This document shows positions 1 to 64,000 of a DNA stretch of 64,000 nt, one piece after another. Every line of letters starts with the position of its first letter. Positions within the stretch are counted from its first letter, which is position 1. The DNA lies in assembly GCF_004761875.1 (NCBI RefSeq), contig NZ_SJEY01000003.1:124001-188000 (forward strand). The letters run 5' to 3'. The DNA is from Roseovarius aestuariivivens. Its GTDB lineage: Bacteria > Pseudomonadota > Alphaproteobacteria > Rhodobacterales > Rhodobacteraceae. The translations under genes and the position numbers were made by a program. A model generated the notes under the pieces. It saw only the letters and a program-made list of their open reading frames with translations. It searched no databases and was not told where the DNA came from.

Positions 1-357
1 CATTGGGACAGTGACGGGACCTATACGTTGTACCCATCTTCCGTACCGCAGACCGAAGATCTTACCAAACGCGGTTACACCGAGATCGTGCGCAAGAAAG
101 TTGGCCCGACCTGGACTCCGACGGCCTCTATGAAAGAACGCGATCCGTCGTTGCCTGACTTCATGCCCGCCGGGCCGGGAAATCCTCTCGGCACCCATGC
201 CATGTATCTGGATTGGCCGGCATATTTGATTCACGGGACGCATGACACGCGCAAGATCGGAAGGCGATCTTCCTCGGGCTGCATCGGGCTCTATAACCGG
301 CATATCGAAGAACTTTTTGGAAAGACCGAGATCGGCACCAAGGTTCTCCTTCTCTGA
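1..357 (+). CDS. L,D-transpeptidase (YkuD domain), 5' truncated by window edge
   Basis: The frame is open from base 1, so this is the C-terminal part of a gene that begins before the window. It carries the YkuD catalytic signature: GNPLG, then HGT, then SSSGC with the nucleophilic cysteine near base 277. The family forms 3-3 peptide cross-links in peptidoglycan or attaches proteins to it, and acts in the periplasm. The residue after CI is Gly, where family members usually have Arg (SxGCIRL). The N-terminal signal and any other domains cannot be seen. The gene ends about 100 bases before the valine operon and is probably separate from it. Confidence 0.85.
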   Translation, partial: HWDSDGTYTLYPSSVPQTEDLTKRGYTEIVRKKVGPTWTPTASMKERDPSLPDFMPAGPGNPLGTHAMYLDWPAYLIHGTHDTRKIGRRSSSGCIGLYNRHIEELFGKTEIGTKVLLL

Positions 358-382
358 CTTTTCTTTTCCCTGGACCGCAGAC

Positions 383-412
383 TTGCCATACTGCAGCAAC
401 CGCTGCTAATTA
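383..412 (+). promoter_or_regulatory. Possible sigma70-type promoter of the valine catabolic operon
   Basis: TTGCCA at 383-388 and TAATTA at 407-412 are separated by 18 bases. The proposed -10 lies inside the left arm of the palindrome at 402-433, so a repressor bound there would block the polymerase. This is a sequence match only; the true start site is unknown. Confidence 0.4.
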
Positions 413-433
413 AACGCGCGTTCAATTAGCAGC
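402..433. promoter_or_regulatory. 32-base palindromic operator candidate
   Basis: The arms GCTGCTAATT (402-411) and AATTAGCAGC (424-433) are perfect inverted repeats around a near-symmetric centre containing ACGCGCGT. Thirty of 32 positions are symmetric. No T-run follows, so a terminator for the preceding gene is unlikely. The position, 24 bases before the acyl-CoA dehydrogenase start, and the symmetry suggest a binding site for a dimeric repressor. TetR and MerR family proteins often control acyl-CoA catabolism, but no regulator gene is adjacent. Confidence 0.6.
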
Positions 434-456
434 TACATGCCCCGGGGGAGACCGCG

Positions 457-1599
457 ATGGATTTCGCGCTGAGCGAAGAACAAACGGCTATTTTTGACAT
501 GGCATATGCCTTTGGCCAGGACCGGATCGCGTCGCATGCGCGCGATTGGGAAAAGGCAGGCACAATCCCCAAAGAGCTTTGGCCAGAGGCCGGAGAGCTT
601 GGCTTCGGCGGGCTTTACGTGAGCGAGGCATCAGGCGGTGCGGGCCTGAGCCGGCTTGATGCGACACTTGTCTTCGAGGCGCTGTCGATGGCCTGCCCGT
701 CCGTTGCGGCATTTCTGTCGATTCACAATATGTGCGCCCGCATGATCGACAATTTCGGCAGCGACGAGATGAAGGCACGCGTCTTGCCCAAAGCGATTCC
801 GATGGAAACGGTTCTGTCCTATTGCTTGACCGAACCAGGTTCGGGTTCTGACGCGGCGGCGCTCAAAACCCGGGCGGAGCGGACCAACGACGGATATCGG
901 CTGAATGGAACCAAGGCCTTCATTTCCGGCGGAGGATATTCCGATGCGTATATCGTCATGGTCCGCACCGGCGAAGACGGCCCGAAAGGCATCTCGACCG
1001 TCTACGTCGAAGACGGCACTCCGGGGCTGAGCTTTGGTGGTCTGGAAGACAAAATGGGTTGGAAGAGCCAGCCAACCGCTCAGGTCCAGTTTGACGATTG
1101 CAACATTTCTGCCGAGAATCTTGTCGGGGAAGAGGGTAAAGGTTTCACATATGCGATGAATGGCCTCGATGGCGGACGTCTGAACATCTCTGCCTGCTCA
1201 TTGGGCGCTGCACAACAGGCGCTCAGCATGACCAAAGGTTACATGAGCGAGCGTAAAGCGTTTGGAAAATCCATCGATCAATTTCAGGCGCTGCAATTCC
1301 GGCTTGCGGACATGGAGATCGAACTCCAGGCTGCACGCACCTTCCTGCGGCAGGCCGCATGGAAGCTCGACACGGACGCCTCCGATGCCACCAAGTTCTG
1401 CGCCATGGCGAAAAAGTTCGTGACCGAGGCCGGAAGCCGCATCGTCAACCAGTGCCTGCAACTGCACGGCGGTTACGGCTATCTCGCCGACTATGGCATA
1501 GAGAAATTGGTTCGCGATCTGCGCGTTCATGAAATCCTGGAAGGGACGAACGAGATTATGCGCCTGATTGTCGCGCGGCAAATGCTGGCCGAGGCATGA
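457..1599 (+). CDS. Acyl-CoA dehydrogenase, probably isobutyryl-CoA dehydrogenase
   Basis: A 380-residue FAD-dependent acyl-CoA dehydrogenase. The middle shows the FAD/substrate segments (YCLTEPGSGSD near residue 128, the NGTKAFISGG region), and the C-terminus carries LQLHGGYGYL and ILEGTNEIMRL, the segment that holds the catalytic glutamate in isobutyryl-CoA dehydrogenase (ACAD8). The family oxidises a short branched acyl-CoA and passes electrons to ETF. The next two genes encode the following steps of valine breakdown, which supports isobutyryl-CoA as substrate. A GGGGGAG ribosome site lies about 7 bases before the ATG. The stop overlaps the next start (ATGA). Confidence 0.9.
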   Translation: MDFALSEEQTAIFDMAYAFGQDRIASHARDWEKAGTIPKELWPEAGELGFGGLYVSEASGGAGLSRLDATLVFEALSMACPSVAAFLSIHNMCARMIDNFGSDEMKARVLPKAIPMETVLSYCLTEPGSGSDAAALKTRAERTNDGYRLNGTKAFISGGGYSDAYIVMVRTGEDGPKGISTVYVEDGTPGLSFGGLEDKMGWKSQPTAQVQFDDCNISAENLVGEEGKGFTYAMNGLDGGRLNISACSLGAAQQALSMTKGYMSERKAFGKSIDQFQALQFRLADMEIELQAARTFLRQAAWKLDTDASDATKFCAMAKKFVTEAGSRIVNQCLQLHGGYGYLADYGIEKLVRDLRVHEILEGTNEIMRLIVARQMLAEA

Positions 1600-2648
1600 G
1601 CGACATCGACATTCGCATCACGGGCCGCGCTGGCCGCATCACCTTGACCCGCCCCAAGGCCCTCAATGCCATGTCCTATGACATGTGTCTGGCCATCGAG
1701 GACGCGTTGGATGCTTGGGTCGATGACGATGAGGTCAAGCTCGTCATCATCGACGCCGAGGGCGACAAGGCTTTTTGTGCCGGTGGCGACATCCAGCAAC
1801 TCTACGACACCGGACGCGCGGGCGACTACGCCTATGGGCAAAAGTTCTGGCGCGATGAATACCGTCTCAATGCGAAGATCGCCGAATATTCCAAGCCGTA
1901 CATAGCCTTCATGCAGGGCTTTACGATGGGCGGCGGCGTGGGCATCTCTTGCCACGGCTCGCATCGCATCGTCTGTGAGAGCAGCCAGATCGCCATGCCC
2001 GAATGCGGCATCGGCCTCGTGCCGGATGTGGGCGGTTCTCTGCTTTTGGCGCAGGCACCGGGGCGGCTGGGCGAGTATCTGGGCCTGACGGCCGCCCGCA
2101 TGGGCCCGGGAGACGCAATCTATGCAGGCTTTGCCGATACGTTCATCCCGCGATCTGACTGGCCCGACCTGATCAGGCAGCTTGAGGAAACCGGGGATCT
2201 GGAGCATATAACCGCGAAGTCCGTAGTAGAGCCCGCAGGACAGCTTGTGGCGGATCAGGCCGAAATCGACGCCTCTTTCGCGGGCGAAGATCTGCTGTCA
2301 ATTGTGAACGCCCTGAAGTCGGCCTCCGCAGACCTGCCCCAATCCGCGCTCAAGGCGATGAACCGAAACTCTCCCTTATCGATGGCTTGCGCGGTCGAAA
2401 TGATCCACCGCCTGCGCGGACCGGCTGCCGATATTCGCCGCGCGCTCGACCTGGAATACCGCTTTACTTTCCGAGCGATGGAACACGGCGATTTCCTTGA
2501 AGGCATCCGCGCCGCTGTGATCGACAAGGACCGACAGCCGAATTGGCAACATGATCTGGACCGTCCACCCAGTCTTGCGGCCTCACGAATGCTGATGCCG
2601 TTGGGCGAGAACAAACTGACATTCGACAAAAAGGAAGAAGCGCCATGA
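1596..2648 (+). CDS. Enoyl-CoA hydratase/isomerase family, 3-hydroxyisobutyryl-CoA hydrolase
   Basis: A 350-residue crotonase-fold protein. The length and the motif series (FCAGGDI near residue 60, GFTMGGGVG near 108, MPECGIGLVPDVGG near 134) match 3-hydroxyisobutyryl-CoA hydrolases rather than the shorter enoyl-CoA hydratases of about 260 residues. It should hydrolyse 3-hydroxyisobutyryl-CoA to free 3-hydroxyisobutyrate in valine catabolism. Start and stop overlap both neighbours by four bases, so the three genes are translationally coupled. A dedicated methacrylyl-CoA hydratase is not seen in the window. Confidence 0.88.
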   Translation: MSDIDIRITGRAGRITLTRPKALNAMSYDMCLAIEDALDAWVDDDEVKLVIIDAEGDKAFCAGGDIQQLYDTGRAGDYAYGQKFWRDEYRLNAKIAEYSKPYIAFMQGFTMGGGVGISCHGSHRIVCESSQIAMPECGIGLVPDVGGSLLLAQAPGRLGEYLGLTAARMGPGDAIYAGFADTFIPRSDWPDLIRQLEETGDLEHITAKSVVEPAGQLVADQAEIDASFAGEDLLSIVNALKSASADLPQSALKAMNRNSPLSMACAVEMIHRLRGPAADIRRALDLEYRFTFRAMEHGDFLEGIRAAVIDKDRQPNWQHDLDRPPSLAASRMLMPLGENKLTFDKKEEAP

Positions 2649-3517
2649 AAATCGGATTCATCGGATTGGGTAATATGGGCGCCCCGATGGCGGCCAACCT
2701 CGCCAAGGCCGGGCACGAAGTGGCTGGTTATGATACGGCGGATGTCACCGTCGATGGTGTGAAGCGTGCGGAAAGCGCGGCGGAGGCCGCAAATGGCGCG
2801 GATGTGGTGATCACGATGCTCCCCAACGGTCAGATCCTCCGCAAGGTCGCCGAAGAGATCATCCCGACCATGGAAACCGGCGCGATCCTGCTCGATTGTT
2901 CGACGGTAGATGTGGACAGCGCCCGCGCCGTGGCCGATCAGGCGGCCGGCTCAGGCCTTCGTGCGCTTGACGCTCCTGTGTCGGGCGGCATTGGCGGCGC
3001 GCAGGCCGGCACTTTGACATTCATGGTCGGTGGGGACGACGACGCTTTCGAAACAGCCAAGCCACTTTTCGAAATCATGGGTCAGAAAGCCGTGCATTGC
3101 GGCCCCTCGGGCAACGGTCAGGCCGCCAAGATCTGCAACAACATGATCCTCGGCGCGACGATGATCGTTACGTGCGAGGCTTTCGCGCTGGCGGACAAGT
3201 TGGGCCTCGACCGGCAAAAGATGTTTGACGTGGTTTCGACCTCGTCCGGTTACAGCTGGTCGATGAATGCCTACTGCCCTGCGCCGGGAATCGGTCCGCA
3301 ATCCCCCGCAGATAACGACTATATCCCCGGCTTTGCAGCAGAGCTCATGCTCAAGGACTTGCGTCTGGCCATGCAAGCCGCGGAAGGTGCCGATGCCGAC
3401 ACGCCACTGGGGGAAGCGGCCACCAACCTTTATACAGAATTTGTAGAAAACGAAGACGGCGCCGGTCGCGATTTTTCGGCCATGTTGCCGCGATTTGAAA
3501 AACGCGGTCGAAGCTGA
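2645..3517 (+). CDS. mmsB: 3-hydroxyisobutyrate dehydrogenase
   Basis: A 290-residue NAD-dependent beta-hydroxyacid dehydrogenase. The N-terminus has the Rossmann glycine motif FIGLGNMGAPMAANL, followed by the substrate-binding DAPVSGG near residue 112 and the catalytic-lysine segment GNGQAAKICNN near 157. It oxidises 3-hydroxyisobutyrate to methylmalonate semialdehyde and is the last gene of the three-gene valine unit. The ATG overlaps the stop of the hydrolase gene. The next enzyme, methylmalonate semialdehyde dehydrogenase (mmsA), is not in the window. Confidence 0.93.
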   Translation: MKIGFIGLGNMGAPMAANLAKAGHEVAGYDTADVTVDGVKRAESAAEAANGADVVITMLPNGQILRKVAEEIIPTMETGAILLDCSTVDVDSARAVADQAAGSGLRALDAPVSGGIGGAQAGTLTFMVGGDDDAFETAKPLFEIMGQKAVHCGPSGNGQAAKICNNMILGATMIVTCEAFALADKLGLDRQKMFDVVSTSSGYSWSMNAYCPAPGIGPQSPADNDYIPGFAAELMLKDLRLAMQAAEGADADTPLGEAATNLYTEFVENEDGAGRDFSAMLPRFEKRGRS

Positions 3518-3620
3518 TCCGGATCATCGGCCCCTTTCCGCCGACAGAATTGAATCTGGGGAAACAATTCGCATCTGGGGCTTTATACAAGTGACTGGTC
3601 AACGACCGCGGAGATAAACC

Positions 3621-3974
3621 ATGATACGGATGCCCTTAATCATCTTGGCGACGACCACCACGCTTTTCGGCTTGGCCGCAGAAGCCGACAACTACAAACC
3701 CGGCAAGGGGCATAGCGCGAATGCGGCGCGGGCGGCCGACTGCCCGCCTGGACTGGCCAAGAAAAACCCGCCCTGTGTTCCGCCGGGGCAGGCGCGGAAA
3801 TACGGACGCGGCGATATCATCCGGGACGACTATCGGATCATCCGCAACCCTGGCCGTCACGGTCTGGACGACGACGAAACCTATTACAGGGTTGGGGATT
3901 ACATTTACCGGGTCGACCGCGAGACGCGCGAAGTGCTTGACCTGATCGGCGCGGTCGCTCGCGTCTTGGACTAG
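3621..3974 (+). CDS. Small secreted protein of unknown function
   Basis: A 117-residue protein with a cleavable-looking signal peptide (hydrophobic residues 5-20, then AEA). The mature part holds two related Cys-Pro-Gly-Lys segments, CPPGLAKK and CVPPGQARK, followed by an acidic/basic region rich in Tyr and Arg that ends in a short hydrophobic tail. The pattern resembles small RcnB-like periplasmic proteins of Rhodobacterales, but I cannot assign a function. GGAGATAAACC precedes the ATG as a ribosome site. It stands alone between the valine operon and the GAF-EAL gene. Confidence 0.7.
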   Translation: MIRMPLIILATTTTLFGLAAEADNYKPGKGHSANAARAADCPPGLAKKNPPCVPPGQARKYGRGDIIRDDYRIIRNPGRHGLDDDETYYRVGDYIYRVDRETREVLDLIGAVARVLD

Positions 3975-4083
3975 TGCGCGTCAGAGCGCAGAGCGGGTAT
4001 TTCGGCGGGCCAATATACCGTTCGTCGAGGTCTATAAAACGCAGGGTATTTGCTCGCCGCGCGGCAAGATTTCGGTAACGCCA

Positions 4084-4108
4084 CCTTGCGCATGATGTTT
4101 GCGCAAGG
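4084..4108 (+). promoter_or_regulatory. Hairpin in the leader of the GAF-EAL gene
   Basis: CCTTGCGCA (4084-4092) and TGCGCAAGG (4100-4108) form a perfect 9-bp stem with a 7-base loop, ending about 7 bases before the GAAAGGA ribosome site. There is no T-run, so this looks more like a leader structure or an operator than a terminator. Its function is unknown. Confidence 0.4.
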
Positions 4109-4129
4109 GACACCGAAAGGACAGCCGCC

Positions 4130-4510
4130 ATGACCTCGCCCCCGCAGGCCGAGAACTTATTGTGCCGGGCCACAGGCTTCGCCACACATGCGCCGGATGA
4201 GATTGTCCAATCTGCGCTTGAGTTCGTACGCGGCCATCTGCGGATGGAAGTGGCCTATCTGTCCGAGTTCGTGGACGACACACTGGTCTTTCGCGCCGTC
4301 AGTGCACCGGGTTTCGAGGACCAGTGTCATGTTGGCGGCATCATGCCGCTCGATCAGGTGTATTGTCGCCATATCCTCGATGGTAGTTTGCCAGAGCTTA
4401 TTCCAGACACGCGCGCCGAGCCTATTTGCCAAGAAATTGCCATCACCCACCACGTTCCTGTCCGCTCTCATGTCTCTGTTCCGATCCGGCGTAAGGACGG
4501 ACGCCCCTAA
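4130..4510 (+). CDS. GAF-domain fragment, N-terminal part of an interrupted GAF-EAL gene
   Basis: Codons 1-126 encode most of a GAF sensor domain (VAYLSEF, then DQVYCRHI, then HVSVPIRRKDGRP). Translation ends at a TAA at 4508-4510. Reading straight on in the same frame gives G-M-F-C-C-L-S-R-E, which is how the last strand of this GAF subtype normally continues (usually Tyr-Gly-x-Phe-Cys-Cys). The TAA therefore replaces a Tyr codon, TAT or TAC, by one base. The frame is otherwise intact through the EAL domain to 5380. This is either a nonsense mutation or a sequencing error. The ATG has a good GAAAGGA site. Confidence 0.7.
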   Translation: MTSPPQAENLLCRATGFATHAPDEIVQSALEFVRGHLRMEVAYLSEFVDDTLVFRAVSAPGFEDQCHVGGIMPLDQVYCRHILDGSLPELIPDTRAEPICQEIAITHHVPVRSHVSVPIRRKDGRP

Positions 4511-4513
4511 GGA

Positions 4514-5380
4514 ATGTTTTGCTGTCTCAGTCGGGAGACACGCGCAGATCTTACGAACCGCGATCTTGAGGTGATGCGGGCCTTTGCCGGACTTTCAGCC
4601 GATCAGATCAACACGCATATCGCCATGCGGCTTGAAGAGGCCGAGTTGCGCAACCGTCTTCACCAGATTATCGGCAAACGGGACTTCGATCTCGTCTACC
4701 AGCCGATTTTCGCAAGCCGGGATCTCGCGCCCTGCGGGATTGAGGCGCTGTGTCGGTTCCGGTCTATGCCCTATCGCCCACCGAATCTCTGGTTTGAAGA
4801 GGCCGCTCTGGCAGGTCTGCAAATTGAGCTTGAAGCAGCGGTGATCAAGGCGGCCCTGCCCATGCTTCGGATCCTGCCGGCCCACATGTATCTTTCGGTC
4901 AATGCCTGCCCGGAAACTGTCGCATCCGGTCGGCTAAGAGAGGTCTTTGCAAATGTCCCGGGATCGCGCCTTCTGCTCGAAGTGACAGAGCACGCGCGGG
5001 TCGAAAACTACGATTCGCTGTTGTCGGCTCTGAAGGAACTGCGTGATATGGGCATCCGCCTTGCAATCGATGACGCCGGCGCAGGATATTCGGGCCTGCA
5101 GCATATCATTCGATTGCAACCGGACGTGATCAAACTGGATATGTCATTGACGCGCGATATCGACACTGACGTCGTGCGCAGGTCACTCGCAGGCGCACTC
5201 GTCCGCTTTGCTGAAGAAATTGACGCAAAGATCGTGGCGGAAGGTGTTGAAACCAAGCCGGAAATGACAGTTCTAAAGGATCTCGGCGTGGCGCTCTTGC
5301 AAGGCTATCTGCTTGCGAAAGCCATGCCCGCTGCTGAGCTCATGGCAAGTCTGGCCTCGTTACGAAAATCCAGCGCCTGA
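4514..5380 (+). CDS. EAL-domain protein (c-di-GMP phosphodiesterase), C-terminal part of an interrupted GAF-EAL gene
   Basis: A 288-codon continuation of the preceding frame: the end of the GAF domain and a linker helix, then a complete EAL domain with YQPIF, GIEALCRF (the EAL glutamate), the asparagine in SVNACPE, the acidic pair in IDDAGAGYSG, the lysine in VIKLD and the EGVET segment. These are the residues expected of an active cyclic-di-GMP phosphodiesterase. Expression would need reinitiation at ATG 4514, four bases after the stop, or readthrough; the AAGGA before it sits too close to work well. The intact parent would be about 416 residues, cytosolic, and would sense a ligand through GAF. 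Confidence 0.75.
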   Translation: MFCCLSRETRADLTNRDLEVMRAFAGLSADQINTHIAMRLEEAELRNRLHQIIGKRDFDLVYQPIFASRDLAPCGIEALCRFRSMPYRPPNLWFEEAALAGLQIELEAAVIKAALPMLRILPAHMYLSVNACPETVASGRLREVFANVPGSRLLLEVTEHARVENYDSLLSALKELRDMGIRLAIDDAGAGYSGLQHIIRLQPDVIKLDMSLTRDIDTDVVRRSLAGALVRFAEEIDAKIVAEGVETKPEMTVLKDLGVALLQGYLLAKAMPAAELMASLASLRKSSA

Positions 5381-5385
5381 TCCCT

Positions 5386-5766
5386 TCAGTTCTGCAAACG
5401 CAGATCCAAGTGACGCGACAAAGACCGACAGTACGTCATCCATTCCCGGAATTCCTCAGAGAATACGATCATGGCGCCACGTTTATCCCAATGCGCCTGC
5501 TTTTGGGGACAAAGACGCGCCACATAGTCCCTTGGATTGGCCTGACCTTCGATGATCGCCTGTCGCTCTGCCGCCGCTTGAAGGACCGCCGCAGCCTGTT
5601 CCAGCTTTTCGCCCTTGCGTGTCAACGGCCGCGCCGGAACGAGACGGTTCGACATCGTATAGAGCGCCGCACAATCCATCAGGCTTTCGCTAATCGGTTG
5701 CCCAGCATTCACGGGCGAACCAAGTCCAATCGCAACAGCCAAACCCGAAACCAGGCTCTTCTTCAT
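5386..5766 (-). CDS. Small secreted protein of unknown function
   Basis: A 126-residue protein with an N-terminal signal peptide (KKS, hydrophobic residues 4-18, then NAGQP). The mature part is mostly helical, contains three cysteines (MDCAALY, ARLCPQK, MTYCRSL) and looks periplasmic. I do not recognise the family. It is convergent with the EAL gene, whose stop lies only a few bases away, and sits downstream of uvrA with a short gap. Confidence 0.65.
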   Translation of the reverse strand: MKKSLVSGLAVAIGLGSPVNAGQPISESLMDCAALYTMSNRLVPARPLTRKGEKLEQAAAVLQAAAERQAIIEGQANPRDYVARLCPQKQAHWDKRGAMIVFSEEFREWMTYCRSLSRHLDLRLQN

Positions 5767-5833
5767 AACATCACCGCTCTGACGCTGAGTCAGCGCCGAT
5801 CATGTTCACGCAATGCGGTCAAAATATGGCCGC

Positions 5834-8692
5834 TTATTCGGCTGCGACCTTGCGAGCAGTCAACATATCCTTGAGATACCGGCCGGTATGGCTGCGCTCG
5901 ACCTGCGCGACGTCCTCGGGCGTGCCCACAGCGACGATCTCTCCGCCACCGTCACCCCCCTCCGGGCCAATATCGATGAGCCAGTCCGCCGTCTTGACCA
6001 CATCGAGGTTGTGTTCGATCACCACCACTGTGTTGCCGCTATCGACCAGTTCGTGCAGCACCTCCAGAAGCTTTTTCACATCCTCGAAATGCAGACCAGT
6101 GGTCGGCTCGTCGAGGATATAGAGGGTGCGGCCTGTCGAGCGTTTGGAAAGTTCCTTGCTCAGCTTCACGCGCTGTGCCTCGCCACCGGACAGAGTGGTC
6201 GCTTGCTGACCCACTTTGATGTACCCCAAGCCCACGCGCATCAGCGCATCCATTTTTTCGCGGATCGAGGGGACTGCCTTGAAGAACTCCTGCGCGTCTT
6301 CAACTGTCATATTAAGAACATCGGCTATGCTCTTGCCTTTCCAGGTAATTTCTAGCGTCTCACGATTGTACCTTGCGCCGTTGCAGGTTTCGCAGGTCAC
6401 GTATACGTCCGGCAGGAAATGCATTTCGATTTTGATGACGCCATCGCCCTGGCACGCCTCACATCGCCCACCTTTGACGTTGAACGAAAACCGGCCCGGT
6501 TTATAGCCACGCGCCTTCGCCTCGGGCAGTCCGGCGAACCAGTCGCGGATGGGGGTGAACGCCCCGGTATACGTCGCCGGGTTCGACCGCGGGGTCCGTC
6601 CGATTGGCCGCTGGTCGATATCGATCACCTTGTCGAGATGCTCTAGCCCCTTGATCGTTTCGCACGGCGCCGGTGTCTGCCGCGCGCCGTTCAGGCGCAT
6701 CGAGGCGGTTTTGAACAGCGTCTCGATCGTCAACGTGGACTTGCCGCCACCTGATACACCGGTGACGCACACGAATTTTCCAAGCGGGAATTCCGCGTTG
6801 ACAGATTTGAGATTATTTCCCTCCGCCTTGACGATCTTGATCGACTTCTTGTTGCCTTTCCGACGTTTCGCAGGCACCGAAATCTCTCGTACCCCTGCAA
6901 GATACTGGCCGGTGATCGAGCCGGCATCAGCCATCACCTGCTCCGGTGTGCCGTGGCTGACAACCTTGCCACCGTGCACACCAGCGCCCGGGCCGATATC
7001 GAAAACGTAATCTGCGGTCCGGATCGCGTCTTCATCATGTTCTACAACGATCACGGTGTTGCCTTGGTCGCGCAGGTTTTGAAGGGTCTGCAGCAATCGG
7101 CCATTGTCACGCTGATGCAAACCGATCGAGGGCTCGTCAAGCACGTAGAGCACGCCGGTCAGGCCGCTGCCGATCTGGCTGGCCAAGCGGATCCTCTGAC
7201 TTTCCCCACCGGACAATGTACCTGCAGACCGGCTGAGCGTCAGGTATTCAAGCCCGACATTGTTGAGAAAACCAAGCCGTTCGCGGATTTCCTTCAGGAT
7301 GGCGCGGGCGATCTCGTTTTTCTGCGCAGTGAGATGCTCGGGTACGGTCTGGCACCATTCGAATGCCTCGCGGATCGACATTTGCACCACCTGCCCGACG
7401 TGCAGACCTGCAATCTTAACCGCCAATGCCTCTTCGCGCAGACGATAACCGTCACAGGTGCCACAAGGCCGGTTGTTCTGGAACCGCTCGAACTCTTCGC
7501 GTACCCAGCTTGAGTCGGTTTCGCGATACCGGCGTTCCATGTTCGGGATAACGCCCTCGAAAGTCCGGGTCACATCGTAAACGCGCCCGCCCTCGTCATA
7601 GCGAAACGGGATTTCCTCTTCGCCCGAGCCGTAAAGAAACACCTGCTTTACATGCGCCGGAAGATCCTTCCATCGTGCGTTGCGGTCAAACTCGTAATGT
7701 CTGGCGATCGCCTCGATCGTCTGTAGAAAATACGGGCTCTTGCCTTTTCGCCAAGGAGCGATTGCACCATCCGCGATCTTGAGCTGTTCGTCCGGCACCA
7801 CGAGCCGCTCATCAAAGAACAACTCCATACCAAGACCGTCGCAGTCCGGGCAGGCCCCAAACGGCGCGTTGAAGGAAAACAGTCGCGGCTCGATCTCGGG
7901 AATCGTGAAGCCGCTGACAGGGCAGGCGAATTTCTCACTGAATGTAGTGCGCTCAGGCTCCCCTTCTTTGGGCGCTGTTTCGAAGATCGCAATTCCGTCG
8001 GCCAGATCGAGCGCCGTGCGCAGGCTGTCGGCGAGACGCGTTTCAATGCCTTCCTTTACAACGACCCGGTCCACCACCACGTCGATATCGTGTCGGAATT
8101 TCTTGTCGAGGGTCGGCGGTTCGTCCAGGTCATGAAAACTGCCGTCGACCTTGACACGTTGAAATCCCTGTTTGCGCAGCTCCAGAAATTCCTTGCGGTA
8201 CTCGCCCTTCCGATCGCGCACGATCGGCGCAAGCAGATAGCCACGTGTGCCATCCTCCATCGCCATGATACGGTCGACCATATCCTGCACCTGCTGTGCT
8301 TCGATGGGTTTGCCGGTGGCCGGGCTGTAGGGCGTGCCGACACGCGCGAACAGCAGGCGCATGTAGTCATAGATTTCCGTCACGGTACCAACCGTCGACC
8401 GGGGGTTCTTGCTCGTGGTCTTTTGCTCGATGGAGATCGCCGGACTCAGCCCCGCGATGTGGTCCACATCGGGCTTTTGCATCATGTCGAGGAATTGCCG
8501 CGCATAGGCCGAAAGACTTTCGACATAACGGCGCTGTCCCTCGGCATAGATCGTGTCGAAGGCAAGGGACGACTTCCCGGACCCCGAAAGCCCGGTGATC
8601 ACCACAAGGGCGTTGCGGGGAATATCAACATCAATTCCCTTGAGATTATGCTCGCGCGCACCGCGCACTTCGATATGCTTCAACTCGGCCAT
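5834..8692 (-). CDS. uvrA: UvrABC excinuclease subunit A
   Basis: A 952-residue protein, close to the usual length. It has two ABC ATPase halves: Walker [10 protein letters not shown] near residue 34 and GVSGGGKST near 645, two signature/Walker B regions ([10 protein letters not shown] and [10 protein letters not shown]), and zinc-binding cysteine pairs (CPDCDGLG in the first half; CEACQGDG with CETCNGAR in the second). It recognises DNA lesions with UvrB in nucleotide excision repair. I chose the ATG at 8692 ([11 protein letters not shown]), where family similarity begins; the open frame continues further upstream. An SOS box and a plausible promoter lie just before it, so DNA-damage induction by LexA is likely. 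Confidence 0.97.
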
Positions 8693-8718
8693 GTAATCCC
8701 CCGGTCCGATCTTCGCCT

Positions 8719-8747
8719 TAAATAGGCGAGAGCGGACAGTCTTCCAA
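8719..8747 (-). promoter_or_regulatory. Possible uvrA promoter
   Basis: Read on the minus strand: TTGGAA (8747-8742), a 17-base spacer, then TATTTA (8724-8719), 27 bases before the uvrA start. The SOS box lies 11 bases upstream of the -35. Sequence match only. Confidence 0.45.
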
Positions 8748-8758
8748 GGTAAAATTGC

Positions 8759-8773
8759 GAACGAAGCATGAAC
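8759..8773 (-). promoter_or_regulatory. LexA binding site (SOS box) of uvrA
   Basis: The plus strand reads GAAC-GAAGCAT-GAAC, that is GTTC-N7-GTTC on the uvrA strand. This is an exact match to the direct-repeat LexA box known from Rhodobacter, Caulobacter and rhizobia. It lies 67-81 bases upstream of the uvrA start codon and next to a plausible promoter. Confidence 0.85.
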
Positions 8774-8825
8774 GCGCGAACACGTCGCAGGGCCCCGCGT
8801 TGCATCCGACCGGAATACCAAACGC

Positions 8826-8850
8826 AAACAAGGGGCAAAGCCCCTTGTTT
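8826..8850 (-). terminator. Intrinsic terminator after lpdA
   Basis: AAACAAGGGGC (8826-8836) and GCCCCTTGTTT (8840-8850) form a perfect 11-bp stem with a 3-base loop, 43 bases after the lpdA stop. The T-rich end of the stem on the minus strand, followed by GCGTTTGG, could release the transcript before the uvrA control region. Confidence 0.7.
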
Positions 8851-8893
8851 AGCATTCCTTGGGCGGCTCAATGCGCCGCCGGGGTTTTCCCGC

Positions 8894-10291
8894 TTAAACG
8901 TGGATCACCCGGCCATAGGCATCAAGCACGGATTCGTGCATCATCTCGGATAGCGTCGGGTGCGGGAATACCGCGTGCATCAGATCCTCTTCCGTGGTCT
9001 CGAGCTGCTTACCGACGACATAGCCTTGGATCAGCTCGGTCACTTCTGCGCCGACCATGTGCGCGCCCAAAAGCTCACCGGTCTTTTCATCGAAGATCGT
9101 TTTTATCATGCCTTCGGACTCGCCAAGGGCAATCGCCTTGCCGTTGCCGATAAAGGGGAAGCGTCCCACCTTGACCTTGTGACCGGCCTCTTTCGCCTGT
9201 GCCTCGGTCATACCGACGCTGGCGATCTGAGGATGGCAATAGGTGCAGCCCGCAATGGCATTCGGCTCGACTGGATGTGGATCGCCACCGGCAATCAACT
9301 CTGCCACCATAACGCCCTCGTGGCTCGCCTTGTGCGCAAGCCACGGCGCGCCCGCCAAGTCACCAATCGCGTAAATCCCGTCGACGCCCGTGCGGCAGTG
9401 CGGATCGGTAACCACGTGGGATTTCTCGACCTTGATACCCAGATCTTCTAGCCCGAGCCCCTCGGTGTTTCCGACGATGCCAACGGCCGAAATCACCGTG
9501 TCGAAGTCGTGCTTCTCGACCTTGCCCTTAACCTCGATATGGGCGGTAACCTTGCCCTTGCCGCGATCCAGCTTCTTGACCATGGCTTTTTCCATGATCT
9601 TCATCTTCTGCTTTTCGAAAGCTTTCTTGGCAAAGGCGGAAATCTCGGCGTCTTCGACCGGCAGAATACGGTCCATGACTTCAACCACGGTCGTATCCGC
9701 GCCGAGCGTGTTATAAAAGCTCGCGAATTCGATCCCGATCGCGCCCGAGCCGATGACCAAAAGTTTCTCTGGCATACGCTTGGGCATCAGGGCGTGCTTG
9801 TAAGTCCAGACCAGCTCACCGTCGGCCTCGAGACCCGGCAGTTCGCGTGCCCGCGCGCCCGTGGCCAGAACGATGTTCTTTCCAGTCAGCTCTTCGGTCT
9901 TGCCATCTTCGGTCTTGACCTTGACCTTGCCCTTCCCGGCCAAGGTGGCCTCGCCCATGATGGCGGTCACCTTGTTTTTCTTGAGCAAATGACCGACGCC
10001 AGAATTCAGCTGCTTGGAAACCGCGCGTGAACGTTTCACCACCGCTTCAAGATCGTAATCGATTCTTTCAGCCTTCAGACCGAATTCCTTGGCCCGGTGC
10101 ATCAGGTGAAACACCTCGGAGGAGCGCAGCATCGCCTTCGTCGGAATGCATCCCCAATTGAGGCAGATCCCGCCCATGTGTTCACGTTCGACCACCGCAA
10201 CGCTCAGACCAAGCTGCGCGCCTCGGATCGCCGCGACGTAGCCGCCGGGGCCTGCGCCGATCACGATCATGTCAAAGGATTTGTCCGCCAT
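8894..10291 (-). CDS. lpdA: Dihydrolipoyl dehydrogenase (E3)
   Basis: A 465-residue flavoprotein disulfide reductase. FAD motif GAGPGGYVAAIRG begins near residue 11, the redox-active disulfide is GGICLNWGCIPTKAML near 41, the NAD motif is IGSGAIGIEFA near 176, and the C-terminal dimer/active-site segment is HAVFPHPTLSE. It reoxidises dihydrolipoamide of 2-oxoacid dehydrogenase complexes or the glycine cleavage system. No E1 or E2 gene is in the window, so which complex it serves is unclear. ATG 10291 is chosen over 10312 because GGAGA lies just before it. Confidence 0.95.
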   Translation of the reverse strand: MADKSFDMIVIGAGPGGYVAAIRGAQLGLSVAVVEREHMGGICLNWGCIPTKAMLRSSEVFHLMHRAKEFGLKAERIDYDLEAVVKRSRAVSKQLNSGVGHLLKKNKVTAIMGEATLAGKGKVKVKTEDGKTEELTGKNIVLATGARARELPGLEADGELVWTYKHALMPKRMPEKLLVIGSGAIGIEFASFYNTLGADTTVVEVMDRILPVEDAEISAFAKKAFEKQKMKIMEKAMVKKLDRGKGKVTAHIEVKGKVEKHDFDTVISAVGIVGNTEGLGLEDLGIKVEKSHVVTDPHCRTGVDGIYAIGDLAGAPWLAHKASHEGVMVAELIAGGDPHPVEPNAIAGCTYCHPQIASVGMTEAQAKEAGHKVKVGRFPFIGNGKAIALGESEGMIKTIFDEKTGELLGAHMVGAEVTELIQGYVVGKQLETTEEDLMHAVFPHPTLSEMMHESVLDAYGRVIHV

Positions 10292-10421
10292 GTCTGTCTC
10301 CGGGCTTTGCAAGATAGGAATTTAGTTTGGTGTTAAACTATCTACTCCGCAATCACAACGCGACAATCCCGTCGGCGCGCGTCACAGCACCGGCGGGTCG
10401 GTGTTCAAGGATGTACTCTGA

Positions 10422-11006
10422 TCAGGCGGCGTCTTCTTTTTGCAATTCGCGCACCGTTCTGCCATAGCCGCCGCCCTCGACATAATCGGCCTCGCTTCCC
10501 GAAGAAGGGCGCGAGAGCGCCTCGTTACGGTAAGGGAACCGGCCGAAACGGCGGATCACTTCACGATGGGCGCGGGCATGCAAAAGGTTGCTGGCGCCGG
10601 TTTCGGGCAGACGCTCGCAGATCAGGCGCACGCACCGATCCTGATCCGACAGGTTCTCCGAGTGCATCAAAGGCAGGTAGAAAAACTGACGCGCCGGTTC
10701 GTCGATCCGCATGTCCCAGCCACGGTGGATCGCCGCCTTGGCCGCTGCCAACGCCTGCTTGTCGGTGCTGAAAGCAAGACCATCGTCGCGAAACATATTG
10801 CGCGGAAACTGATCCATCAGAATGATATAGGCCAGCGTACCGCTGGGATAAGTCAACCAAAGACCGAAGGTACCCTCGGCGGCGTTGCGCCAAGCAGCTT
10901 CGAATTTGTTGCGGATCTCGGCGTCAAGCTCGGAAGACCCCTCGTACCAACCTTTCGGCCCAATCTCGTCAAGCCAGTAACTCAGAACTTCTTCCGGGGC
11001 TGTCAT
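10422..11006 (-). CDS. DUF924 family protein
   Basis: A 194-residue all-helical protein of the DUF924 family, with the typical stretches VLSYWLDEIGP at the N-terminus, LILMDQFPRNMFR-like IILMDQFPRN near residue 62, FFYLPLMHSENL near 108 and the RFGRFPYRN end. The family has a TPR-like fold and no established biochemical role. It lies upstream of lpdA on the same strand, but the 130-base gap argues against a tight operon. Confidence 0.85.
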   Translation of the reverse strand: MTAPEEVLSYWLDEIGPKGWYEGSSELDAEIRNKFEAAWRNAAEGTFGLWLTYPSGTLAYIILMDQFPRNMFRDDGLAFSTDKQALAAAKAAIHRGWDMRIDEPARQFFYLPLMHSENLSDQDRCVRLICERLPETGASNLLHARAHREVIRRFGRFPYRNEALSRPSSGSEADYVEGGGYGRTVRELQKEDAA

Positions 11007-11109
11007 GTCGTACTCCTCAACTCAGCCAACCTTGGTGTCAGGTTAACTTTTTCAGCACAACGCTGAACAGTAAAAATTTGCAACAGCGGCAATAGATCGT
11101 GACACATGG

Positions 11110-12378
11110 TTAAACTGCCGCAACCTCGTCCTCGTTTTGATCCTGCGCGGCATCATGCGCTGCCTCTTGTGCAAAGTAGATCGCTGCGGGCGAAACACCC
11201 GGCGATACCGCGGCATAGCTTTCGGTTTCGTCTCTGGAAGGCGCAGGACGGACCGTCATGCGGTACGCCGCATAAACCACCAGTGCAGCACTCAAACCAC
11301 CAATGAAAACAAAGTACCCGCTGGGCCCCATCAGCCCCATGATCCAGCCCGTCAGGAAAGGGCCGGCCACTGCCCCGAGGCCGTTGATGAAGACCATGCC
11401 GCCAGCAGCAGCGGCCATGTCCTCATATTGCAGGAAGTCGTTGGTATATGCGATCAGCAAAGAATAGAGCGGGTTGGACATACCGCCAACCACGAAGGCC
11501 GCCACCAGCAGCATGGTGAAGACGCTGCCGAAGATCGCGCCTATCAACGCGCCCGCCGCGCAGGTCGCCGTGACAATCAGGATGAGCAATCGGCGATCCA
11601 TCCGGTCCGAAAGCCAGCCTAGCGGATATTGGAGCAGCATCGCCCCGACGTAGAAGGCCGCGACGAATATTGAGATCTGTGCCACCGAAAGTCCTGCCTG
11701 CGCGCCATAGACCGCAGCCATACCAAACTGAGCGGAAAATACGCCTCCCATCAGGAACATGCCGACGCACCCCAACGGCGAAACAGCAAAGATCTCGCGC
11801 AGGCTCATCGGCTTGGCCGTCTCGAAGGCGGGTGTCGGACTGATCGAGAGCAGGATCGGAGCGAAAGACAATGAAATCAGCACTGACGGAATGATGAACA
11901 GGATAAAGCCGCCAGGGTCGGCGGTCAGCATTAGCGCCTGCGCCCCTGTGATCCCGACCATCTGCATGATCATGTACAGCGAAAGGGCCTTGCCCCGGTT
12001 TTCATTCGTGGCGGCGTTGTTCAGCCAGCTTTCAGCGGTCACATAGACGCCCGAAAAACAAAACCCGACCAGGATGCGCCCTGCCCCCCACGCGTAGGGA
12101 TTGGTGAAAGCGGGATAAAGGATCATCACTGCCGAAATCAGCGAAGCGAGGGCCGCGAAGACCCGCACGTGCCCCACACGCCGGATCATTTCCGGTGCGG
12201 CACGCGATCCGAAAAGAAATCCCAGAAAATAGCCGGACATCACCAGTGACATTTCAAGCGTGGTGAAACCTTCGATATCGCCCCGGATACCAAGAAGCGT
12301 ACCTTGCATGCCGTTACCGACCTGCAGCAGCATCATTCCGAGCAAAAGCGCCCATGCGCTCGACAATACCGAAAACAT
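11110..12378 (-). CDS. MFS transporter
   Basis: A 422-residue major facilitator with about 12 hydrophobic helices. The RxGxxR-like loop MIRRVGHVR and a second-half loop LSDRMDRR match the repeated MFS loop signature (DRxGRR). The C-terminus is hydrophilic and rich in Asp, Glu and Ala. It resembles the YcaD-type subgroup, whose substrates are poorly known. It stands alone between the DUF924 gene and the queA operon terminator. No substrate can be inferred from its context. Confidence 0.85.
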   Translation of the reverse strand: MFSVLSSAWALLLGMMLLQVGNGMQGTLLGIRGDIEGFTTLEMSLVMSGYFLGFLFGSRAAPEMIRRVGHVRVFAALASLISAVMILYPAFTNPYAWGAGRILVGFCFSGVYVTAESWLNNAATNENRGKALSLYMIMQMVGITGAQALMLTADPGGFILFIIPSVLISLSFAPILLSISPTPAFETAKPMSLREIFAVSPLGCVGMFLMGGVFSAQFGMAAVYGAQAGLSVAQISIFVAAFYVGAMLLQYPLGWLSDRMDRRLLILIVTATCAAGALIGAIFGSVFTMLLVAAFVVGGMSNPLYSLLIAYTNDFLQYEDMAAAAGGMVFINGLGAVAGPFLTGWIMGLMGPSGYFVFIGGLSAALVVYAAYRMTVRPAPSRDETESYAAVSPGVSPAAIYFAQEAAHDAAQDQNEDEVAAV

Positions 12379-12439
12379 TTTGGGTCCTTAAAAATCCTGC
12401 TCCTAGTTGAGCGGTGGCCTCCGGATAAAGGGCCGAAAC

Positions 12440-12469
12440 CTCTGCGTCGCGTCGAAACGCGACTCAGAG
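12440..12469 (-). terminator. Strong hairpin after the YhdP-queA operon
   Basis: CTCTGCGTCGCGT (12440-12452) pairs with ACGCGACTCAGAG (12457-12469) with one mismatch and a 4-base loop. It lies about 100 bases beyond the last gene of the operon. The T-run is weak (GTTTCGG), so termination efficiency is uncertain. Apart from this hairpin I see nothing in the 12,379-12,570 gap. Confidence 0.5.
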
Positions 12470-12570
12470 TGGTCCCGCCGCGCCTCCCTTACAAGTTCAG
12501 CCAGCAGGCACAACAGGCTTTCAACCCGACGCTGCAACGGCTCGCTCAAGTAATGGTGATCGACACTAGG

Positions 12571-12852
12571 CTAGTCGTCGTTCGCTTTCCTGTCGGAGGG
12601 CAATGCCGCTGTCTCTTCCTTTTGCAGATCGGCCAAGCTCGCCCGCTCAAGTTCTTCTTTTGTTAGACCGGTCAGGGTTCGGAACACCCAAAGCTTGACC
12701 TCTTCCCGCTTGAGGGCCTGGTTTGCGGCAAACACGATCAACGCAGAAATCAGACCGGCGATCACGTAGTTCATGACAAGAAGCGCAGCGCTTGTGATCA
12801 GTCCGACCCACATCACACGCCGCACGAAACCGGGAACGTGGCTCAGCTTCAT
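12571..12852 (-). CDS. Small membrane protein of unknown function
   Basis: A 93-residue protein with two closely spaced hydrophobic segments (residues 12-30 and 31-44, joined by NYV) and a charged, likely cytosolic C-terminus ([23 protein letters not shown]). It overlaps the queA stop by four bases (ATGA), so it is the third gene of the YhdP-queA unit. No family is recognised. Confidence 0.65.
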
Positions 12853-13925
12853 TTGTCCTCTCCTTGATTGCCGGTCGTGCCGGGAATCAGTAGCGATGCA
12901 TCGCCATAACTGAAGAAACGGTATTCCTGCGCCACGGCATGCGCATAGATTTGCTTGATCCGTTCCTGCCCCATCAAGGCGCTGACAAGCATCATAAGCG
13001 TGCTTTGCGGTAGATGAAAATTCGTCATCAGGGCGTCGGTAATTTGAAAAGCAAAGCCGGGATAGATGAAAATATCAGTCTCGCCTCGCCAAGGCGCAAT
13101 CTCGCCGCCTCTGGCGGCGCTTTCAATCAGGCGCAGCGCTGTGGTGCCAATGGGGATCACGCGACCGCCAGCGGCCTTTGTCGCGACGATCTCAGCTGCT
13201 GCTGTCTCGCCAACCTCTCCCCATTCGGCGTGCATCTTATGAGAGGTCACATCCTCCACCTTGACCGGAAGAAACGTACCGGCGCCTACGTGCAATGTCA
13301 CATGCGTGAACGACACGCCCTGCATGGCCAGCGCGTCGAGCAATTCCTGATCGAAATGCAGGCTGGCCGTGGGGGCCGCGACGGCCCCGGCATTGCGGGC
13401 AAAGACGGTCTGATAGTCTTCCTTATCCTGCGCATCTGCCTTGCGGCGGCTCGCGATATAAGGCGGCAACGGCATTGCCCCTACCTGATTAAGCGCCTCG
13501 TCGAAAGCGGCGCCTTCCAGATTGAAACGCAATAAACCCTGTCCGTCGTTTTTCGCTTCAAGCACGGCTTCGAGCCCTGCCGCGAAGCGAACGACCTCTC
13601 CCTCGCGCAGTTTCTTGAGCGGTTTGATCATCGCCCGCCACGCGCCGTCCGCCGTGATATCAAGCAGCGTCACCTCGATGCGCGCCTCGCTTTGGCCGGT
13701 CTCGCCTTCTCGGCGACGTGTTCCGCTCAGGCGTGCCGGTATCACCTTGGTGTCGTTGAGCACCAGCCTGTCTCCGGGCCGCAGCCAGCGCGGCAGGTCA
13801 AATACTCGGTCATCCGTGATCCGATCGCCTTCGGCCACCAGCAGGCGCGCCGACGACCTCGGTCGCGCGGGACGCGTGGCGATCAGATGGTCCGGCAAGT
13901 CGAAATCAAAATCCGAAAGCTTCAT
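12849..13925 (-). CDS. queA: S-adenosylmethionine:tRNA ribosyltransferase-isomerase
   Basis: A 358-residue QueA. Family hallmarks are the N-terminal [28 protein letters not shown] near residue 57, YIASRR near 155, TASLHFD near 185, [10 protein letters not shown] near 212 and [16 protein letters not shown] near 306. It transfers the ribosyl part of SAM to preQ1 at tRNA position 34, making epoxyqueuosine in the cytosol. It is coupled by four-base overlaps to the large membrane-anchored gene upstream and the small membrane protein downstream. Those partners have no obvious link to queuosine. Confidence 0.96.
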
Positions 13926-16900
13926 CTGCCCGTCTGTCGGTTATCGAAGCTGCGAACCCGTGGACCCTGCTCACGACCGTTTTCGGAAGACACACCCGTC
14001 TCTTCGCCTGTGGTGCCCAAGGGCGGCTGCTGACGCGGCGGGGCGCGCCGGAAAATCTCGCGAAACATGCCTGGTGTGAGCGCAGACAAAGGATTGACGC
14101 TCACCTGAGGATCGTTCGCCGGGCCTTTGAGCGTGTAATTAAATCCGAAAAGCCCTTCGCCGCGTCGGGTGAACAGCCCACCCACCGCATTGACCATGTA
14201 AATAGGCGAAATGACGCCCTGCATATCCATGCGCTTGCTGTCCAGATAATAGTATCCGTCCATCGAGATTCCCATCGAGGCTCCTGTTGCGCTGCCGGAA
14301 TAAAGCGTGACTCTTTGGGGGGAAAGTTGAAATCGGGCATCGACCTGTTCGAAGTGGATGCCTTCGCCGCCTAGTTGCTCCAGAAGACCCACAACGCTGA
14401 TCGCGTTGAGCAAAGCCGCCATCGACGGCGCATTCTTGATCCGCATGCCGCCGCGCATCTGCAGGCGTCCCTCGTAGGTGCCCGGAGCTTGACCGGGCAG
14501 CAAAGTGAGATCAAGCCGACCGTTTCGCGCCTGCCGCATCAATCCGGCAGAGCCGAGAACACCGCCTGCATCGTCTGATTGGATGCGAAAGGCACTGCGC
14601 CCGCCCTGCGGTGTCACACGGCCCGCAATCGGTGTGTAGCCGTTGATCCGGCCCGAGAAATCTCCCCGTGCGCCTCCGGCAAGTTCAAGCTCTGCCCGGA
14701 AATCGGTCAAAGCGATCCCTTCGGAAACTTGCAATCGGTCTAAAACGATTGACACCGGACCGCGATCCGCCCTTGCGCCGCTGCCGCCCTCCGCGCCGCC
14801 GGCCAGCGACGTTTCCCTCAGATCGATCACGCCGCCGAGGACTCTTACCGCCGGCGGGCGGTCTCCGCGACCCACCAGTTCCACAGGTGCGTCGATCCAA
14901 TCGCCGACACGCACCCGCGTAAATGAGGCACGGTCGAGTTGGCCATCAGCCTGCAAGCTTACGTTGCCTCGCGCCTCGAGTCCCGGCCCTTCGACCACAA
15001 GCCGATCGATTGACGGTGGTTCACCCAAACGCCCGAGAACCTCGAGCCGCCCGGTCGCACCGCGCGCCAAGGCCCAGCCGAGTTGCGGCAGGCTAAGCCC
15101 CACGCCAGCCAGATCCGAGCTCAACTCGAAATCGCCAGGTTGTCCTTTCGCCAAGGTGATCTCGATCTCGGCCTGGCCTTGACCGCTCAGACTGCCAGCA
15201 GGCAAGCCTAGACGAAACTCTTCGGCGAACCGGTCCGACAACTCCACCCAACCTGTCACGACGCTTTGGCCGCCCCCCGGAACCTCTGCAAGACCGCTTT
15301 CGAAAGTCGCGTTGAAGGGAACACCCCCAAGAAGGCCCGCACCGGATACAGTCAGCGTCTCGCTATCTGCACGCACCGCCAGGTCCGGCGCGCTGAGAAC
15401 GCGGCCCGGGACGAGCACGTCGCTGCGAACATCGCTGAGCGTCCCGCCAACATCGAACGCCACCTGATCCGTCGTGAGCTTTTCCAGCAGGAGAAAATCG
15501 AGCGTGCCTTTCAAGCGCGCCCGGCCTTGGGCAAGGGCAACAGCCTGTCCGGCCTTTTGCATGAATCGGAACGGCGGTTCATCGAGAAGTGACAATGCCG
15601 CCGTCACCGTACTTTCGGTGCGCAGTTCGACATGCGCGGGCGTTTGCTTGATCCTCACATCCGGGATCTGGAAGGATGTACCCGAGATGTCGATCTGACC
15701 GCCCTGCGGTGCCGTAACATGACCGCCAAGAGCGGACACAACGAAGCGATTTTCATCGAGCGTTGCATGGCCATGGGCGGCCTCGATCACCGGCAAAGTT
15801 TTAATGAAACGGGTCGAGAAGTTAGCGAAATCGAAGCCGAGAAAATAATCCGGCGCCGCTTCTGGGCGCGCGCGCAAGGCAAATTGGATATCCTGCAGGT
15901 CGGCGGTCCGCACGTTTTCGACCAACCATGAACGGGTCTTGTCCTTTACCGTTTCGGGCCAAAGCGCCAACAGTCTTTCCGGCGTTATGCGGCCCATGCG
16001 CGCATCGACGCCAAGTTCCCAGCCGCCCGGTTCTGCCCGCGCCTCGCCATGTGCGACAAGAACTTCTCCCTGGTCGCGCAGGCTGAGTTGACCGAGGCTT
16101 ATTATGAAAGGATCCAACTGCAGCTTGAGATCCATCAGCGCAGAGTCGAGCGTGACGGGCGCGGCGTAAAGTCCGGCGGGATTGGCGCGGATATCACCAA
16201 GCGTGGCCTGCAGGAGAATTTCACGCGGCCCACCGTTTTCGACGCCGACAAGATAGGCGCGCGCTTCGGCTCGCGTGCTCACCCATTTGCTGTCGACCGA
16301 AAGCTCGTTGAAGACGATCACCTGGTCATCGGGATCATAGGTGAAATAGCTTTGGACGCTTTCGAAGGCGATTGGCTTGGTGGCCGCATTCGGGCGTATG
16401 GCACCGGCGCCGATCTGCAAGGTCGCATTGAGCGGGCCAAGCCGCCCATCGGAATCAACCCCGGCACGGAGCGCGCCCGAAATCGGCGCATCGAGCGCGG
16501 TCAGCCAGGCAAGCGCGGGCGATTGGCCGGCAATGTCCCGCGCAGGCATGTCTTCAAAACTGATGCCGACTTCGGCTTCCGTTTCTCCGATTAGGCTGCT
16601 GTAGTTCATTTCCAGGGTCGTGGCGTAGGCGCGTTCGCCCAAAAGGGCAAAATCGCCCCGCACATTCAGATCACGACCGTCCCGGTTCAACGCAACGCGC
16701 CCGCCATCCACGGTCCAAGCGCGGTCGGCGCGGGCGTCCTCGTATCTGACATTCAGGTTGTCCGCCTCGATGCGATCAAGCGCGGCAAAGGCCGGACGTT
16801 GCAACAGTGTGTCCACCTGTTCGATGAGACCCGCGATATTCGCCGCCTCGCGGACGGGCTGCATCCCCGTACCCACGCTCAATCCGATTGCACCCTCTTT

Positions 16901-17308
16901 GTTGCGCCGCAACACGACTTGCGCACCAGACAAGCGAACGAAGTTTGGCCGCAATTCTCCCCGCAGGAGGGGACGTAACGCGACCGCGCTCTGCACATCG
17001 CTGAGGTTTGCCAAGTCGGCGCCACCTTCTCCGCGTATGGTCACGTCTCGCAGCATCAGGCGCGGCACGAAACCATCCTCGACGACCATCGCGACGTCAC
17101 CAAAGGCGAGGTTCACGCCGCCCAGCTGATTGTTTATGCGCTGCGTAATTTCGCCCCGAAGCCAATCGGGTGCAGAAATGCGCGTTCCGAGCGAGACAAG
17201 AAGCGCCAAGGCAAGGGCGCCGGTCATGAGAACAAGACTGGCAACACACCAAGCACCAACCCTCCAAAGCCGGCGGCCCTTCGTCTTTCTGGTTGTCTGT
17301 TCCGTCAT
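13922..17308 (-). CDS. YhdP/AsmA-like membrane-anchored protein (DUF3971)
   Basis: An 1128-residue protein with one N-terminal membrane anchor (residues 17-42, after the basic KTKGRR) and a very long, beta-strand-rich periplasmic part. The C-terminal region ([46 protein letters not shown]) matches the AsmA-like ends of YhdP proteins. In E. coli, YhdP, TamB and YdbH carry phospholipids to the outer membrane, and a similar role is the best inference here. The C-terminal tail is Pro/Gln/Arg-rich and probably disordered. It is the first gene of an operon with queA and diverges from bcp. Confidence 0.85.
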
Positions 17309-17405
17309 GGATCCCGTTCGGGTGCGATGGCGACCACCCTTGGCTTTATTCTCGCCCGCCGTGCCCTAATATGGCATCCACACGCTCAAAAACAAAGGAA
17401 AGCAA

Positions 17406-17867
17406 ATGGCCGAAATCGGCGACACCGCTCCTGACTTCACTCTACCCCGCGATGGCGGAGATACCGTGACCCTGTCCAAGCAACGCCCCACACCGGTTGT
17501 TCTCTTTTTCTACCCCAAGGACGATACATCCGGTTGCACCAAGGAAGCGCTCGGGTTCACGGCGCGTGCCGCCGATTTCGAGGCTGCAGGCGCACGTGTC
17601 TTCGGCATTTCCAAAGACACGGTCGCGAAACACGAAAAATTCCGGGACAAACACGGGCTGCAGGTGCCACTTTTGTCCGATGCCGAGACGGAGATTTGTG
17701 AAGCCTATGGGGTCTGGAAAGAAAAGAAGATGTACGGCAAGACCTTCATGGGTATCGAACGCACCACGGTCCTCATCGATGGTGAGGGCAAGATCGCGAA
17801 ACTTTGGCCCAAGGTAAAGGTGCCCGGACACGCGGAAGAAGTGCTCGACGCCGTGCGTGCGCTGTGA
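17406..17867 (+). CDS. bcp: Thioredoxin-dependent peroxiredoxin, Bcp/PrxQ type
   Basis: A 153-residue peroxiredoxin with FFYPKDDTSGCTKEA; the peroxidatic cysteine is Cys44. The resolving cysteine found five residues later in E. coli Bcp is Leu49 here. The only other cysteine is Cys98 (EICEAYGVW), so the enzyme either uses Cys98 or works as a 1-Cys peroxiredoxin. It reduces peroxides in the cytosol. AAAGGAAAG precedes the ATG. The stop overlaps a GTG start of the ferritin-like gene (GTGA). Confidence 0.93.
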   Translation: MAEIGDTAPDFTLPRDGGDTVTLSKQRPTPVVLFFYPKDDTSGCTKEALGFTARAADFEAAGARVFGISKDTVAKHEKFRDKHGLQVPLLSDAETEICEAYGVWKEKKMYGKTFMGIERTTVLIDGEGKIAKLWPKVKVPGHAEEVLDAVRAL

Positions 17868-18688
17868 CGGCGCTCAGCCTGTGCGAAATGGCGGTGGAGG
17901 TGCTGTCCACCGCCGATGGCCGCGAGAAAACAGCCCTGTCGCGTGCGCATGCCGCAGCTTGGTTCGCCGCGCGCAACGCGGGCACGCCGATCTCCTTGGG
18001 CCGCGCCACGCCACCCGAACGGCCTTCACGCCCGGAAAAGCCGCGTCTGCTTGATCCACGCGACGTGCCCCGTCGCCGTACCGGAAGCGCGGCTGGCCGC
18101 GTCGCGCTCTTGCATGCAGTGGCGCATATAGAACTCAATGCCGTGGACCTGCACTGGGACATTATCCCGCGATTTGCCGACACGCCGATGCCGCTTGGGT
18201 TCTATGACGACTGGGTGAAGGCGGCAGACGAGGAATCGAAGCATTTCAATCTGATGTGCGACTGTCTTGAAGCACTGGATAGTCACTATGGCGCACTTGA
18301 TGCACATGCCGGCATGTGGCGCGCGGCCGAAGATACGTCCGAAGATTTCATGGGCCGCCTCGCCGTCGTCCCAATGGTGCTCGAAGCGCGCGGTCTGGAC
18401 GTGACCCCGGGCATGATCGAGCTTTTTGAGAAAGCGGGCGCAACTGATGCCGTAGACGCACTCCAGACAATCTATGCCGAGGAGGTCAGCCATGTCGCTT
18501 ATGGCTCGAAATGGTTTCACTTTCTCTGTGGCCGGCACGATCTCGATCCGAAAGACGTCTTTCACGATCTGGTCCGGCGCTATTTCCATGGCGGGCTCAA
18601 GCCGCCGTTCAATGAAGAAAAACGCGCCGAGGCCGGATTGCCGCCGGATTTCTATTGGCCGTTGGCCGGAACATACGCGAACGGATAG
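17864..18688 (+). CDS. DUF455 family ferritin-like protein
   Basis: A 274-residue protein with the helical metal-binding pattern of the ferritin-like DUF455 family: HIELNAVDLHWD near residue 85, EESKHF near 120, VVPMVLEARGLD near 165 and EEVSHVAYG near 205, giving repeated Glu and ExxH ligands. Members are thought to bind a di-iron centre, but no reaction is established. The GTG at 17864 is chosen because it overlaps the bcp stop and matches where the family begins; the open frame runs further back inside bcp. Coupling to a peroxiredoxin hints at an oxidative-stress or iron role (inference). Confidence 0.85.
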   Translation: MTALSLCEMAVEVLSTADGREKTALSRAHAAAWFAARNAGTPISLGRATPPERPSRPEKPRLLDPRDVPRRRTGSAAGRVALLHAVAHIELNAVDLHWDIIPRFADTPMPLGFYDDWVKAADEESKHFNLMCDCLEALDSHYGALDAHAGMWRAAEDTSEDFMGRLAVVPMVLEARGLDVTPGMIELFEKAGATDAVDALQTIYAEEVSHVAYGSKWFHFLCGRHDLDPKDVFHDLVRRYFHGGLKPPFNEEKRAEAGLPPDFYWPLAGTYANG

Positions 18689-18932
18689 GATGCGCGGGAC
18701 GTCAAGCCCTTCATAATCGGCAACTTTTCGCCAGTTTGGCGGCAATTCGCCATAGCCCCGGACAACCATTGGTCAAAAATCTTGCCCAGCCGGAAAGCTC
18801 TGTGTACCCACGTGGCGACGGTGCCGCCGGTCAATCCGGACGCTTAATGGACAACCGCGCATGGATCGGGACAGGACCTCGCGGACAATGTCGGAGCACC
18901 GATATGGGGAACGGTACAAGGAACCGGTTTTT

Positions 18933-20255
18933 GTGCGGACACAATTAGCCATCAGACTACACGCCTTGCTAGAGCGGCACTTTCCGGAACGTAGGGTTTT
19001 CCTTCGATCCGACAGCGACACACGTTTCATTCGCCTCAAGTCCGAGTCACAGCTGATCGCCTTCCTAGGCGCATCCGCGATCGTTGCCTGGGCCATCATC
19101 GCCACCGCCATTCTGGTGATGGATTCGATCGGGTCAGGCAACTTCCGCGAGCAGGCGAAACGCGATCAGCGCACCTACGAGGCCCGGCTCAATGCACTGG
19201 AAGACGAACGTGACAAGCGCGCCGAAGAAGCACTTGCCGCGCAGAACAGGTTCAATTCCGCGCTGGAGCAGATTTCCGTCATGCAGACCCAGCTCCTTGC
19301 GTCCGAGACCCGCCGCCGCGAGCTGGAAACCGGTATCGGCGTGATCCAGTCAACGCTGCGTCGGACCATGGGCGAACGCGACAGCGCCCGGGATGAAGCT
19401 GAAGCTCTGGCTCTTGTAATGGAAGGTGCCGATGGCGCGCCCGTTCCCGGGCAAAACGCTGCAAGCAATGATGATGGGGCGCTGGATTTCCTTACCGCGG
19501 CGCTGGCAGAGACGGCACAGCAGCGCGACGAGATCGAGCGCAATGCGCAGGACGCTCTCTTGCATGCCGATGAAATGGCCGCGCGCATTCAGCTTCTCGA
19601 AGACCAGAACGATCAAATCTTCCGCCAGTTGGAAGAGGCCATGACGATCTCCGTCGAACCGCTCGATAAAATGTTCCGCGCGGCCGGTTTGAATACGGAC
19701 AATCTGCTCGATACCGTGCGCCGCGGCTATTCGGGCCAAGGTGGCCCGCTAATGCCGCTGAGTTTCTCGACCCGCGGCGAAGATCCCTCGCCCGATGCGC
19801 TTCGCGCGAACCGCATTCTCGGACAGATGGACCGGCTTAATCTTTACAGGATCGCCGCAACCCGCGCGCCCTTCGCCATGCCGGTCAAGAATTCGTTCCG
19901 CTACACCTCGGGTTTCGGAATGCGGTGGGGCCGGATGCATTCCGGCACCGACTTCGCCGCCCCGCATGGCACACCGATCTATTCGACCGCCGATGGCGTT
20001 GTGACCCATGCCGGCTGGCAATCCGGATACGGTCGCCTCGTCAAGATCCAGCATGAGTTCGGGATCGAAACGCGCTACGCGCACATGTCCAAAATCCGCG
20101 TGAAGAAGGGCCAAAGGGTCTCGCGCGGACAACAGATCGGTGATATGGGAAATACTGGACGTTCCACGGGCACACACCTACACTACGAGGTCCGTGTCGG
20201 CGGTAAGGCCGTCAACCCCATGATCTACATCAAGGCTGCTAAAAATGTTTTCTAA
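18933..20255 (+). CDS. M23 family peptidase with coiled coil
   Basis: About 440 residues: a cytosolic start, one transmembrane helix (FLGASAIVAWAIIATAILVM), a long coiled coil rich in Glu, Ala and Gln, and a C-terminal LytM/M23 domain. The zinc ligands are intact: HSGTDFAAPHG (His and Asp) and HLHYEV (HxH), plus YAHMS. It should cleave peptidoglycan cross-bridges in the periplasm. GTG 18933 is chosen because an AAGGA site precedes it and conserved sequence starts there (VRTQLAI); in-frame ATGs at 18861 and 18888 are alternatives. The 3' end overlaps the bactofilin gene by 11 bases. The 18,689-18,932 gap shows no other gene. Confidence 0.88.
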   Translation: MRTQLAIRLHALLERHFPERRVFLRSDSDTRFIRLKSESQLIAFLGASAIVAWAIIATAILVMDSIGSGNFREQAKRDQRTYEARLNALEDERDKRAEEALAAQNRFNSALEQISVMQTQLLASETRRRELETGIGVIQSTLRRTMGERDSARDEAEALALVMEGADGAPVPGQNAASNDDGALDFLTAALAETAQQRDEIERNAQDALLHADEMAARIQLLEDQNDQIFRQLEEAMTISVEPLDKMFRAAGLNTDNLLDTVRRGYSGQGGPLMPLSFSTRGEDPSPDALRANRILGQMDRLNLYRIAATRAPFAMPVKNSFRYTSGFGMRWGRMHSGTDFAAPHGTPIYSTADGVVTHAGWQSGYGRLVKIQHEFGIETRYAHMSKIRVKKGQRVSRGQQIGDMGNTGRSTGTHLHYEVRVGGKAVNPMIYIKAAKNVF

Positions 20256-20808
20256 AAGCAAAATCAACGACCCCGCTCCGAAGGCAGATTCCGCGGCCAA
20301 GACGCCCGCTCCCGAAACGCGCAAGGATGTTCCGCGCGCAGACACGGGCGGCGAATTCAAGGCGTCGGCTCCGAAGGCCAAACCGCCCGCATCGATTCTG
20401 TCGACCGATCTGCATGTTACAGGCAATCTGAAAAGCACAGGTGACATCCAGGTTGAAGGCACCGTCGAGGGTGACATCCGCGCGCATCTCCTGACGATCG
20501 GTGAAGGTGCGACGATCAAAGGCGAGGTCATCGCAGATGACGTCGTTGTGAATGGTCGTATCGTGGGTCGTGTACGCGGCCTGAAGGTTCGCCTGACCTC
20601 GACCGCACGGGTCGAGGGCGACATTATTCACAAGACGATCGCCATTGAATCCGGCGCCCATTTCGAAGGCTCGGTGCAGCGTCAGGATGATCCGCTCAAC
20701 CCGGGCGGCGCCAAGAAAGCCCCGCCGCAGCAAAATGCCGGTGGCGGCGGTCAGGGTGGCGGTGGCCAGCAGCAGCGTCCGCAGGCGGCGCAGGGCCAGA
20801 ACAGCTAA
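20245..20808 (+). CDS. Bactofilin (polymer-forming cytoskeletal protein)
   Basis: A 187-residue bactofilin (DUF583). The central region, about residues 50-140, is the beta-helical polymer core with its short repeats (GDIQVEGTVEGDIRAHLLTI, VVVNGRIVGRVRGLKV). It is flanked by a Pro/Ala/Lys-rich N-terminus and a Gly/Gln-rich tail. Bactofilins assemble nucleotide-independent filaments on the membrane and localise cell-wall enzymes. The gene overlaps the end of an M23 peptidase gene, a pairing also known for Helicobacter CcmA and Csd1, so this filament probably positions that peptidase. Confidence 0.93.
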   Translation: MFSKSKINDPAPKADSAAKTPAPETRKDVPRADTGGEFKASAPKAKPPASILSTDLHVTGNLKSTGDIQVEGTVEGDIRAHLLTIGEGATIKGEVIADDVVVNGRIVGRVRGLKVRLTSTARVEGDIIHKTIAIESGAHFEGSVQRQDDPLNPGGAKKAPPQQNAGGGGQGGGGQQQRPQAAQGQNS

Positions 20809-20832
20809 GCAGCGAAAAGCTGAAAATTGTAC

Positions 20833-20862
20833 AAAAGCGCCCTACTCTGTAGCGGCGCTTTT
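20833..20862. terminator. Bidirectional terminator between bactofilin and HNH genes
   Basis: AAAAGCGCC (20833-20841) pairs with GGCGCTTTT (20854-20862) across a 12-base loop. A-runs and T-runs on both sides let it serve the convergent bactofilin (+) and HNH (-) genes. Confidence 0.75.
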
Positions 20863-20888
20863 ACATTTTGTACAAAATTCCGCCGGGC

Positions 20889-21473
20889 CTACGCCTCCAG
20901 CTCCGCGTCCCAATAGAGGAAATCGAGCCAGCTTTCGTGCAGATGGTTCGGCGGGAATTTGCGGCCCATGTTGCGTAGCTGCTCTGCCGCCGGCGCGCGC
21001 GGCGCTTTGCGCAGGCTCAGCCCGGACTGACGCAGGCTTTTGGCCCCTTTGCGAAGATTGCACGGACTGCAGGCTGCCACCACGTTTTCCCAGCTGGTGA
21101 TCCCGCCCTTGGCGCGCGGCACCACATGGTCGAAGGTCAGATCGCCTTTCGATCCACAATACTGGCATCGGAATTCGTCCCTCAGAAAGAGATTGAAGCG
21201 CGTGAAGGCCACGCGCTTCTGAGGTTTTACGTAATCTTTGAGGACGATCACCGAAGGTATCCGTATCTCTGTCGAAGGGCTTCGGACTGTGCTTTCGTAC
21301 TCGGCCACGATATCCACCCTGTCGAGGAACACCGCTTTCACCGCATCCTGCCAGGGCCAGAGCGAAAGCGGGTAGTAGGACAAAGGCCTGTAATCCGCAT
21401 TCAACACCAGCGCCGGATGCTGCCTGAGCGCGGCTGGCTCCCTCACGAAATCTGTTCTGAAATCACCATCCAT
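20889..21473 (-). CDS. HNH endonuclease
   Basis: A 194-residue HNH nuclease. Conserved N-terminal HPALVLNADYRPLSYYPLS leads into the HNH/zinc region: CQYCG near residue 112, then the DHVVPRAKGG active-site strand, then NVVAACSPCN. The C-terminus is WLDFLYWDAELEA. This form is widespread and chromosomally conserved in alphaproteobacteria, and its substrate is not established. I chose ATG 21473 (MDGDFRTDF), where family similarity starts; the frame is open further upstream to 21650. It is monocistronic, with a terminator after it. Confidence 0.88.
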   Translation of the reverse strand: MDGDFRTDFVREPAALRQHPALVLNADYRPLSYYPLSLWPWQDAVKAVFLDRVDIVAEYESTVRSPSTEIRIPSVIVLKDYVKPQKRVAFTRFNLFLRDEFRCQYCGSKGDLTFDHVVPRAKGGITSWENVVAACSPCNLRKGAKSLRQSGLSLRKAPRAPAAEQLRNMGRKFPPNHLHESWLDFLYWDAELEA

Positions 21474-21694
21474 CCTGATAAGAACCCCTGCCCGAACGCC
21501 TCTCTCATTGCGTCGGGGCGGGACGCGCCGCCCCTTCATTGAAACTACTATATCTCGCGTTTCGACCCTGACAAGCCCCGCATATAGCAGCAGATTTAGA
21601 CTTTGACGTAATGTCGGTTCGTAACCGTGATATGACGAATTTTTCCGCAACGCCCCCGTTTCCCTCTGGTCGTCGCGCGCGTAGTCTGGGCAGC

Positions 21695-22129
21695 ATGACC
21701 AAGAAAGATAGCCTTCCCCCGGCCCCCCCGATCGATGCCGTGCTTGAAGCGGCGCTTTACACCACCGATCTGGACGCCGCAGAGGCGTTTTACGGCGGCG
21801 TTCTGGAACTGGAAGAAGTGGTGCGCGTGGACGGACGGCACATCTTTTACAGGGTCGGTGCGACGATCCTTCTGATCTTCAACCCCGAGGCCACCAAGGT
21901 GCCCACCGATAACCCGCGCCTGCCGGTGCCAGCGCATGGCGCGACCGGCAAAGGGCATCTGTGCTTTGCGGCAACGCGCGAGCAAATGGCGGCATGGGCC
22001 GACCGGCTGACCGCCGCGGGCCATCCCATCGAGGCGGATTTCGAATGGCCCAATGGCGCGCGGTCGATCTATTTTCGCGACCCGGCGGGCAATTCGCTGG
22101 AGATGGCGGAACCACGGCTCTGGTCATAA
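21695..22129 (+). CDS. VOC/glyoxalase family protein
   Basis: A 144-residue protein with the vicinal-oxygen-chelate fold pattern: LYTTDLDAAEAFYGGVL near residue 20, GHLCFAATREQM near 90 and the terminal SIYFRDPAGNSLEMAEP. Metal-ligand candidates are His94 (GHLCF) and the terminal Glu. Relatives include glyoxalases, dioxygenases and resistance proteins, so the reaction cannot be named. ATG 21695 is a guess; in-frame ATGs at 21611 and 21632 would add a basic N-terminal extension. Confidence 0.8.
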   Translation: MTKKDSLPPAPPIDAVLEAALYTTDLDAAEAFYGGVLELEEVVRVDGRHIFYRVGATILLIFNPEATKVPTDNPRLPVPAHGATGKGHLCFAATREQMAAWADRLTAAGHPIEADFEWPNGARSIYFRDPAGNSLEMAEPRLWS

Positions 22130-22144
22130 TCCCGCGCGCATAGG

Positions 22145-22179
22145 AAAAGGCCCGGCGGATATGCTCCACCGGGCCTTTT
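22145..22179. terminator. Bidirectional terminator between VOC and coxM genes
   Basis: AAAAGGCCCGG (22145-22155) pairs perfectly with CCGGGCCTTTT (22169-22179) across a 13-base loop. It lies between two convergent genes and can end both transcripts. Confidence 0.85.
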
Positions 22180-22197
22180 GACGCCTTCAGGCAGATT

Positions 22198-22989
22198 TCA
22201 GTGCGCGGCGTCGACCGCCCGGCGGGCCATCACGCCCACAAGATGCGCGCGGTAAGCTCCGGATCCGTGCAGATCCGAGATCATGTTATCCGCAGGCGGG
22301 CTCATCCCTTCGAGCGCCGAGGAAGAGAAGTCACTGTTGAGCTTTTCTTCGGCCTCGGTCCAGCGGAACACGCCCTCTTCCGAAGCACCGGTCACGGCCA
22401 CGCGCACGCCGTCGGCATATTTGGCCACGAAGACCCCCACCAGCGCAAAGCGCGAGGCGGGCTGTTCGAACTTCATGTAGCATGCCTTTTCCGGCACCGG
22501 GAATTTGACTTCGGTGATGATCTCGCCTTCCTCCAGCGCGGTGGCGAACATGCCCTGGAAGTAGTCATCCGCCGCAATCTCGCGGCTGTTGGTCACGACG
22601 GTCGCGCCGGAGCCGAGCACGGCTGACGGATAACAGGCCGAAGGATCGTTATTGGCCAGGCTACCCCCAAGCGTACCACGGTTGCGCACCGCCGGATCGC
22701 CGATCTGCCTGGCAAGTGCGGCCAGCGCGGGATACTTGCCCGCGCCCGCCGCCACATCGGCGTGGCAGGTCGCCGCGCCGATGCAAAGACGACCGTCGTC
22801 GTCCTCGCAGATGCCCTTCATTTCGTCGATACCCGTCAGGCTGATCAGCTTTTCAGGCGCCGCCAGCCGCTGTTTCAGCGTGGGGATCAAGGTTTGCCCC
22901 CCCGACAGCGGCTGGTTCTCGTCGCTTTCCTTCAGCAGCTTAACCGCGTCAGAAACGGTGCTGGGGCGTTCGATGTCGAATGCATACAT
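22198..22989 (-). CDS. Molybdenum hydroxylase FAD subunit (CoxM-like)
   Basis: A 263-residue FAD-binding subunit of the xanthine oxidase/CO dehydrogenase family. FAD motifs are SGGQTLIP near residue 34 and GTLGGSLANNDPSA near 107. It would pass electrons from the iron-sulfur subunit to the acceptor. It is the last gene of the S-L-M cluster and begins 14 bases after the stop of the large subunit gene. A terminator follows. Confidence 0.9.
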   Translation of the reverse strand: MYAFDIERPSTVSDAVKLLKESDENQPLSGGQTLIPTLKQRLAAPEKLISLTGIDEMKGICEDDDGRLCIGAATCHADVAAGAGKYPALAALARQIGDPAVRNRGTLGGSLANNDPSACYPSAVLGSGATVVTNSREIAADDYFQGMFATALEEGEIITEVKFPVPEKACYMKFEQPASRFALVGVFVAKYADGVRVAVTGASEEGVFRWTEAEEKLNSDFSSSALEGMSPPADNMISDLHGSGAYRAHLVGVMARRAVDAAH

Positions 22990-23003
22990 AGCGATCTCCT
23001 CCC

Positions 23004-25367
23004 TTAGCCCTGCATCGCCGACCAGACGCGCGAGGGCGTCAGCGGCATGTCGATATGGGTGACGTTCGAATGCCCAGCGCGTTGCAGCGCGTCGACCACG
23101 GCGTTGACCACGGCAGGCGGGCTGCCGATGGCGCCGGCCTCGCCACAGCCCTTCACCCCGAGCGGATTATGCGTGCAGGGCGTCTGGCAGGAATGGTCGA
23201 CCTGATAGAATGGCACATCATCGGCGCGCGGCATGGTGTAATCCATGTAGCTGGCCGACAGAAGTTGACCGTCGCTGTCATAGGAACACTGTTCCAGCAG
23301 CGCCTGCCCGATCCCCTGCGCCAGACCGCCATGGACCTGCCCCGACACGATCATCGGGTTGATGATGTTGCCGAAGTCATCCGCGGCCGCAAAGCGTTCG
23401 ATGGTGACTTTGCCGGTGTCGGGATCAACCTCCACCTCGCAGGCATAGGCGCCCGAGGGATAGGTGAAGTTCGCCGGATCGTAAAACGCGGTTTCCTCCA
23501 GCCCCGGCTCCAGATCCTCGAGCGGGTAATTGTGCGGCACGTAGGCCGCGAGGGTCACGTCGCCCCAGGCCACGGATTTATCCGTGCCCGCGACGCTGAA
23601 CTGACCGTCCTTCAGCTCGATATCGGCCTCGGAGGCCTCGAGCAGGTGGGCGGCGATCTTCTTGGTCTTGGCGATGATCTTTTCGGTGGCCCGGACCATG
23701 GCCGATCCGCCCACGGCGATGGAGCGCGAGCCGTAGGTGCCCATGCCCATCGGCGTGTTGGCGGTGTCGCCATGCTCGATCTCGACCATAGAGGCGTCGA
23801 TGCCAAGCATCTCCGCCACCACCTGCGGGAAGGCGGTTTCGTGGCCCTGCCCGTGGCTGTGGCTGCCGGTCATGACTGTGATGCCGCCCGTGGCGTTCAC
23901 CCGCACGGTTGCACTCTCATAAAGACCTGCCCGCGCGCCAAGCTGACCAACAAGGTTGGACGGCGCGATGCCGCAGGCCTCGATATAGCAGTTCACGCCA
24001 AGCCCGCGCAGCTTTCCGCGCGCCTTGGATTCCTGCAGCCGCGCTTCGAACCCGCTGAGATCGGCGATCTCGGAGAGCTTGTCCATCGTGGCATTGTAGT
24101 CGCCAGTGTCATATTCAACGGCGACGGGCGTGGCATATGGGAACTCGGTGATGAAGTTCTGCCGGCGCAGCGCGATCGGGTCGACGCCCAGTTCTCGCGC
24201 GGCCTTGTCGATGACGCGCTCGAGCTGGTAGGTCGCCTCGGGCCGCCCGGCCCCGCGATAGGCGTCGACCGGCACGGTGTTGGTGAAGACGGCCTTTACG
24301 TTCACGTAGATATTCGGCGTCTTGTAATTGCCCGCCATCAGCGTGCCGTGCAGCCAAGTCGGGATCGACGGCGCGAAAGTGCTGAGATACGCGCCCATGT
24401 TCGCGTAGGTTTCCGTGCGCACCGCGGTAAAGTTGTTGTCCGCATCCAGCGCCAGTTCGATCTTGGTCACGTGGTCGCGGCCATGCGCGTCCGAGATGAA
24501 CGCCTCGGAGCGTGAGCAGGTCCATTTCACAGGGCGGTTGAGCGCCTTGGCCGCGAAGGTGCAAAACGCCTCTTCGGCATAGTGATAGATCTTGGAGCCA
24601 AATCCGCCGCCCACATCGGGGGCGACGACGCGCAGCTTGTGCTCGGGAATGCCCAGCACGAAGGCGCCCATCAAGAGGCGGATGACATGCGGGTTCTGCG
24701 ACGTGGTGTAGAGCGTGTGATCGCCGGTCGAGCGGTTGTAGTCGCCGACCGCGACGCGCGGCTCCATCGCGTTGGGGACCAGCCGGTTGTTGACCAGTTC
24801 CAGCGTTGTCACATGCGCGGCGTTCTTGATCGCTTCATCCACGGCGCCCTTGTTTTCCTCCACGAAACCCCAGTCGTAGCAAAGGTTCGAGGTCAGATCG
24901 TCATGCACCTTGGTGGCGCCGTCCTTGAGCGCCTCTTTCATGTCCATGACGGGCGGCAGGTCGGTGATGTCGGGCATGATCGCCTCGGCGGCGTCGCGCG
25001 CCTGCTCGCGGGTTTCGGCCACCACGGCGGCGATGGGATCGCCCACATGGCGGACCTTGCCGCGGGCCAGAACCGGGTGTGCCGGCTCCTGCATCGGTTC
25101 GCCGTGCCGGTCGGTCACCTGCCAGCCGCAGGGAATGCCGCCCACCTCGGCGAAATCCTCGCCGGTGAAAATTCGGATGACACCCGGCATGCCCTCGGCG
25201 GCGGACGTGTCCACGCCGTTGAGCGTACCGTGGGCCACATCCGAGCGCAGAAAATGCACATAGGCCTGCCCGCGGATGTTGATGTCGTCGGTGTAATTGC
25301 CGTTCCCTGTCAGGAACCTAACGTCTTCGCGCCGCTTTGTGCTGGCGCCGATGCCGTCCTTGGGCAT
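23004..25367 (-). CDS. Molybdenum hydroxylase large subunit, form II CoxL-like
   Basis: A 787-residue molybdopterin-cytosine-dinucleotide subunit. The active-site loop reads AYRGAGR near residue 373, the signature of form II (BMS) proteins; true CO dehydrogenases (form I) carry AYxCSFR. Other motifs are DVGGGFGSK near 252 and [10 protein letters not shown] near 743, with the catalytic glutamate. Form II enzymes are common in marine roseobacters, their substrate is not settled, and they usually do not support CO oxidation. The gene order S-L-M also fits form II (form I is M-S-L). Confidence 0.92.
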
Positions 25368-25413
25368 GTGAATTCCTCCCTGTGGTCGGTGGGCCTCGGC
25401 CCACCCTGCGCCG

Positions 25414-25899
<486 letters not shown>

Positions 25900-25999
25900 C
25901 GGCTCCTCCCATATCGTTTTTTGTTTTTCACTAGATTGAGTTAAACACGCCACAGGCGACTTGAGAAGCCGGTAAATCGGCCCCGCGACCGTTCACCGC

Positions 26000-26995
26000 C
26001 TACGACTTTTGTCGGCGTTCACGAGGCTGCGGCCGCGTTGGGATTTCCTTGAGCAGGCCGCCCACCCCCATCGCCGCGATATCCGCGCTGGTGACCTGAA
26101 TGCCGCACGCCACGCGGCTCAGAACCCAGTCGGCGCCGTGCAGCACCGGCGACCGCGCGCTTCCAGGCAGTCCGATCACGGGTTTTGTTCCAAGATCTCC
26201 GAGAAAAAGCAGGTTGCCCGGGTCGACCGGCATACCGAAACGTTCGACACGCCCGCCCGCCCGTCGCAGCGCGGCGGGCGCTGTATCGGCGGGGTCCGAA
26301 GTGGCCGAACCGGTGAGGATAAGAACGATCGCCCCATGTGCCCGGCTGATGGCCTCGGAAAGGGCGCGTTCGTCATGGGGTACGGTCACAGTTTCCACAA
26401 GCCGCATGCCAAGGCCCTTGAGACGCGCCTCGATGGCCTCCACGCCTTTTGCACCCGGCCCGCCCGGACTGTCGGTAACGATCAGGCTTGCATCCTCATA
26501 GACTGGACGCGCCAGGCGTACCGCCCCGTGTCCAGCGTCGGATGCCGCCATGACCAGGCTTCGGCCGACCGCGTAGGAAATGATCTTGATCGTGGCGATC
26601 ATGCCGCCGGTCTGGATCTGGTGAAAGGGCGGCACCGTCGCGACCGTCACCATCGGATCGACCTCGTTGGCCGCGTTGATGCGGGCGGCATCGATCAAGA
26701 CGACGCCGGGCGCTTCGGCGATGAGGTTCACGCGCCCCGTAAAAGGCGCGCTGAACGCGATGCCGGGCGCCCCTCCCTGCAACGCGGTCGCGAAGGCCAG
26801 AGCAGCCTCGTCTTCATGCAGATCGCCGGGTTCGAGCCGTGCGACCGTGACCTCGCTCATCCCCGCCTCTCGAAGGCGTGCAATGTCGACCTCGGTGATC
26901 TTGTGCCCCTTGCGCAGGCGCGTGCCGCCCAGGCGCAAAGAATGGGCCAGGATCGCATCCCGGGCTTTGGCCAACGGCACAGCGCCGAATTTCAT
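26000..26995 (-). CDS. Molybdopterin-binding protein (MoaB/MoeA-like domain)
   Basis: A 331-residue protein. The N-terminal half (GAVPLAKARDAILAHS, LRKGHKITEVDIARL) resembles domains found in cofactor-loading proteins of molybdenum hydroxylases. The C-terminal half has the molybdopterin-binding signature ILTGSATSDPADTAP near residue 232 and IGLPGSARSP near 285. In some relatives this unit is fused to a MocA-like nucleotidyltransferase; here it ends without one. It overlaps the xdhC stop by four bases. The likely role is cofactor maturation for the neighbouring hydroxylase (inference). Confidence 0.8.
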   Translation of the reverse strand: MKFGAVPLAKARDAILAHSLRLGGTRLRKGHKITEVDIARLREAGMSEVTVARLEPGDLHEDEAALAFATALQGGAPGIAFSAPFTGRVNLIAEAPGVVLIDAARINAANEVDPMVTVATVPPFHQIQTGGMIATIKIISYAVGRSLVMAASDAGHGAVRLARPVYEDASLIVTDSPGGPGAKGVEAIEARLKGLGMRLVETVTVPHDERALSEAISRAHGAIVLILTGSATSDPADTAPAALRRAGGRVERFGMPVDPGNLLFLGDLGTKPVIGLPGSARSPVLHGADWVLSRVACGIQVTSADIAAMGVGGLLKEIPTRPQPRERRQKS

Positions 26996-27957
26996 CCGCC
27001 CTTCCTCAGAACTTGCAGAATTTCCGCCAGAATCGACACCGCGATTTCCGCCGGGCTGGCCGCACCGATATCAAGGCCGACGGGCCCGTGGATTCGCGCG
27101 ATCTCATCATCGGAATATCCCAAGGCCAGCATTCGCTCGACCCGTTTGGCATGGGTCCGCGTCGACCCGAGCGCACCGATGTAAAAACAATCGGACCGCA
27201 GGGCCTGCGCCAACGCCGGATCGTCAAGCTTTGGATCGTGGGTCAGAAGAACGAGCGCGGTCCGCGTATCAAGCCCAAAGGCCTGAACGCCTTCGTCGGG
27301 CCAGTCGTGCAGAATCGTCTCGCCGGGGAAACGCGCCTCGGATCCGAAACTTTCCCGCGGGTCGATGAGCAGCGGATCAAACCCGGCGGTGCGCGCCATC
27401 GGCACAAGTGCCTGCGCGATATGCACGGCCCCCACCACGATCAGGCGCAGCGGCGGGTTGTGGATGGCAACAAAGGTTTCGCCATCGGCCTCGAAGCCGG
27501 ACCGGTCCATGCGAAAGCGCTCGTCGTGACCCTCCCGCTCCAGCCGCCGCTCGGCTGTCAGGCCGGTCACGTAGGCCACCGGCACGCGGGCCTCGCGCGC
27601 CAGAACGAGATCCTGCAGCCGCGCCTCGGGCAGAACGGATCCGACCGGCTCGACCAAGACGCGGATCGTGCCACCACAGGCAAGCCCGACGGCAAAGGCA
27701 TCGCCGTCGCTGACGCCATATTCCAGCATCACCGGCTTGCCCTCTTCGATGGCGTCCAGCGCCTCGGCCACCACCGCGCCTTCGACGCAGCCCCCAGAAA
27801 CCGATCCCTCGATCTCGCCCTCGCCGGAAACAGCCAATTGGCTACCGACGCGGCGCGGTGCGCTACCCCAGGTTTCGACCACGGTGGCGAGGGCCGCGCC
27901 CTTACCGGCGCGATACCAGTCCAGCGCGATTTCTGGAATTCTGTCGAAGCGATCCAT
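26992..27957 (-). CDS. XdhC family protein, molybdenum hydroxylase maturation factor
   Basis: A 321-residue XdhC/CoxI-type protein. The N-terminal XdhC domain has GSAPRRVGSQLAV and GSVSGGCVEGAV (with the conserved cysteine) near residues 30-55; the C-terminal half is a Rossmann domain (VVGAVHIAQAL near 178). XdhC proteins bind, sulfurate and insert the molybdenum cofactor into apo-hydroxylases. ATG 27957 follows a GGGAGGAA ribosome site. It is the first gene of the cluster, before the molybdopterin-binding protein and coxSLM. Confidence 0.9.
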   Translation of the reverse strand: MDRFDRIPEIALDWYRAGKGAALATVVETWGSAPRRVGSQLAVSGEGEIEGSVSGGCVEGAVVAEALDAIEEGKPVMLEYGVSDGDAFAVGLACGGTIRVLVEPVGSVLPEARLQDLVLAREARVPVAYVTGLTAERRLEREGHDERFRMDRSGFEADGETFVAIHNPPLRLIVVGAVHIAQALVPMARTAGFDPLLIDPRESFGSEARFPGETILHDWPDEGVQAFGLDTRTALVLLTHDPKLDDPALAQALRSDCFYIGALGSTRTHAKRVERMLALGYSDDEIARIHGPVGLDIGAASPAEIAVSILAEILQVLRKGG

Positions 27958-28052
27958 GCAGTTCCTCCCGTCGCGCAATATGGGATGGGCGCACGGTCAG
28001 TACAAATCGAATCCGAGCGGCTGGCAATCGCGCAGGACGTTTGCCCGACACG

Positions 28053-28080
28053 AAAACGCCGCCCCGAAACCAGAGCGGCG
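28053..28080 (-). terminator. Intrinsic terminator after bioY
   Basis: On the minus strand CGCCGC pairs with GCGGCG across a 12-base loop and is followed by TTTTCG, 24 bases beyond the bioY stop. It would also isolate the Cox cluster from bioY. Confidence 0.6.
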
Positions 28081-28103
28081 CCAAGGCTTTCTCTTCAGGT
28101 CGG

Positions 28104-28670
28104 TCAGTCGCGGCGCAGTTGAAGCGCGCGCCACCCCCCCCAGACGATCATCGCCGCGATCACGGCCTTAAGTGTATCGCCGATCAAGAAAGGCGCCATC
28201 CATACCGACCAAAGCTCGGGCATCGTCTTGCCCATCATCAGCGCCGGCCAGGCAAGTCCCGGAAGGTAGAGCAGACCAGAAAGCAGAATGCCGCAGGCAA
28301 CCGTCGAGACCAAACTGCGGGCGAGACCCTTTTCGACGGCAAGCCCGGCAAGCCATGCCATCGCGACGTACCCGTAAAGAAACCCGGCGGTCGGCCCGGT
28401 CAGCGACGCGATTGACCCGCCATTGGCGAAGACCGGCAGGCCCATCGCACCCCAGCCGAGGTACGTGACCAACGTAGCAAGGCCAAGACGCGACCCGAAG
28501 CTCAGTCCGACGACCAGGATTGCCAATGTCTGCAGCGACATCGGAACCGGCCAGCCGATGCTGACCTGCGCAGCCATCGCAATCGCCAGCGAGCCGCCAA
28601 GAACAAGTCCAAGTTTCCGGATCAACCCTTCATGGCCGATCATCGCCTTGCTCAAAACCATCTCACGCAT
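28104..28670 (-). CDS. bioY: Biotin transporter substrate-binding subunit BioY
   Basis: A 188-residue membrane protein with about six helices and the BioY signatures PVPMSLQTLAILVVG near residue 45 and LTGPTAGFLYGYV near 90. It binds biotin in the membrane, alone or with an ECF energy module; no bioM or bioN gene is adjacent. ATG 28670 follows AAAGGAG at good spacing; the frame extends further upstream without similarity. I looked for a BioR-type box upstream and saw none. Confidence 0.92.
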   Translation of the reverse strand: MREMVLSKAMIGHEGLIRKLGLVLGGSLAIAMAAQVSIGWPVPMSLQTLAILVVGLSFGSRLGLATLVTYLGWGAMGLPVFANGGSIASLTGPTAGFLYGYVAMAWLAGLAVEKGLARSLVSTVACGILLSGLLYLPGLAWPALMMGKTMPELWSVWMAPFLIGDTLKAVIAAMIVWGGWRALQLRRD

Positions 28671-28788
28671 CGGGGGGCTCCTTTTGCCGCTTTGTCCTTC
28701 TGTTTCGCTTTGTGTTTTTCGCCTCCGGACTGCGAAAGTCAAGCGATTGCGCTTGAATTCGCGCGCGCGGGATGGGATTTGCGCTGAC

Positions 28789-29439
28789 ATGACCGAGGAA
28801 CACGCACGCCCCCTTGCCCTTATCACAGGCGCCTCGCGCGGGTTGGGCGCCGCCATGGCGCTTGAACTGGCCGCGAGCCATCATGTTCTTGCCGTCGCGC
28901 GCACCACCGGCGCGCTGGAAGAGCTTGACGATCGCATTCAGGCAGATGGCGGACAGGCGACGCTTGCGCCGATGGACATCACCAACGAAGGCGCGATGGC
29001 CCAGCTGTGCCGCTCGGTTTTCGACCGGTGGGGCACGGTCGATATCTGGGTGCATGCCGCGATCCATGCGGCGCCTCTCTCGCCGGCCGGACATATCGAT
29101 GCCAAGGATTGGCAGAAATCGGTCGACGTGAATGTAAATGCCGTCGCACGGCTGATCCCTTTCGTCGCGCCGCTTTTGCGGGAAGACGCGCGTGCGGTCT
29201 TTTTCGACGATCCGCGTGCGGGCGAAAAATTCTTCGGCAGCTATGGGGCCACGAAGGCGGCGCAAATCGCCCTCGCGCGCAGCTGGCAGGCGGAGAACGC
29301 CAAGATTGGCCCCCAAGTGCACATCCTGTCGCCCGCGCCGATGAACACGGCGACCCGCGCCCGATTTTACCCCGGCGAGAACCGCGAGGTGCTGGCCCAT
29401 GCAAGGGACGAAGCGCGTCGCCTGCTCGCCGAGCTTTGA
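28789..29439 (+). CDS. Short-chain dehydrogenase/reductase with altered catalytic serine
   Basis: A 216-residue SDR. The cofactor motif TGASRGLG lies near residue 13 and the active-site pair is YGATK near 151. The segment where the catalytic Ser normally lies reads AVFFDDPRAGEKFFGSYGATK (only the key residues matter), so the usual Ser is Asp or Pro. It may have altered activity or a non-catalytic role. ATG 28789 is chosen because the fold starts right after it. It diverges from bioY with a 118-base shared control region. Confidence 0.82.
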   Translation: MTEEHARPLALITGASRGLGAAMALELAASHHVLAVARTTGALEELDDRIQADGGQATLAPMDITNEGAMAQLCRSVFDRWGTVDIWVHAAIHAAPLSPAGHIDAKDWQKSVDVNVNAVARLIPFVAPLLREDARAVFFDDPRAGEKFFGSYGATKAAQIALARSWQAENAKIGPQVHILSPAPMNTATRARFYPGENREVLAHARDEARRLLAEL

Positions 29440-29576
29440 ACACGTCATGGCTTGCGTTTTGGTACCAGCCCGCGAAGCGGTCATGACCAGGCGTCCACGC
29501 AACTGACCGCCGCCCCGCTTGCCCCGCGCGCGGCGCGCCGCTACACAAGGCGAAAGCACCGGGCAGGAGCGGAATT

Positions 29577-30359
29577 TTGCGCATTCTCATCACCAATGAC
29601 GACGGCATCAACGCGCCCGGGCTGGCCGTGCTCGAAGAGATAGCGACATCGCTGGCCGGCGCGGACGGCGAAGTTTGGGTCGTGGCCCCGGCCTTTGAGC
29701 AGTCGGGCGTCGGACATTGCATCTCGTTCACGACCCCGATGATGATCACGCAGATGGAAGACCGCCGCTACGCCGCGCAGGGCAGCCCCGCGGATTGCGT
29801 GCTGGCCGCCATCCACGACGTGATGAAGGACGCGCCACCCGACCTGGTGTTGTCAGGTGTCAACCGGGGCAATAATTCGGCGGAAAACGCGGTTTATTCC
29901 GGCACGGTGGGCGCCGCGATGGAGGCCGCGCTTCAAGGCGTGCCGGCGGTGGCGCTTAGCCAGTATTACGGCCCACGCAACAAGGATCTTGACGACAAGT
30001 TCGAAGCCGCCCGGCAGCACGGGCTGAGCACCTTGCGCACGCTTCTGGATAAAGGGGTGTGGGAAAAGGACGATTACGGTATCTTCTACAATATCAATTT
30101 TCCGCCCGTTCCGGCCAATGAGGTCGAGGGCCTGCGTGCCGCGCGCCAGGGCTTTCGCCGCGACATGGGCTTCGGGGTACAGCCCACGACCTCGCCCTCG
30201 GGGCGGCGTTTCTTGTGGGTAACCGGCGCACCGCAGCAGCAGCCCACTTCGGAAGGGTCCGATGCGGACTGGAACCTTAAAGGATATATCTCGGTGACGC
30301 CGATGCGTTGTGATCTGACGGCCCATGACGCGCTGGACGCCCTGAAGGCCATAGAGTGA
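29577..30359 (+). CDS. surE: 5'/3'-nucleotidase SurE
   Basis: A 260-residue SurE. The metal site is at the N-terminus ([14 protein letters not shown], with the Asp pair), and [22 protein letters not shown] (about residues 95-116; only the Asn and Ser ligands matter) completes it. It dephosphorylates nucleoside monophosphates in stationary-phase survival. The start is TTG at 29577: it follows an AGGAG ribosome site at normal spacing and begins the conserved strand directly. The stop overlaps the pcm GTG. surE-pcm-nlpD is a conserved proteobacterial cluster. Confidence 0.95.
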
Positions 30360-31033
30360 CAGCCCTCACCATGAGCGACGCGCCCGATCACGACGATATC
30401 GCCCAACGCAAGATGCAGTTTCTATTCGCGTTGCGGTCGCGCGGTGTGACGGATGCGCGGGTGCTCACGGCGATGGAAAAGATCGACCGTGGTCCTTTTG
30501 TCCGAGGTCATTTCGCGGCGCGCGCCTACGAGGATATGCCGCTGCCCATCGCCTGTGGGCAGACGATCTCTCAACCGTCCGTGGTGGGACTTATGACCCA
30601 GGCGTTGCGGATCAGCCCGCGCGACAAGGTGCTTGAGGTCGGAACCGGCTCGGGGTACCAGGCCGCGATCCTCAGCCAACTGGCCCGGAGGGTCTATACC
30701 GTGGACCGTCACAAGCGGCTTGTGGTCGAGGCCAACGCGATCTTTCAGCAGCTTGACCTGACCAACATCACCGCTTTTACCGCGGACGGGTCGTTCGGCC
30801 TGCCGGAGCAGGCGCCCTTCGATCGCATTCTCGTGACCGCCGCCGCCGAAGACCCGCCGGGGCCGCTCTTGGCGCAGCTCAAGATCGGGGGTATCATGGT
30901 ATTGCCGGTCGGTCAGTCCGACGCAGTGCAAAGCCTGATCCGCGTCACGAGGACCGAAACGGGGTTTGACTACGACGAATTGCGGCCTGTGCGGTTCGTT
31001 CCGCTGCTCGAAGGCCTTGGGCGGGACGGCTGA
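30356..31033 (+). CDS. pcm: Protein-L-isoaspartate O-methyltransferase
   Basis: A 225-residue PIMT. The substrate/SAM region [14 protein letters not shown] lies near residue 78 and SAM motif [15 protein letters not shown], near 97. It methylates L-isoaspartyl residues to start repair of aged proteins. The GTG at 30356 overlaps the surE stop (GTGA); an ATG at 30371 is a possible alternative but lacks a ribosome site. It lies between surE and an nlpD-like gene. Confidence 0.95.
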
Positions 31034-31105
31034 GCTAAGTGCGTGAGGCAAATTGTATCCGACGCTCCGGTCAACAAGGAGCGCGCAAATGAGGACCAGA
31101 TCGAG

Positions 31106-32293
31106 ATGAGCTTTTCGAGACGGATGGGGCGTGGATTGGTGGTCGTGGCAGGCGCAGTGCTCCTGCAGGGCTGTTCGGACGATATGGATTTCGATATGCG
31201 CGGCGCATTCGGCAACGCGCCGTCTACCGCCGAAGCCGCCCGGAATGCCGCCGCCGCGCGGCCCGACCCGGACAGCCGGGGCATCATTTCCTACCCGAAC
31301 TATCAGGTCGCCGTGGCACGGCGCGGTGACACCCTGTCCACCCTCGCGGCGCGCATCGGCGCGGATGTAACGGCGCTTGCGCGCTACAACGGCATGCAAC
31401 CGGGCGACCCGTTGCGCCCGGGTGAGGTCATTGCCCTGCCGGGCCGCGTGGCGGAACCCGCCGGCGGGCCAATCCGGCCCGGCGCGGTCGATATCAGCAG
31501 CATTGCAGGACAGGCGATCGACGCTGCCGACGCAGAACGTGCAGGGCGCGGCGCTGCACCTCGTCTGAATCCCGGCCAATCCGGCGTAGAGCCTGTGCGC
31601 CACAGGGTCGAGCGTGGCGAAACAGCATTCACCATCGCGCGACTTTACGACGTATCGGTGCGCAGCCTTGCAGACTGGAACGGTCTCGGCCCGGATTTCG
31701 CCGTGCGTGAGGGGCAGTACCTGCTGATTCCGGTGGTTCTGGCCGAGCCCGCGCGACGGGCATCGCCGGCGGCGGTCCAGACTACCGCCCTTGAAACCGA
31801 GCCTCCGGGCGCCGGCACACCGACACCTACCCCGCCCTCTGCCTCGCAACCATTGCCGAACGAAGAAACCGTTCCCGCGGCGGAGCCGGTCAAGGCTACG
31901 GCCGCGCCGGATCTCGGGGGGACCAAACCCGCGACGAACACGCAGGCCCGGATGGACTTCCCCGTACGAGGCGACATCATCCGCGAATACGCCAAGGGCA
32001 AGAATGACGGAATCGACATTGCAGCGTCGCCCGGAACGCCGGTGCGCGCAGCGGCAGCCGGCACCGTTGCCGCGATTACCGAGGACACCAACGGCGTGCC
32101 GATCATCGTGGTCAAGCACGAGGCCAACCTGCTGACGGTCTATTCGAACGTGGCCAACCTGGCGGTAGAGAAAGGCGACCGGATCGACCGGGGTGGTAAA
32201 TTGGCGGAGATCCGCCGTGACGGGACGGCGGCGGTGCATTTCGAGGTACGTGAAGGTTTCGACAGCGTCGATCCGATGCCCTATCTGCGGTAG
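31106..32293 (+). CDS. nlpD: NlpD-like LysM/M23 lipoprotein with degenerate peptidase domain
   Basis: A 395-residue lipoprotein: lipobox VLLQGC near residue 20, LysM domains near 70-115 (VARRGDTLSTLAARIG) and 165-215 (VERGETAFTIARLYD), a Pro/Thr-rich linker, and a C-terminal LytM domain. Zinc ligands are missing: the first His position is in NDGIDIA, the YAHLS-type His is Asn (YSNVANL), and HxH is reduced to VHFEV. It is probably an amidase activator like E. coli NlpD, not a peptidase. ATG 31106 starts the signal peptide; an in-frame ATG at 31043 is upstream. Confidence 0.88.
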   Translation: MSFSRRMGRGLVVVAGAVLLQGCSDDMDFDMRGAFGNAPSTAEAARNAAAARPDPDSRGIISYPNYQVAVARRGDTLSTLAARIGADVTALARYNGMQPGDPLRPGEVIALPGRVAEPAGGPIRPGAVDISSIAGQAIDAADAERAGRGAAPRLNPGQSGVEPVRHRVERGETAFTIARLYDVSVRSLADWNGLGPDFAVREGQYLLIPVVLAEPARRASPAAVQTTALETEPPGAGTPTPTPPSASQPLPNEETVPAAEPVKATAAPDLGGTKPATNTQARMDFPVRGDIIREYAKGKNDGIDIAASPGTPVRAAAAGTVAAITEDTNGVPIIVVKHEANLLTVYSNVANLAVEKGDRIDRGGKLAEIRRDGTAAVHFEVREGFDSVDPMPYLR

Positions 32294-32335
32294 CCCGTCA
32301 CGGGACCAAAGGCGCGGCTGCGCCGCACAGATTTT

Positions 32336-32368
32336 GGGGAATGAGGGGTTCCACCCCTCAAACTCCCC
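32336..32368 (+). terminator. Nested hairpin after the surE-pcm-nlpD cluster
   Basis: GAGGGGT and ACCCCTC form a 7-bp stem with a 3-base loop (32343-32359), and outer GGGGA/TCCCC arms extend it. The following GGTATTTTTC provides a T-run on the plus strand. It probably ends the nlpD transcript and may act on the convergent DUF815 gene too. Confidence 0.6.
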
Positions 32369-32391
32369 GAGGTATTTTTCGCCAGATGAAG
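32363..32391 (-). repeat. 3'-untranslated repeat element, copy 1
   Basis: On the minus strand this starts two bases after the DUF815 stop and reads CTTCATCTGG-CGAAAAATACC and then CTCGGGGAG. A second, similar copy lies at 41938-41965 after another gene. Both point the same way relative to the gene before them. The sequence looks like an intergenic motif common in Rhodobacterales; its function is unknown. Confidence 0.5.
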
Positions 32392-32392
32392 A

Positions 32393-33232
32393 TCAGAGCC
32401 GGATTCCGTGACGGCCGGCCAGATCGGTGAAGAACTGCCAGGCGACGCGACCCGAGCGTGCGCCGCGCGTGGCCTGCCATTCTATGGCTTCGGCGCGTAA
32501 GGTGGCGTTGTCGATCTGCAGGCCAACCGCGTCGCAATAGCCACGGATCATTGCGAGGTATTCATCCTGGCCGCAGGGATGGAAGCCCAGCCAGAGGCCG
32601 AACCGGTCGCTGAGCGAGACCTTTTCTTCGGTCGCCTCAGAGGGGCTGATGGCCGAGGAGCGTTCATTTTCGATCATGTCGCGCGGCATCAGGTGGCGGC
32701 GATTGGACGTGGCGTAGAAGATCACGTTGGCCGGACGCCCCTCGATCCCGCCATCGAGCACCGCCTTGAGCGACTTGTAGTGCTCGTCATCGTGGGAAAA
32801 GCTGAGGTCGTCGCAGAAGAGGATGAACCACGCGTCGCTTGCACGCAGGATGTTGAGCAGCCGGCCGACAGACGGCAGGTCCTCTCGGTGCAATTCGACG
32901 ATCTTCACCGCGCCGCCTTGCGCGCGCACCTCAGCATGCACCGCTTTGACAAGGCTCGACTTGCCCATGCCCCGCGCACCCCAGAGCAGTGCGTTGTTTG
33001 CAGGCAGGCCCTTTGCGAACTGAAGCGTATTCTGCAAAAGCGTGTCACGGGCGCGGTCGATGCCCACGAGCAACTTCATATCGACACGATTGACGGTCTC
33101 CACCGGCTCGAGCCGATCGGGATTTACATGCCAGACAAACGCATCCGCAGCTTCGAAATCCGGCGACGCGACCGGCGTTGGCGCCATACGCTCCAGCGCG
33201 GCCGCGATCCGTTCGAGCGGATCATCGCTCAC
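32393..33232 (-). CDS. DUF815 family AAA ATPase
   Basis: A 279-residue ATPase. Walker A is LLWGARGMGKSSLVKA near residue 83, Walker B is FILFCDDLSF near 136, and the sensor/arginine regions YATSNRRHLMPRD and SLSDRFGLWLGF follow. DUF815 proteins form a small AAA group of unknown function. It overlaps the tatC stop by four bases and is therefore the last gene of tatABC-DUF815. The shared operon suggests, but does not prove, a link to export. Confidence 0.9.
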   Translation of the reverse strand: MSDDPLERIAAALERMAPTPVASPDFEAADAFVWHVNPDRLEPVETVNRVDMKLLVGIDRARDTLLQNTLQFAKGLPANNALLWGARGMGKSSLVKAVHAEVRAQGGAVKIVELHREDLPSVGRLLNILRASDAWFILFCDDLSFSHDDEHYKSLKAVLDGGIEGRPANVIFYATSNRRHLMPRDMIENERSSAISPSEATEEKVSLSDRFGLWLGFHPCGQDEYLAMIRGYCDAVGLQIDNATLRAEAIEWQATRGARSGRVAWQFFTDLAGRHGIRL

Positions 33233-34170
33233 GGTTTGTCTCCGCTCCTGTCGACCATGCCGGGATCGTCTTCTTCGTCTTCGAACTCTGCAAGTATGGG
33301 ATCATCCTCGAGATCCATGTCATCGTCGTCTTCAAACCAAACGCCTTCCGCACGCAGCTGTTCCTCGCGCTTTTTTTCCACTCTTGCCACGAGAAAGATG
33401 GACACTTCGTAAAGGCCGTAGACCACGACAAAAAGAATGACCTGCGTGATGACATCGGGCGGTGTGACAAGCGCGGCGAGGACAAGAATGCCCACGACGG
33501 CGTACTTGCGGACCTGGCGCAGGCCCACGGCCCCCACGAGCCCGGCCTTTCCCATCAATGTGAGCAGAACCGGCAATTGGAAACACAGGCCAAAGGCCAC
33601 GATGAACTTGATCGTGAGGTTGAGATATTCCTGCGCCGAACCCTGGAAGACCACAGACAGAGGCGCGGCATTCTGCGGATCGCCGTCCGGGATCGCCTCG
33701 CCGCCGGTGCCGAATTGCTGGAAGCCCAGGAAGAAATCATAGGCCAGCGGCGTGACCACGTAGAAGGCGAACGAGGCCCCGAGAAAGAACATGAAGGGCG
33801 AGGCCACGAGGAAGGGCAGGAACGCGCCGCGCTCGGACTTGTAAAGGCCCGGCGCCACGAAGCGCCACATCTGGTTGGCGATATAGGGGAACGCCAGGAT
33901 GAACCCGCCCAGAAGCGAGACCTTGATTGCGACGAAGAAGCCCTCTTGCGGGCTGATGAAGATCAGGTCGCAATCCTGTCCGCGCTGTGCGAGTACCTGG
34001 CAGAGGGGGGCTGTCAGGAAATTGAAGATCGGCGTGGCGACGGTAAAGCAGATGATCATGCCGATGAGAAACGCCACCACCGAATGGATCAGCCGGTTGC
34101 GCAGCTCGGCCAGATGTTCGATCAGCGGGGCGGAGCTGTCTTCGATCTCGTCGGCGTCGGTCTTGCTCAT
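33229..34170 (-). CDS. tatC: Sec-independent protein translocase TatC
   Basis: A 313-residue TatC with six membrane helices. Hallmarks are the N-terminal [10 protein letters not shown] near residue 19, the FISPQEGF periplasmic loop near 71 and the FAFYVVTPL helix near 135. It is the receptor for twin-arginine signal peptides in the inner membrane. The C-terminus carries an unusual acidic tail of about 35 residues ([12 protein letters not shown] and so on). It overlaps tatB upstream and the DUF815 gene downstream by four bases each. Confidence 0.96.
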
Positions 34171-34622
34171 GCCTTGTCACCGGTCGTTTCGGTCTGGCTT
34201 GCGCTTTCGGAGCCGGCCTCTTTTGCGGCCTCCGCTTCGGCCTTCTCGCGGTCCAGCCGTTCTTGGGCAACCTTGGCGGAATGTTCGCGGATCTTGTCGG
34301 CCTGTTCCTTGCGCTTTGGATCAAGCTCTTTCTTCTTGGGGCCGGACATCGTGGTCTGCGTGAAATCCTTTGAAGCCTTCTTGACCTCGTCCATCGCGCT
34401 GCCCACGGGATTGGTGGCCTTGCGCAGGCTGTCGGAGATATCCTTGACGCCCGCGTCGTCCGCGGCGTCGTTCATCGCACGGCTGAATTCGCGCCCCATC
34501 TTCTTGGCCTTGCCAACGAAATTGCCCACCGCCCGGAACATGCCAGGCAGGTCCTTGGGCCCCACCACGATCAGCGCGACGATCCCGATGAGCAGAAGCT
34601 CGGTCCAGCCAAGATCGAACAT
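34167..34622 (-). CDS. tatB: Sec-independent protein translocase TatB
   Basis: A 151-residue Tat[22 protein letters not shown] forms the N-terminal membrane helix and the hinge P, followed by the amphipathic helix [18 protein letters not shown]. The remainder is charged and disordered (Lys, Glu, Ala-rich). It binds substrates with TatC. It starts 9 bases after the tatA stop and overlaps tatC. Confidence 0.94.
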
Positions 34623-34631
34623 GGACCGGCC

Positions 34632-34847
34632 TTAGGCCTTGTCTTTTTCGTCTTCGGTCTTCGTGGTCGCCTCGGCCTCGTTGCTGGCGTCCTCGATTTC
34701 CTTGTTGCCTTCGGCAACGCCCTTCTTGAAGCTGGTGATGCCTTTGCCCACTTCGCCCATCAGCGAGGAAATCTTGCCGCGCCCGAAAAGCACGAGCACC
34801 ACGACCGCGATAAGCAGAAGGCCGGGCAGGCCGATATTGTTGAGCAT
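34632..34847 (-). CDS. tatA: Sec-independent protein translocase TatA
   Basis: A 71-residue TatA: one membrane helix ([19 protein letters not shown], with the FGRGK hinge), then the amphipathic helix [18 protein letters not shown] and an acidic tail. It oligomerises to form the export passage. ATG 34847 follows GGGAGAAG at good spacing; the frame extends upstream without similarity. It is the first gene of the operon. A promoter is not evident in the 34,848-34,986 gap. Confidence 0.94.
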
Positions 34848-34986
34848 GTTTCTTCTCCCGTATCCCGGGCCTGTTCTGCGGCCCCGTTGGATTTTCGTCA
34901 ACCGTATCTATGCGGTTGCGCCCCGGGTTGGAAGAACCAAAGCGGCGCTTGGACCGATTTGTCGGAAAAAAAACCGGGCAGGCGCG

Positions 34987-36081
34987 TCACAGCGGGGAAA
35001 AACTGCCCGCGAATGCTGTCAGAAGCGGCGATCCCGTGGCGACAAGGGCCTGGATTGCCTCGGTGAACGAAATCCGTAGGCCGTGCGCCTCTTTCCAGGC
35101 GTCCATCCGGGACAGAGACGGCACGTCGCGCGGCATTCTCGCCGCGCCTCCCGTCTTGGCCTTGTCATCCTGCGGTGGATGCCGAAGGTCGGACAGAACG
35201 CTTTCCATCGCCAAGGCATCCGACCGGCGCGCCGCAAGAAAGATAACCGGGCCGAAGCCGGTGATGATCAGCAAGGTGTAGAAGATCCCGTAGTAGAACA
35301 GCTGCGCATTGATGACGTCCTTGTAAGAGGCGGCGACCGCCTCTCCGAGCATGGGGAAGGGCCAGTGCATCCAACTCATGGTGAGATAGAGCCCCGCGCT
35401 CATCATCAGGCCGGCAAGATAGAGGAAGCGGCGCGCGATCCGCTGGTTACGCCCATGATCGAAGGCGCGCAGCGTCAGGTCGACCGCGGCCTTGGGCCGC
35501 GCGAGGGACAGGATCATCCCAAGGATGAGCGCCGAGACGCCGAGACCGGACATGATCGTGACGACATGCATCGCGATCCCGAAAACCTCAACCCCCGCAT
35601 CCGGCCCACACAGCGCATATCGCTGCCCCCAAGTGTCGCAGAACGGCATGTCCCCTTGCGCCATCACGGCGCGCAGCACGCCCTCGCCAAGCTGATCGTG
35701 CGCCCGCCACTGCCCCTCGGAAAAGACCGAGGCGACAACGGGAATCTGTACCGCCACGAAAACCAGAAGCGCGTTGCGTCGCGTGGCCGCATCGAGATCG
35801 CGAAGCAGCTCGGCCGCGAAGCAGACAAGGGCGATCACGACAACCATGCAGAAAAACAGAAACGCACCGATAAAGCGGCTACGGCCCGCCGCCTCGGTGA
35901 AGGCGAGCGAAACACCTTCTTTCACGGGCTGGAGAAGGTCATCGGCGGTGACGTTCAGAACAGGCACGCCGAATTGCGGGATCATAACGAATTCATGCAG
36001 CAGATAGACCGCCACCGGCAGGATCAGGATAGCGAAACAGGCCCGCGGCACCGCGCGGGGCCCGATGGGAAAATGGGTCAC
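34987..36081 (-). CDS. Six-helix membrane protein of unknown function
   Basis: A 364-residue protein with about six hydrophobic segments (near residues 10-30, 70-92, 103-122, 170-198, 222-246 and 262-285) and a cytosolic C-terminal region of roughly 80 residues. Between helices 3 and 4 lies a periplasmic-looking loop with a Cys pair (MPFCDTWGQRYALCGPD). No family is recognised. GTG 36081 follows GGGAGG at good spacing; a GTG at 36096 is the alternative. It lies upstream of tatA on the same strand with a 140-base gap. Confidence 0.65.
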   Translation of the reverse strand: MTHFPIGPRAVPRACFAILILPVAVYLLHEFVMIPQFGVPVLNVTADDLLQPVKEGVSLAFTEAAGRSRFIGAFLFFCMVVVIALVCFAAELLRDLDAATRRNALLVFVAVQIPVVASVFSEGQWRAHDQLGEGVLRAVMAQGDMPFCDTWGQRYALCGPDAGVEVFGIAMHVVTIMSGLGVSALILGMILSLARPKAAVDLTLRAFDHGRNQRIARRFLYLAGLMMSAGLYLTMSWMHWPFPMLGEAVAASYKDVINAQLFYYGIFYTLLIITGFGPVIFLAARRSDALAMESVLSDLRHPPQDDKAKTGGAARMPRDVPSLSRMDAWKEAHGLRISFTEAIQALVATGSPLLTAFAGSFSPL

Positions 36082-36148
36082 GCCGCGGCCTCCCACTGCA
36101 ACAGCTTGGGTGCGATCCTAGCACGAAAGACCGCTGGCCCAAATAACC

Positions 36149-37516
36149 TCAGGCGCGACGCGATCCGGCGAGAACGGCGGCGAAACCAACACCGAGAACC
36201 ACGATGCAGATGACCAGAAGCTGTTCATACTTGTGCCCTTCCGGAAGGATCTCTGCGATCCATCCCCATCCGCGGGCGAAATAGGCGAACGCACCGGTCA
36301 TCGCCGCCGCGAACGCCACGACGAAAGCCCAAAGCGCAACTTTACGCCCGAGGATAAGCGCCGAAACCAGCACCGGCGTCAGAAACAGGCTCGCGGTTCC
36401 GCTGACCGCAACTGCATCAAAAAGGCTTTGATTGCCCCAAAGCGTGAGCGCAGCGCCCAGCCCCATGAAACAGATCATCGCGGTACGACCACCTGCCAGG
36501 GTGCGCGGCACCACACCCAGTTCGTCGACGGCCAGGCGCGCCGCGCTGGCCAGCGCGGAATCGAGCGTGCTGAGCGCGCTGACCAGAAGCGACAAAAGCA
36601 AGGCGATGTAGACCCAAGGCGGAAACATTTGCGACCATGTTCCCAGTAACTCGCCCTCGTAAGCCGCGCCGCGCAATGCCGCTTCGATCCCGAAGAACCC
36701 GAACCCGATGATGCACAGCGTGGAGATCCAGAAAGCATGCACGAAAGACGCCCGGGTCGTGCGCCGATCGGCCAGAAACCCACGATCCATCATGACCGGA
36801 TCATGCACCGGGTAGGAGAAAACCTGCAAAGCCGCCACCAGCAGTAGGACTTTGCCGTTCCACGCCCCGCTGACGCCTTCCGCCATCAGCACGGCCCCGA
36901 AACTGAAGCCCGGCGCGGTGAAGAGCGCCACAAGGGCGGCTGCAAAAACAATTATAAAAACAATCATTTGCACGACATCCGTGCGTAGCGCCGCGCTCAG
37001 CCCGCCCCAGGCGCTGTAGCCAAGGCCCAGGGCGGCTACGATGATGATGGACGCCTCCCGTGCGACGCTGACTTCCGGCAACGCGGCCGCGAAGATCAAC
37101 CCGACCACCAGCAAATTTGCAAAGACTTCGGATAACAGACGCAGCGCGACCACGAGGTTATAGCAGGTGACCCCTGCCCCACCGAACCGGCCGCGCAGCC
37201 AATCCTGGACCGAACCTGCATCCTGCGCACGAAGCCTGTCCACGACAAGACCGCCGGTCAGGAATGATCCGTAGTAGGCGGCATAAGCCAGAACGCCCCA
37301 GATTCCGTAGAAATATCCAAGGATGGCTGAATTCATCAGGGAACGCGCGAAGATCCATGTGGTGACCTGGCTCAGGACCAGCATCCAGAGGCCCGGCGCG
37401 CGGCCTTGCACATCGGCGCCACCGAAAAACCCCTCGACACTTGCGCGGCGCGGGGCCGCCAGAAGGCTGGCCAGTACGACCAGACCGAAAGCGCTGATGA
37501 TGACGATAGCCTGCAC
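36149..37516 (-). CDS. Sodium:solute symporter family transporter
   Basis: A 455-residue membrane protein with about 13 helices. The pattern matches the SSS family: an N-terminal SxxxGFFGGADVQG-like segment, FARSLMNSAILGYFYG near residue 55, YSAWGGLSAALRTDVVQ near 170 and LVSALSTLDSALAS near 315, the helix that often contributes to the sodium site. The substrate cannot be told. GTG 37516 (VQAIVIIS) is chosen because the open frame before it is not hydrophobic or family-like. The SDR gene lies 134 bases upstream on the same strand. Confidence 0.8.
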   Translation of the reverse strand: MQAIVIISAFGLVVLASLLAAPRRASVEGFFGGADVQGRAPGLWMLVLSQVTTWIFARSLMNSAILGYFYGIWGVLAYAAYYGSFLTGGLVVDRLRAQDAGSVQDWLRGRFGGAGVTCYNLVVALRLLSEVFANLLVVGLIFAAALPEVSVAREASIIIVAALGLGYSAWGGLSAALRTDVVQMIVFIIVFAAALVALFTAPGFSFGAVLMAEGVSGAWNGKVLLLVAALQVFSYPVHDPVMMDRGFLADRRTTRASFVHAFWISTLCIIGFGFFGIEAALRGAAYEGELLGTWSQMFPPWVYIALLLSLLVSALSTLDSALASAARLAVDELGVVPRTLAGGRTAMICFMGLGAALTLWGNQSLFDAVAVSGTASLFLTPVLVSALILGRKVALWAFVVAFAAAMTGAFAYFARGWGWIAEILPEGHKYEQLLVICIVVLGVGFAAVLAGSRRA

Positions 37517-37650
37517 GCCGCCTACCCCCCAATGTGCCGTTCCAGGACAGCCCGCCCTAGCATTCGACGCACACGCCGACCAGCACCCTGTAGAGGCCTG
37601 CACGCGAAAGTGAGGAACACGCGCCCAAGGTCTGGGTCACAAAGCCTTGG

Positions 37651-38430
37651 CTACATGGTCGAGTTTATGGCACCGCCATCGAGAAGGATGTTCTGCCCGA
37701 TCATGAACCCGGCATGCTGGCTGCACAGGAACGCGCATGTCGCGCCGAATTCTTCGGGCGTACCGTAACGTCCCGCGGGGATCGAGGCGCACCGCCGCGC
37801 CTTGGCCTCTTCCATCGAAATGCCCTCCTTCTCGGCGACGCCGGTATCAAGCGACACGGCCCGGTCGGTCGCGTGGATGCCGGGCAACAGGTTGTTCATG
37901 ATGACGCCCTTGCCCGCGATCTGCCGGGACGTTCCGGCAACGAAGCCCGTGAGGCCGGCGCGCGCCGTGTTGGACAGACCAAGTACCGGGATCGGCGCCT
38001 TGACACTTTGCGACGTGATGTTGACCACCCGTCCCCAGCCGCGTTCCGTCATCCCCGGGACAAGTGCCGTGATAAAGGCGATGGGCGTAAGCATATTGGC
38101 GTCCACCGCGGCCAGGAAATCGTCCCGATCCCAGTCGGTCCACAGGCCAGGCGGCGGGCCGCCTGCATTCGTCACCAGGATATCCACACCTGCGGCGGCG
38201 GCGATAACCTTCGCCTGACCCGCCTGCGTGGTGACATCCGCCGCCACCGTTGTGACATCGACGCCGTAATCCTGCCGAATGCGATCCGCCTCCGCCTCAA
38301 GCGCATCTTCCCCTCGGGCGTTCATCACAAGATCGACGCCGGCCTCGGCGAGGGCGCGGGCACAGCCAAGTCCCAATCCCTTGGACGACGCGCAGACCAA
38401 AGCGCGTTTACCCTTTATTCCAAGATCCAT
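37651..38430 (-). CDS. Atypical short-chain dehydrogenase/reductase
   Basis: A 259-residue SDR of the 3-oxoacyl-ACP-reductase-like type. The cofactor motif is CASSKGLGLG near residue 13 and the NAG motif (VTNAGGPP) near 86. The usual YxxxK pair is absent: after the ITSQSV serine region comes LGLSNTARAGL, a change known from a subgroup of SDRs with SN-x-x-R. ATG 38430 follows GGGAGCAGGG. The substrate is unknown. Confidence 0.85.
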   Translation of the reverse strand: MDLGIKGKRALVCASSKGLGLGCARALAEAGVDLVMNARGEDALEAEADRIRQDYGVDVTTVAADVTTQAGQAKVIAAAAGVDILVTNAGGPPPGLWTDWDRDDFLAAVDANMLTPIAFITALVPGMTERGWGRVVNITSQSVKAPIPVLGLSNTARAGLTGFVAGTSRQIAGKGVIMNNLLPGIHATDRAVSLDTGVAEKEGISMEEAKARRCASIPAGRYGTPEEFGATCAFLCSQHAGFMIGQNILLDGGAINSTM

Positions 38431-38601
38431 TCTACCCTGCTCCCATACTTTTCCGGCATCTAACCAAAGGCCATGACCCATTGCCAGCAAAACACCAAGC
38501 CGTTGACCAGATGGCGCCATAATCCTACCTTAGACCGTCTGATCACGGCTGTATTGCGGCCGGGCCTTGCTCCGGCCGATCAACGACGACAGGACGACGC
38601 C

Positions 38602-39615
38602 ATGCGCCACCCCACCGAAGGTCCGGCCTATTCCGTACCCGTCTATGCGGCGGCGGACCTGACCGTGGTCAATGGCGCAAATCTCGGAGATCCCATTTCC
38701 TTTGCGGCGGAACTGGATCTGGACGACACCTATGAATTGCGACTAGGCGCACGGCTACACCGTCTTTCGGTCGGTCCCGGCGACGGTGAAACGCTGCGTA
38801 TCGCAGCCGGCACGCGGCTTGGCACGCCGGGCGCCACGGTGCATCTCGATGCCTGTCTCACCCTGATGTCGGCCACGGGGCAGACCACCGAAATGCTGAT
38901 CCTGGTCGAAGTCGACGATACCGGCGATGTGGATCAGGTCTATGCCCTGCCACTGGCGCAGATCTCGGCCCGAACCGGATATTCGCTGGTGGGTATCGAT
39001 ACCGAAACCGCGCGTCAGAAATTCGCCGAAGTGGCCTGCGTCTCGTTCACGCGCGGTACGCACATCACCTTGGCGTCCGGCGCGCAACGCCCGATTGAAG
39101 AGCTTAACGTGGGCGATGCGGTGCTGACCCGGGACGATGGCGTGCAAAAAGTGCGCTGGATCGGTCAATCAACCGTCCGTGCGGTCGGCGAATTCGCCCC
39201 GATCCGCATTCGCGCCGGTACGCTTCACAACGCCAACGACCTGCTGGTCAGCCCCGATCACCGGCTTTTCATCTATCAACGCTCGGACGCTCTGGGGGCG
39301 GGACGGCCAGAACTTCTGGTGCGCGCCCGTCATCTTGTGAACGGAGATACCGTCGTGCAGGAAGATGGCGGTTTCGTCGATTACTTTCAGCTGCTCTTCG
39401 ATACGCACCAGATCATCTATGCCGAAGGCATTGCCGCCGAAACGCTTTTGCTCGACACCCGCACCCGCGCCGCCCTGCCGCGCGAACTGGGAGAGAAGCT
39501 CGCCCAGGCGCTTCCCGGCCACTCCGACCGGGCCCATCTGGGCTTCGAGGTCTCCGAGGCGTTGCTCAAGCATCCCGACGCCGCGAAACTGCTCAAGGCC
39601 GCCTCGACCCGCTAG
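38602..39615 (+). CDS. Hint (hedgehog/intein) domain protein
   Basis: A 337-residue protein. About 145 N-terminal residues of an unrecognised, beta-rich domain are followed by a Hint domain starting at the potential nucleophile Cys146 (ACVSFTRGTHI), with GAQRPIEELNVGDAVLT and the histidine block SPDHRLFI near residue 222. Hint_2 domains are abundant in Rhodobacterales, where they are often attached to secreted or calcium-binding proteins. There is no signal peptide. No extein is obvious after the Hint domain, so self-processing would release the N-terminal part (inference). AGGA lies 7 bases before the ATG. Confidence 0.85.
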   Translation: MRHPTEGPAYSVPVYAAADLTVVNGANLGDPISFAAELDLDDTYELRLGARLHRLSVGPGDGETLRIAAGTRLGTPGATVHLDACLTLMSATGQTTEMLILVEVDDTGDVDQVYALPLAQISARTGYSLVGIDTETARQKFAEVACVSFTRGTHITLASGAQRPIEELNVGDAVLTRDDGVQKVRWIGQSTVRAVGEFAPIRIRAGTLHNANDLLVSPDHRLFIYQRSDALGAGRPELLVRARHLVNGDTVVQEDGGFVDYFQLLFDTHQIIYAEGIAAETLLLDTRTRAALPRELGEKLAQALPGHSDRAHLGFEVSEALLKHPDAAKLLKAASTR

Positions 39616-39617
39616 GG

Positions 39618-39636
39618 CGGCTGCCTTTGGCAGCCG
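39618..39636 (+). terminator. Hairpin after the Hint-domain gene
   Basis: CGGCTGCC and GGCAGCCG form a perfect 8-bp stem with a TTT loop, two bases after the stop codon. There is no T-run, so it may stabilise the 3' end rather than terminate by itself. Confidence 0.5.
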
Positions 39637-39703
39637 GAAGCCTCGGGCAACGGCACTCTGATCGCCATTGCACGGCCCTGCCCCAGCCTCTATATCCCCG
39701 CCC

Positions 39704-41311
39704 ATGCTGGACACCCCCCATAACCGCCCCGATCTTCCCGCCGAAATCGCGCGCCGGCGCACCTTTGCCATCATCAGCCATCCGGATGCGGGCAAAACCA
39801 CGCTGACGGAGAAGTTTCTGCTTTATGGCGGCGCGATCCAGATGGCCGGGCAGGTCCGTGCCAAGGGCGAGGCGCGGCGCACGCGCTCGGACTTCATGCA
39901 GATGGAAAAGGATCGGGGCATTTCCGTTTCCGCCTCGGCCATGTCCTTTGATTTCAAGGACTTCCGGTTTAATCTTGTCGACACCCCCGGGCACTCGGAT
40001 TTCTCCGAGGACACCTATCGCACACTGACCGCCGTCGATGCCGCCGTGATGGTGATCGACGGCGCCAAGGGCGTGGAAAGCCAGACGCAAAAACTCTTCG
40101 AGGTCTGCCGGCTGCGCGACCTGCCGATCCTGACCTTCTGCAACAAGATGGACCGCGAAAGCCGCGACACGTTCGAGATCATTGACGAGATCCAGGAGAT
40201 GCTGGCCATCGATGTCACGCCAGCGTCCTGGCCCATCGGGGTCGGGCGCGATTTCATCGGCTGTTACGATATGCTGAACGACCGGCTTGAACTGATGGAT
40301 CGCGCCGACCGCAACAAAGTGGCCGAAACCATCGAAATCAAGGGGCTCGACGACCCCAAGCTGGCCGAGCACGTGCCGGCGCACCTGATCGACAAGCTGC
40401 GCGAGGACGTCGAAATGGCACGCGAGCTTTTGCCCGCGCTCAATCCTCAATCGGTGCTCGAAGGACACATGACCCCGATCTGGTTCGGCTCCGCGATCAA
40501 CTCCTTCGGCGTCAAGGAACTGATGGAGGGCATCGGCACCTATGGGCCCGAGCCACAGCCGCAGTCGGCCGAACCGCGCCAGATCGCCCCGGAAGAGGAC
40601 AAGGTCACCGGCTTTGTCTTCAAGGTGCAGGCCAATATGGACCCCAAGCACCGCGACCGCGTGGCCTTCCTGCGCATGGCCTCGGGGCATTTCAAGCGCG
40701 GCATGAAGCTCACGCATGTGCGCTCCAAGAAGCCGATGGCGGTCTCGAACCCGGTGCTGTTTCTCGCCTCTGACCGTGAGCTTGCGGAAGAAGCTTGGGC
40801 CGGTGACATCATCGGCATTCCAAATCATGGCCAGCTGCGTATCGGCGACACGCTGACCGAGGGCGAGTCCCTGCGGGTCACGGGAATCCCGTCCTTCGCG
40901 CCGGAACTTCTGCAACAGGCGCGCGCGGGCGATCCGATGAAGGCCAAGCATCTTGAAAAGGCGCTGATGCAATTCGCCGAGGAAGGCGCGGCAAAAGTGT
41001 TCAAGCCCACCTTTGGCTCGGGCTTTATCGTCGGCGTCGTGGGCCAGCTTCAGTTCGAGGTGCTGGGTTCCCGGATCGAACTGGAATATGGGCTTCCGGT
41101 GCGGTTCGAGAGCTCCCAATTCACATCTGCCCGCTGGGTGCATGGCCCGAAGGAGACGGTCGAGAAATTCGCCGCCGCCAACAAGCAGCATATCGCCACC
41201 GACAATGACGGCGACGTGGTTTACCTCACTCGCCTGCAATGGGACATTGACCGGGTTGAGCGTGACTGGCCTGAGATCACCCTCTCCTCCACCAAGGAAA
41301 TGATGGTCTGA
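39704..41311 (+). CDS. prfC: Peptide chain release factor 3
   Basis: A 535-residue translational GTPase. G1 is SHPDAGKTTL near residue 22, switch I is MQMEKDRGISV-like (FMQMEKDRGISVSASAM), G3 is DTPGHSDF near 90 and G4 NKMD near 144. The C-terminal RF3 domain includes EEGAAKVFKP and VVGQLQFEVL. It removes RF1 and RF2 from terminated ribosomes. ATG 39704 is chosen where the family starts. Its TGA stop is shared with the putative start region of the next gene (CTGA). Confidence 0.96.
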   Translation: MLDTPHNRPDLPAEIARRRTFAIISHPDAGKTTLTEKFLLYGGAIQMAGQVRAKGEARRTRSDFMQMEKDRGISVSASAMSFDFKDFRFNLVDTPGHSDFSEDTYRTLTAVDAAVMVIDGAKGVESQTQKLFEVCRLRDLPILTFCNKMDRESRDTFEIIDEIQEMLAIDVTPASWPIGVGRDFIGCYDMLNDRLELMDRADRNKVAETIEIKGLDDPKLAEHVPAHLIDKLREDVEMARELLPALNPQSVLEGHMTPIWFGSAINSFGVKELMEGIGTYGPEPQPQSAEPRQIAPEEDKVTGFVFKVQANMDPKHRDRVAFLRMASGHFKRGMKLTHVRSKKPMAVSNPVLFLASDRELAEEAWAGDIIGIPNHGQLRIGDTLTEGESLRVTGIPSFAPELLQQARAGDPMKAKHLEKALMQFAEEGAAKVFKPTFGSGFIVGVVGQLQFEVLGSRIELEYGLPVRFESSQFTSARWVHGPKETVEKFAAANKQHIATDNDGDVVYLTRLQWDIDRVERDWPEITLSSTKEMMV

Positions 41312-41346
41312 CCCTTCAAAACCGCGTCCTGCCCACCGGAGAGATC

Positions 41347-41922
41347 GTGGCCGATCCGGCGCGCGGCACCCTGATGGGCAATCGCGGGATCCTGCACGAC
41401 GACGGCCAACGGCTCGGTACGTCGCGCTGGAAACATCCGCATTGGGTGACGTGCCTGCTGGAGTATAAGGGCCGAAAGCGGTCTCTGATGGCCCCGAGCC
41501 GGTACACGGAGCTTTTCTTTCTCGACGAGGTCACGGCCCTGGCCGCCGGGCACCGCCCCTGTGGCGAATGTCGCCGCGATGCATTTCGGCAATTCACCAG
41601 GTTCTTTCACGCGGCCAATGGCACCGATACGCTCAAAGAACTCGACCGCTGCCTGCACCGCGCACGGGTCACGCGCCAGCGCGCGCAAATCCGACACAAC
41701 GCCAGCGCCGGGGCCTTGCCAGACGGAACCTTCATTCTGATCGAAAAAGCGGCCCATGTGCTCTGGGGGTCCAACGCTTTGCGATACACGACCAGGGGCT
41801 ATACCTCTGCCCGCGCCCGACCCGCCGGGCCCGTGACCGTCCTTACCCCGGCCCCGGCCGTTGCCGCGCTCGCGCAGGGCTACATACCGGCCCTGCATCC
41901 CAGTGCGGCCGGTCTCATCTAG
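41347..41922 (+). CDS. Conserved protein of unknown function, coupled to prfC
   Basis: A 191-residue protein if started at GTG 41347. It contains LMGNRGILHDD near the N-terminus, a CGECRRDAF segment that could bind metal with other Cys/His residues, and a C-terminal YTSARARPAGPVTVLTP. I recall similar unannotated proteins in bacteria whose N-termini begin about 13 residues earlier (LTLQNRVLPTGEI). That sequence is encoded here, back to a CTG at 41308 that overlaps the prfC stop, and there is no ATG, GTG or TTG between the upstream stop and 41347. The true start may be the CTG. Confidence 0.75.
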   Translation: MADPARGTLMGNRGILHDDGQRLGTSRWKHPHWVTCLLEYKGRKRSLMAPSRYTELFFLDEVTALAAGHRPCGECRRDAFRQFTRFFHAANGTDTLKELDRCLHRARVTRQRAQIRHNASAGALPDGTFILIEKAAHVLWGSNALRYTTRGYTSARARPAGPVTVLTPAPAVAALAQGYIPALHPSAAGLI

Positions 41923-41937
41923 GCGGTCACCCGGCGA

Positions 41938-41965
41938 CTTCTGGGCAAAAATACTCCCGCCGGAG
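41938..41965 (+). repeat. 3'-untranslated repeat element, copy 2
   Basis: CTTCTGGGCAAAAATACTCC followed by CGCCGGAG starts 15 bases after the preceding stop codon. It matches copy 1 (32363-32391, minus strand) over the CTGG-C-AAAAATAC core and the G-rich end, in the same orientation relative to its gene. Confidence 0.5.
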
Positions 41966-42038
41966 GTTTCCGCATCTTCTGCCTCACGCCGCCACTTGTC
42001 TCTTGCGTGCACGACCCGCGCCTGCGCATTCTTCGGCC

Positions 42039-43010
42039 ATGAGCAGTGACACGACCTGGGGCGTTGTCGCGACGATTAAGGCCCCAACGACCCAGATCCT
42101 GAACTTCGCCGCCTATCACCTCGATCTGGGGGCGCACCGCGTGCATATCTATCTTGATGAGGACGATGCCACCGCCCGCTCGGCGCTCAAGCGGCACCCG
42201 AAATGCCGCGTCATTCACACCGACGAGGGCTACTGGCGACGACGTCGCAAACACAAGGGCCGGCCCGGCGGGCACCAGTTCCGGCAGACCCTCAACGCAA
42301 CCCATTGCTATAATCGCCGTCCGGAAGTCACCTGGCTACTGCATGCGGATGTGGATGAGTTCCTGCTCCCTTCCGCGCCGCTGACCGAACAACTCGATGC
42401 GTTGCCGGCAGAGACGCTGAGCGCGCGCGTGCGCCCTATCGAAGCGTTGGCCCCGGATCCGTCCGATCCGCCCCCTGCCGGGCAGATCTGGTGCAAGGGC
42501 TTTGCCCGACTGCAGGCCAAGCGGCGCGAGGAAACGAATGCGATCTACCCCACATATGGCGATCACCTGAACGGTGGTTTTCTGAGCCACGTCGCGGGCA
42601 AGGTTTTCGTCCGCACCGAGGAAACGGGGATAAGCCTGCGGATTCATAACGCATTTCGAAACAAGCAGATCGATGCGGACCCGCCAGAGTTGGCCACGGT
42701 GCGGCTGGTGCATCTTCACGCCCATAGCTGGGAGCATTGGCAAAATCTCTATCGCTATCGCTTGCAACACGGCTCTTACCGTGTCGGACTGAAGCCCGCG
42801 CCGATGCCCGACGGCGCCGCGCTCAACATGCACCATCTGTTTTCGATGCTCGAGGCCGAGGGCGGCGAAACCGCGCTGCGCGCTTTCTATGACGAGGTTT
42901 GCACCGCCAGCCCGGCACTCCGCGACCGGCTGGCGCGTTTCGGACGTCTGCATGCCGTTACCCTTGATCTCGACACGAAACGCGCCCGGCACTTCCCAAA
43001 TCACGCCTGA
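42039..43010 (+). CDS. Glycosyltransferase family 2-like protein
   Basis: A 323-residue protein that begins with a nucleotide-sugar-type fold (WGVVATIKAPTTQILNFAAYHLDLGA) and carries the metal-binding DVDEFL near residue 104, the DxD motif of these transferases. Two conserved His-rich segments, VRLVHLHAHSWEHWQ near 227 and MHHLFSM near 267, follow. Related proteins are common in roseobacters; the sugar and acceptor are unknown. ATG 42039 is chosen at the start of the fold; the frame is open upstream through the preceding gene in another frame. The ribosome site is weak. Confidence 0.8.
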   Translation: MSSDTTWGVVATIKAPTTQILNFAAYHLDLGAHRVHIYLDEDDATARSALKRHPKCRVIHTDEGYWRRRRKHKGRPGGHQFRQTLNATHCYNRRPEVTWLLHADVDEFLLPSAPLTEQLDALPAETLSARVRPIEALAPDPSDPPPAGQIWCKGFARLQAKRREETNAIYPTYGDHLNGGFLSHVAGKVFVRTEETGISLRIHNAFRNKQIDADPPELATVRLVHLHAHSWEHWQNLYRYRLQHGSYRVGLKPAPMPDGAALNMHHLFSMLEAEGGETALRAFYDEVCTASPALRDRLARFGRLHAVTLDLDTKRARHFPNHA

Positions 43011-43075
43011 ATTGTTTCCAAAATGGGGACGATCCGCTCAAAAGCGCCAGATCGTCTCGGCTCGTGCCTGTCGCA

Positions 43076-43104
43076 TTGACCAAACCCTTGCACTACGCTA
43101 AGGC
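43076..43104 (+). promoter_or_regulatory. Possible rhlE promoter
   Basis: TTGACC (43076-43081) and TAAGGC (43099-43104) are 17 bases apart, about 80 bases before the rhlE start. The -35 is good and the -10 is weak. A start here would give a leader long enough for post-transcriptional control. Confidence 0.4.
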
Positions 43105-43163
43105 CCAATCCTGCAAGGCCGCGATCCCGCGCGCCTAAAGACGTGACGGCGGGCCAAGGTAAG

Positions 43164-43182
43164 TGTCCGCAAAAAGTGGACA
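43164..43182 (+). promoter_or_regulatory. Small hairpin over the rhlE ribosome-binding region
   Basis: TGTCC (43164-43168) and GGACA (43178-43182) can pair across a 9-base A-rich loop just before the ATG at 43186. The only ribosome-site candidate, GTGGA, is inside the right arm. The helicase could therefore control its own translation, but a 5-bp stem may be chance. Confidence 0.3.
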
Positions 43183-43185
43183 TAC

Positions 43186-44640
43186 ATGACGAAATTCGCT
43201 GATCTCAACCTGAACCCAAAGGTCTTAAAAGCCATCGAAGAAGCCGGCTATGAGACGCCCACGCCGATCCAGGCTGGCGCCATTCCGCCCGCCCTCGAAG
43301 GCAGAGACGTGCTTGGTATCGCTCAGACCGGTACCGGCAAGACCGCCTCCTTCACACTTCCGATGCTGTCCCTTCTGGCCCGCGGCCGCGCCCGCGCCCG
43401 GATGCCGCGCAGTCTCGTTCTTTGTCCGACACGGGAACTGGCCGCGCAGGTGGCCGAGAATTTCGACACCTATTCCAAACATCTGAAGCTGACCAAGGCT
43501 CTGCTTATCGGCGGCGTCTCTTTTGGCGAGCAGGACAAGCTGATCGACAAGGGTGTCGATGTGCTTATCGCCACGCCGGGGCGTCTGCTCGACCATTTCG
43601 AACGCGGCAAGCTTTTGCTGACCGGTGTGCAGATCATGGTGGTGGACGAAGCCGACCGTATGCTCGATATGGGCTTCATCCCGGATATCGAACGGATCTT
43701 CTCTCTGACGCCATTCACGCGGCAGACGCTCTTTTTCTCCGCCACCATGGCGCCCGAGATCGAGCGCATCACCAACACGTTCCTGCAAGGCCCCGAACGG
43801 ATCGAGGTTGCCCGTCAGGCAACGGCGTCCGAGACGATCGAGCAAGGTGTGGTGATGTTCAAACCGTCCCGCCGCGACCGCGCCGACAGCGAAAAGCGCA
43901 AGCTTCTGCGCGCGATGATCGACGGCGAAGGCGAGAAATGCACCAACGCGATCATCTTCTGCAACCGTAAGACGGATGTGGATATCGTCGCGAAAAGCCT
44001 CAAGAAATACAATTACGATGCCGCGCCGATCCACGGCGACCTCGACCAGTCGCAGCGCACCCGCACGCTGGACGGATTCCGCAAGGGCGAACTGCGTTTT
44101 CTCGTGGCTTCTGACGTGGCCGCGCGCGGCCTTGACGTGCCCGCCGTCAGCCATGTCTTCAACTACGATGTACCCGGCCATGCCGAGGATTACGTGCACC
44201 GCATTGGCCGCACCGGCCGCGCCGGTCGTGACGGCAAGGCGATCACGCTTTGCGGCCCGCGCGACGATAAACAGCTCGATGCCGTGGAAAAGCTGATCCA
44301 AAAGGAAATCCCCCGCCTAGAAAATCCTCTGGGCAATGCCGGCCCTGATACGCAGGACGAGGCAAAAGCCGAAGATACTCCCAAGAAAGCCAGCCGGTCC
44401 CGCACGCGCGGCAAATCCAAGGAGAAAGCCGCCGAAACCGGATCGATACCGGAGGAGGCGACTCCCGAGACGGCCGACGCGTCCCCGAAAGAGTCTCAGG
44501 ATCGTGATCAAAGCAGCGGTGGACCGCGCCGGGGTGGCTCTCGCCGCGATCAAAGTGACAATGGAAAGACTCCGGTCGGCATGGGCGATCATCTGCCCAG
44601 CTTTATCGCCTTGAGTTTCGACGAGCGTCTGGCGTCCTGA
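43186..44640 (+). CDS. rhlE: DEAD-box ATP-dependent RNA helicase, RhlE type
   Basis: A 484-residue helicase with the full motif set: Q motif YETPTPIQAGAIP near residue 23, AQTGTGKT near 45, PTRELA, TPGRLLDHF, VVDEADRMLDMGF near 154, FSATM, and HRIGRTGRAGRDG near 340. A 100-residue basic, low-complexity tail (KKASRSRTRGKSKEK) probably binds RNA. RhlE-type helicases remodel RNA, often in the cold and with RNases; RNase J is encoded convergently next door. The tail ends MGDHLPSFIALSFDERLAS. Confidence 0.93.
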   Translation: MTKFADLNLNPKVLKAIEEAGYETPTPIQAGAIPPALEGRDVLGIAQTGTGKTASFTLPMLSLLARGRARARMPRSLVLCPTRELAAQVAENFDTYSKHLKLTKALLIGGVSFGEQDKLIDKGVDVLIATPGRLLDHFERGKLLLTGVQIMVVDEADRMLDMGFIPDIERIFSLTPFTRQTLFFSATMAPEIERITNTFLQGPERIEVARQATASETIEQGVVMFKPSRRDRADSEKRKLLRAMIDGEGEKCTNAIIFCNRKTDVDIVAKSLKKYNYDAAPIHGDLDQSQRTRTLDGFRKGELRFLVASDVAARGLDVPAVSHVFNYDVPGHAEDYVHRIGRTGRAGRDGKAITLCGPRDDKQLDAVEKLIQKEIPRLENPLGNAGPDTQDEAKAEDTPKKASRSRTRGKSKEKAAETGSIPEEATPETADASPKESQDRDQSSGGPRRGGSRRDQSDNGKTPVGMGDHLPSFIALSFDERLAS

Positions 44641-44666
44641 TCACACGCGTTTCGGATCGTAAGAAG

Positions 44667-44691
44667 AAAGGGGCCAATCGGCCCCTTTTTT
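44667..44691. terminator. Intrinsic terminator between rhlE and rnj
   Basis: AAAGGGGCC (44667-44675), loop AATC, GGCCCCTTTTTT (44680-44691). A strong stem with a T-run on the plus strand for rhlE; the A-run on its other side also gives a T-run for rnj on the minus strand. Confidence 0.9.
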
Positions 44692-44702
44692 GTTGGAGTG
44701 AA

Positions 44703-46370
44703 TCAGCTTAGCCGGCTGATGATCACCGTCACCTCGGGTTTTTTCCCGATTTCCTGCTGGGCAGAGTTGCGCACGACCTTGCGCAGACCGTCCTCCAGCA
44801 CGTCATCCTCCCGCAGGGTCTTGCCCTTGGCCCGGCCGAGGAACTGGCTCAGGTCCTCTTCCAGAACATCGACCAACGGTGCCCGGCTTGCGCCCTCCTC
44901 TGTCAGGCCCATGATCTCGCACCACGGTTCGCCAAGCGGTTCGTCTTCTTCGTCCAGAATAACGTTTACGGTCACATGCCCGTTAAGCGCCATGCGGATC
45001 CGGTCGCGCACGATCCCGTCCAGCGCGCCGATTTTGCGGCTGCCGTCCAGATAGGTCCGGCCGGTTTCGACATACTCGACGATCTCCGGCCGGTTGCCGC
45101 TCAGATCCAGCATCGTGCCATTGGTGGCAAGAACACCCTGCATGCCATTGGATTTGCACAGTTTCACGTGCTCACGCAAATGCCGGTGTTCGCCGTGCAT
45201 GGGGATAATGATCTGTGGGCGAAGCACCTTGTGCAGCCGCTCCAGATCGGGCCGGTTGGCATGTCCGGACACATGGTAGCGTCCGTCGGAATCGTCCACG
45301 ACATCGACACCCATCTCACTGAACTGGTTCATGATCCGGATCACGCCGCGTTCATTCCCGGGAATCGTCTTCGAGGAGAAAAGAAACAGGTCGCCCTCTT
45401 TCAGCTCGATCCCGTTGTACTTCCCCTGTGCCAACTGCGCACTGGCCGCTCGTCGCTCGCCCTGGCTGCCCGTCACGATAAGCATCACGTTCTCGCGTGG
45501 GATCTCCCGCGCGTCCTCGGGGCTGATCGTACTTGGAAAGTCGGTCAGGACGCCGGTTTCAACCGACGCCTCGATCATCCGTCGCATCGCCCGTCCGAGA
45601 AGGCAGATAGAGCGCCCGGTTTTCTGTCCGGCCTCGGCCAGCGTCTTGACCCGCGCAACGTTGCTGGCAAATGTCGTCGCCACCACCATGCCCTTGGCGC
45701 TGCTGATCAGTTTTTCGATCTCGGCACCAAGCCCGCTTTCAGAACGCCCTTCATGCGTGTTGAACACATTGGTGGAATCGCACACCAACGCCTGCACGCC
45801 CGCATCGCCGATCGACTGCCAGAGGGCCTCGTCCCAGGGCTCGCCCACCACCGGGCCGGTGTCGAGCTTGAAGTCGCCGGAATGCACGAGCCGGCCTTTC
45901 GGCGTGTCGATCACAAGACCCGAGCTTTCCGGAATCGAGTGCGAAATCGGCACGAAGCCCACCTTGAACGGCCCGGCCTCGGTGATCTCGGGCCAGGCGG
46001 ACACGGTCGTGACTGCCTTTTCCGGATGCCCGTGCTCTTCCATTTTGCGCCGCGCGATATTGGCGGTAAAGGCCCGCGCGTAGATGGGCGCCTTGAGCTG
46101 ATCGTAGAAATGCGCCACCGCGCCGACGTGATCTTCGTGGGCATGGGTGACAAAGATCGCCTCAAGCTGTGAAGATCGCTCCGCAAGCCATTGGATATCC
46201 GGAAAAATCAGGTCCACGCCCGGTGTCGTATCCATGTCCGGAAACGTCACACCCAGGTCGACGAGGATCAGCCTTTCCTTTCCCTTCGGACCGTAGCCGT
46301 AGACATAGGCGTTCATGCCTACTTCACCAGCCCCGCCCAGAGGCATGTAGATCAATCGTTCACCGCTCAT
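44703..46370 (-). CDS. rnj: Ribonuclease J
   Basis: A 555-residue metallo-beta-lactamase/beta-CASP RNase. The zinc motif FVTHAHEDHVGA lies near residue 74, the strands GDFKLD near 166 and PMHGEHRHLREH near 389 complete the active site, and a C-terminal domain follows. It degrades and matures RNA as a 5'-3' exonuclease and endonuclease; Rhodobacterales carry RNase J as well as RNase E. It overlaps the coaX stop by four bases and is the last gene of the birA-coaX-rnj set. It faces the rhlE helicase gene across a terminator. Confidence 0.95.
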   Translation of the reverse strand: MSGERLIYMPLGGAGEVGMNAYVYGYGPKGKERLILVDLGVTFPDMDTTPGVDLIFPDIQWLAERSSQLEAIFVTHAHEDHVGAVAHFYDQLKAPIYARAFTANIARRKMEEHGHPEKAVTTVSAWPEITEAGPFKVGFVPISHSIPESSGLVIDTPKGRLVHSGDFKLDTGPVVGEPWDEALWQSIGDAGVQALVCDSTNVFNTHEGRSESGLGAEIEKLISSAKGMVVATTFASNVARVKTLAEAGQKTGRSICLLGRAMRRMIEASVETGVLTDFPSTISPEDAREIPRENVMLIVTGSQGERRAASAQLAQGKYNGIELKEGDLFLFSSKTIPGNERGVIRIMNQFSEMGVDVVDDSDGRYHVSGHANRPDLERLHKVLRPQIIIPMHGEHRHLREHVKLCKSNGMQGVLATNGTMLDLSGNRPEIVEYVETGRTYLDGSRKIGALDGIVRDRIRMALNGHVTVNVILDEEDEPLGEPWCEIMGLTEEGASRAPLVDVLEEDLSQFLGRAKGKTLREDDVLEDGLRKVVRNSAQQEIGKKPEVTVIISRLS

Positions 46371-47146
46371 AGTGGTAACACTTTCTGGTTATGCGCATGG
46401 ATCACTGTCAGCCCATGCATTGTCAGGTCATCCTCGATCACATCGAAGAGCAGGTCCCCCTGCGCGAAAAGCGGGGCAAGCCCGCCCGTTCCGATAATTT
46501 TCATCGGGGTTTCGTATTCCGTGCGGATCTTCTGGCAGATCCCGTTCACAAGTCCCACATAGCCCCAGAACACGCCCGATTGCATGCAGGCCACCGTATT
46601 CGTGCCGATCACCTTTTGCGGCTTTGTCACGTCCACATGCGGCAGGGCCGCTGCCGCCATGTGCAAGGCCTCCAGCGACAGGTTCACGCCGGGCGCGATC
46701 ACGCCACCGACATAAGCGCCGTCCTCGGCCACAACGTCGAATGTGGTCGCGGTGCCGAAATCCACAACGATCAGATTACCCCCGAAAAGGTCAAACGCCC
46801 CGGCCGTATTCACAAGCCGGTCCGGCCCCACCTGCGTACCGGCATCCACCCGCGGCGCAACAGGAAGCGCACAATCCGGCCTGCCAACCACCATCGGACG
46901 GCAGCCGAAAAACCTGTCCGCAAAGACGCGAAGATTGAATACGACGCGTGGCACGGTCGAGGAGATGATGACGTCGGTGATATTCGCGTCGATCCCGTAG
47001 TGCTTGATGAGGGTGGAAAACCACGTGAAATAGGCATCTGCCGTGCGGGCATGGTGGGTCGACGTGCGCAGCGTGCACAGGAAGGTCTTTCCGTCCCAGA
47101 TCGAGAAGACCGTATTGGTATTGCCGCAGTCGATCGCCAACAGCAT
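46367..47146 (-). CDS. coaX: Type III pantothenate kinase
   Basis: A 259-residue CoaX of the ASKHA fold: MLLAIDCGNTNTVFSIWDG is the N-terminal phosphate loop (with Asp), GPDRLVNTAGA near residue 107, DFGTATTFDVV near 128 and the second-half GTGGLAPLF. It phosphorylates pantothenate, the first step of coenzyme A synthesis, and is not inhibited by CoA in known members. It starts 18 bases after birA and overlaps rnj. Confidence 0.95.
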   Translation of the reverse strand: MLLAIDCGNTNTVFSIWDGKTFLCTLRTSTHHARTADAYFTWFSTLIKHYGIDANITDVIISSTVPRVVFNLRVFADRFFGCRPMVVGRPDCALPVAPRVDAGTQVGPDRLVNTAGAFDLFGGNLIVVDFGTATTFDVVAEDGAYVGGVIAPGVNLSLEALHMAAAALPHVDVTKPQKVIGTNTVACMQSGVFWGYVGLVNGICQKIRTEYETPMKIIGTGGLAPLFAQGDLLFDVIEDDLTMHGLTVIHAHNQKVLPL

Positions 47147-47164
47147 GAGCCCTGCCCTTTCAAG

Positions 47165-47917
47165 TCAGAAGAAAATATCGGCGGCGGGGATCGCATGCCG
47201 CATTTGCGCGGTTCTTAGAACAAGATTACCGGCTTCGTCCACCGTCTCGAAGACCCCGGTCAAACTCTCCCGCGTGGTCCGGGCAGTGATTTCCTGACCC
47301 AGCTTCGTGGCCCGGGCAAGCCAGGCCGCCCGAATGGGTCCAAATCCGTAGTGCACGAACCGGTGCTCACGGCGCGCATAAGCGGGCGCCAGCAGCTCGA
47401 GAAAGGCCATCGGGTCGATCCGAGTGCCGGTTCCCGACAGAAGCGAGGCCGGCGGCACAGCGTCGTCTTCGAGGCTTGTCTGATCCGGGGTGTCCCGCAG
47501 GTTGACACCGATCCCGATCGTAACAAAGCCGGCACCCTGGATAGACGCACCGCTTTCCAGAAGAATGCCCGCAACCTTCGCCCCGTTCAGCAGCACGTCG
47601 TTCGGCCATTTGAGCGTGAAGGCATCCGCCTGCCCCGTGGCCGCCTCAAACGCGTCGAAGAGCGCCAGCGACGCCACGAAGGAACGCAGCGCCCAGTCTT
47701 GCGGTCCCCCGCCGGGACGCATCACAAGGCTTGCCGCAAAATTGCCCACAGGGCTTGCCCAGGCACGTCCGCGCCGTCCGCGCGCCGCGGTCTGATGCAG
47801 CGCAAGAACCCATTCCGGGCCGGACAGCGTCGGTGCAAGACGCGCGGCTTCGGCATTGGTGCTGTCCACCTTTTCCAGCACGCGCCGCCCGTACCCTTCT
47901 GGCCACGGGTCCTTCAT
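47165..47917 (-). CDS. birA: Biotin--[acetyl-CoA-carboxylase] ligase
   Basis: A 250-residue biotin protein ligase. Catalytic motifs are DSTNAEA near residue 18, the biotinyl-AMP loop RGRRGRAWASPVGN near 47 (GRGRxGR type) and LKWPNDVLLNGAKVAGIL near 103. The N-terminal helix-turn-helix of E. coli BirA is missing, so it is a ligase only, not a repressor. ATG 47917 (MKDPWPEGYG) is preceded by AAAGG. A terminator lies between nuoN and birA. BioY, the biotin importer, is also in the window. Confidence 0.92.
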   Translation of the reverse strand: MKDPWPEGYGRRVLEKVDSTNAEAARLAPTLSGPEWVLALHQTAARGRRGRAWASPVGNFAASLVMRPGGGPQDWALRSFVASLALFDAFEAATGQADAFTLKWPNDVLLNGAKVAGILLESGASIQGAGFVTIGIGVNLRDTPDQTSLEDDAVPPASLLSGTGTRIDPMAFLELLAPAYARREHRFVHYGFGPIRAAWLARATKLGQEITARTTRESLTGVFETVDEAGNLVLRTAQMRHAIPAADIFF

Positions 47918-47949
47918 GAGACCTTTAACGCGCCCGCCCGGGCCATTCC

Positions 47950-47979
47950 AAAACAAAGCGACGCGCCCGAAGGCGCGTC
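47950..47979 (-). terminator. UUCG-loop intrinsic terminator after nuoN
   Basis: On the minus strand GACGCGCC-TTCG-GGCGCGTC forms a perfect 8-bp stem with a stable UUCG loop, followed by GCTTTGTTTT. It lies 25 bases after the nuoN stop and 42 bases before birA, so it marks the end of the nuo transcript, at least partly. Confidence 0.85.
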
Positions 47980-48004
47980 CGTTCTCGTTTCCAGGGATAT
48001 CAGG

Positions 48005-49438
48005 TCAGTTGACAAGCGTTGCCGCCGCGGCCTGTGCCATCCCCTCGACACCGAACATGTTGATGATGCCAAGAAGCATGATCGCGGCCGAGGCCATCAG
48101 AAAGCCCCATTGTACCGGCGACCGGCCAGTTTCCAGCGGTTCGCGCTCTTCGCCGAAATACATGTAGTAGACGATGCGCAGATAGTAAAAGGCGCCGATG
48201 ACCGAGGCGATGACGCCGGCCACGGCCAGCCAGGCCAACCCGCCCTCATAGGCTGCGCGCAAGACGTAAAGCTTGCCGAAAAAGCCCAGAAGCGGCGGCA
48301 CGCCCGCCAGGCTGAACAGCAGGATCAGCATGGCCAGCGCCCGGCCCGGATGCGCACGTGAATACATGTTGAGGCTCATGATGTCCGTCACAGGCCGGTT
48401 GTCGCGTTCCATTGAGAGAATAAAGGCAAACGTGCCGACGTTCATGGTGACGTAAATCGCCATATAGATCAGCATCGCCTGCACACCGAAGACCGTACCG
48501 GACGCAAGGCCCATCAGCGCATAGCCCATATGGGCGATGGAAGAATACGCCATCAGCCGTTTGATATCGGTCTGTCCGATGGCCGCAATGGCACCAAGGA
48601 ACATCGACAGAAGCGACAGCACGGCAATCACCTGCTGCCAGTCCGTGACGATGCCGCCATAGGCATCATGCACCACGCGGGCGAAAAGCCCCATCGCGGC
48701 GACCTTGGGCGCGGTGGCGAAAAAGGCGGTAATCGGCGTCGGGGCGCCCTCGTAGACATCCGGCGTCCACATGTGGAATGGTACGGCGGACACTTTGAAG
48801 GCCAGACCGGCCAGAACGAAGACAAGACCAATCAGCAGGCCAAGCGGCGCGCGGCCGTCCGCAGCCTCGATGATCCCGGAAAAGAGGGTCGTGCCCGCGT
48901 AGCCATAGGTCAGCGAGGCACCATAAAGCAAAAGCCCTGAACTCAGCGCGCCAAGCACGAAATACTTCAGGCCCGCCTCGGTCGATTTCACGCTGTCCCG
49001 CCGTAGTGAGGCCACGACGTAAAGCGCCAGCGACTGAAGCTCGAGGCCCATGTAAAGCGCCATGAGATCGCCTGCGCTGACCATCATCATCATGCCCACG
49101 GCAGAGAGCGCGATCAGCAATGGGTATTCGAACCGCAGCAAGTCCCGCCGCGCCATGTATTCCTGCCCCATGACCAGCACGGCCGCAGCCGATAGAAGGA
49201 TGGTCACCTTGGCAAAGCGCGCAAAGCCGTCATCGTTGAACATGCCGTCAAAGGCCGTACGGGTGCCCTCGCCCGTCGTGCCGATCCAAAGGGCGAGCGC
49301 GGTCATAAGACCCGCCGTCAGCCACACCAGCATGCCCGCCATTCGGTCCTGCCCGGTATAGGCCGCCCCAAGAAGCGCCGCGAGCGCATAGAACGACAGC
49401 ACGATCTCCGGCAGGATTACAGTCAGATCAGCCTGCAT
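48005..49438 (-). CDS. nuoN: NADH-quinone oxidoreductase subunit N
   Basis: A 477-residue antiporter-like membrane subunit of complex I with about 14 helices. The core reads [15 protein letters not shown] near residue 120 and [19 protein letters not shown] near 300, with the lysines and glutamates that serve proton transfer. It is the last nuo gene, 12 bases after nuoM, and a terminator follows. Confidence 0.96.
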
Positions 49439-49450
49439 GATAAGTCTCCG

Positions 49451-50998
49451 TCATTGCGATGCCGCGGCGAATTTGGACGCGGTCGCCGCTTCGGCCAGGG
49501 CCGTGTCGTAATTGGCAATCAGCGCCTCGACCGAAGGGCCGATTATGTCAGTCACAAGGCTGGGATAGACGCCCAGAAGCAGGGTCATCGCCACGAGAGG
49601 GGCAAAGATGGCCTTTTCCCGCTGCGTCATGTCCGTGATCGATTTCAGGCTTTCCTTGATCAGGTCGCCCATCACCACCCGGCGATAGAGCCAAAGCGCA
49701 TAAGCCGCCGACAGGATGACCCCCGTTGTGGCCACGACCGCAACCCAGGTGTTCACCTGGAACACGCCCATCAGCGTCAGAAATTCGCCGACGAAGCCGG
49801 AGGTGCCCGGCAAGCCCACATTAGCCATCGTGAAGAGCATGAAGATGAGCGCATAGGCCGGCATCCGGTTCACCAATCCACCATAGGCATCGATCTCGCG
49901 CGTGTGCATGCGGTCATAGATCACGCCTACACAGAGGAAGAGCGCACCCGAGATGAAGCCGTGGCTCAGCATCTGGAAGATCGCGCCGTCGATCCCCTGC
50001 TGATTGGCCGCGAAAATCCCCATCGTCACGTAGCCCATATGCGCGACGGACGAATAGGCGATAAGCTTCTTCATGTCCTCCTGCGCCAGCGCCACGAGCG
50101 AGGTGTAGACAATGGCGATGGCCGACATCCAAAGGACCAGCGGCGTCAGCACGTCCGCGCCCACCGGGAACATCGGCAGGCTGAAGCGCAGGAACCCGTA
50201 GCCGCCCATTTTCAAGAGGATCGCCGCCAGAACCACCGAGCCTGCCGTCGGCGCCTGAACGTGGGCGTCGGGCAGCCAGGTATGCACCGGCCACATCGGC
50301 ATCTTCACCGCGAAGCTGGCGAAGAAGGCGATGAACATGAGCGTCTGCATGCCGCCCACGATCTGGATGCCCAGCAGCGAGAAAGTCTCGGACCCGAACT
50401 CGTGCCGCATGAGCGTGGGAATATCGGTGGTGCCCGCCTCGGCGAACATCGCCACCATCGCGACCAGCATCAGGACCGAGCCGAGGAAGGTGTAGAGGAA
50501 AAACTTGAACGACGCATAGATCCGCGCCTTGCCGCCCCAGATCCCGATGATCAGGAACATCGGGATCAGCCCCGCCTCGAAGAACAGGTAGAAGAGCACG
50601 AGGTCGAGCGCCACGAAGACCCCGATCATCAATGTTTCGAGGATCAGGAAGGCGATCATGTATTCCTTGACGCGCACCGTCACGTTCCAGGACGCAGCGA
50701 TGGTCAAAGGCATGATAAAGGTGGTCAGCATGACAAAGAGAACGCTGATCCCGTCGACGCCGACTTTGTACTGCAGCCCCAGAAGCCAATCACGCTCTTC
50801 GACGAATTGAAAGCCCGTGTCCTTGGGGTTGAAATCCCAAAGGATGAACAGCGACACGAGGAACGTGAGTGACGTGGCGATCAGGGCCACCCACTTGGCA
50901 TTGCGCTGCGCCGTCTCGTCCTCACCGCGCAGGAAGATGGCCAGAATGGCCGCCGCAATGGCGGGGATGAACGTGGTAATGGAAAGCAGGTTATCCAT
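49451..50998 (-). CDS. nuoM: NADH-quinone oxidoreductase subunit M
   Basis: A 515-residue antiporter-like subunit. [19 protein letters not shown] near residue 132 carries the conserved Glu, [16 protein letters not shown] near 235 and [17 protein letters not shown] near 316 are diagnostic. It pumps protons in the membrane arm. It overlaps the nuoL stop by one base (TAATG). Confidence 0.97.
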
Positions 50999-53070
50999 TA
51001 TTCAGCCCCCCCGATAAACGTCATCCATGTTACCAGAACCGCGATCCCGATCACCATGGCGAAAGCATAGGTAAAGATGTAGCCCGACTGCGCGCGGCCC
51101 GCGAGGCGCGTGAAGAAGGGAATGATCCCCATCGCCAGTCCGTTGATCGACCCGTCGATCACGTTGCCGTCGCCTTTCTTCCAAAGCAGGCCGCCAAGCG
51201 CCTTCGCCGGGCGCACGAACAGGAAGTCGTAGATCTCATCGAAATACCACTTGTTGAGCAGGAAGAGATAAAGAGGCCGCTGGTTCTCTGCCAGGCGCCG
51301 CGGGACGGTCGGATCGAGGATATAGAACCAGATCGCGGTGATCAGGCCGATGACCATGGCGATAAAGGGCGAAAGCTTGACCCATGTCGGCACGTAATGC
51401 GCCTCGTGCAGGATCGTGTTCTCGGGCGCGATATAAATCGCCGCATCGCCCGGCGCGCTTTCCATGACGTAATGTAGTTCCGACGCCTTGGGGCTACGCT
51501 CGGCCACCGCCTCGACCAGCTCGGCCGGCGGCTCACCGTATTTACCGCCAAAGAACTTCACCACCTCGTTGGTCTTGCCGAAGAAGCTGCCATACCAGAT
51601 CGCCCCGGCAAAGACCGCACCCAGGGCCAGAACGCCCAAGGGTATCAACATCACCTTGGGGCTTTCATGCGCGTGTTCATGCGTGTGCTTGTCGCCGCGC
51701 GGGTCGCCCCAGAATGTCAGGAACATCAATCGCCAGCTGTAAAAGCTGGTGAACAGCGCGGCGATGACCAGCGCCCAGAAGGCAAAGCCGCCCGACGTGG
51801 CCGCATAGGCGCTCTCGATCACGGCGTCTTTCGAGGCAAAGCCCGCGAAACCAATCCAGCCGGTAAGCGGGATACCCACACCGGTAATGGCCAGCGTGCC
51901 GATCAGCATGGCATAGAACGTGTAGGGCATCTTCTTGCGAAGGCCGCCATAATTACGCATGTCCTGCTCGTGGTGCATGCCGTGAATGACCGAGCCTGCG
52001 CCGAGAAAGAGCATCGCCTTGAAGAAGGCATGCGTGAAAAGATGGAACATCGCGACCGAGTAAACGCCGACACCGGCCGCCACGAACATGTAGCCGAGCT
52101 GCGAGCAGGTCGAATAGGCGATAACGCGCTTGATGTCATTCTGCACAAGGCCCACGGTCGCCGCGAAAAAAGCGGTCGCCGCGCCAAGGAAAGTCACGAA
52201 GGCCATCGCTTCGGGTGCGAATTCCATGATGGGCGACATCCGGCAGACAAGGAACACGCCTGCCGTCACCATGGTCGCGGCGTGGATCAGCGCCGACACC
52301 GGCGTCGGACCTTCCATCGCGTCCGGCAACCAGGTGTGCAGGAATAGCTGCGCCGACTTGCCCATCGCGCCGACGAAAAGAAGGAAGGCGATCAGGTTGG
52401 CGGCGTTCCACTCCGTCCACAGAAAGGTCAGCTGGGTCTGAGCCAGTTCGGGGGCGGCGGCGAACACATCGTCGAACTTGATGGAGTCGACGAGGAAATA
52501 GAGCGCAAAAATCCCCAGCGCGAAGCCGAAATCACCCACGCGGTTGACGACGAATGCCTTGATCGCCGCGCCATTGGCCGACGGTTTGCGGAAATAGAAC
52601 CCGATCAGCAGGTACGAGGCGAGGCCCACGCCCTCCCAGCCGAAGAACATCTGCGCAAGGTTGTCTGCGGTCACCAGCATCAGCATCGCGAAGGTGAAGA
52701 ACGACAGGTATGCAAAGAACCGCGGGCGATAGCTCTCGTCCTCACGGAAATTCTCGTCATGGGCCATGTAGCCCATGGAATAGAGATGAACCAATGCGGA
52801 GACGGTGGTGATCACGATCAGCATGATCGCGGTCAGCCGGTCGAGCCGGATCGACCACGCAGTGTCGAGCGTGCCGGACCGGATCCAGTCGAGGACGTGG
52901 ATCTGCTCTGTCGTGCCGTCAAAGCCCAGAAAGACAATCCAGCTCAGCAGGGCCGACAGGAACAGAAGGCCCGTTGTAACCCACTGTGCCCCGGTATCGC
53001 CGATGATGCGCCACCCGAAGCCCGCGATCAGGGCGCCCACCAGCGGGGCAAAGAGAATGATCTGCTCCAT
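50998..53070 (-). CDS. nuoL: NADH-quinone oxidoreductase subunit L
   Basis: A 690-residue distal antiporter-like subunit with about 16 helices, including the long lateral helix at the C-terminus. Motifs: [18 protein letters not shown] near residue 140, [29 protein letters not shown] (only [11 protein letters not shown] matters) near 246 and [18 protein letters not shown] near 332. A His-rich loop (HTHEHAHE near residue 475) is present. It starts 4 bases after nuoK. Confidence 0.97.
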
Positions 53071-53074
53071 CGGC

Positions 53075-53380
53075 TCAGCCTTTCATCACGTTGACGTCTT
53101 CCACGGCGATCGTGCCGCGGTTCCGGAAGAAGCAGACGAGGATCGCAAGGCCGATCGCGGCCTCGGCGGCGGCCACGGTCAGCACGAAAAGCGTGAAGAC
53201 CTGTCCGACCATGTCGCCCAGATGGGCCGAAAACGCGACAAGATTGATATTGACCGACAAGAGCATCAGTTCGATCGACATCAGCAGGATGATGACGTTC
53301 TTTCGGTTCAGGAAGAGTCCGAAAATACCAATGACGAAAAGCACCGCCGCCACCGTCAGGTAATGTTCCAATCCAATCAT
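53075..53380 (-). CDS. nuoK: NADH-quinone oxidoreductase subunit K
   Basis: A 101-residue subunit with three helices and two membrane Glu residues ([29 protein letters not shown]), both needed for proton transfer. ATG 53380 (MIGLEHYL) is chosen because it follows AGGGA and matches the usual length; an in-frame GTG lies at 53392. It starts 57 bases after nuoJ. Confidence 0.96.
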
Positions 53381-53437
53381 GTCGTCCCTCACATCCCCGT
53401 GTCGTTTTGTATCGCCGGGTGTTTCAAAGTCCCGGGA

Positions 53438-54046
53438 TCAGAGCCCCTGTCCCGGGCGTACATCCTTGAGTTCCATCGCCTTGGCCGGGTCGCGGTACAT
53501 TTGCGCCAGCACGTCCTGCCGTTTCACGTCCGAGCGGTGGCGCAGGGTCAGGACGATTGCCCCGATCATCGCCACCAGCAGGATCAAACCCGCCAACTGG
53601 AAAAGGATGAAATACTTGTCGTAGAGCAGCATCCCGAGCGCCTTGGTGTTTTCCACGCCCTCGGGTGTCACCGCCGCGCGCGCGCCCTCTGCCCCGTCGG
53701 CCATGTGCCAGTTGCCGAAAGCAAGGCCAAACTGCATCAGCAGAATGATCCCGATCAGCAGCGCCAGCGGCATGTATTTCGCCATCTCTGCCTTCAACTC
53801 GGCAAAATCGACGTCCAGCATCATGACGACGAAAAGAAACAGCACCGCCACCGCGCCCACATAGACGATGATCAATAGCATCGCCACGAACTCGGCCCCC
53901 AACAGCACGAAGAGGCCGGCCGCGCTGATGAAGGAAAGGATGAGCCACAGCACCGAGTGCACAGGATTACGGCTGATCACCGTCAGAAGACCGCCGGTCA
54001 GCAAGGAGATCGCGAAAAGGTAAAAGGAAATCGCGGCAACGGTCAT
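53438..54046 (-). CDS. nuoJ: NADH-quinone oxidoreductase subunit J
   Basis: A 202-residue subunit with five helices. The third helix ([25 protein letters not shown]; key residues YVGAVAVLF) is the conserved pi-bulge region. The ATG overlaps the stop of the inserted carboxymuconolactone-decarboxylase-family gene by four bases. Confidence 0.96.
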
Positions 54047-54456
54047 GACGTTTCATCCTTGTCCTGTTCTTCGTCCAGAACCTCGCGGGCGAATTCCATC
54101 GCCCGGTTCATCGACGGGATGCCCGCAAAGACCGACATCATCGCGATGGTCTCGGCGATCTCGTCCTTTGTGGCCCCGGCCTCGAGCGCATGGCGCACCG
54201 TCAGGCGCATCTGCGTATCGCTCTGCGCCCCCAACATCGTCAGACCCGCCAGCGTGATCAGCAGCCGCGTCTTGGCATCCAGCCCGTCCTTGTTCAACCC
54301 CTTGCCAAAGGACATTTCCATGAATTCCTTGGGCATGGTCGGCCAAAGCTGCTCGAACCCCTTGGGCGAAAAGGATTCCAACGCCGGGTTCATGGACTTG
54401 GCCATCTCCTGCGCTTGCTTCATCCAAAGCTCGAAGGGGTTGCTGATATCGCTCAT
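54043..54456 (-). CDS. Carboxymuconolactone decarboxylase family protein inside the nuo operon
   Basis: A 137-residue AhpD/CMD-fold protein: [18 protein letters not shown] near residue 58, [19 protein letters not shown] near 89. The CxxC of AhpD-type reductases is missing and no cysteine is present at all, so a thiol-based peroxidase role is unlikely. It overlaps nuoI and nuoJ by four bases each, so it is made together with complex I subunits. Its role there is unknown. The fold and context suggest an assembly or accessory role, or a separate enzyme that travels with the operon. Confidence 0.85.
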
Positions 54457-54947
54457 CTGTAGGGCGCATCCATTTCAAGGTTACGGGCGATCTCGGCTTC
54501 CCACCGCTCACCGTTCTCCAGCAGTTTCTGCTTGTCGTAGAACAGTTCTTCGCGGGTTTCGGTGGCAAACTCGAAATTGGGGCCTTCGACGATGGCATCG
54601 ACCGGGCAGGCCTCCTGGCAGAACCCGCAATAAATGCACTTGGTCATGTCGATGTCATAGCGCGTCGTGCGGCGGCTGCCGTCATCGCGCGGCTCGGCGT
54701 CGATGGTGATCGCCTGAGCGGGGCAAATCGCCTCGCACAGCTTGCAGGCGATGCAGCGCTCTTCGCCGTTTGGATAGCGGCGCAGCGCATGCTCGCCGCG
54801 AAACCGCGGGCTCAGCGGGCCTTTTTCGTGCGGGTAGTTCAAGGTGGCCTTGGGCGCAAAGAAGTACTTCAGACCCAGTTTGAGACCGTGGAATACATCC
54901 TTGAGCAGGAAATACCCCGCGGCGCGATTGTAATCTATATTCGCCAT
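54453..54947 (-). CDS. nuoI: NADH-quinone oxidoreductase subunit I
   Basis: A 164-residue peripheral subunit with two 4Fe-4S clusters (N6a and N6b): [15 protein letters not shown] near residue 63 and [15 protein letters not shown] near 102. It passes electrons toward the quinone. ATG 54947 (MANIDYNRA) is chosen; an ATG at 54974 upstream would add nine residues. It follows the inserted methyltransferase gene by 7 bases and overlaps the CMD-family gene. Confidence 0.97.
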
Positions 54948-54954
54948 CGGACTG

Positions 54955-55722
54955 TCAGCTCCTTGCGTCATCAAAGCGGGTCACACCCGCCTTTTCGTAC
55001 CCTTGCCAGGTCGCCTCGTAATCGCTCTGCAGGGCGAAATCGGGCAGATGAGACTCGGGTGTCTTTTCCACTTCGTAATACAGATACGTCCGGCCCGGCC
55101 CGATCTTGTTCTTCAGGCGCAGCCTGTGACCTGTCTCGGCGGGATCTTCGAAATTGACGTGCTTGAATCCCGCATCCGGTTCGACCGGGATCGCACGGCA
55201 ATCGATCACGTTGCAATTGCACGCCCGGCCCCAGAAGGTCCAGACAAGCTCGGGATTGAACTGGTACATGCCATGCCCGTACCACCCGTTCAGCCCGTTG
55301 ACCGAAATGAACCGCCCGCCGGGCTTGAGCATCCGGAACACGCCTTCCAAGGCGACAGGCACATTGAACACATGCTCGATCGTGCCTCCGTCGAAAATCA
55401 GGTCGAACTGGTTTTCCAGATCCGCGTCCGGCAGCTTGTTGAGGTCATGGATCAGCGTGGCGCCTTCGTAGGCGGAGAAATCCATCGACTCCATCCCGTG
55501 AAAGCCCAGCGTCTCGAACAGCGTTTCGGAAAAGCCGTCATCCTGCAGAAGGTCGGGACGCTTTTCCTCGTAGCCATAGGCGCGCAAAGCCTTGCGATAA
55601 AGCTTGCGATAGCGGGTCTGGTACTGAAAGCCCTGCCGACCCAGCATCACCTTTCGCCCCTCCGGCTTGAAGCGCGAGGATAATTCCACGAGCCTCTCGA
55701 AGACGACGTAGTCGACCGCCAT
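54955..55722 (-). CDS. Class I SAM methyltransferase-like protein inside the nuo operon
   Basis: A 255-residue protein. A methyltransferase core is suggested by [19 protein letters not shown] near residue 105 and [15 protein letters not shown] near 126; the canonical glycine-rich SAM motif I is weak (GATLIHDLN). The C-terminal third is rich in aromatic and charged residues. It sits 4 bases after nuoH and 7 bases before nuoI. Complex I assembly factors in mitochondria include a methyltransferase (NDUFAF5, NDUFAF7), but I cannot show homology. ATG 55722 ([11 protein letters not shown]) is chosen; 55782 is an alternative overlapping nuoH. Confidence 0.75.
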
Positions 55723-55726
55723 CCGC

Positions 55727-56764
55727 TCAGCCCCCCATCGCGTAACGAGCCCAGAAGGCGCCGAAAACTTCGAATTTCGCAAGGAACGAGACGATCACGA
55801 CCCAAGCCAGCGACAGCGGCAGGAACACCTTCCAGCCGATCCGCATCAGCTGGTCATAGCGGTAGCGCGGGGTCACGGCCTTCACCATCGCGAAGAGGAA
55901 GAAGAAGAAGGCCATCTTGGCAATCATCCAAAGCACGCCGTCCGGCAGGCCCGGGATCGGCGACAGCCAGCCGCCGAAGAACAGCAGCGACGTCAACGCG
56001 CACATCAGGAAGATCGCGATATACTCACCTGCCATGAACAGCAGGAACGGGGTCGAGGAATATTCCACCTGATATCCCGCCACCAGTTCGGATTCCGCTT
56101 CGGGCAGGTCGAAGGGCGGGCGGTTGGTTTCCGCGAGCGCCGAGATGAAGAACAGGAAGACCATCGGCAGATGCGGCAGCCAGTACCAGCCGAAAAAGCC
56201 GTAAGCGGTGTCCTGAGCCGCCACGATGGACCCGAAATTCAGCGATCCGGTCGAGATGATCACGCCGATGATGATGAGGCCAATGGAGACCTCGTAGGAA
56301 ATCATCTGCGCCGCCGACCGCAGCGACCCGAGGAACGGGTATTTCGAGTTCGACGCCCAGCCGCCCATGATCACGCCATAGACCTCGAGCGAGGAGACCG
56401 CGAAGACGAACAGCACGGCCACATTGATATCCGAAAGCACCCAGCCCTCGTTCATCGGGATCACGGCCCAGGCCAGAACGGCCAGCACGAACGACGTCAA
56501 AGGGGCAAGCATGAACACGGCCCGGTCCGCACCCGCCGGCACCACGACCTCTTTCACAACGTATTTCAACGCGTCCGCCACCGTCTGCAGAAGACCGTAA
56601 ACTCCGACGACATTGGGGCCGCGCCGCATCTGAACCGCCGCCCAGATCTTGCGGTCGCCGTAAACGAGGAACAGCAGCGACACCATGACGAAGCCGACCA
56701 CCGCAAGGCATTGCGCCACGATGATCACCAGCGTTCCCAGCGGTGTCGTCAAGAATTCTGCCAT
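55727..56764 (-). CDS. nuoH: NADH-quinone oxidoreductase subunit H
   Basis: A 345-residue quinone-site membrane subunit with about eight helices. Markers are [14 protein letters not shown] near residue 42, [29 protein letters not shown] (key residues [12 protein letters not shown]) near 131, and [26 protein letters not shown] (key residues [11 protein letters not shown]) near 213, the loop that lines the quinone tunnel. It lies 12 bases after the lipoprotein gene. Confidence 0.97.
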
Positions 56765-56776
56765 GGCTTTAGCCCC

Positions 56777-57181
56777 TCACACCATCGGTATGTCGTTTTC
56801 CGCACAGTCTGCGGCGATGATTTCCGCGTCGAGCGTCCTGATCCCGTCAGGCAGCGCCGCCGAGATCGTATAAACCGCATCCCCGGTCCAGATGCCACCC
56901 TCTTCGGCCACATTCGTCCGCACATGGCGCGCAAATCCGTAGCCGCGGATCAGCGTGTACTGCGATGCCGCGCAATCTGCGTAGCGCGCGACGTCCTGAG
57001 CCGAGCGCGCGCCGACCATCGTGACCTGGAAATTCACAAGATCGCCGTCCAGAAGGCGCGTCTCGATTCCCCGGTATTCGGGCGCAAACGCGATATCGTC
57101 CGACGCCACCGGTTCGGCGCAGGCCGCAAGCCCCGTCAGACCGGCAAACGCCAGCGCCGTTATGGGCGTGGCGCTTTGCAT
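56777..57181 (-). CDS. Small lipoprotein between nuoG and nuoH
   Basis: A 134-residue lipoprotein: signal peptide and lipobox LTGLAAC near residue 20 ([21 protein letters not shown]), then a small periplasmic domain with three further cysteines (DCAAS, ADCAEN) and VGARSAQDVARYADC. ATG 57181 overlaps the nuoG stop by one base. No family is recognised; the position in a complex I operon matches the accessory 'URF' genes of related bacteria. Confidence 0.7.
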   Translation of the reverse strand: MQSATPITALAFAGLTGLAACAEPVASDDIAFAPEYRGIETRLLDGDLVNFQVTMVGARSAQDVARYADCAASQYTLIRGYGFARHVRTNVAEEGGIWTGDAVYTISAALPDGIRTLDAEIIAADCAENDIPMV

Positions 57182-59190
57182 CACTCGGCAGCCACCGGCC
57201 GGTCCCGGCGCGCCTTGGCGTTGGCAGAAAGCTCTGCCATCAGTTCGCTGGCCCGCGCAATCGGATTGGTCAGGTAGAAATCGCCCAAAGCCTCGGAGAG
57301 CGCGCCCGCGCCAAGTTCCGCGCTTTCGACCGGCGTCCACTCGTTCTCCGGCACCTGATCGATCTGGGCCAGGTGCGGCACAGCCTCGATCAGCGCGCGG
57401 CGCAGCTGCGGCAGGCTGTCGTAGGACAAGGTGGCGCCCATCTCTCCCGACAGGGCCCGCAGGATCGCCCAGTTTTCCTTGGCCTCGCCCGGGGGATGAC
57501 CGGCGCGCAGCGCCAGTTGCGGACGACCCTCGGTGTTGACGAACAGCCCCTGTTCCTCGGTATAAGCCGCGGCCGGCAGGATGATGTCGGCGCGATGCGC
57601 ACCGCGGTCGCCATGGCTGCCTTGGTAGATGACAAGGGGCCCGTCAGCGAGCGTGATCTCATCGGCGCCGAGGTTGTAGATCACCTCGGCCCCGTCCAGC
57701 GCCGCCGAGACACCGCCCTCGGTCGTGCACCCAGCATCCATCGCGCCGACGCGCGACGCGGCGGTATGCAGCACAAGCATCTTGCCGCCGAGCTTCTCGG
57801 TCAGGGCCATGGCCTGCGTCAGCACGGCCTGTCCCTGATCCCCCATCAACGCACCCTGCCCCACGATGACCACCGCATTCTCGGTCGGCTTGGCATCGGT
57901 CACCAAACGCAGCAGGAACTTGTGCCGCGATCCGACCTGATTGGCGTCATAGGTCAAATCGGCCGGCGCACCCGCATGGGTCACCTGCGCCCCCTTAAGC
58001 CAGGCCTTGCGGATCCGTGCGTTGAGCACAGGCGCCTCGATGGACGGGTCCGTGCCGATGAGATAGACCGCCTTGGCCGTATCGATGTCCTCGACCCGCG
58101 CGGTCCCGACATAGCCCGATCGATTGCCCTCGGGCAGATACGCGCCATCGGTGCGGCACTCCACCTGGCCGCCTTGACCTTCGATCAGCTCTTTAAGCGC
58201 AAAGGCCGCCTCGACCGGGGCCAGATCGCCCACAAGCCCGGCCACCTTCTTGCCTTTGATCGCCTCCGCGGCCTTGGACAGCGCTTCGCCCCAAGAGGCG
58301 GGCCGCAATTTGCCATTTTCACGGATATAGGGCCGGTCCAGTCTTTGGCGCCGCAGGCCGTCCCAGACAAAACGGGTCTTGTCGGAAATCCATTCTTCAT
58401 TCGTGCCATCATGGTTGCGTGGCAGAATACGCATCACCTCACGGCCCTTGGTGTCCACGCGAATGGAAGACCCCAGCGCGTCCATCACGTCGATGGTTTC
58501 CGTCTTGGTCAACTCCCACGGACGTGCGGTAAAGGCGTAAGGCTTCGACACCAGCGCACCCACCGGGCACAGGTCGATGATGTTGCCCTGCATGTTGCTG
58601 TCGAGCGTTTCGCCCAGGTAGCTGGTGATCTCGGCATCCTCGCCCCGGCCGGTCTGGCCCATCTGGCTGATGCCCGCCACTTCGGTGGTGAACCGCACGC
58701 AGCGCGTGCAGGAAATGCAGCGCGTCATGTGGGTTTCCACCAACGGTCCGAGGTCGAGATCCTCCACCGCGCGCTTCGGCTCGCGGTAGCGCGAGAAATC
58801 CACGCCATAGGCCATCGCCTGATCCTGCAGGTCGCACTCGCCGCCCTGATCGCAGATCGGGCAATCGAGGGGATGGTTGATCAGCAGAAATTCCATGACG
58901 CCCTCGCGGGCTTTCTTGACCATCGGCGAGTTGGTGCGCACGCGGGGCGGTTGCCCCTCGGGCCCCGGCCGCAGGTCGCGGACCTGCATCGCGCACGATG
59001 CCGCCGGTTTAGGCGGGCCACCCACGACCTCCACCAGACACATCCGGCAGTTGCCCGCGATGGACAGCCTTTCGTGATAGCAGAATCGCGGAATTTCGAT
59101 CCCGGCCTGTTCGCAGGCCTGAATCAGGGTCATTGCCCCATCCACTTCCACTTCCTGATCGTCGATGATGATCTTGCGAAGGTCAGCCAT
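57181..59190 (-). CDS. nuoG: NADH-quinone oxidoreductase subunit G
   Basis: A 669-residue iron-sulfur subunit. The N-terminal 2Fe-2S domain has [15 protein letters not shown] near residue 36; then [17 protein letters not shown] near 95 and [14 protein letters not shown] near 138 with a CPVGAL near 189 hold the N4/N5-type clusters, and a molybdopterin-oxidoreductase-like domain follows. It receives electrons from NuoE and NuoF. The stop overlaps the lipoprotein gene by one base. Confidence 0.97.
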
Positions 59191-59196
59191 TCGTTC

Positions 59197-59604
59197 TCAC
59201 TTTGCTCTCAAGAGCTGTCCGATCCGGGTACCGCGGGCGATCTCGTCGCGTCCCAGAACGCACAGGCTTTCAGGATCCAGGTTGCTTGCGCCTTTCGAAG
59301 CGAAATACGCGTTGCGCTTCTCGCGCATCTTGGCCTTCTCGGCCTTGTCGTTGATATAGGCCTCGATCTCGCGCTCACTGTATCCGCGCTCCATGGCCAG
59401 GTTTTTCAGTTGGGTCGCATAAGAGCGCGCGGTGATCAACCGCCCTCCGATGCTGTCACAGGCACGGCGGATTTTGTCTGCCGCCGCGATGACCAGAAGA
59501 CCGTCGTTGATGTCTCTTTCGCTGGCCAGACCGTCATTGGCGCGGGCATGGACACCACTGGCGGCCACGGCCGCGCCGAGTATCAGGGCTTGTATCAATC
59601 GCAT
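59197..59604 (-). CDS. DUF5333 domain protein (nuo accessory)
   Basis: A 135-residue secreted protein: signal peptide (residues 1-20, ALILGAAVAASGVHA) and a helical, charged mature domain (DKIRRACDSIGGRLI; YINDKAEKAKMREKRNAY) of the DUF5333 family, with Cys pair ACDSI and SLCVLG. DUF5333 genes sit between nuoG and nuoF in many Rhodobacterales and have no known function. ATG 59604 follows GGAG; the frame upstream to 59709 lacks a signal peptide. It ends 6 bases before nuoG. Confidence 0.85.
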   Translation of the reverse strand: MRLIQALILGAAVAASGVHARANDGLASERDINDGLLVIAAADKIRRACDSIGGRLITARSYATQLKNLAMERGYSEREIEAYINDKAEKAKMREKRNAYFASKGASNLDPESLCVLGRDEIARGTRIGQLLRAK

Positions 59605-59731
59605 GGGAACACTCCTGCAGCAGGCAAATCGGCGCGCAGACCATCTGCGCCCCTCTCTGCCCCGCAGATGAAGCTTGCACCGCCTGATATGCAATAACAG
59701 GCACGCCAAACCATTGATATGCCGAGATTAC

Positions 59732-60103
59732 CTACCAAAGCTGGCACCGTCCTGTCAGCGTCAGCGTGTTGCCGTCGATCGCCAGTGTTCCGCCCTGCCC
59801 GTCGGGTCCACGCACCCAATCAATCTCGGACGTCCCGAAATTCTCGATGCAATAGCGCGTGCCCTCGTAGTCTCCTGCCGCGCGCGCGCCATCTAATGAC
59901 CGGTCGACCTTCGGAACCCGCACGACAAAGCTGCGTCGGTCGTCCGACGCCGACTTTGCCTTGGTCTTGAAATAGACGCCGTTGAAATAGACCCGCTCGC
60001 TTGTGCGGGTGCAGGCCGCGACGGCGACGACGGCACAAAGCGCCAGAACTCCGATCCGGCGCCCGACCCGTTTGGCTGCCAAGTTGCGATCACCCACGTG
60101 CAT
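59732..60103 (-). CDS. Small lipoprotein between nuoF and DUF5333
   Basis: A 123-residue lipoprotein with signal peptide VLALCAVVAVAAC and lipobox VAAC near residue 30. The mature part has FNGVYFKTKAKS, a Tyr-rich strand and a C-terminal TLTLTGRCQLW. I do not recognise the family. It is separated from nuoF by 48 bases and from the DUF5333 gene by 127. Its place inside the complex I operon suggests an assembly or periplasmic accessory role (inference). Confidence 0.65.
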   Translation of the reverse strand: MHVGDRNLAAKRVGRRIGVLALCAVVAVAACTRTSERVYFNGVYFKTKAKSASDDRRSFVVRVPKVDRSLDGARAAGDYEGTRYCIENFGTSEIDWVRGPDGQGGTLAIDGNTLTLTGRCQLW

Positions 60104-60151
60104 CTACCTTCCAAATCCGTGCAAAGCGGGCCCTTGGCCCCTCCGCGTCTT

Positions 60152-61447
60152 TTATTCCGCCGCAACCGCGCTGACGCGTCCGGTTTTCTGCGCCTTGATC
60201 CGATCCTCGATCTCGTCCCGGAAATTGCGGATCAGACCCTGAATGGGCCATGCCGCCGCATCGCCAAGCGCACAGATCGTGTGACCCTCGACCTGCTTTG
60301 TGACATCGAACAGCATGTCGATCTCTTCCACCTCGGCCTCGCCGCGCACCAGCCGGTCCATGACCCGCATCATCCAGCCCGTGCCTTCGCGGCAGGGCGT
60401 GCACTGGCCACAGCTTTCGTGCTTGTAGAACTTCGACAACCGCCAGATCGCCTTGATGATGTCGGTGTCGTTGTCCATCACGATAACCGCCGCCGTGCCA
60501 AGGCTCGACCCGACTTCGCGCAGCGCGTCGAAATCCATCGTGGCGTCTTTCATCTTTTCGCCGCGCACGCACGGCACCGATGAGCCACCCGGAATGACCG
60601 CCTTGAGGTTCTTCCAGCCGCCGCGAATGCCGCCGCAATGCTTCTCGATCAACTCCTCGAAGGAGATCGACATGGATTCTTCCACCACGCAGCGGTTGTT
60701 CACGTGACCCGAGATCGCAAAGATCTTGGTCCCGGCGTTGTTGGGGCGTCCAAAGCCCGCAAACCATTCGGGCCCGCGCCGCAGGATCGTCGGGACGACG
60801 GCGATGGATTCCACGTTGTTCACGGTCGTCGGACAGCCATAAAGCCCCGCACCCGCCGGGAACGGCGGTTTCATCCGCGGCATGCCTTTCTTGCCTTCAA
60901 GGCTTTCCAGAAGCGCGGTTTCCTCGCCACAGATATAGGCCCCGGCCCCGTGAACGAGGTAGAGGTCGAAATCCCAGCCCGACCCGCAGGCATTCTTGCC
61001 GATCAGCCCGTCCTCGTATGCCTCGTCTATCGCGTGCTGCAGCGCTTCTTTCTCGCGGATATATTCCCCGCGAATATAGATATAGCAGGCATGCGCGCCC
61101 ATGCCGAAGCTTGCGATCAGGCAGCCCTCGACCAGCGTATGCGGATCGTGGCGCATAATCTCGCGGTCCTTGCAGGTGCCCGGCTCGGATTCGTCGGCAT
61201 TGACCACCAAATAGCTGGGACGCCCATCGCTCTCCTTGGGCATGAAAGACCACTTGAGGCCCGTCGGGAACCCCGCACCGCCACGCCCGCGCAGTCCGCT
61301 GGCCTTCACCTGCTCGACGATCCAGTCCCGTCCGTTGGCCAGGATTTTCGCAGTCCCGTCCCAATGGCCACGCGCCTTTGCGCCCTTCAGGCTACGGTCG
61401 TGCATGCCGTAGAGATTGGTAAAGATGCGATCTTCGTCTTTCAGCAT
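60152..61447 (-). CDS. nuoF: NADH-quinone oxidoreductase subunit F
   Basis: A 431-residue NADH- and FMN-binding subunit. The NADH/FMN loop [20 protein letters not shown] lies near residue 50, [19 protein letters not shown] near 168, and the N3 cluster is [13 protein letters not shown] near 342 with CALGDAAAW later. It is the entry point of electrons. It starts 4 bases after the DUF5337 gene. Confidence 0.97.
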
Positions 61448-61451
61448 AGCG

Positions 61452-61670
61452 TTATCCCTGATCCTTCCGGCGGTCGCGCCAGATTTGGTAGATGAGCCAG
61501 ATCGCCACGGCGAACCCGCCGAGCGCCACCAGATCGAAGGTCAGGCGCAGCGATTGGCTGAACCCCTCCTTTTCTCCGATAAGCGTGATGAGCACCCAGA
61601 ACACGCCCGTGCCCGCGATCACCATCGCAGCCCGGCGCCCCCGTTTGTCCTCTGTCCCGCTCTGGCTCAT
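61452..61670 (-). CDS. DUF5337 family small membrane protein (nuo accessory)
   Basis: A 72-residue protein with two hydrophobic segments (near residues 16-33 and 45-63) that fits the DUF5337 family found next to nuoF in Rhodobacterales. It probably spans the membrane twice. ATG 61670 (MSQSGTEDK) is chosen; an in-frame ATG lies at 61679. Function unknown. Confidence 0.8.
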
Positions 61671-61683
61671 GCAACCCACTCAT

Positions 61684-62502
61684 TCAATAAACATCACCCT
61701 TGTCGACGCGCTTGGAAAACTCCGTATCCCCTCCCGCGGCAAGGATCTTGGCTTGCGCGATCCAGTCATCGCGCGTCACCCGGCCCTTGAACCCTTTGAG
61801 ATTGGCATTGACCCACGCCACCTCTTCCGGGCTCCATCCTGCGATCTGGTCGAAATGATAAAAGCCCATGTCGTTCAGCATCGTCTCAAGTTTCGGCCCC
61901 ACGCCCTTGATTTCCTTCAGGTTATCGGCCTTTCCGCCGCGCGGTTCATCAAGCGACTCGGGGCGCGTGCCCTCGTTTTCTCCCTCATGAACCCCGTCCG
62001 CGTCATAGTCGTGCGACACCTGCGCGCCAGCCTCGGAATCGGCGCTCTCTGACACGAACAGTTGGGAGGAGTCCGCCTTGCTGTCGAGATCCTCGGGCGC
62101 TTTGGTCGCGCCTTCCCCGGCGTCGCTGTCACCGCCGTATTTCCAGCTTCCCTTGGAACTGGCGATCTCTTCCTCACCTTTCAGTTTCTTGCTGGGCTTC
62201 ACGACCGCTGCCGCGCTGGCCGCCATGTCCACAACGCTTTGGGCCACGTTGCTGACTGCCCCGCTCGTCGGCATCGGGGCGGAGGTCACGCTCGCATCCT
62301 CATCGCCGTCCTCATCCTCGTCGTCCCAGCAAAAGAGCTGGATCAGAACCAGCGCCATGAAGATCGCCAGCGCGAGGCCGACAAGAAGCGCCACGATGAA
62401 ACTGCCCTGCATGCTCATCAGGATCACGGCCAGAAGGCCCGCCCCGGCGGACAAGCCCCAGCAGCCCATCCGGCACTGCGCCACGAAATCATTTCCAAAC
62501 AT
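61684..62502 (-). CDS. Membrane protein with a NuoE-type helix-hairpin-helix C-terminal domain
   Basis: A 272-residue protein. Two membrane helices at the N-terminus (residues 14-30 and 36-58, the second followed by an acidic DDEDEDGDED) are joined by an acidic, Ser/Ala-rich linker to a C-terminal domain of about 78 residues ([30 protein letters not shown]). That domain is nearly the same as the C-terminal extension of NuoE (next gene); 56 of 78 aligned positions are identical by eye. The KGVGPKLE segment is a helix-hairpin-helix. It is not a standard complex I subunit. It starts 35 bases after nuoE. Confidence 0.85.
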   Translation of the reverse strand: MFGNDFVAQCRMGCWGLSAGAGLLAVILMSMQGSFIVALLVGLALAIFMALVLIQLFCWDDEDEDGDEDASVTSAPMPTSGAVSNVAQSVVDMAASAAAVVKPSKKLKGEEEIASSKGSWKYGGDSDAGEGATKAPEDLDSKADSSQLFVSESADSEAGAQVSHDYDADGVHEGENEGTRPESLDEPRGGKADNLKEIKGVGPKLETMLNDMGFYHFDQIAGWSPEEVAWVNANLKGFKGRVTRDDWIAQAKILAAGGDTEFSKRVDKGDVY

Positions 62503-62537
62503 TTGTCATATCCCCCTGAAGCGGCTTTGGGATCGCC

Positions 62538-63740
62538 CTAGTAGACGTCCCCTTTTTTGACCTTATCAGAAAATTCCGTGCTGCCACCTTCGGCAAGCGT
62601 CTGTGCCTGATCGACCCAGTTGTCGCGGCTGACCCGGCCCTTGAAACCCTTGAGGTTCTCATCGACCCAAGCCACCTCTTCGGCGGTCCATCCGGCGATC
62701 TGATCGAAGTGGAAGAAGCCCAGCGAATGCAGCAGCTCTTCAAGCTTCGGACCGACGCCCTTGATCATTTTCAGATCGTCCGCCGCGCCATCGCGCGGGG
62801 CCGAGAGCGACTCCGGCTTGGTTCCCGTGGGCACCGCCGCCGTCGTTTCGTCTGTCTCGGCAGCAGGCTCGCGCTTCGGACGCGCCTTTTCTTCGGCCTT
62901 CGCCTCGGATTTCGATCCACCGGTCTTGTCCGGGGTGTCTTCGGCCTTGGGTTTCGGGGCGGTCTTGGCGGCCGAGGTGACCGGATCATCGCCCGCCGCC
63001 GCGTTGGGCTTGGTCGGTTTGTGGTTGGCGCCTTTGTCGCGCCACGGCGCCAGCAAGGGCACCTCGGTGCCGTCGATGCGCTTGACCGTATCGCCCAGGT
63101 CGGTGGCCAGCTGCACCGACGCGTTGTATTTCGTATGGCCGGACTCGAACTCTTTGAGCGTCGTCAGCCCGCCCTCGGGTTCCGACGCAAAGCGCCCGTT
63201 CTGCGGCCCCGGGACCGGTACCTTGCCCGCCGCCAGCTCGTCGAGAATCTCCGCGAAACGCGCGGCGGTCAGGTCCTCATAGTAATCCTTGCCGATCTGA
63301 GCCATCGGCGCGTTCGCGCAGGCGCCAAGACATTCCACCTCTTCCCAGCTCAGCTTGCCGTCCGACGAAAGCTCGAACGGGTTGGGCGCGATCTTCTCTT
63401 TGCAGACCCCGATAAGGTCCTCGGCCCCGCAAATCATGCAGGACGTGGTGCCGCAGATCTGGATATGGGCCACCTGCCCGACCGGCTGCAGCTGAAACAT
63501 GAAGTAGAAGCTCGCCACCTCCAGCGCGCGCATATAGGCCATGCCAAGCATGTCCGCCACGGCCTCGATCGCGGGTTTCGTCAACCAGCCTTCCTGTTCC
63601 TGCGCACGCCACAGAAGCGGAATGATCGCGCTCGCCTGGCGCCCCTCGGGATACTTGGCGATCTGGGCCTCGGCCCACGCCTTGTTCTCGGGCGTGAAGG
63701 CAAAGCTCTCGGGCTGCTCGGGGTGAAGGCGGCGTAGCAT
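62538..63740 (-). CDS. nuoE: NADH-quinone oxidoreductase subunit E with C-terminal extension
   Basis: A 400-residue NuoE, about twice the usual length near 165-220. The first 200 residues are the thioredoxin-like 2Fe-2S (N1a) domain: CGTTSC near residue 97 and CLGAC near 138 supply the four ligands. After a Lys/Glu/Thr/Pro-rich linker, the last 78 residues form a helix-hairpin-helix-like domain also present in the adjacent membrane protein. It transfers electrons from NuoF-bound NADH. The ATG directly abuts the stop of a small lipoprotein gene. Confidence 0.95.
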
Positions 63741-64000
63741 TTAGGCGCAGGCTCCTGTCGTCAGTCGGACACCGCCGTTCGACAGGCGCACGGCCTTACC
63801 GGTCGAGACCATGTATCCTGCCATGGCGGTGGATTGTTCGCGGGTCAGACCGGCCTGAAGCTCGACCGGCAGGTAATCGGATTCGCCGACCAGGTCGCAG
63901 CCTACGCTGGCGACGGCGCTTTCGAATTTCGAAACATCCTCGACCGTCGTGCCCTCCGGGGGCACATCGCACCCGGCCAGCACAAGACAGAGCGCGGCCG
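63741..64000 (-). CDS. Small lipoprotein upstream of nuoE, 5' truncated by window edge
   Basis: The frame stays open to the right edge and encodes part of a signal peptide with lipobox LCLVLAGC near bases 63970-63995 (minus strand), then about 75 mature residues with two further cysteines (VGCDLVG and the C-terminal TGACA). It is probably another small accessory gene between nuoD and nuoE. A GTG at 63983 falls inside the signal peptide and is not the start. Function unknown. Confidence 0.65.
   Translation of the reverse strand, partial: AALCLVLAGCDVPPEGTTVEDVSKFESAVASVGCDLVGESDYLPVELQAGLTREQSTAMAGYMVSTGKAVRLSNGGVRLTTGACA

Follow-up and report, generated by a model that had tools for sequence, protein, structure and literature searches.

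A homologue of the photosystem subunit protein-O, encoded beside nuoE in Roseovarius aestuariivivens, carries the C-terminal domain of NuoE and may act as a membrane adaptor

The window analysed here, a stretch of 64,000 nucleotides from Roseovarius aestuariivivens (contig NZ_SJEY01000003.1, positions 124,001 to 188,000), ends in genes for complex I, and the minus-strand order at this end is nuoE, a gene for a homologue of protein-O, a gene for a DUF5337 protein and nuoF (Table 1). The ORF coordinates leave a gap of 35 bases between nuoE and the protein-O gene. In an NCBIfam scan NuoE satisfies the model of the long NuoE form (NF009040, PRK12373), which it matches over its length without notable difference. 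The NuoE chain of PDB entry 8qby (8qby_E, 239 aa), which we take to be that of P. denitrificans, aligns only to residue 234 and therefore lacks the extension of the window NuoE. The DUF5337 ORF passes PF17272 in a Pfam scan (77.2 bits, gathering cut-off 27). Small membrane ORFs that from reading look DUF5337-like (the Pfam scan covered that of the window alone) also precede nuoF where protein-O is absent (L053, L058, L059, L062, L064, L071, L074, L076, L103, L121, L125 and others).

Table 1. Features of the nuoE-nuoF region, in window coordinates
Feature	Position	Strand	Basis
nuoE, long form (400 aa)	62538..63740	-	NCBIfam NF009040 621.4 bits, cut-off 514, residues 1-398; Pfam PF01257 172.9 bits
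NuoE thioredoxin-like [2Fe-2S] core, residues 24-169	63234..63671	-	PF01257 match range
NuoE C-terminal helix-hairpin-helix-like domain, residues about 318-386	62583..62789	-	alignment and AlphaFold2 model
NuoE terminal tail ending KGDVY, residues 387-400	62541..62582	-	alignment; TEF/TDF-type tail counts
protein-O homologue (272 aa)	61684..62502	-	8yy9_O E 1.7e-50, 9wqv_a E 3.4e-30
protein-O transmembrane hairpin, residues 8-59, with Cys10 and Cys58	62326..62481	-	VIA-align on 8yy9_O; Cys pair
protein-O linker motif VVKPSKKLKGEEEIASSKGSWKY, residues 100-122	62137..62205	-	motif HMM and peptide searches
protein-O C-terminal domain, residues about 190-258	61729..61935	-	identity with NuoE; AlphaFold2 model
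protein-O terminal tail ending TEFSKRVDKGDVY, residues 259-272	61687..61728	-	alignment; tail counts
DUF5337 small membrane protein, between protein-O and nuoF	61452..61679	-	PF17272 E 9.1e-22
nuoF	60152..61447	-	ORF, name assigned by reading; nuoF of the survey stretches was located with its translation as query

The protein encoded between nuoE and nuoF combines a two-helix hairpin, a linker of low predicted order and a NuoE-type domain with the TEF...KGDVY end. An earlier note on this DNA had drawn attention to the shared C-terminus, and a gapless alignment bears out its count: NuoE and its neighbour have 56 identities over their last 78 residues, the KGVGPKLE hairpin and the KGDVY end being common to both, with a local score of 380, where 200 shuffles gave at most 55. 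The two membrane helices that the note had read in the neighbour appear again in the AlphaFold2 model (residues 3-30 and 35-58). Its acidic linker does exist in the window protein (WDDEDEDGDED) but is peculiar to it, the window's own being the 1 sequence among 87 aligned relatives with at least six acidic residues (D/E) in the 12 that follow the hairpin. At the DNA level the two tails share 167 of 234 bases and 38 of 78 third positions, with the same codon at 30 of the 56 identical residues, so that the relationship in the window genome is an old one and not a recent copy. A recent duplication was rejected: the synonymous identity of the pair, 0.49, equals the 0.49 of GC3-matched controls, and the same comparison gives no sign of recent conversion in this genome. 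Across the survey described below, a tail of the TEF/TDF type ends 67 of 114 NuoE copies of the domain and 61 of 90 protein-O copies, as against 0 of 9 soluble and 0 of 25 other copies.

The neighbour was recognized as a protein-O homologue by a search of solved-structure sequences, in which it matched 8yy9_O ("Reaction center protein O chain") in the stretches 9-131 and 171-272, and also 9wqv_a. The modelled hairpin, whose block pLDDT is 73 for residues 1-10 and 85-93 for residues 11-60, superposes with residues 8-58 on residues 8-59 of 8yy9_O (VIA-align Z 8.4, 0.8 Å, 51 aligned of 52). The titles returned by Foldseek describe 8yy9 as an RC-LH1 complex of a marine photoheterotroph, 9lts as the RC-LH1 of D. 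shibae and 9wqv as the LH1-RC of Rhodovulum sulfidophilum; since the Foldseek E-values are only 0.5-2, the identification rests on the sequence match and the VIA-align superposition. The protein in 8yy9 is that of D. shibae (ABV93056.1); its sequence recurs in 8yz2, 9jpb and 9km0, is encoded exactly by one survey genome (G035) and includes, as a fragment, the 76-residue chain "LRC" of 9lts, also present in 9ltv.

As described in PMC12079452, residues 8-59 of D. shibae protein-O sit between the L subunit and LH1 alpha subunits 11 and 12, a disulfide joins Cys10 to Cys59 on the cytoplasmic side, and the remainder of the chain is untraced. The same source places the gene between nuoE and nuoF, likens the C-terminal domain to the C-terminal ends of NuoE and other proteins, and leaves the function of the protein open. 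The core of the tail-sharing observation is thus already in print for another species; our literature search, which mostly did not extend to subscription papers, found nothing further on protein-O or the NuoE tail. The window and D. shibae proteins have in common the hairpin, the Cys pair, the linker motif, the C-terminal domain, the tail and the position of the gene. They differ in length (272 versus 239 aa) and in the acidic stretch, found in the window protein only among the 87 aligned. Chain a of 9wqv, on which the literature search found no paper, resembles the window protein in its hairpin (Z 7.6, 4.5 Å, 69 aligned) and C-terminal domain; its deposited sequence stops at residue 229, without the TEF...KGDVY tail. 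By its description in PMC12079452, Protein-U of the Rhodobacter sphaeroides RC-LH1 has a hairpin and a place between reaction centre and LH1 like those of protein-O, with a distinct sequence. The window genome encodes pufL, pufM and pufC, so the window protein may be a member of an RC-LH1 complex; PufX gave no match there at E 0.01.

The distribution of the two proteins was surveyed in 149 genomes, each from a different genus of the window's family and the window genome among them. NuoE is present in 143 of the 149 and the reaction-centre L/M family in 61; the fetched stretches contained NuoE in 142 genomes and nuoE together with nuoF in 138, which were counted, the other 11 being excluded. 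The NuoE extension occurs in 111 of these 138 genera and protein-O in 89: both in 78, the extension alone in 33, protein-O alone in 11 and neither in 16. Protein-O is commoner with the extension (78/111) than without it (11/27; Fisher 0.0065), and commoner at nuoE-nuoF in genera with puf genes (43/55) than in those without (46/83; Fisher 0.0067); the extension itself is rarer in phototrophs, 39/55 versus 72/83 (Fisher 0.028), and phototrophs make up 8 of the 11 genera that have protein-O without it. These p-values, like all others given here, are exploratory, come from many tests and are uncorrected for their number. Pagel tests gave p 0.046 for extension and protein-O, 0.020 for puf and protein-O and 0.016 for puf and extension, from a table that scored two genomes (G016 and G058) as lacking protein-O, which the corrected counts score as present.

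These counts bear directly on the co-occurrence of the two proteins that the earlier note had wished to see surveyed: they do occur together in 78 of 138 genera, but each is also found alone. Because of these separate occurrences the NuoE tail and protein-O are not obligate partners, and obligate pairing was rejected. The idea that the domain tethers NuoEF to the membrane, which the note had put forward, is accordingly not supported in its obligate form, the extension lacking protein-O in 33 genera and the reverse holding in 11; as anatomy, a membrane-anchored copy of the NuoE tail is right, but the documented place of the anchor is RC-LH1 and not complex I. The distribution of protein-O, including its presence in 46 of 83 genera without reaction-centre genes, is new relative to PMC12079452. 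Protein-O and PufX were also considered as alternatives for one slot; the data do not support this, protein-O being found in 18 of 21 genera with PufC only and in 23 of 30 with PufX only (p 0.49), groups to which neither G016 nor G058 belongs.

The cysteines at the ends of the hairpin, Cys10 and Cys58 in the window protein, are retained or lost together: among 87 aligned protein-O sequences 58 have both, 29 neither and none a single one, which supports a probable disulfide as in D. shibae, or at least a joint role. Among phototrophs the pair is found in 15 of 18 PufC-only genera versus 7 of 23 with PufX only (Fisher 0.0013). This association persists in tree-aware comparisons (Pagel p 0.018 on 41 tips, with rates poorly determined; shuffles inside bins of 4 or 6 tree neighbours, p 0.018 and 0.005), which suggests that the hairpin may adapt to the architecture of the reaction centre. 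That protein-O persists without reaction-centre genes says that the reaction centre is not the hairpin's only use.

One possibility is that protein-O, like Protein-U, simply serves RC-LH1 as a subunit for assembly or for the quinone path, its nuo position and NuoE-like tail being historical. This is the proposal of the D. shibae authors themselves (PMC12079452), and it draws on (i) structures solved in two species, D. shibae and Rhodovulum sulfidophilum, (ii) the higher frequency of protein-O in phototrophs, (iii) the dependence of the Cys pair on reaction-centre type and (iv) the 8 phototrophs with protein-O but without the NuoE tail. We nevertheless consider it rather unlikely: protein-O is not only a part of the photosystem, as more than half of the genera without puf genes have it, the Cys pair is commoner in non-phototrophs (36/45 aligned) than in phototrophs (22/42), and 12 of 55 phototrophs lack protein-O at nuoE-nuoF, one of which (G082) has a copy of the domain elsewhere.

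Between hairpin and domain, protein-O contains a motif of approximately VKPSxxLxGqxELAxRKGsWkY, which also occurs in some NuoE proteins. A peptide search with a consensus of 27 residues yielded 47 matches, spread over 36 of the 149 genomes. Within the nuoE-nuoF stretch, NuoE accounts for 8 of them, other ORFs that bear the domain for 30 and domain-less ORFs for 8, and a single match lies outside it. A narrow regular expression (22 starting hits) counts the motif in at least 26 of 87 protein-O sequences. The motif is thus nearly confined to NuoE and protein-O. The domain-less ORFs read as hairpin plus motif, that is protein-O minus the domain, in 8 genomes (G005, G031, G038, G056, G057, G073, G078 and G110). 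In the protein-O of G097 (L044:1168-2250, minus-strand reading) the motif is present three times. The sole match beyond the nuoE-nuoF stretch lies, by reading, at the N-terminus of an ABC-transporter ATPase (L231:1720-2721, in G035), whose gene adjoins one that reads as dihydropyrimidinase-like.

The history of the two tails includes exchange between them. In a tree of 238 copies we saw no clean NuoE and protein-O clades but 57 label changes, although with only 85 columns little support could be expected. Mean identities are 64.3% among NuoE copies, 64.1% among protein-O copies and 63.0% between NuoE and protein-O of different genomes; inside genomes, NuoE and protein-O reach 67.0% (76 genomes), beyond the 64.7% maximum of 2000 shuffles. 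Synonymous identity is also raised inside genomes (0.566 versus 0.530 between; 74 genomes, Wilcoxon 0.003), and in 4 genomes the identical runs of the pair exceed the 99.9th percentile of between-genome pairs. In G103 (L055) the domain DNA is 97.3% identical with a 130-base identical run, a recent event of either gene conversion or copying between the neighbours. Gene conversion therefore happens, given the raised synonymous identity and the long identical runs, of which that of G103 is clear. When only the domain core was compared and the 4 conversion suspects were dropped (72 genomes), the pair was still 68.25% identical inside genomes, versus 65.2% overall, 66.0% in GC bins and 66.05% among tree neighbours, and in both binned tests 0 of 5000 shuffles reached 68.25%. 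The two tails are thus about 2 points more alike inside genomes, partly through gene conversion. This likeness fits a pairing of the tails, and also gene conversion. Other characters of the two copies, namely the tail, the final Tyr and a loop deletion, are uncorrelated inside genomes (p 0.42, 0.32 and 0.29). A contig of the Rhizobiaceae group encodes a NuoE that bears the domain and, directly after it, a protein in which reading shows two hydrophobic stretches, and the domains of these neighbours are sisters in the tree (support 0.936).

The domain itself is predicted with confidence (AlphaFold2 on NuoE residues 305-400 with 52 sequences: pLDDT 92, pTM 0.82). Its best VIA-align matches are a tie between RadA N-terminal domains (Z 7.1, 2.3 Å, 59 aligned) and NusA AR2 (Z 6.5, 2.6 Å, 64 aligned of 65), at Z-values that, being below 8, may reflect only a common arrangement. 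Foldseek gave no match for the model at E 0.001, and Pfam HHH_5 (PF14520) was not reached (15.5 and 15.4 bits, gathering cut-off 27). According to PMC6614801, NusA AR2 has a double helix-hairpin-helix fold and binds both SuhB and the C-terminal domain of RNA polymerase alpha. The NuoE tail has a comparable fold, likewise at the C-terminus, but the resemblance is one of fold only, and Pfam and NCBIfam scans listed no NusA model for NuoE or protein-O. The mean net charge of the core is mildly negative, -1.1 in NuoE and -0.4 in protein-O (range -7 to +4). The long linker that precedes the domain in protein-O has low predicted order in the AlphaFold2 model. From the NusA AR2-like fold, the mildly acidic core and the place after such a linker, we infer that the shared C-terminus may be a docking domain.

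It is also a general module, since the same domain is found in the NCBIfam models of ribosomal proteins L21 and S2 and of the phasin PhaH. A domain profile finds 3 copies in the window genome, in NuoE, protein-O and bL21, the last belonging to the alphaproteobacterial bL21 family NF008915 (354.7 versus 281 bits) and differing from the other two in its host and in lacking the TEF...Y tail. A binding of nucleic acid or ribosomes, for instance in membrane-coupled synthesis of complex I, would be in keeping with the RadA matches and with the presence of the module in L21 and S2. However, the core is mildly acidic, and the protein-binding NusA AR2 fits about as well as the DNA-related domains at these Z-values; this role, of which the earlier note had offered nucleic-acid binding in its second reading, is weakly disfavoured by these data and we regard it as very improbable.

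Some genomes have further copies. Three of these, away from nuoE (G082, G120 and G123), have one predicted hydrophobic segment each. In 9 genomes the interval from nuoE to nuoF contains a further ORF with the domain that was scored as soluble, that of G016 being in fact protein-O. A third, apparently soluble copy lies between protein-O and nuoF in L042, L049, L073, L110, L141, L142 and L146; the N-termini of these soluble copies look phasin-like by eye, and the 3 that were scanned stay below the PhaH cut-off (67-78 versus 250 bits).

Could the likeness of NuoE and protein-O have no functional content? The module would then be a widespread one copied between neighbours and kept alike by gene conversion, protein-O working by its hairpin alone. 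The visible conversion in G103, the 8 genomes with hairpin and motif but no domain, the separate occurrence of the NuoE tail and protein-O, and the presence of the module on bL21 and other unrelated hosts all speak for this explanation, which we hold to be somewhat unlikely. It leaves the retention of the NuoE tail in 111 of 138 genera unexplained, and the linker motif hardly occurs outside the pair; in addition, the excess likeness survives removal of the 4 suspects and comparison within GC and neighbour bins, although old conversion that escaped detection could also account for it.

We tentatively propose instead that protein-O is a membrane adaptor displaying the docking domain of NuoE. In phototrophs its hairpin would dock into RC-LH1, a contact with which the dependence of the Cys pair on reaction-centre type agrees, and in non-phototrophs into another membrane energy complex, most likely complex I itself. 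The flexible arm of protein-O would present the same docking domain as complex I carries on NuoE, and the two tails would pair, or both bind one common partner. As a result, the NADH end of complex I would be brought to the quinone machinery of the membrane, or the assembly of the two would be helped. The proposal is based on (i) the homology and geometry of the hairpin and its position in RC-LH1, (ii) the retention of protein-O without puf genes, together with its association with the NuoE extension and with puf genes, (iii) the confined linker motif, (iv) the likeness of the tails within genomes and (v) the pair on the Rhizobiaceae-group contig. Against it count the separate occurrence of the tails, the 8 genomes without the domain, the lack of character correlation, the small size of the excess and the generality of the module. 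The strongest of the counter-evidence is the separate occurrence of the tails together with the relative rarity of the NuoE extension among phototrophs.

It is tempting to go further and view protein-O as a switchable bridge, its hairpin in RC-LH1 (or in complex I or another complex) and its tail paired with NuoE, giving a respiratory-photosynthetic supercomplex encoded from the nuo operon. We find this improbable: a bridge between photosystem and complex I by tail pairing is disfavoured because the extension is rarer in phototrophs and most genera with protein-O alone are phototrophic. If the tails do meet, they would amount to a gene-encoded connection of photosynthetic with respiratory electron transfer, a matter long discussed for purple bacteria. 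Protein-O was first found as an unexplained photosystem subunit; its location in the complex I operon, its retention without reaction-centre genes and the two modules that it has in common with NuoE make its function now testable in relatives that have no photosystem.

Outside the family the domain is found as well: a search across the class at E 1e-15 gave matches for 17 of 190 genomes, of which 3 belong to the window's family. Four genomes of other alphaproteobacterial families (G330, G205, G218 and G336) have 4-6 domain matches each, those of G330 lying partly in open frames of 613-680 residues.
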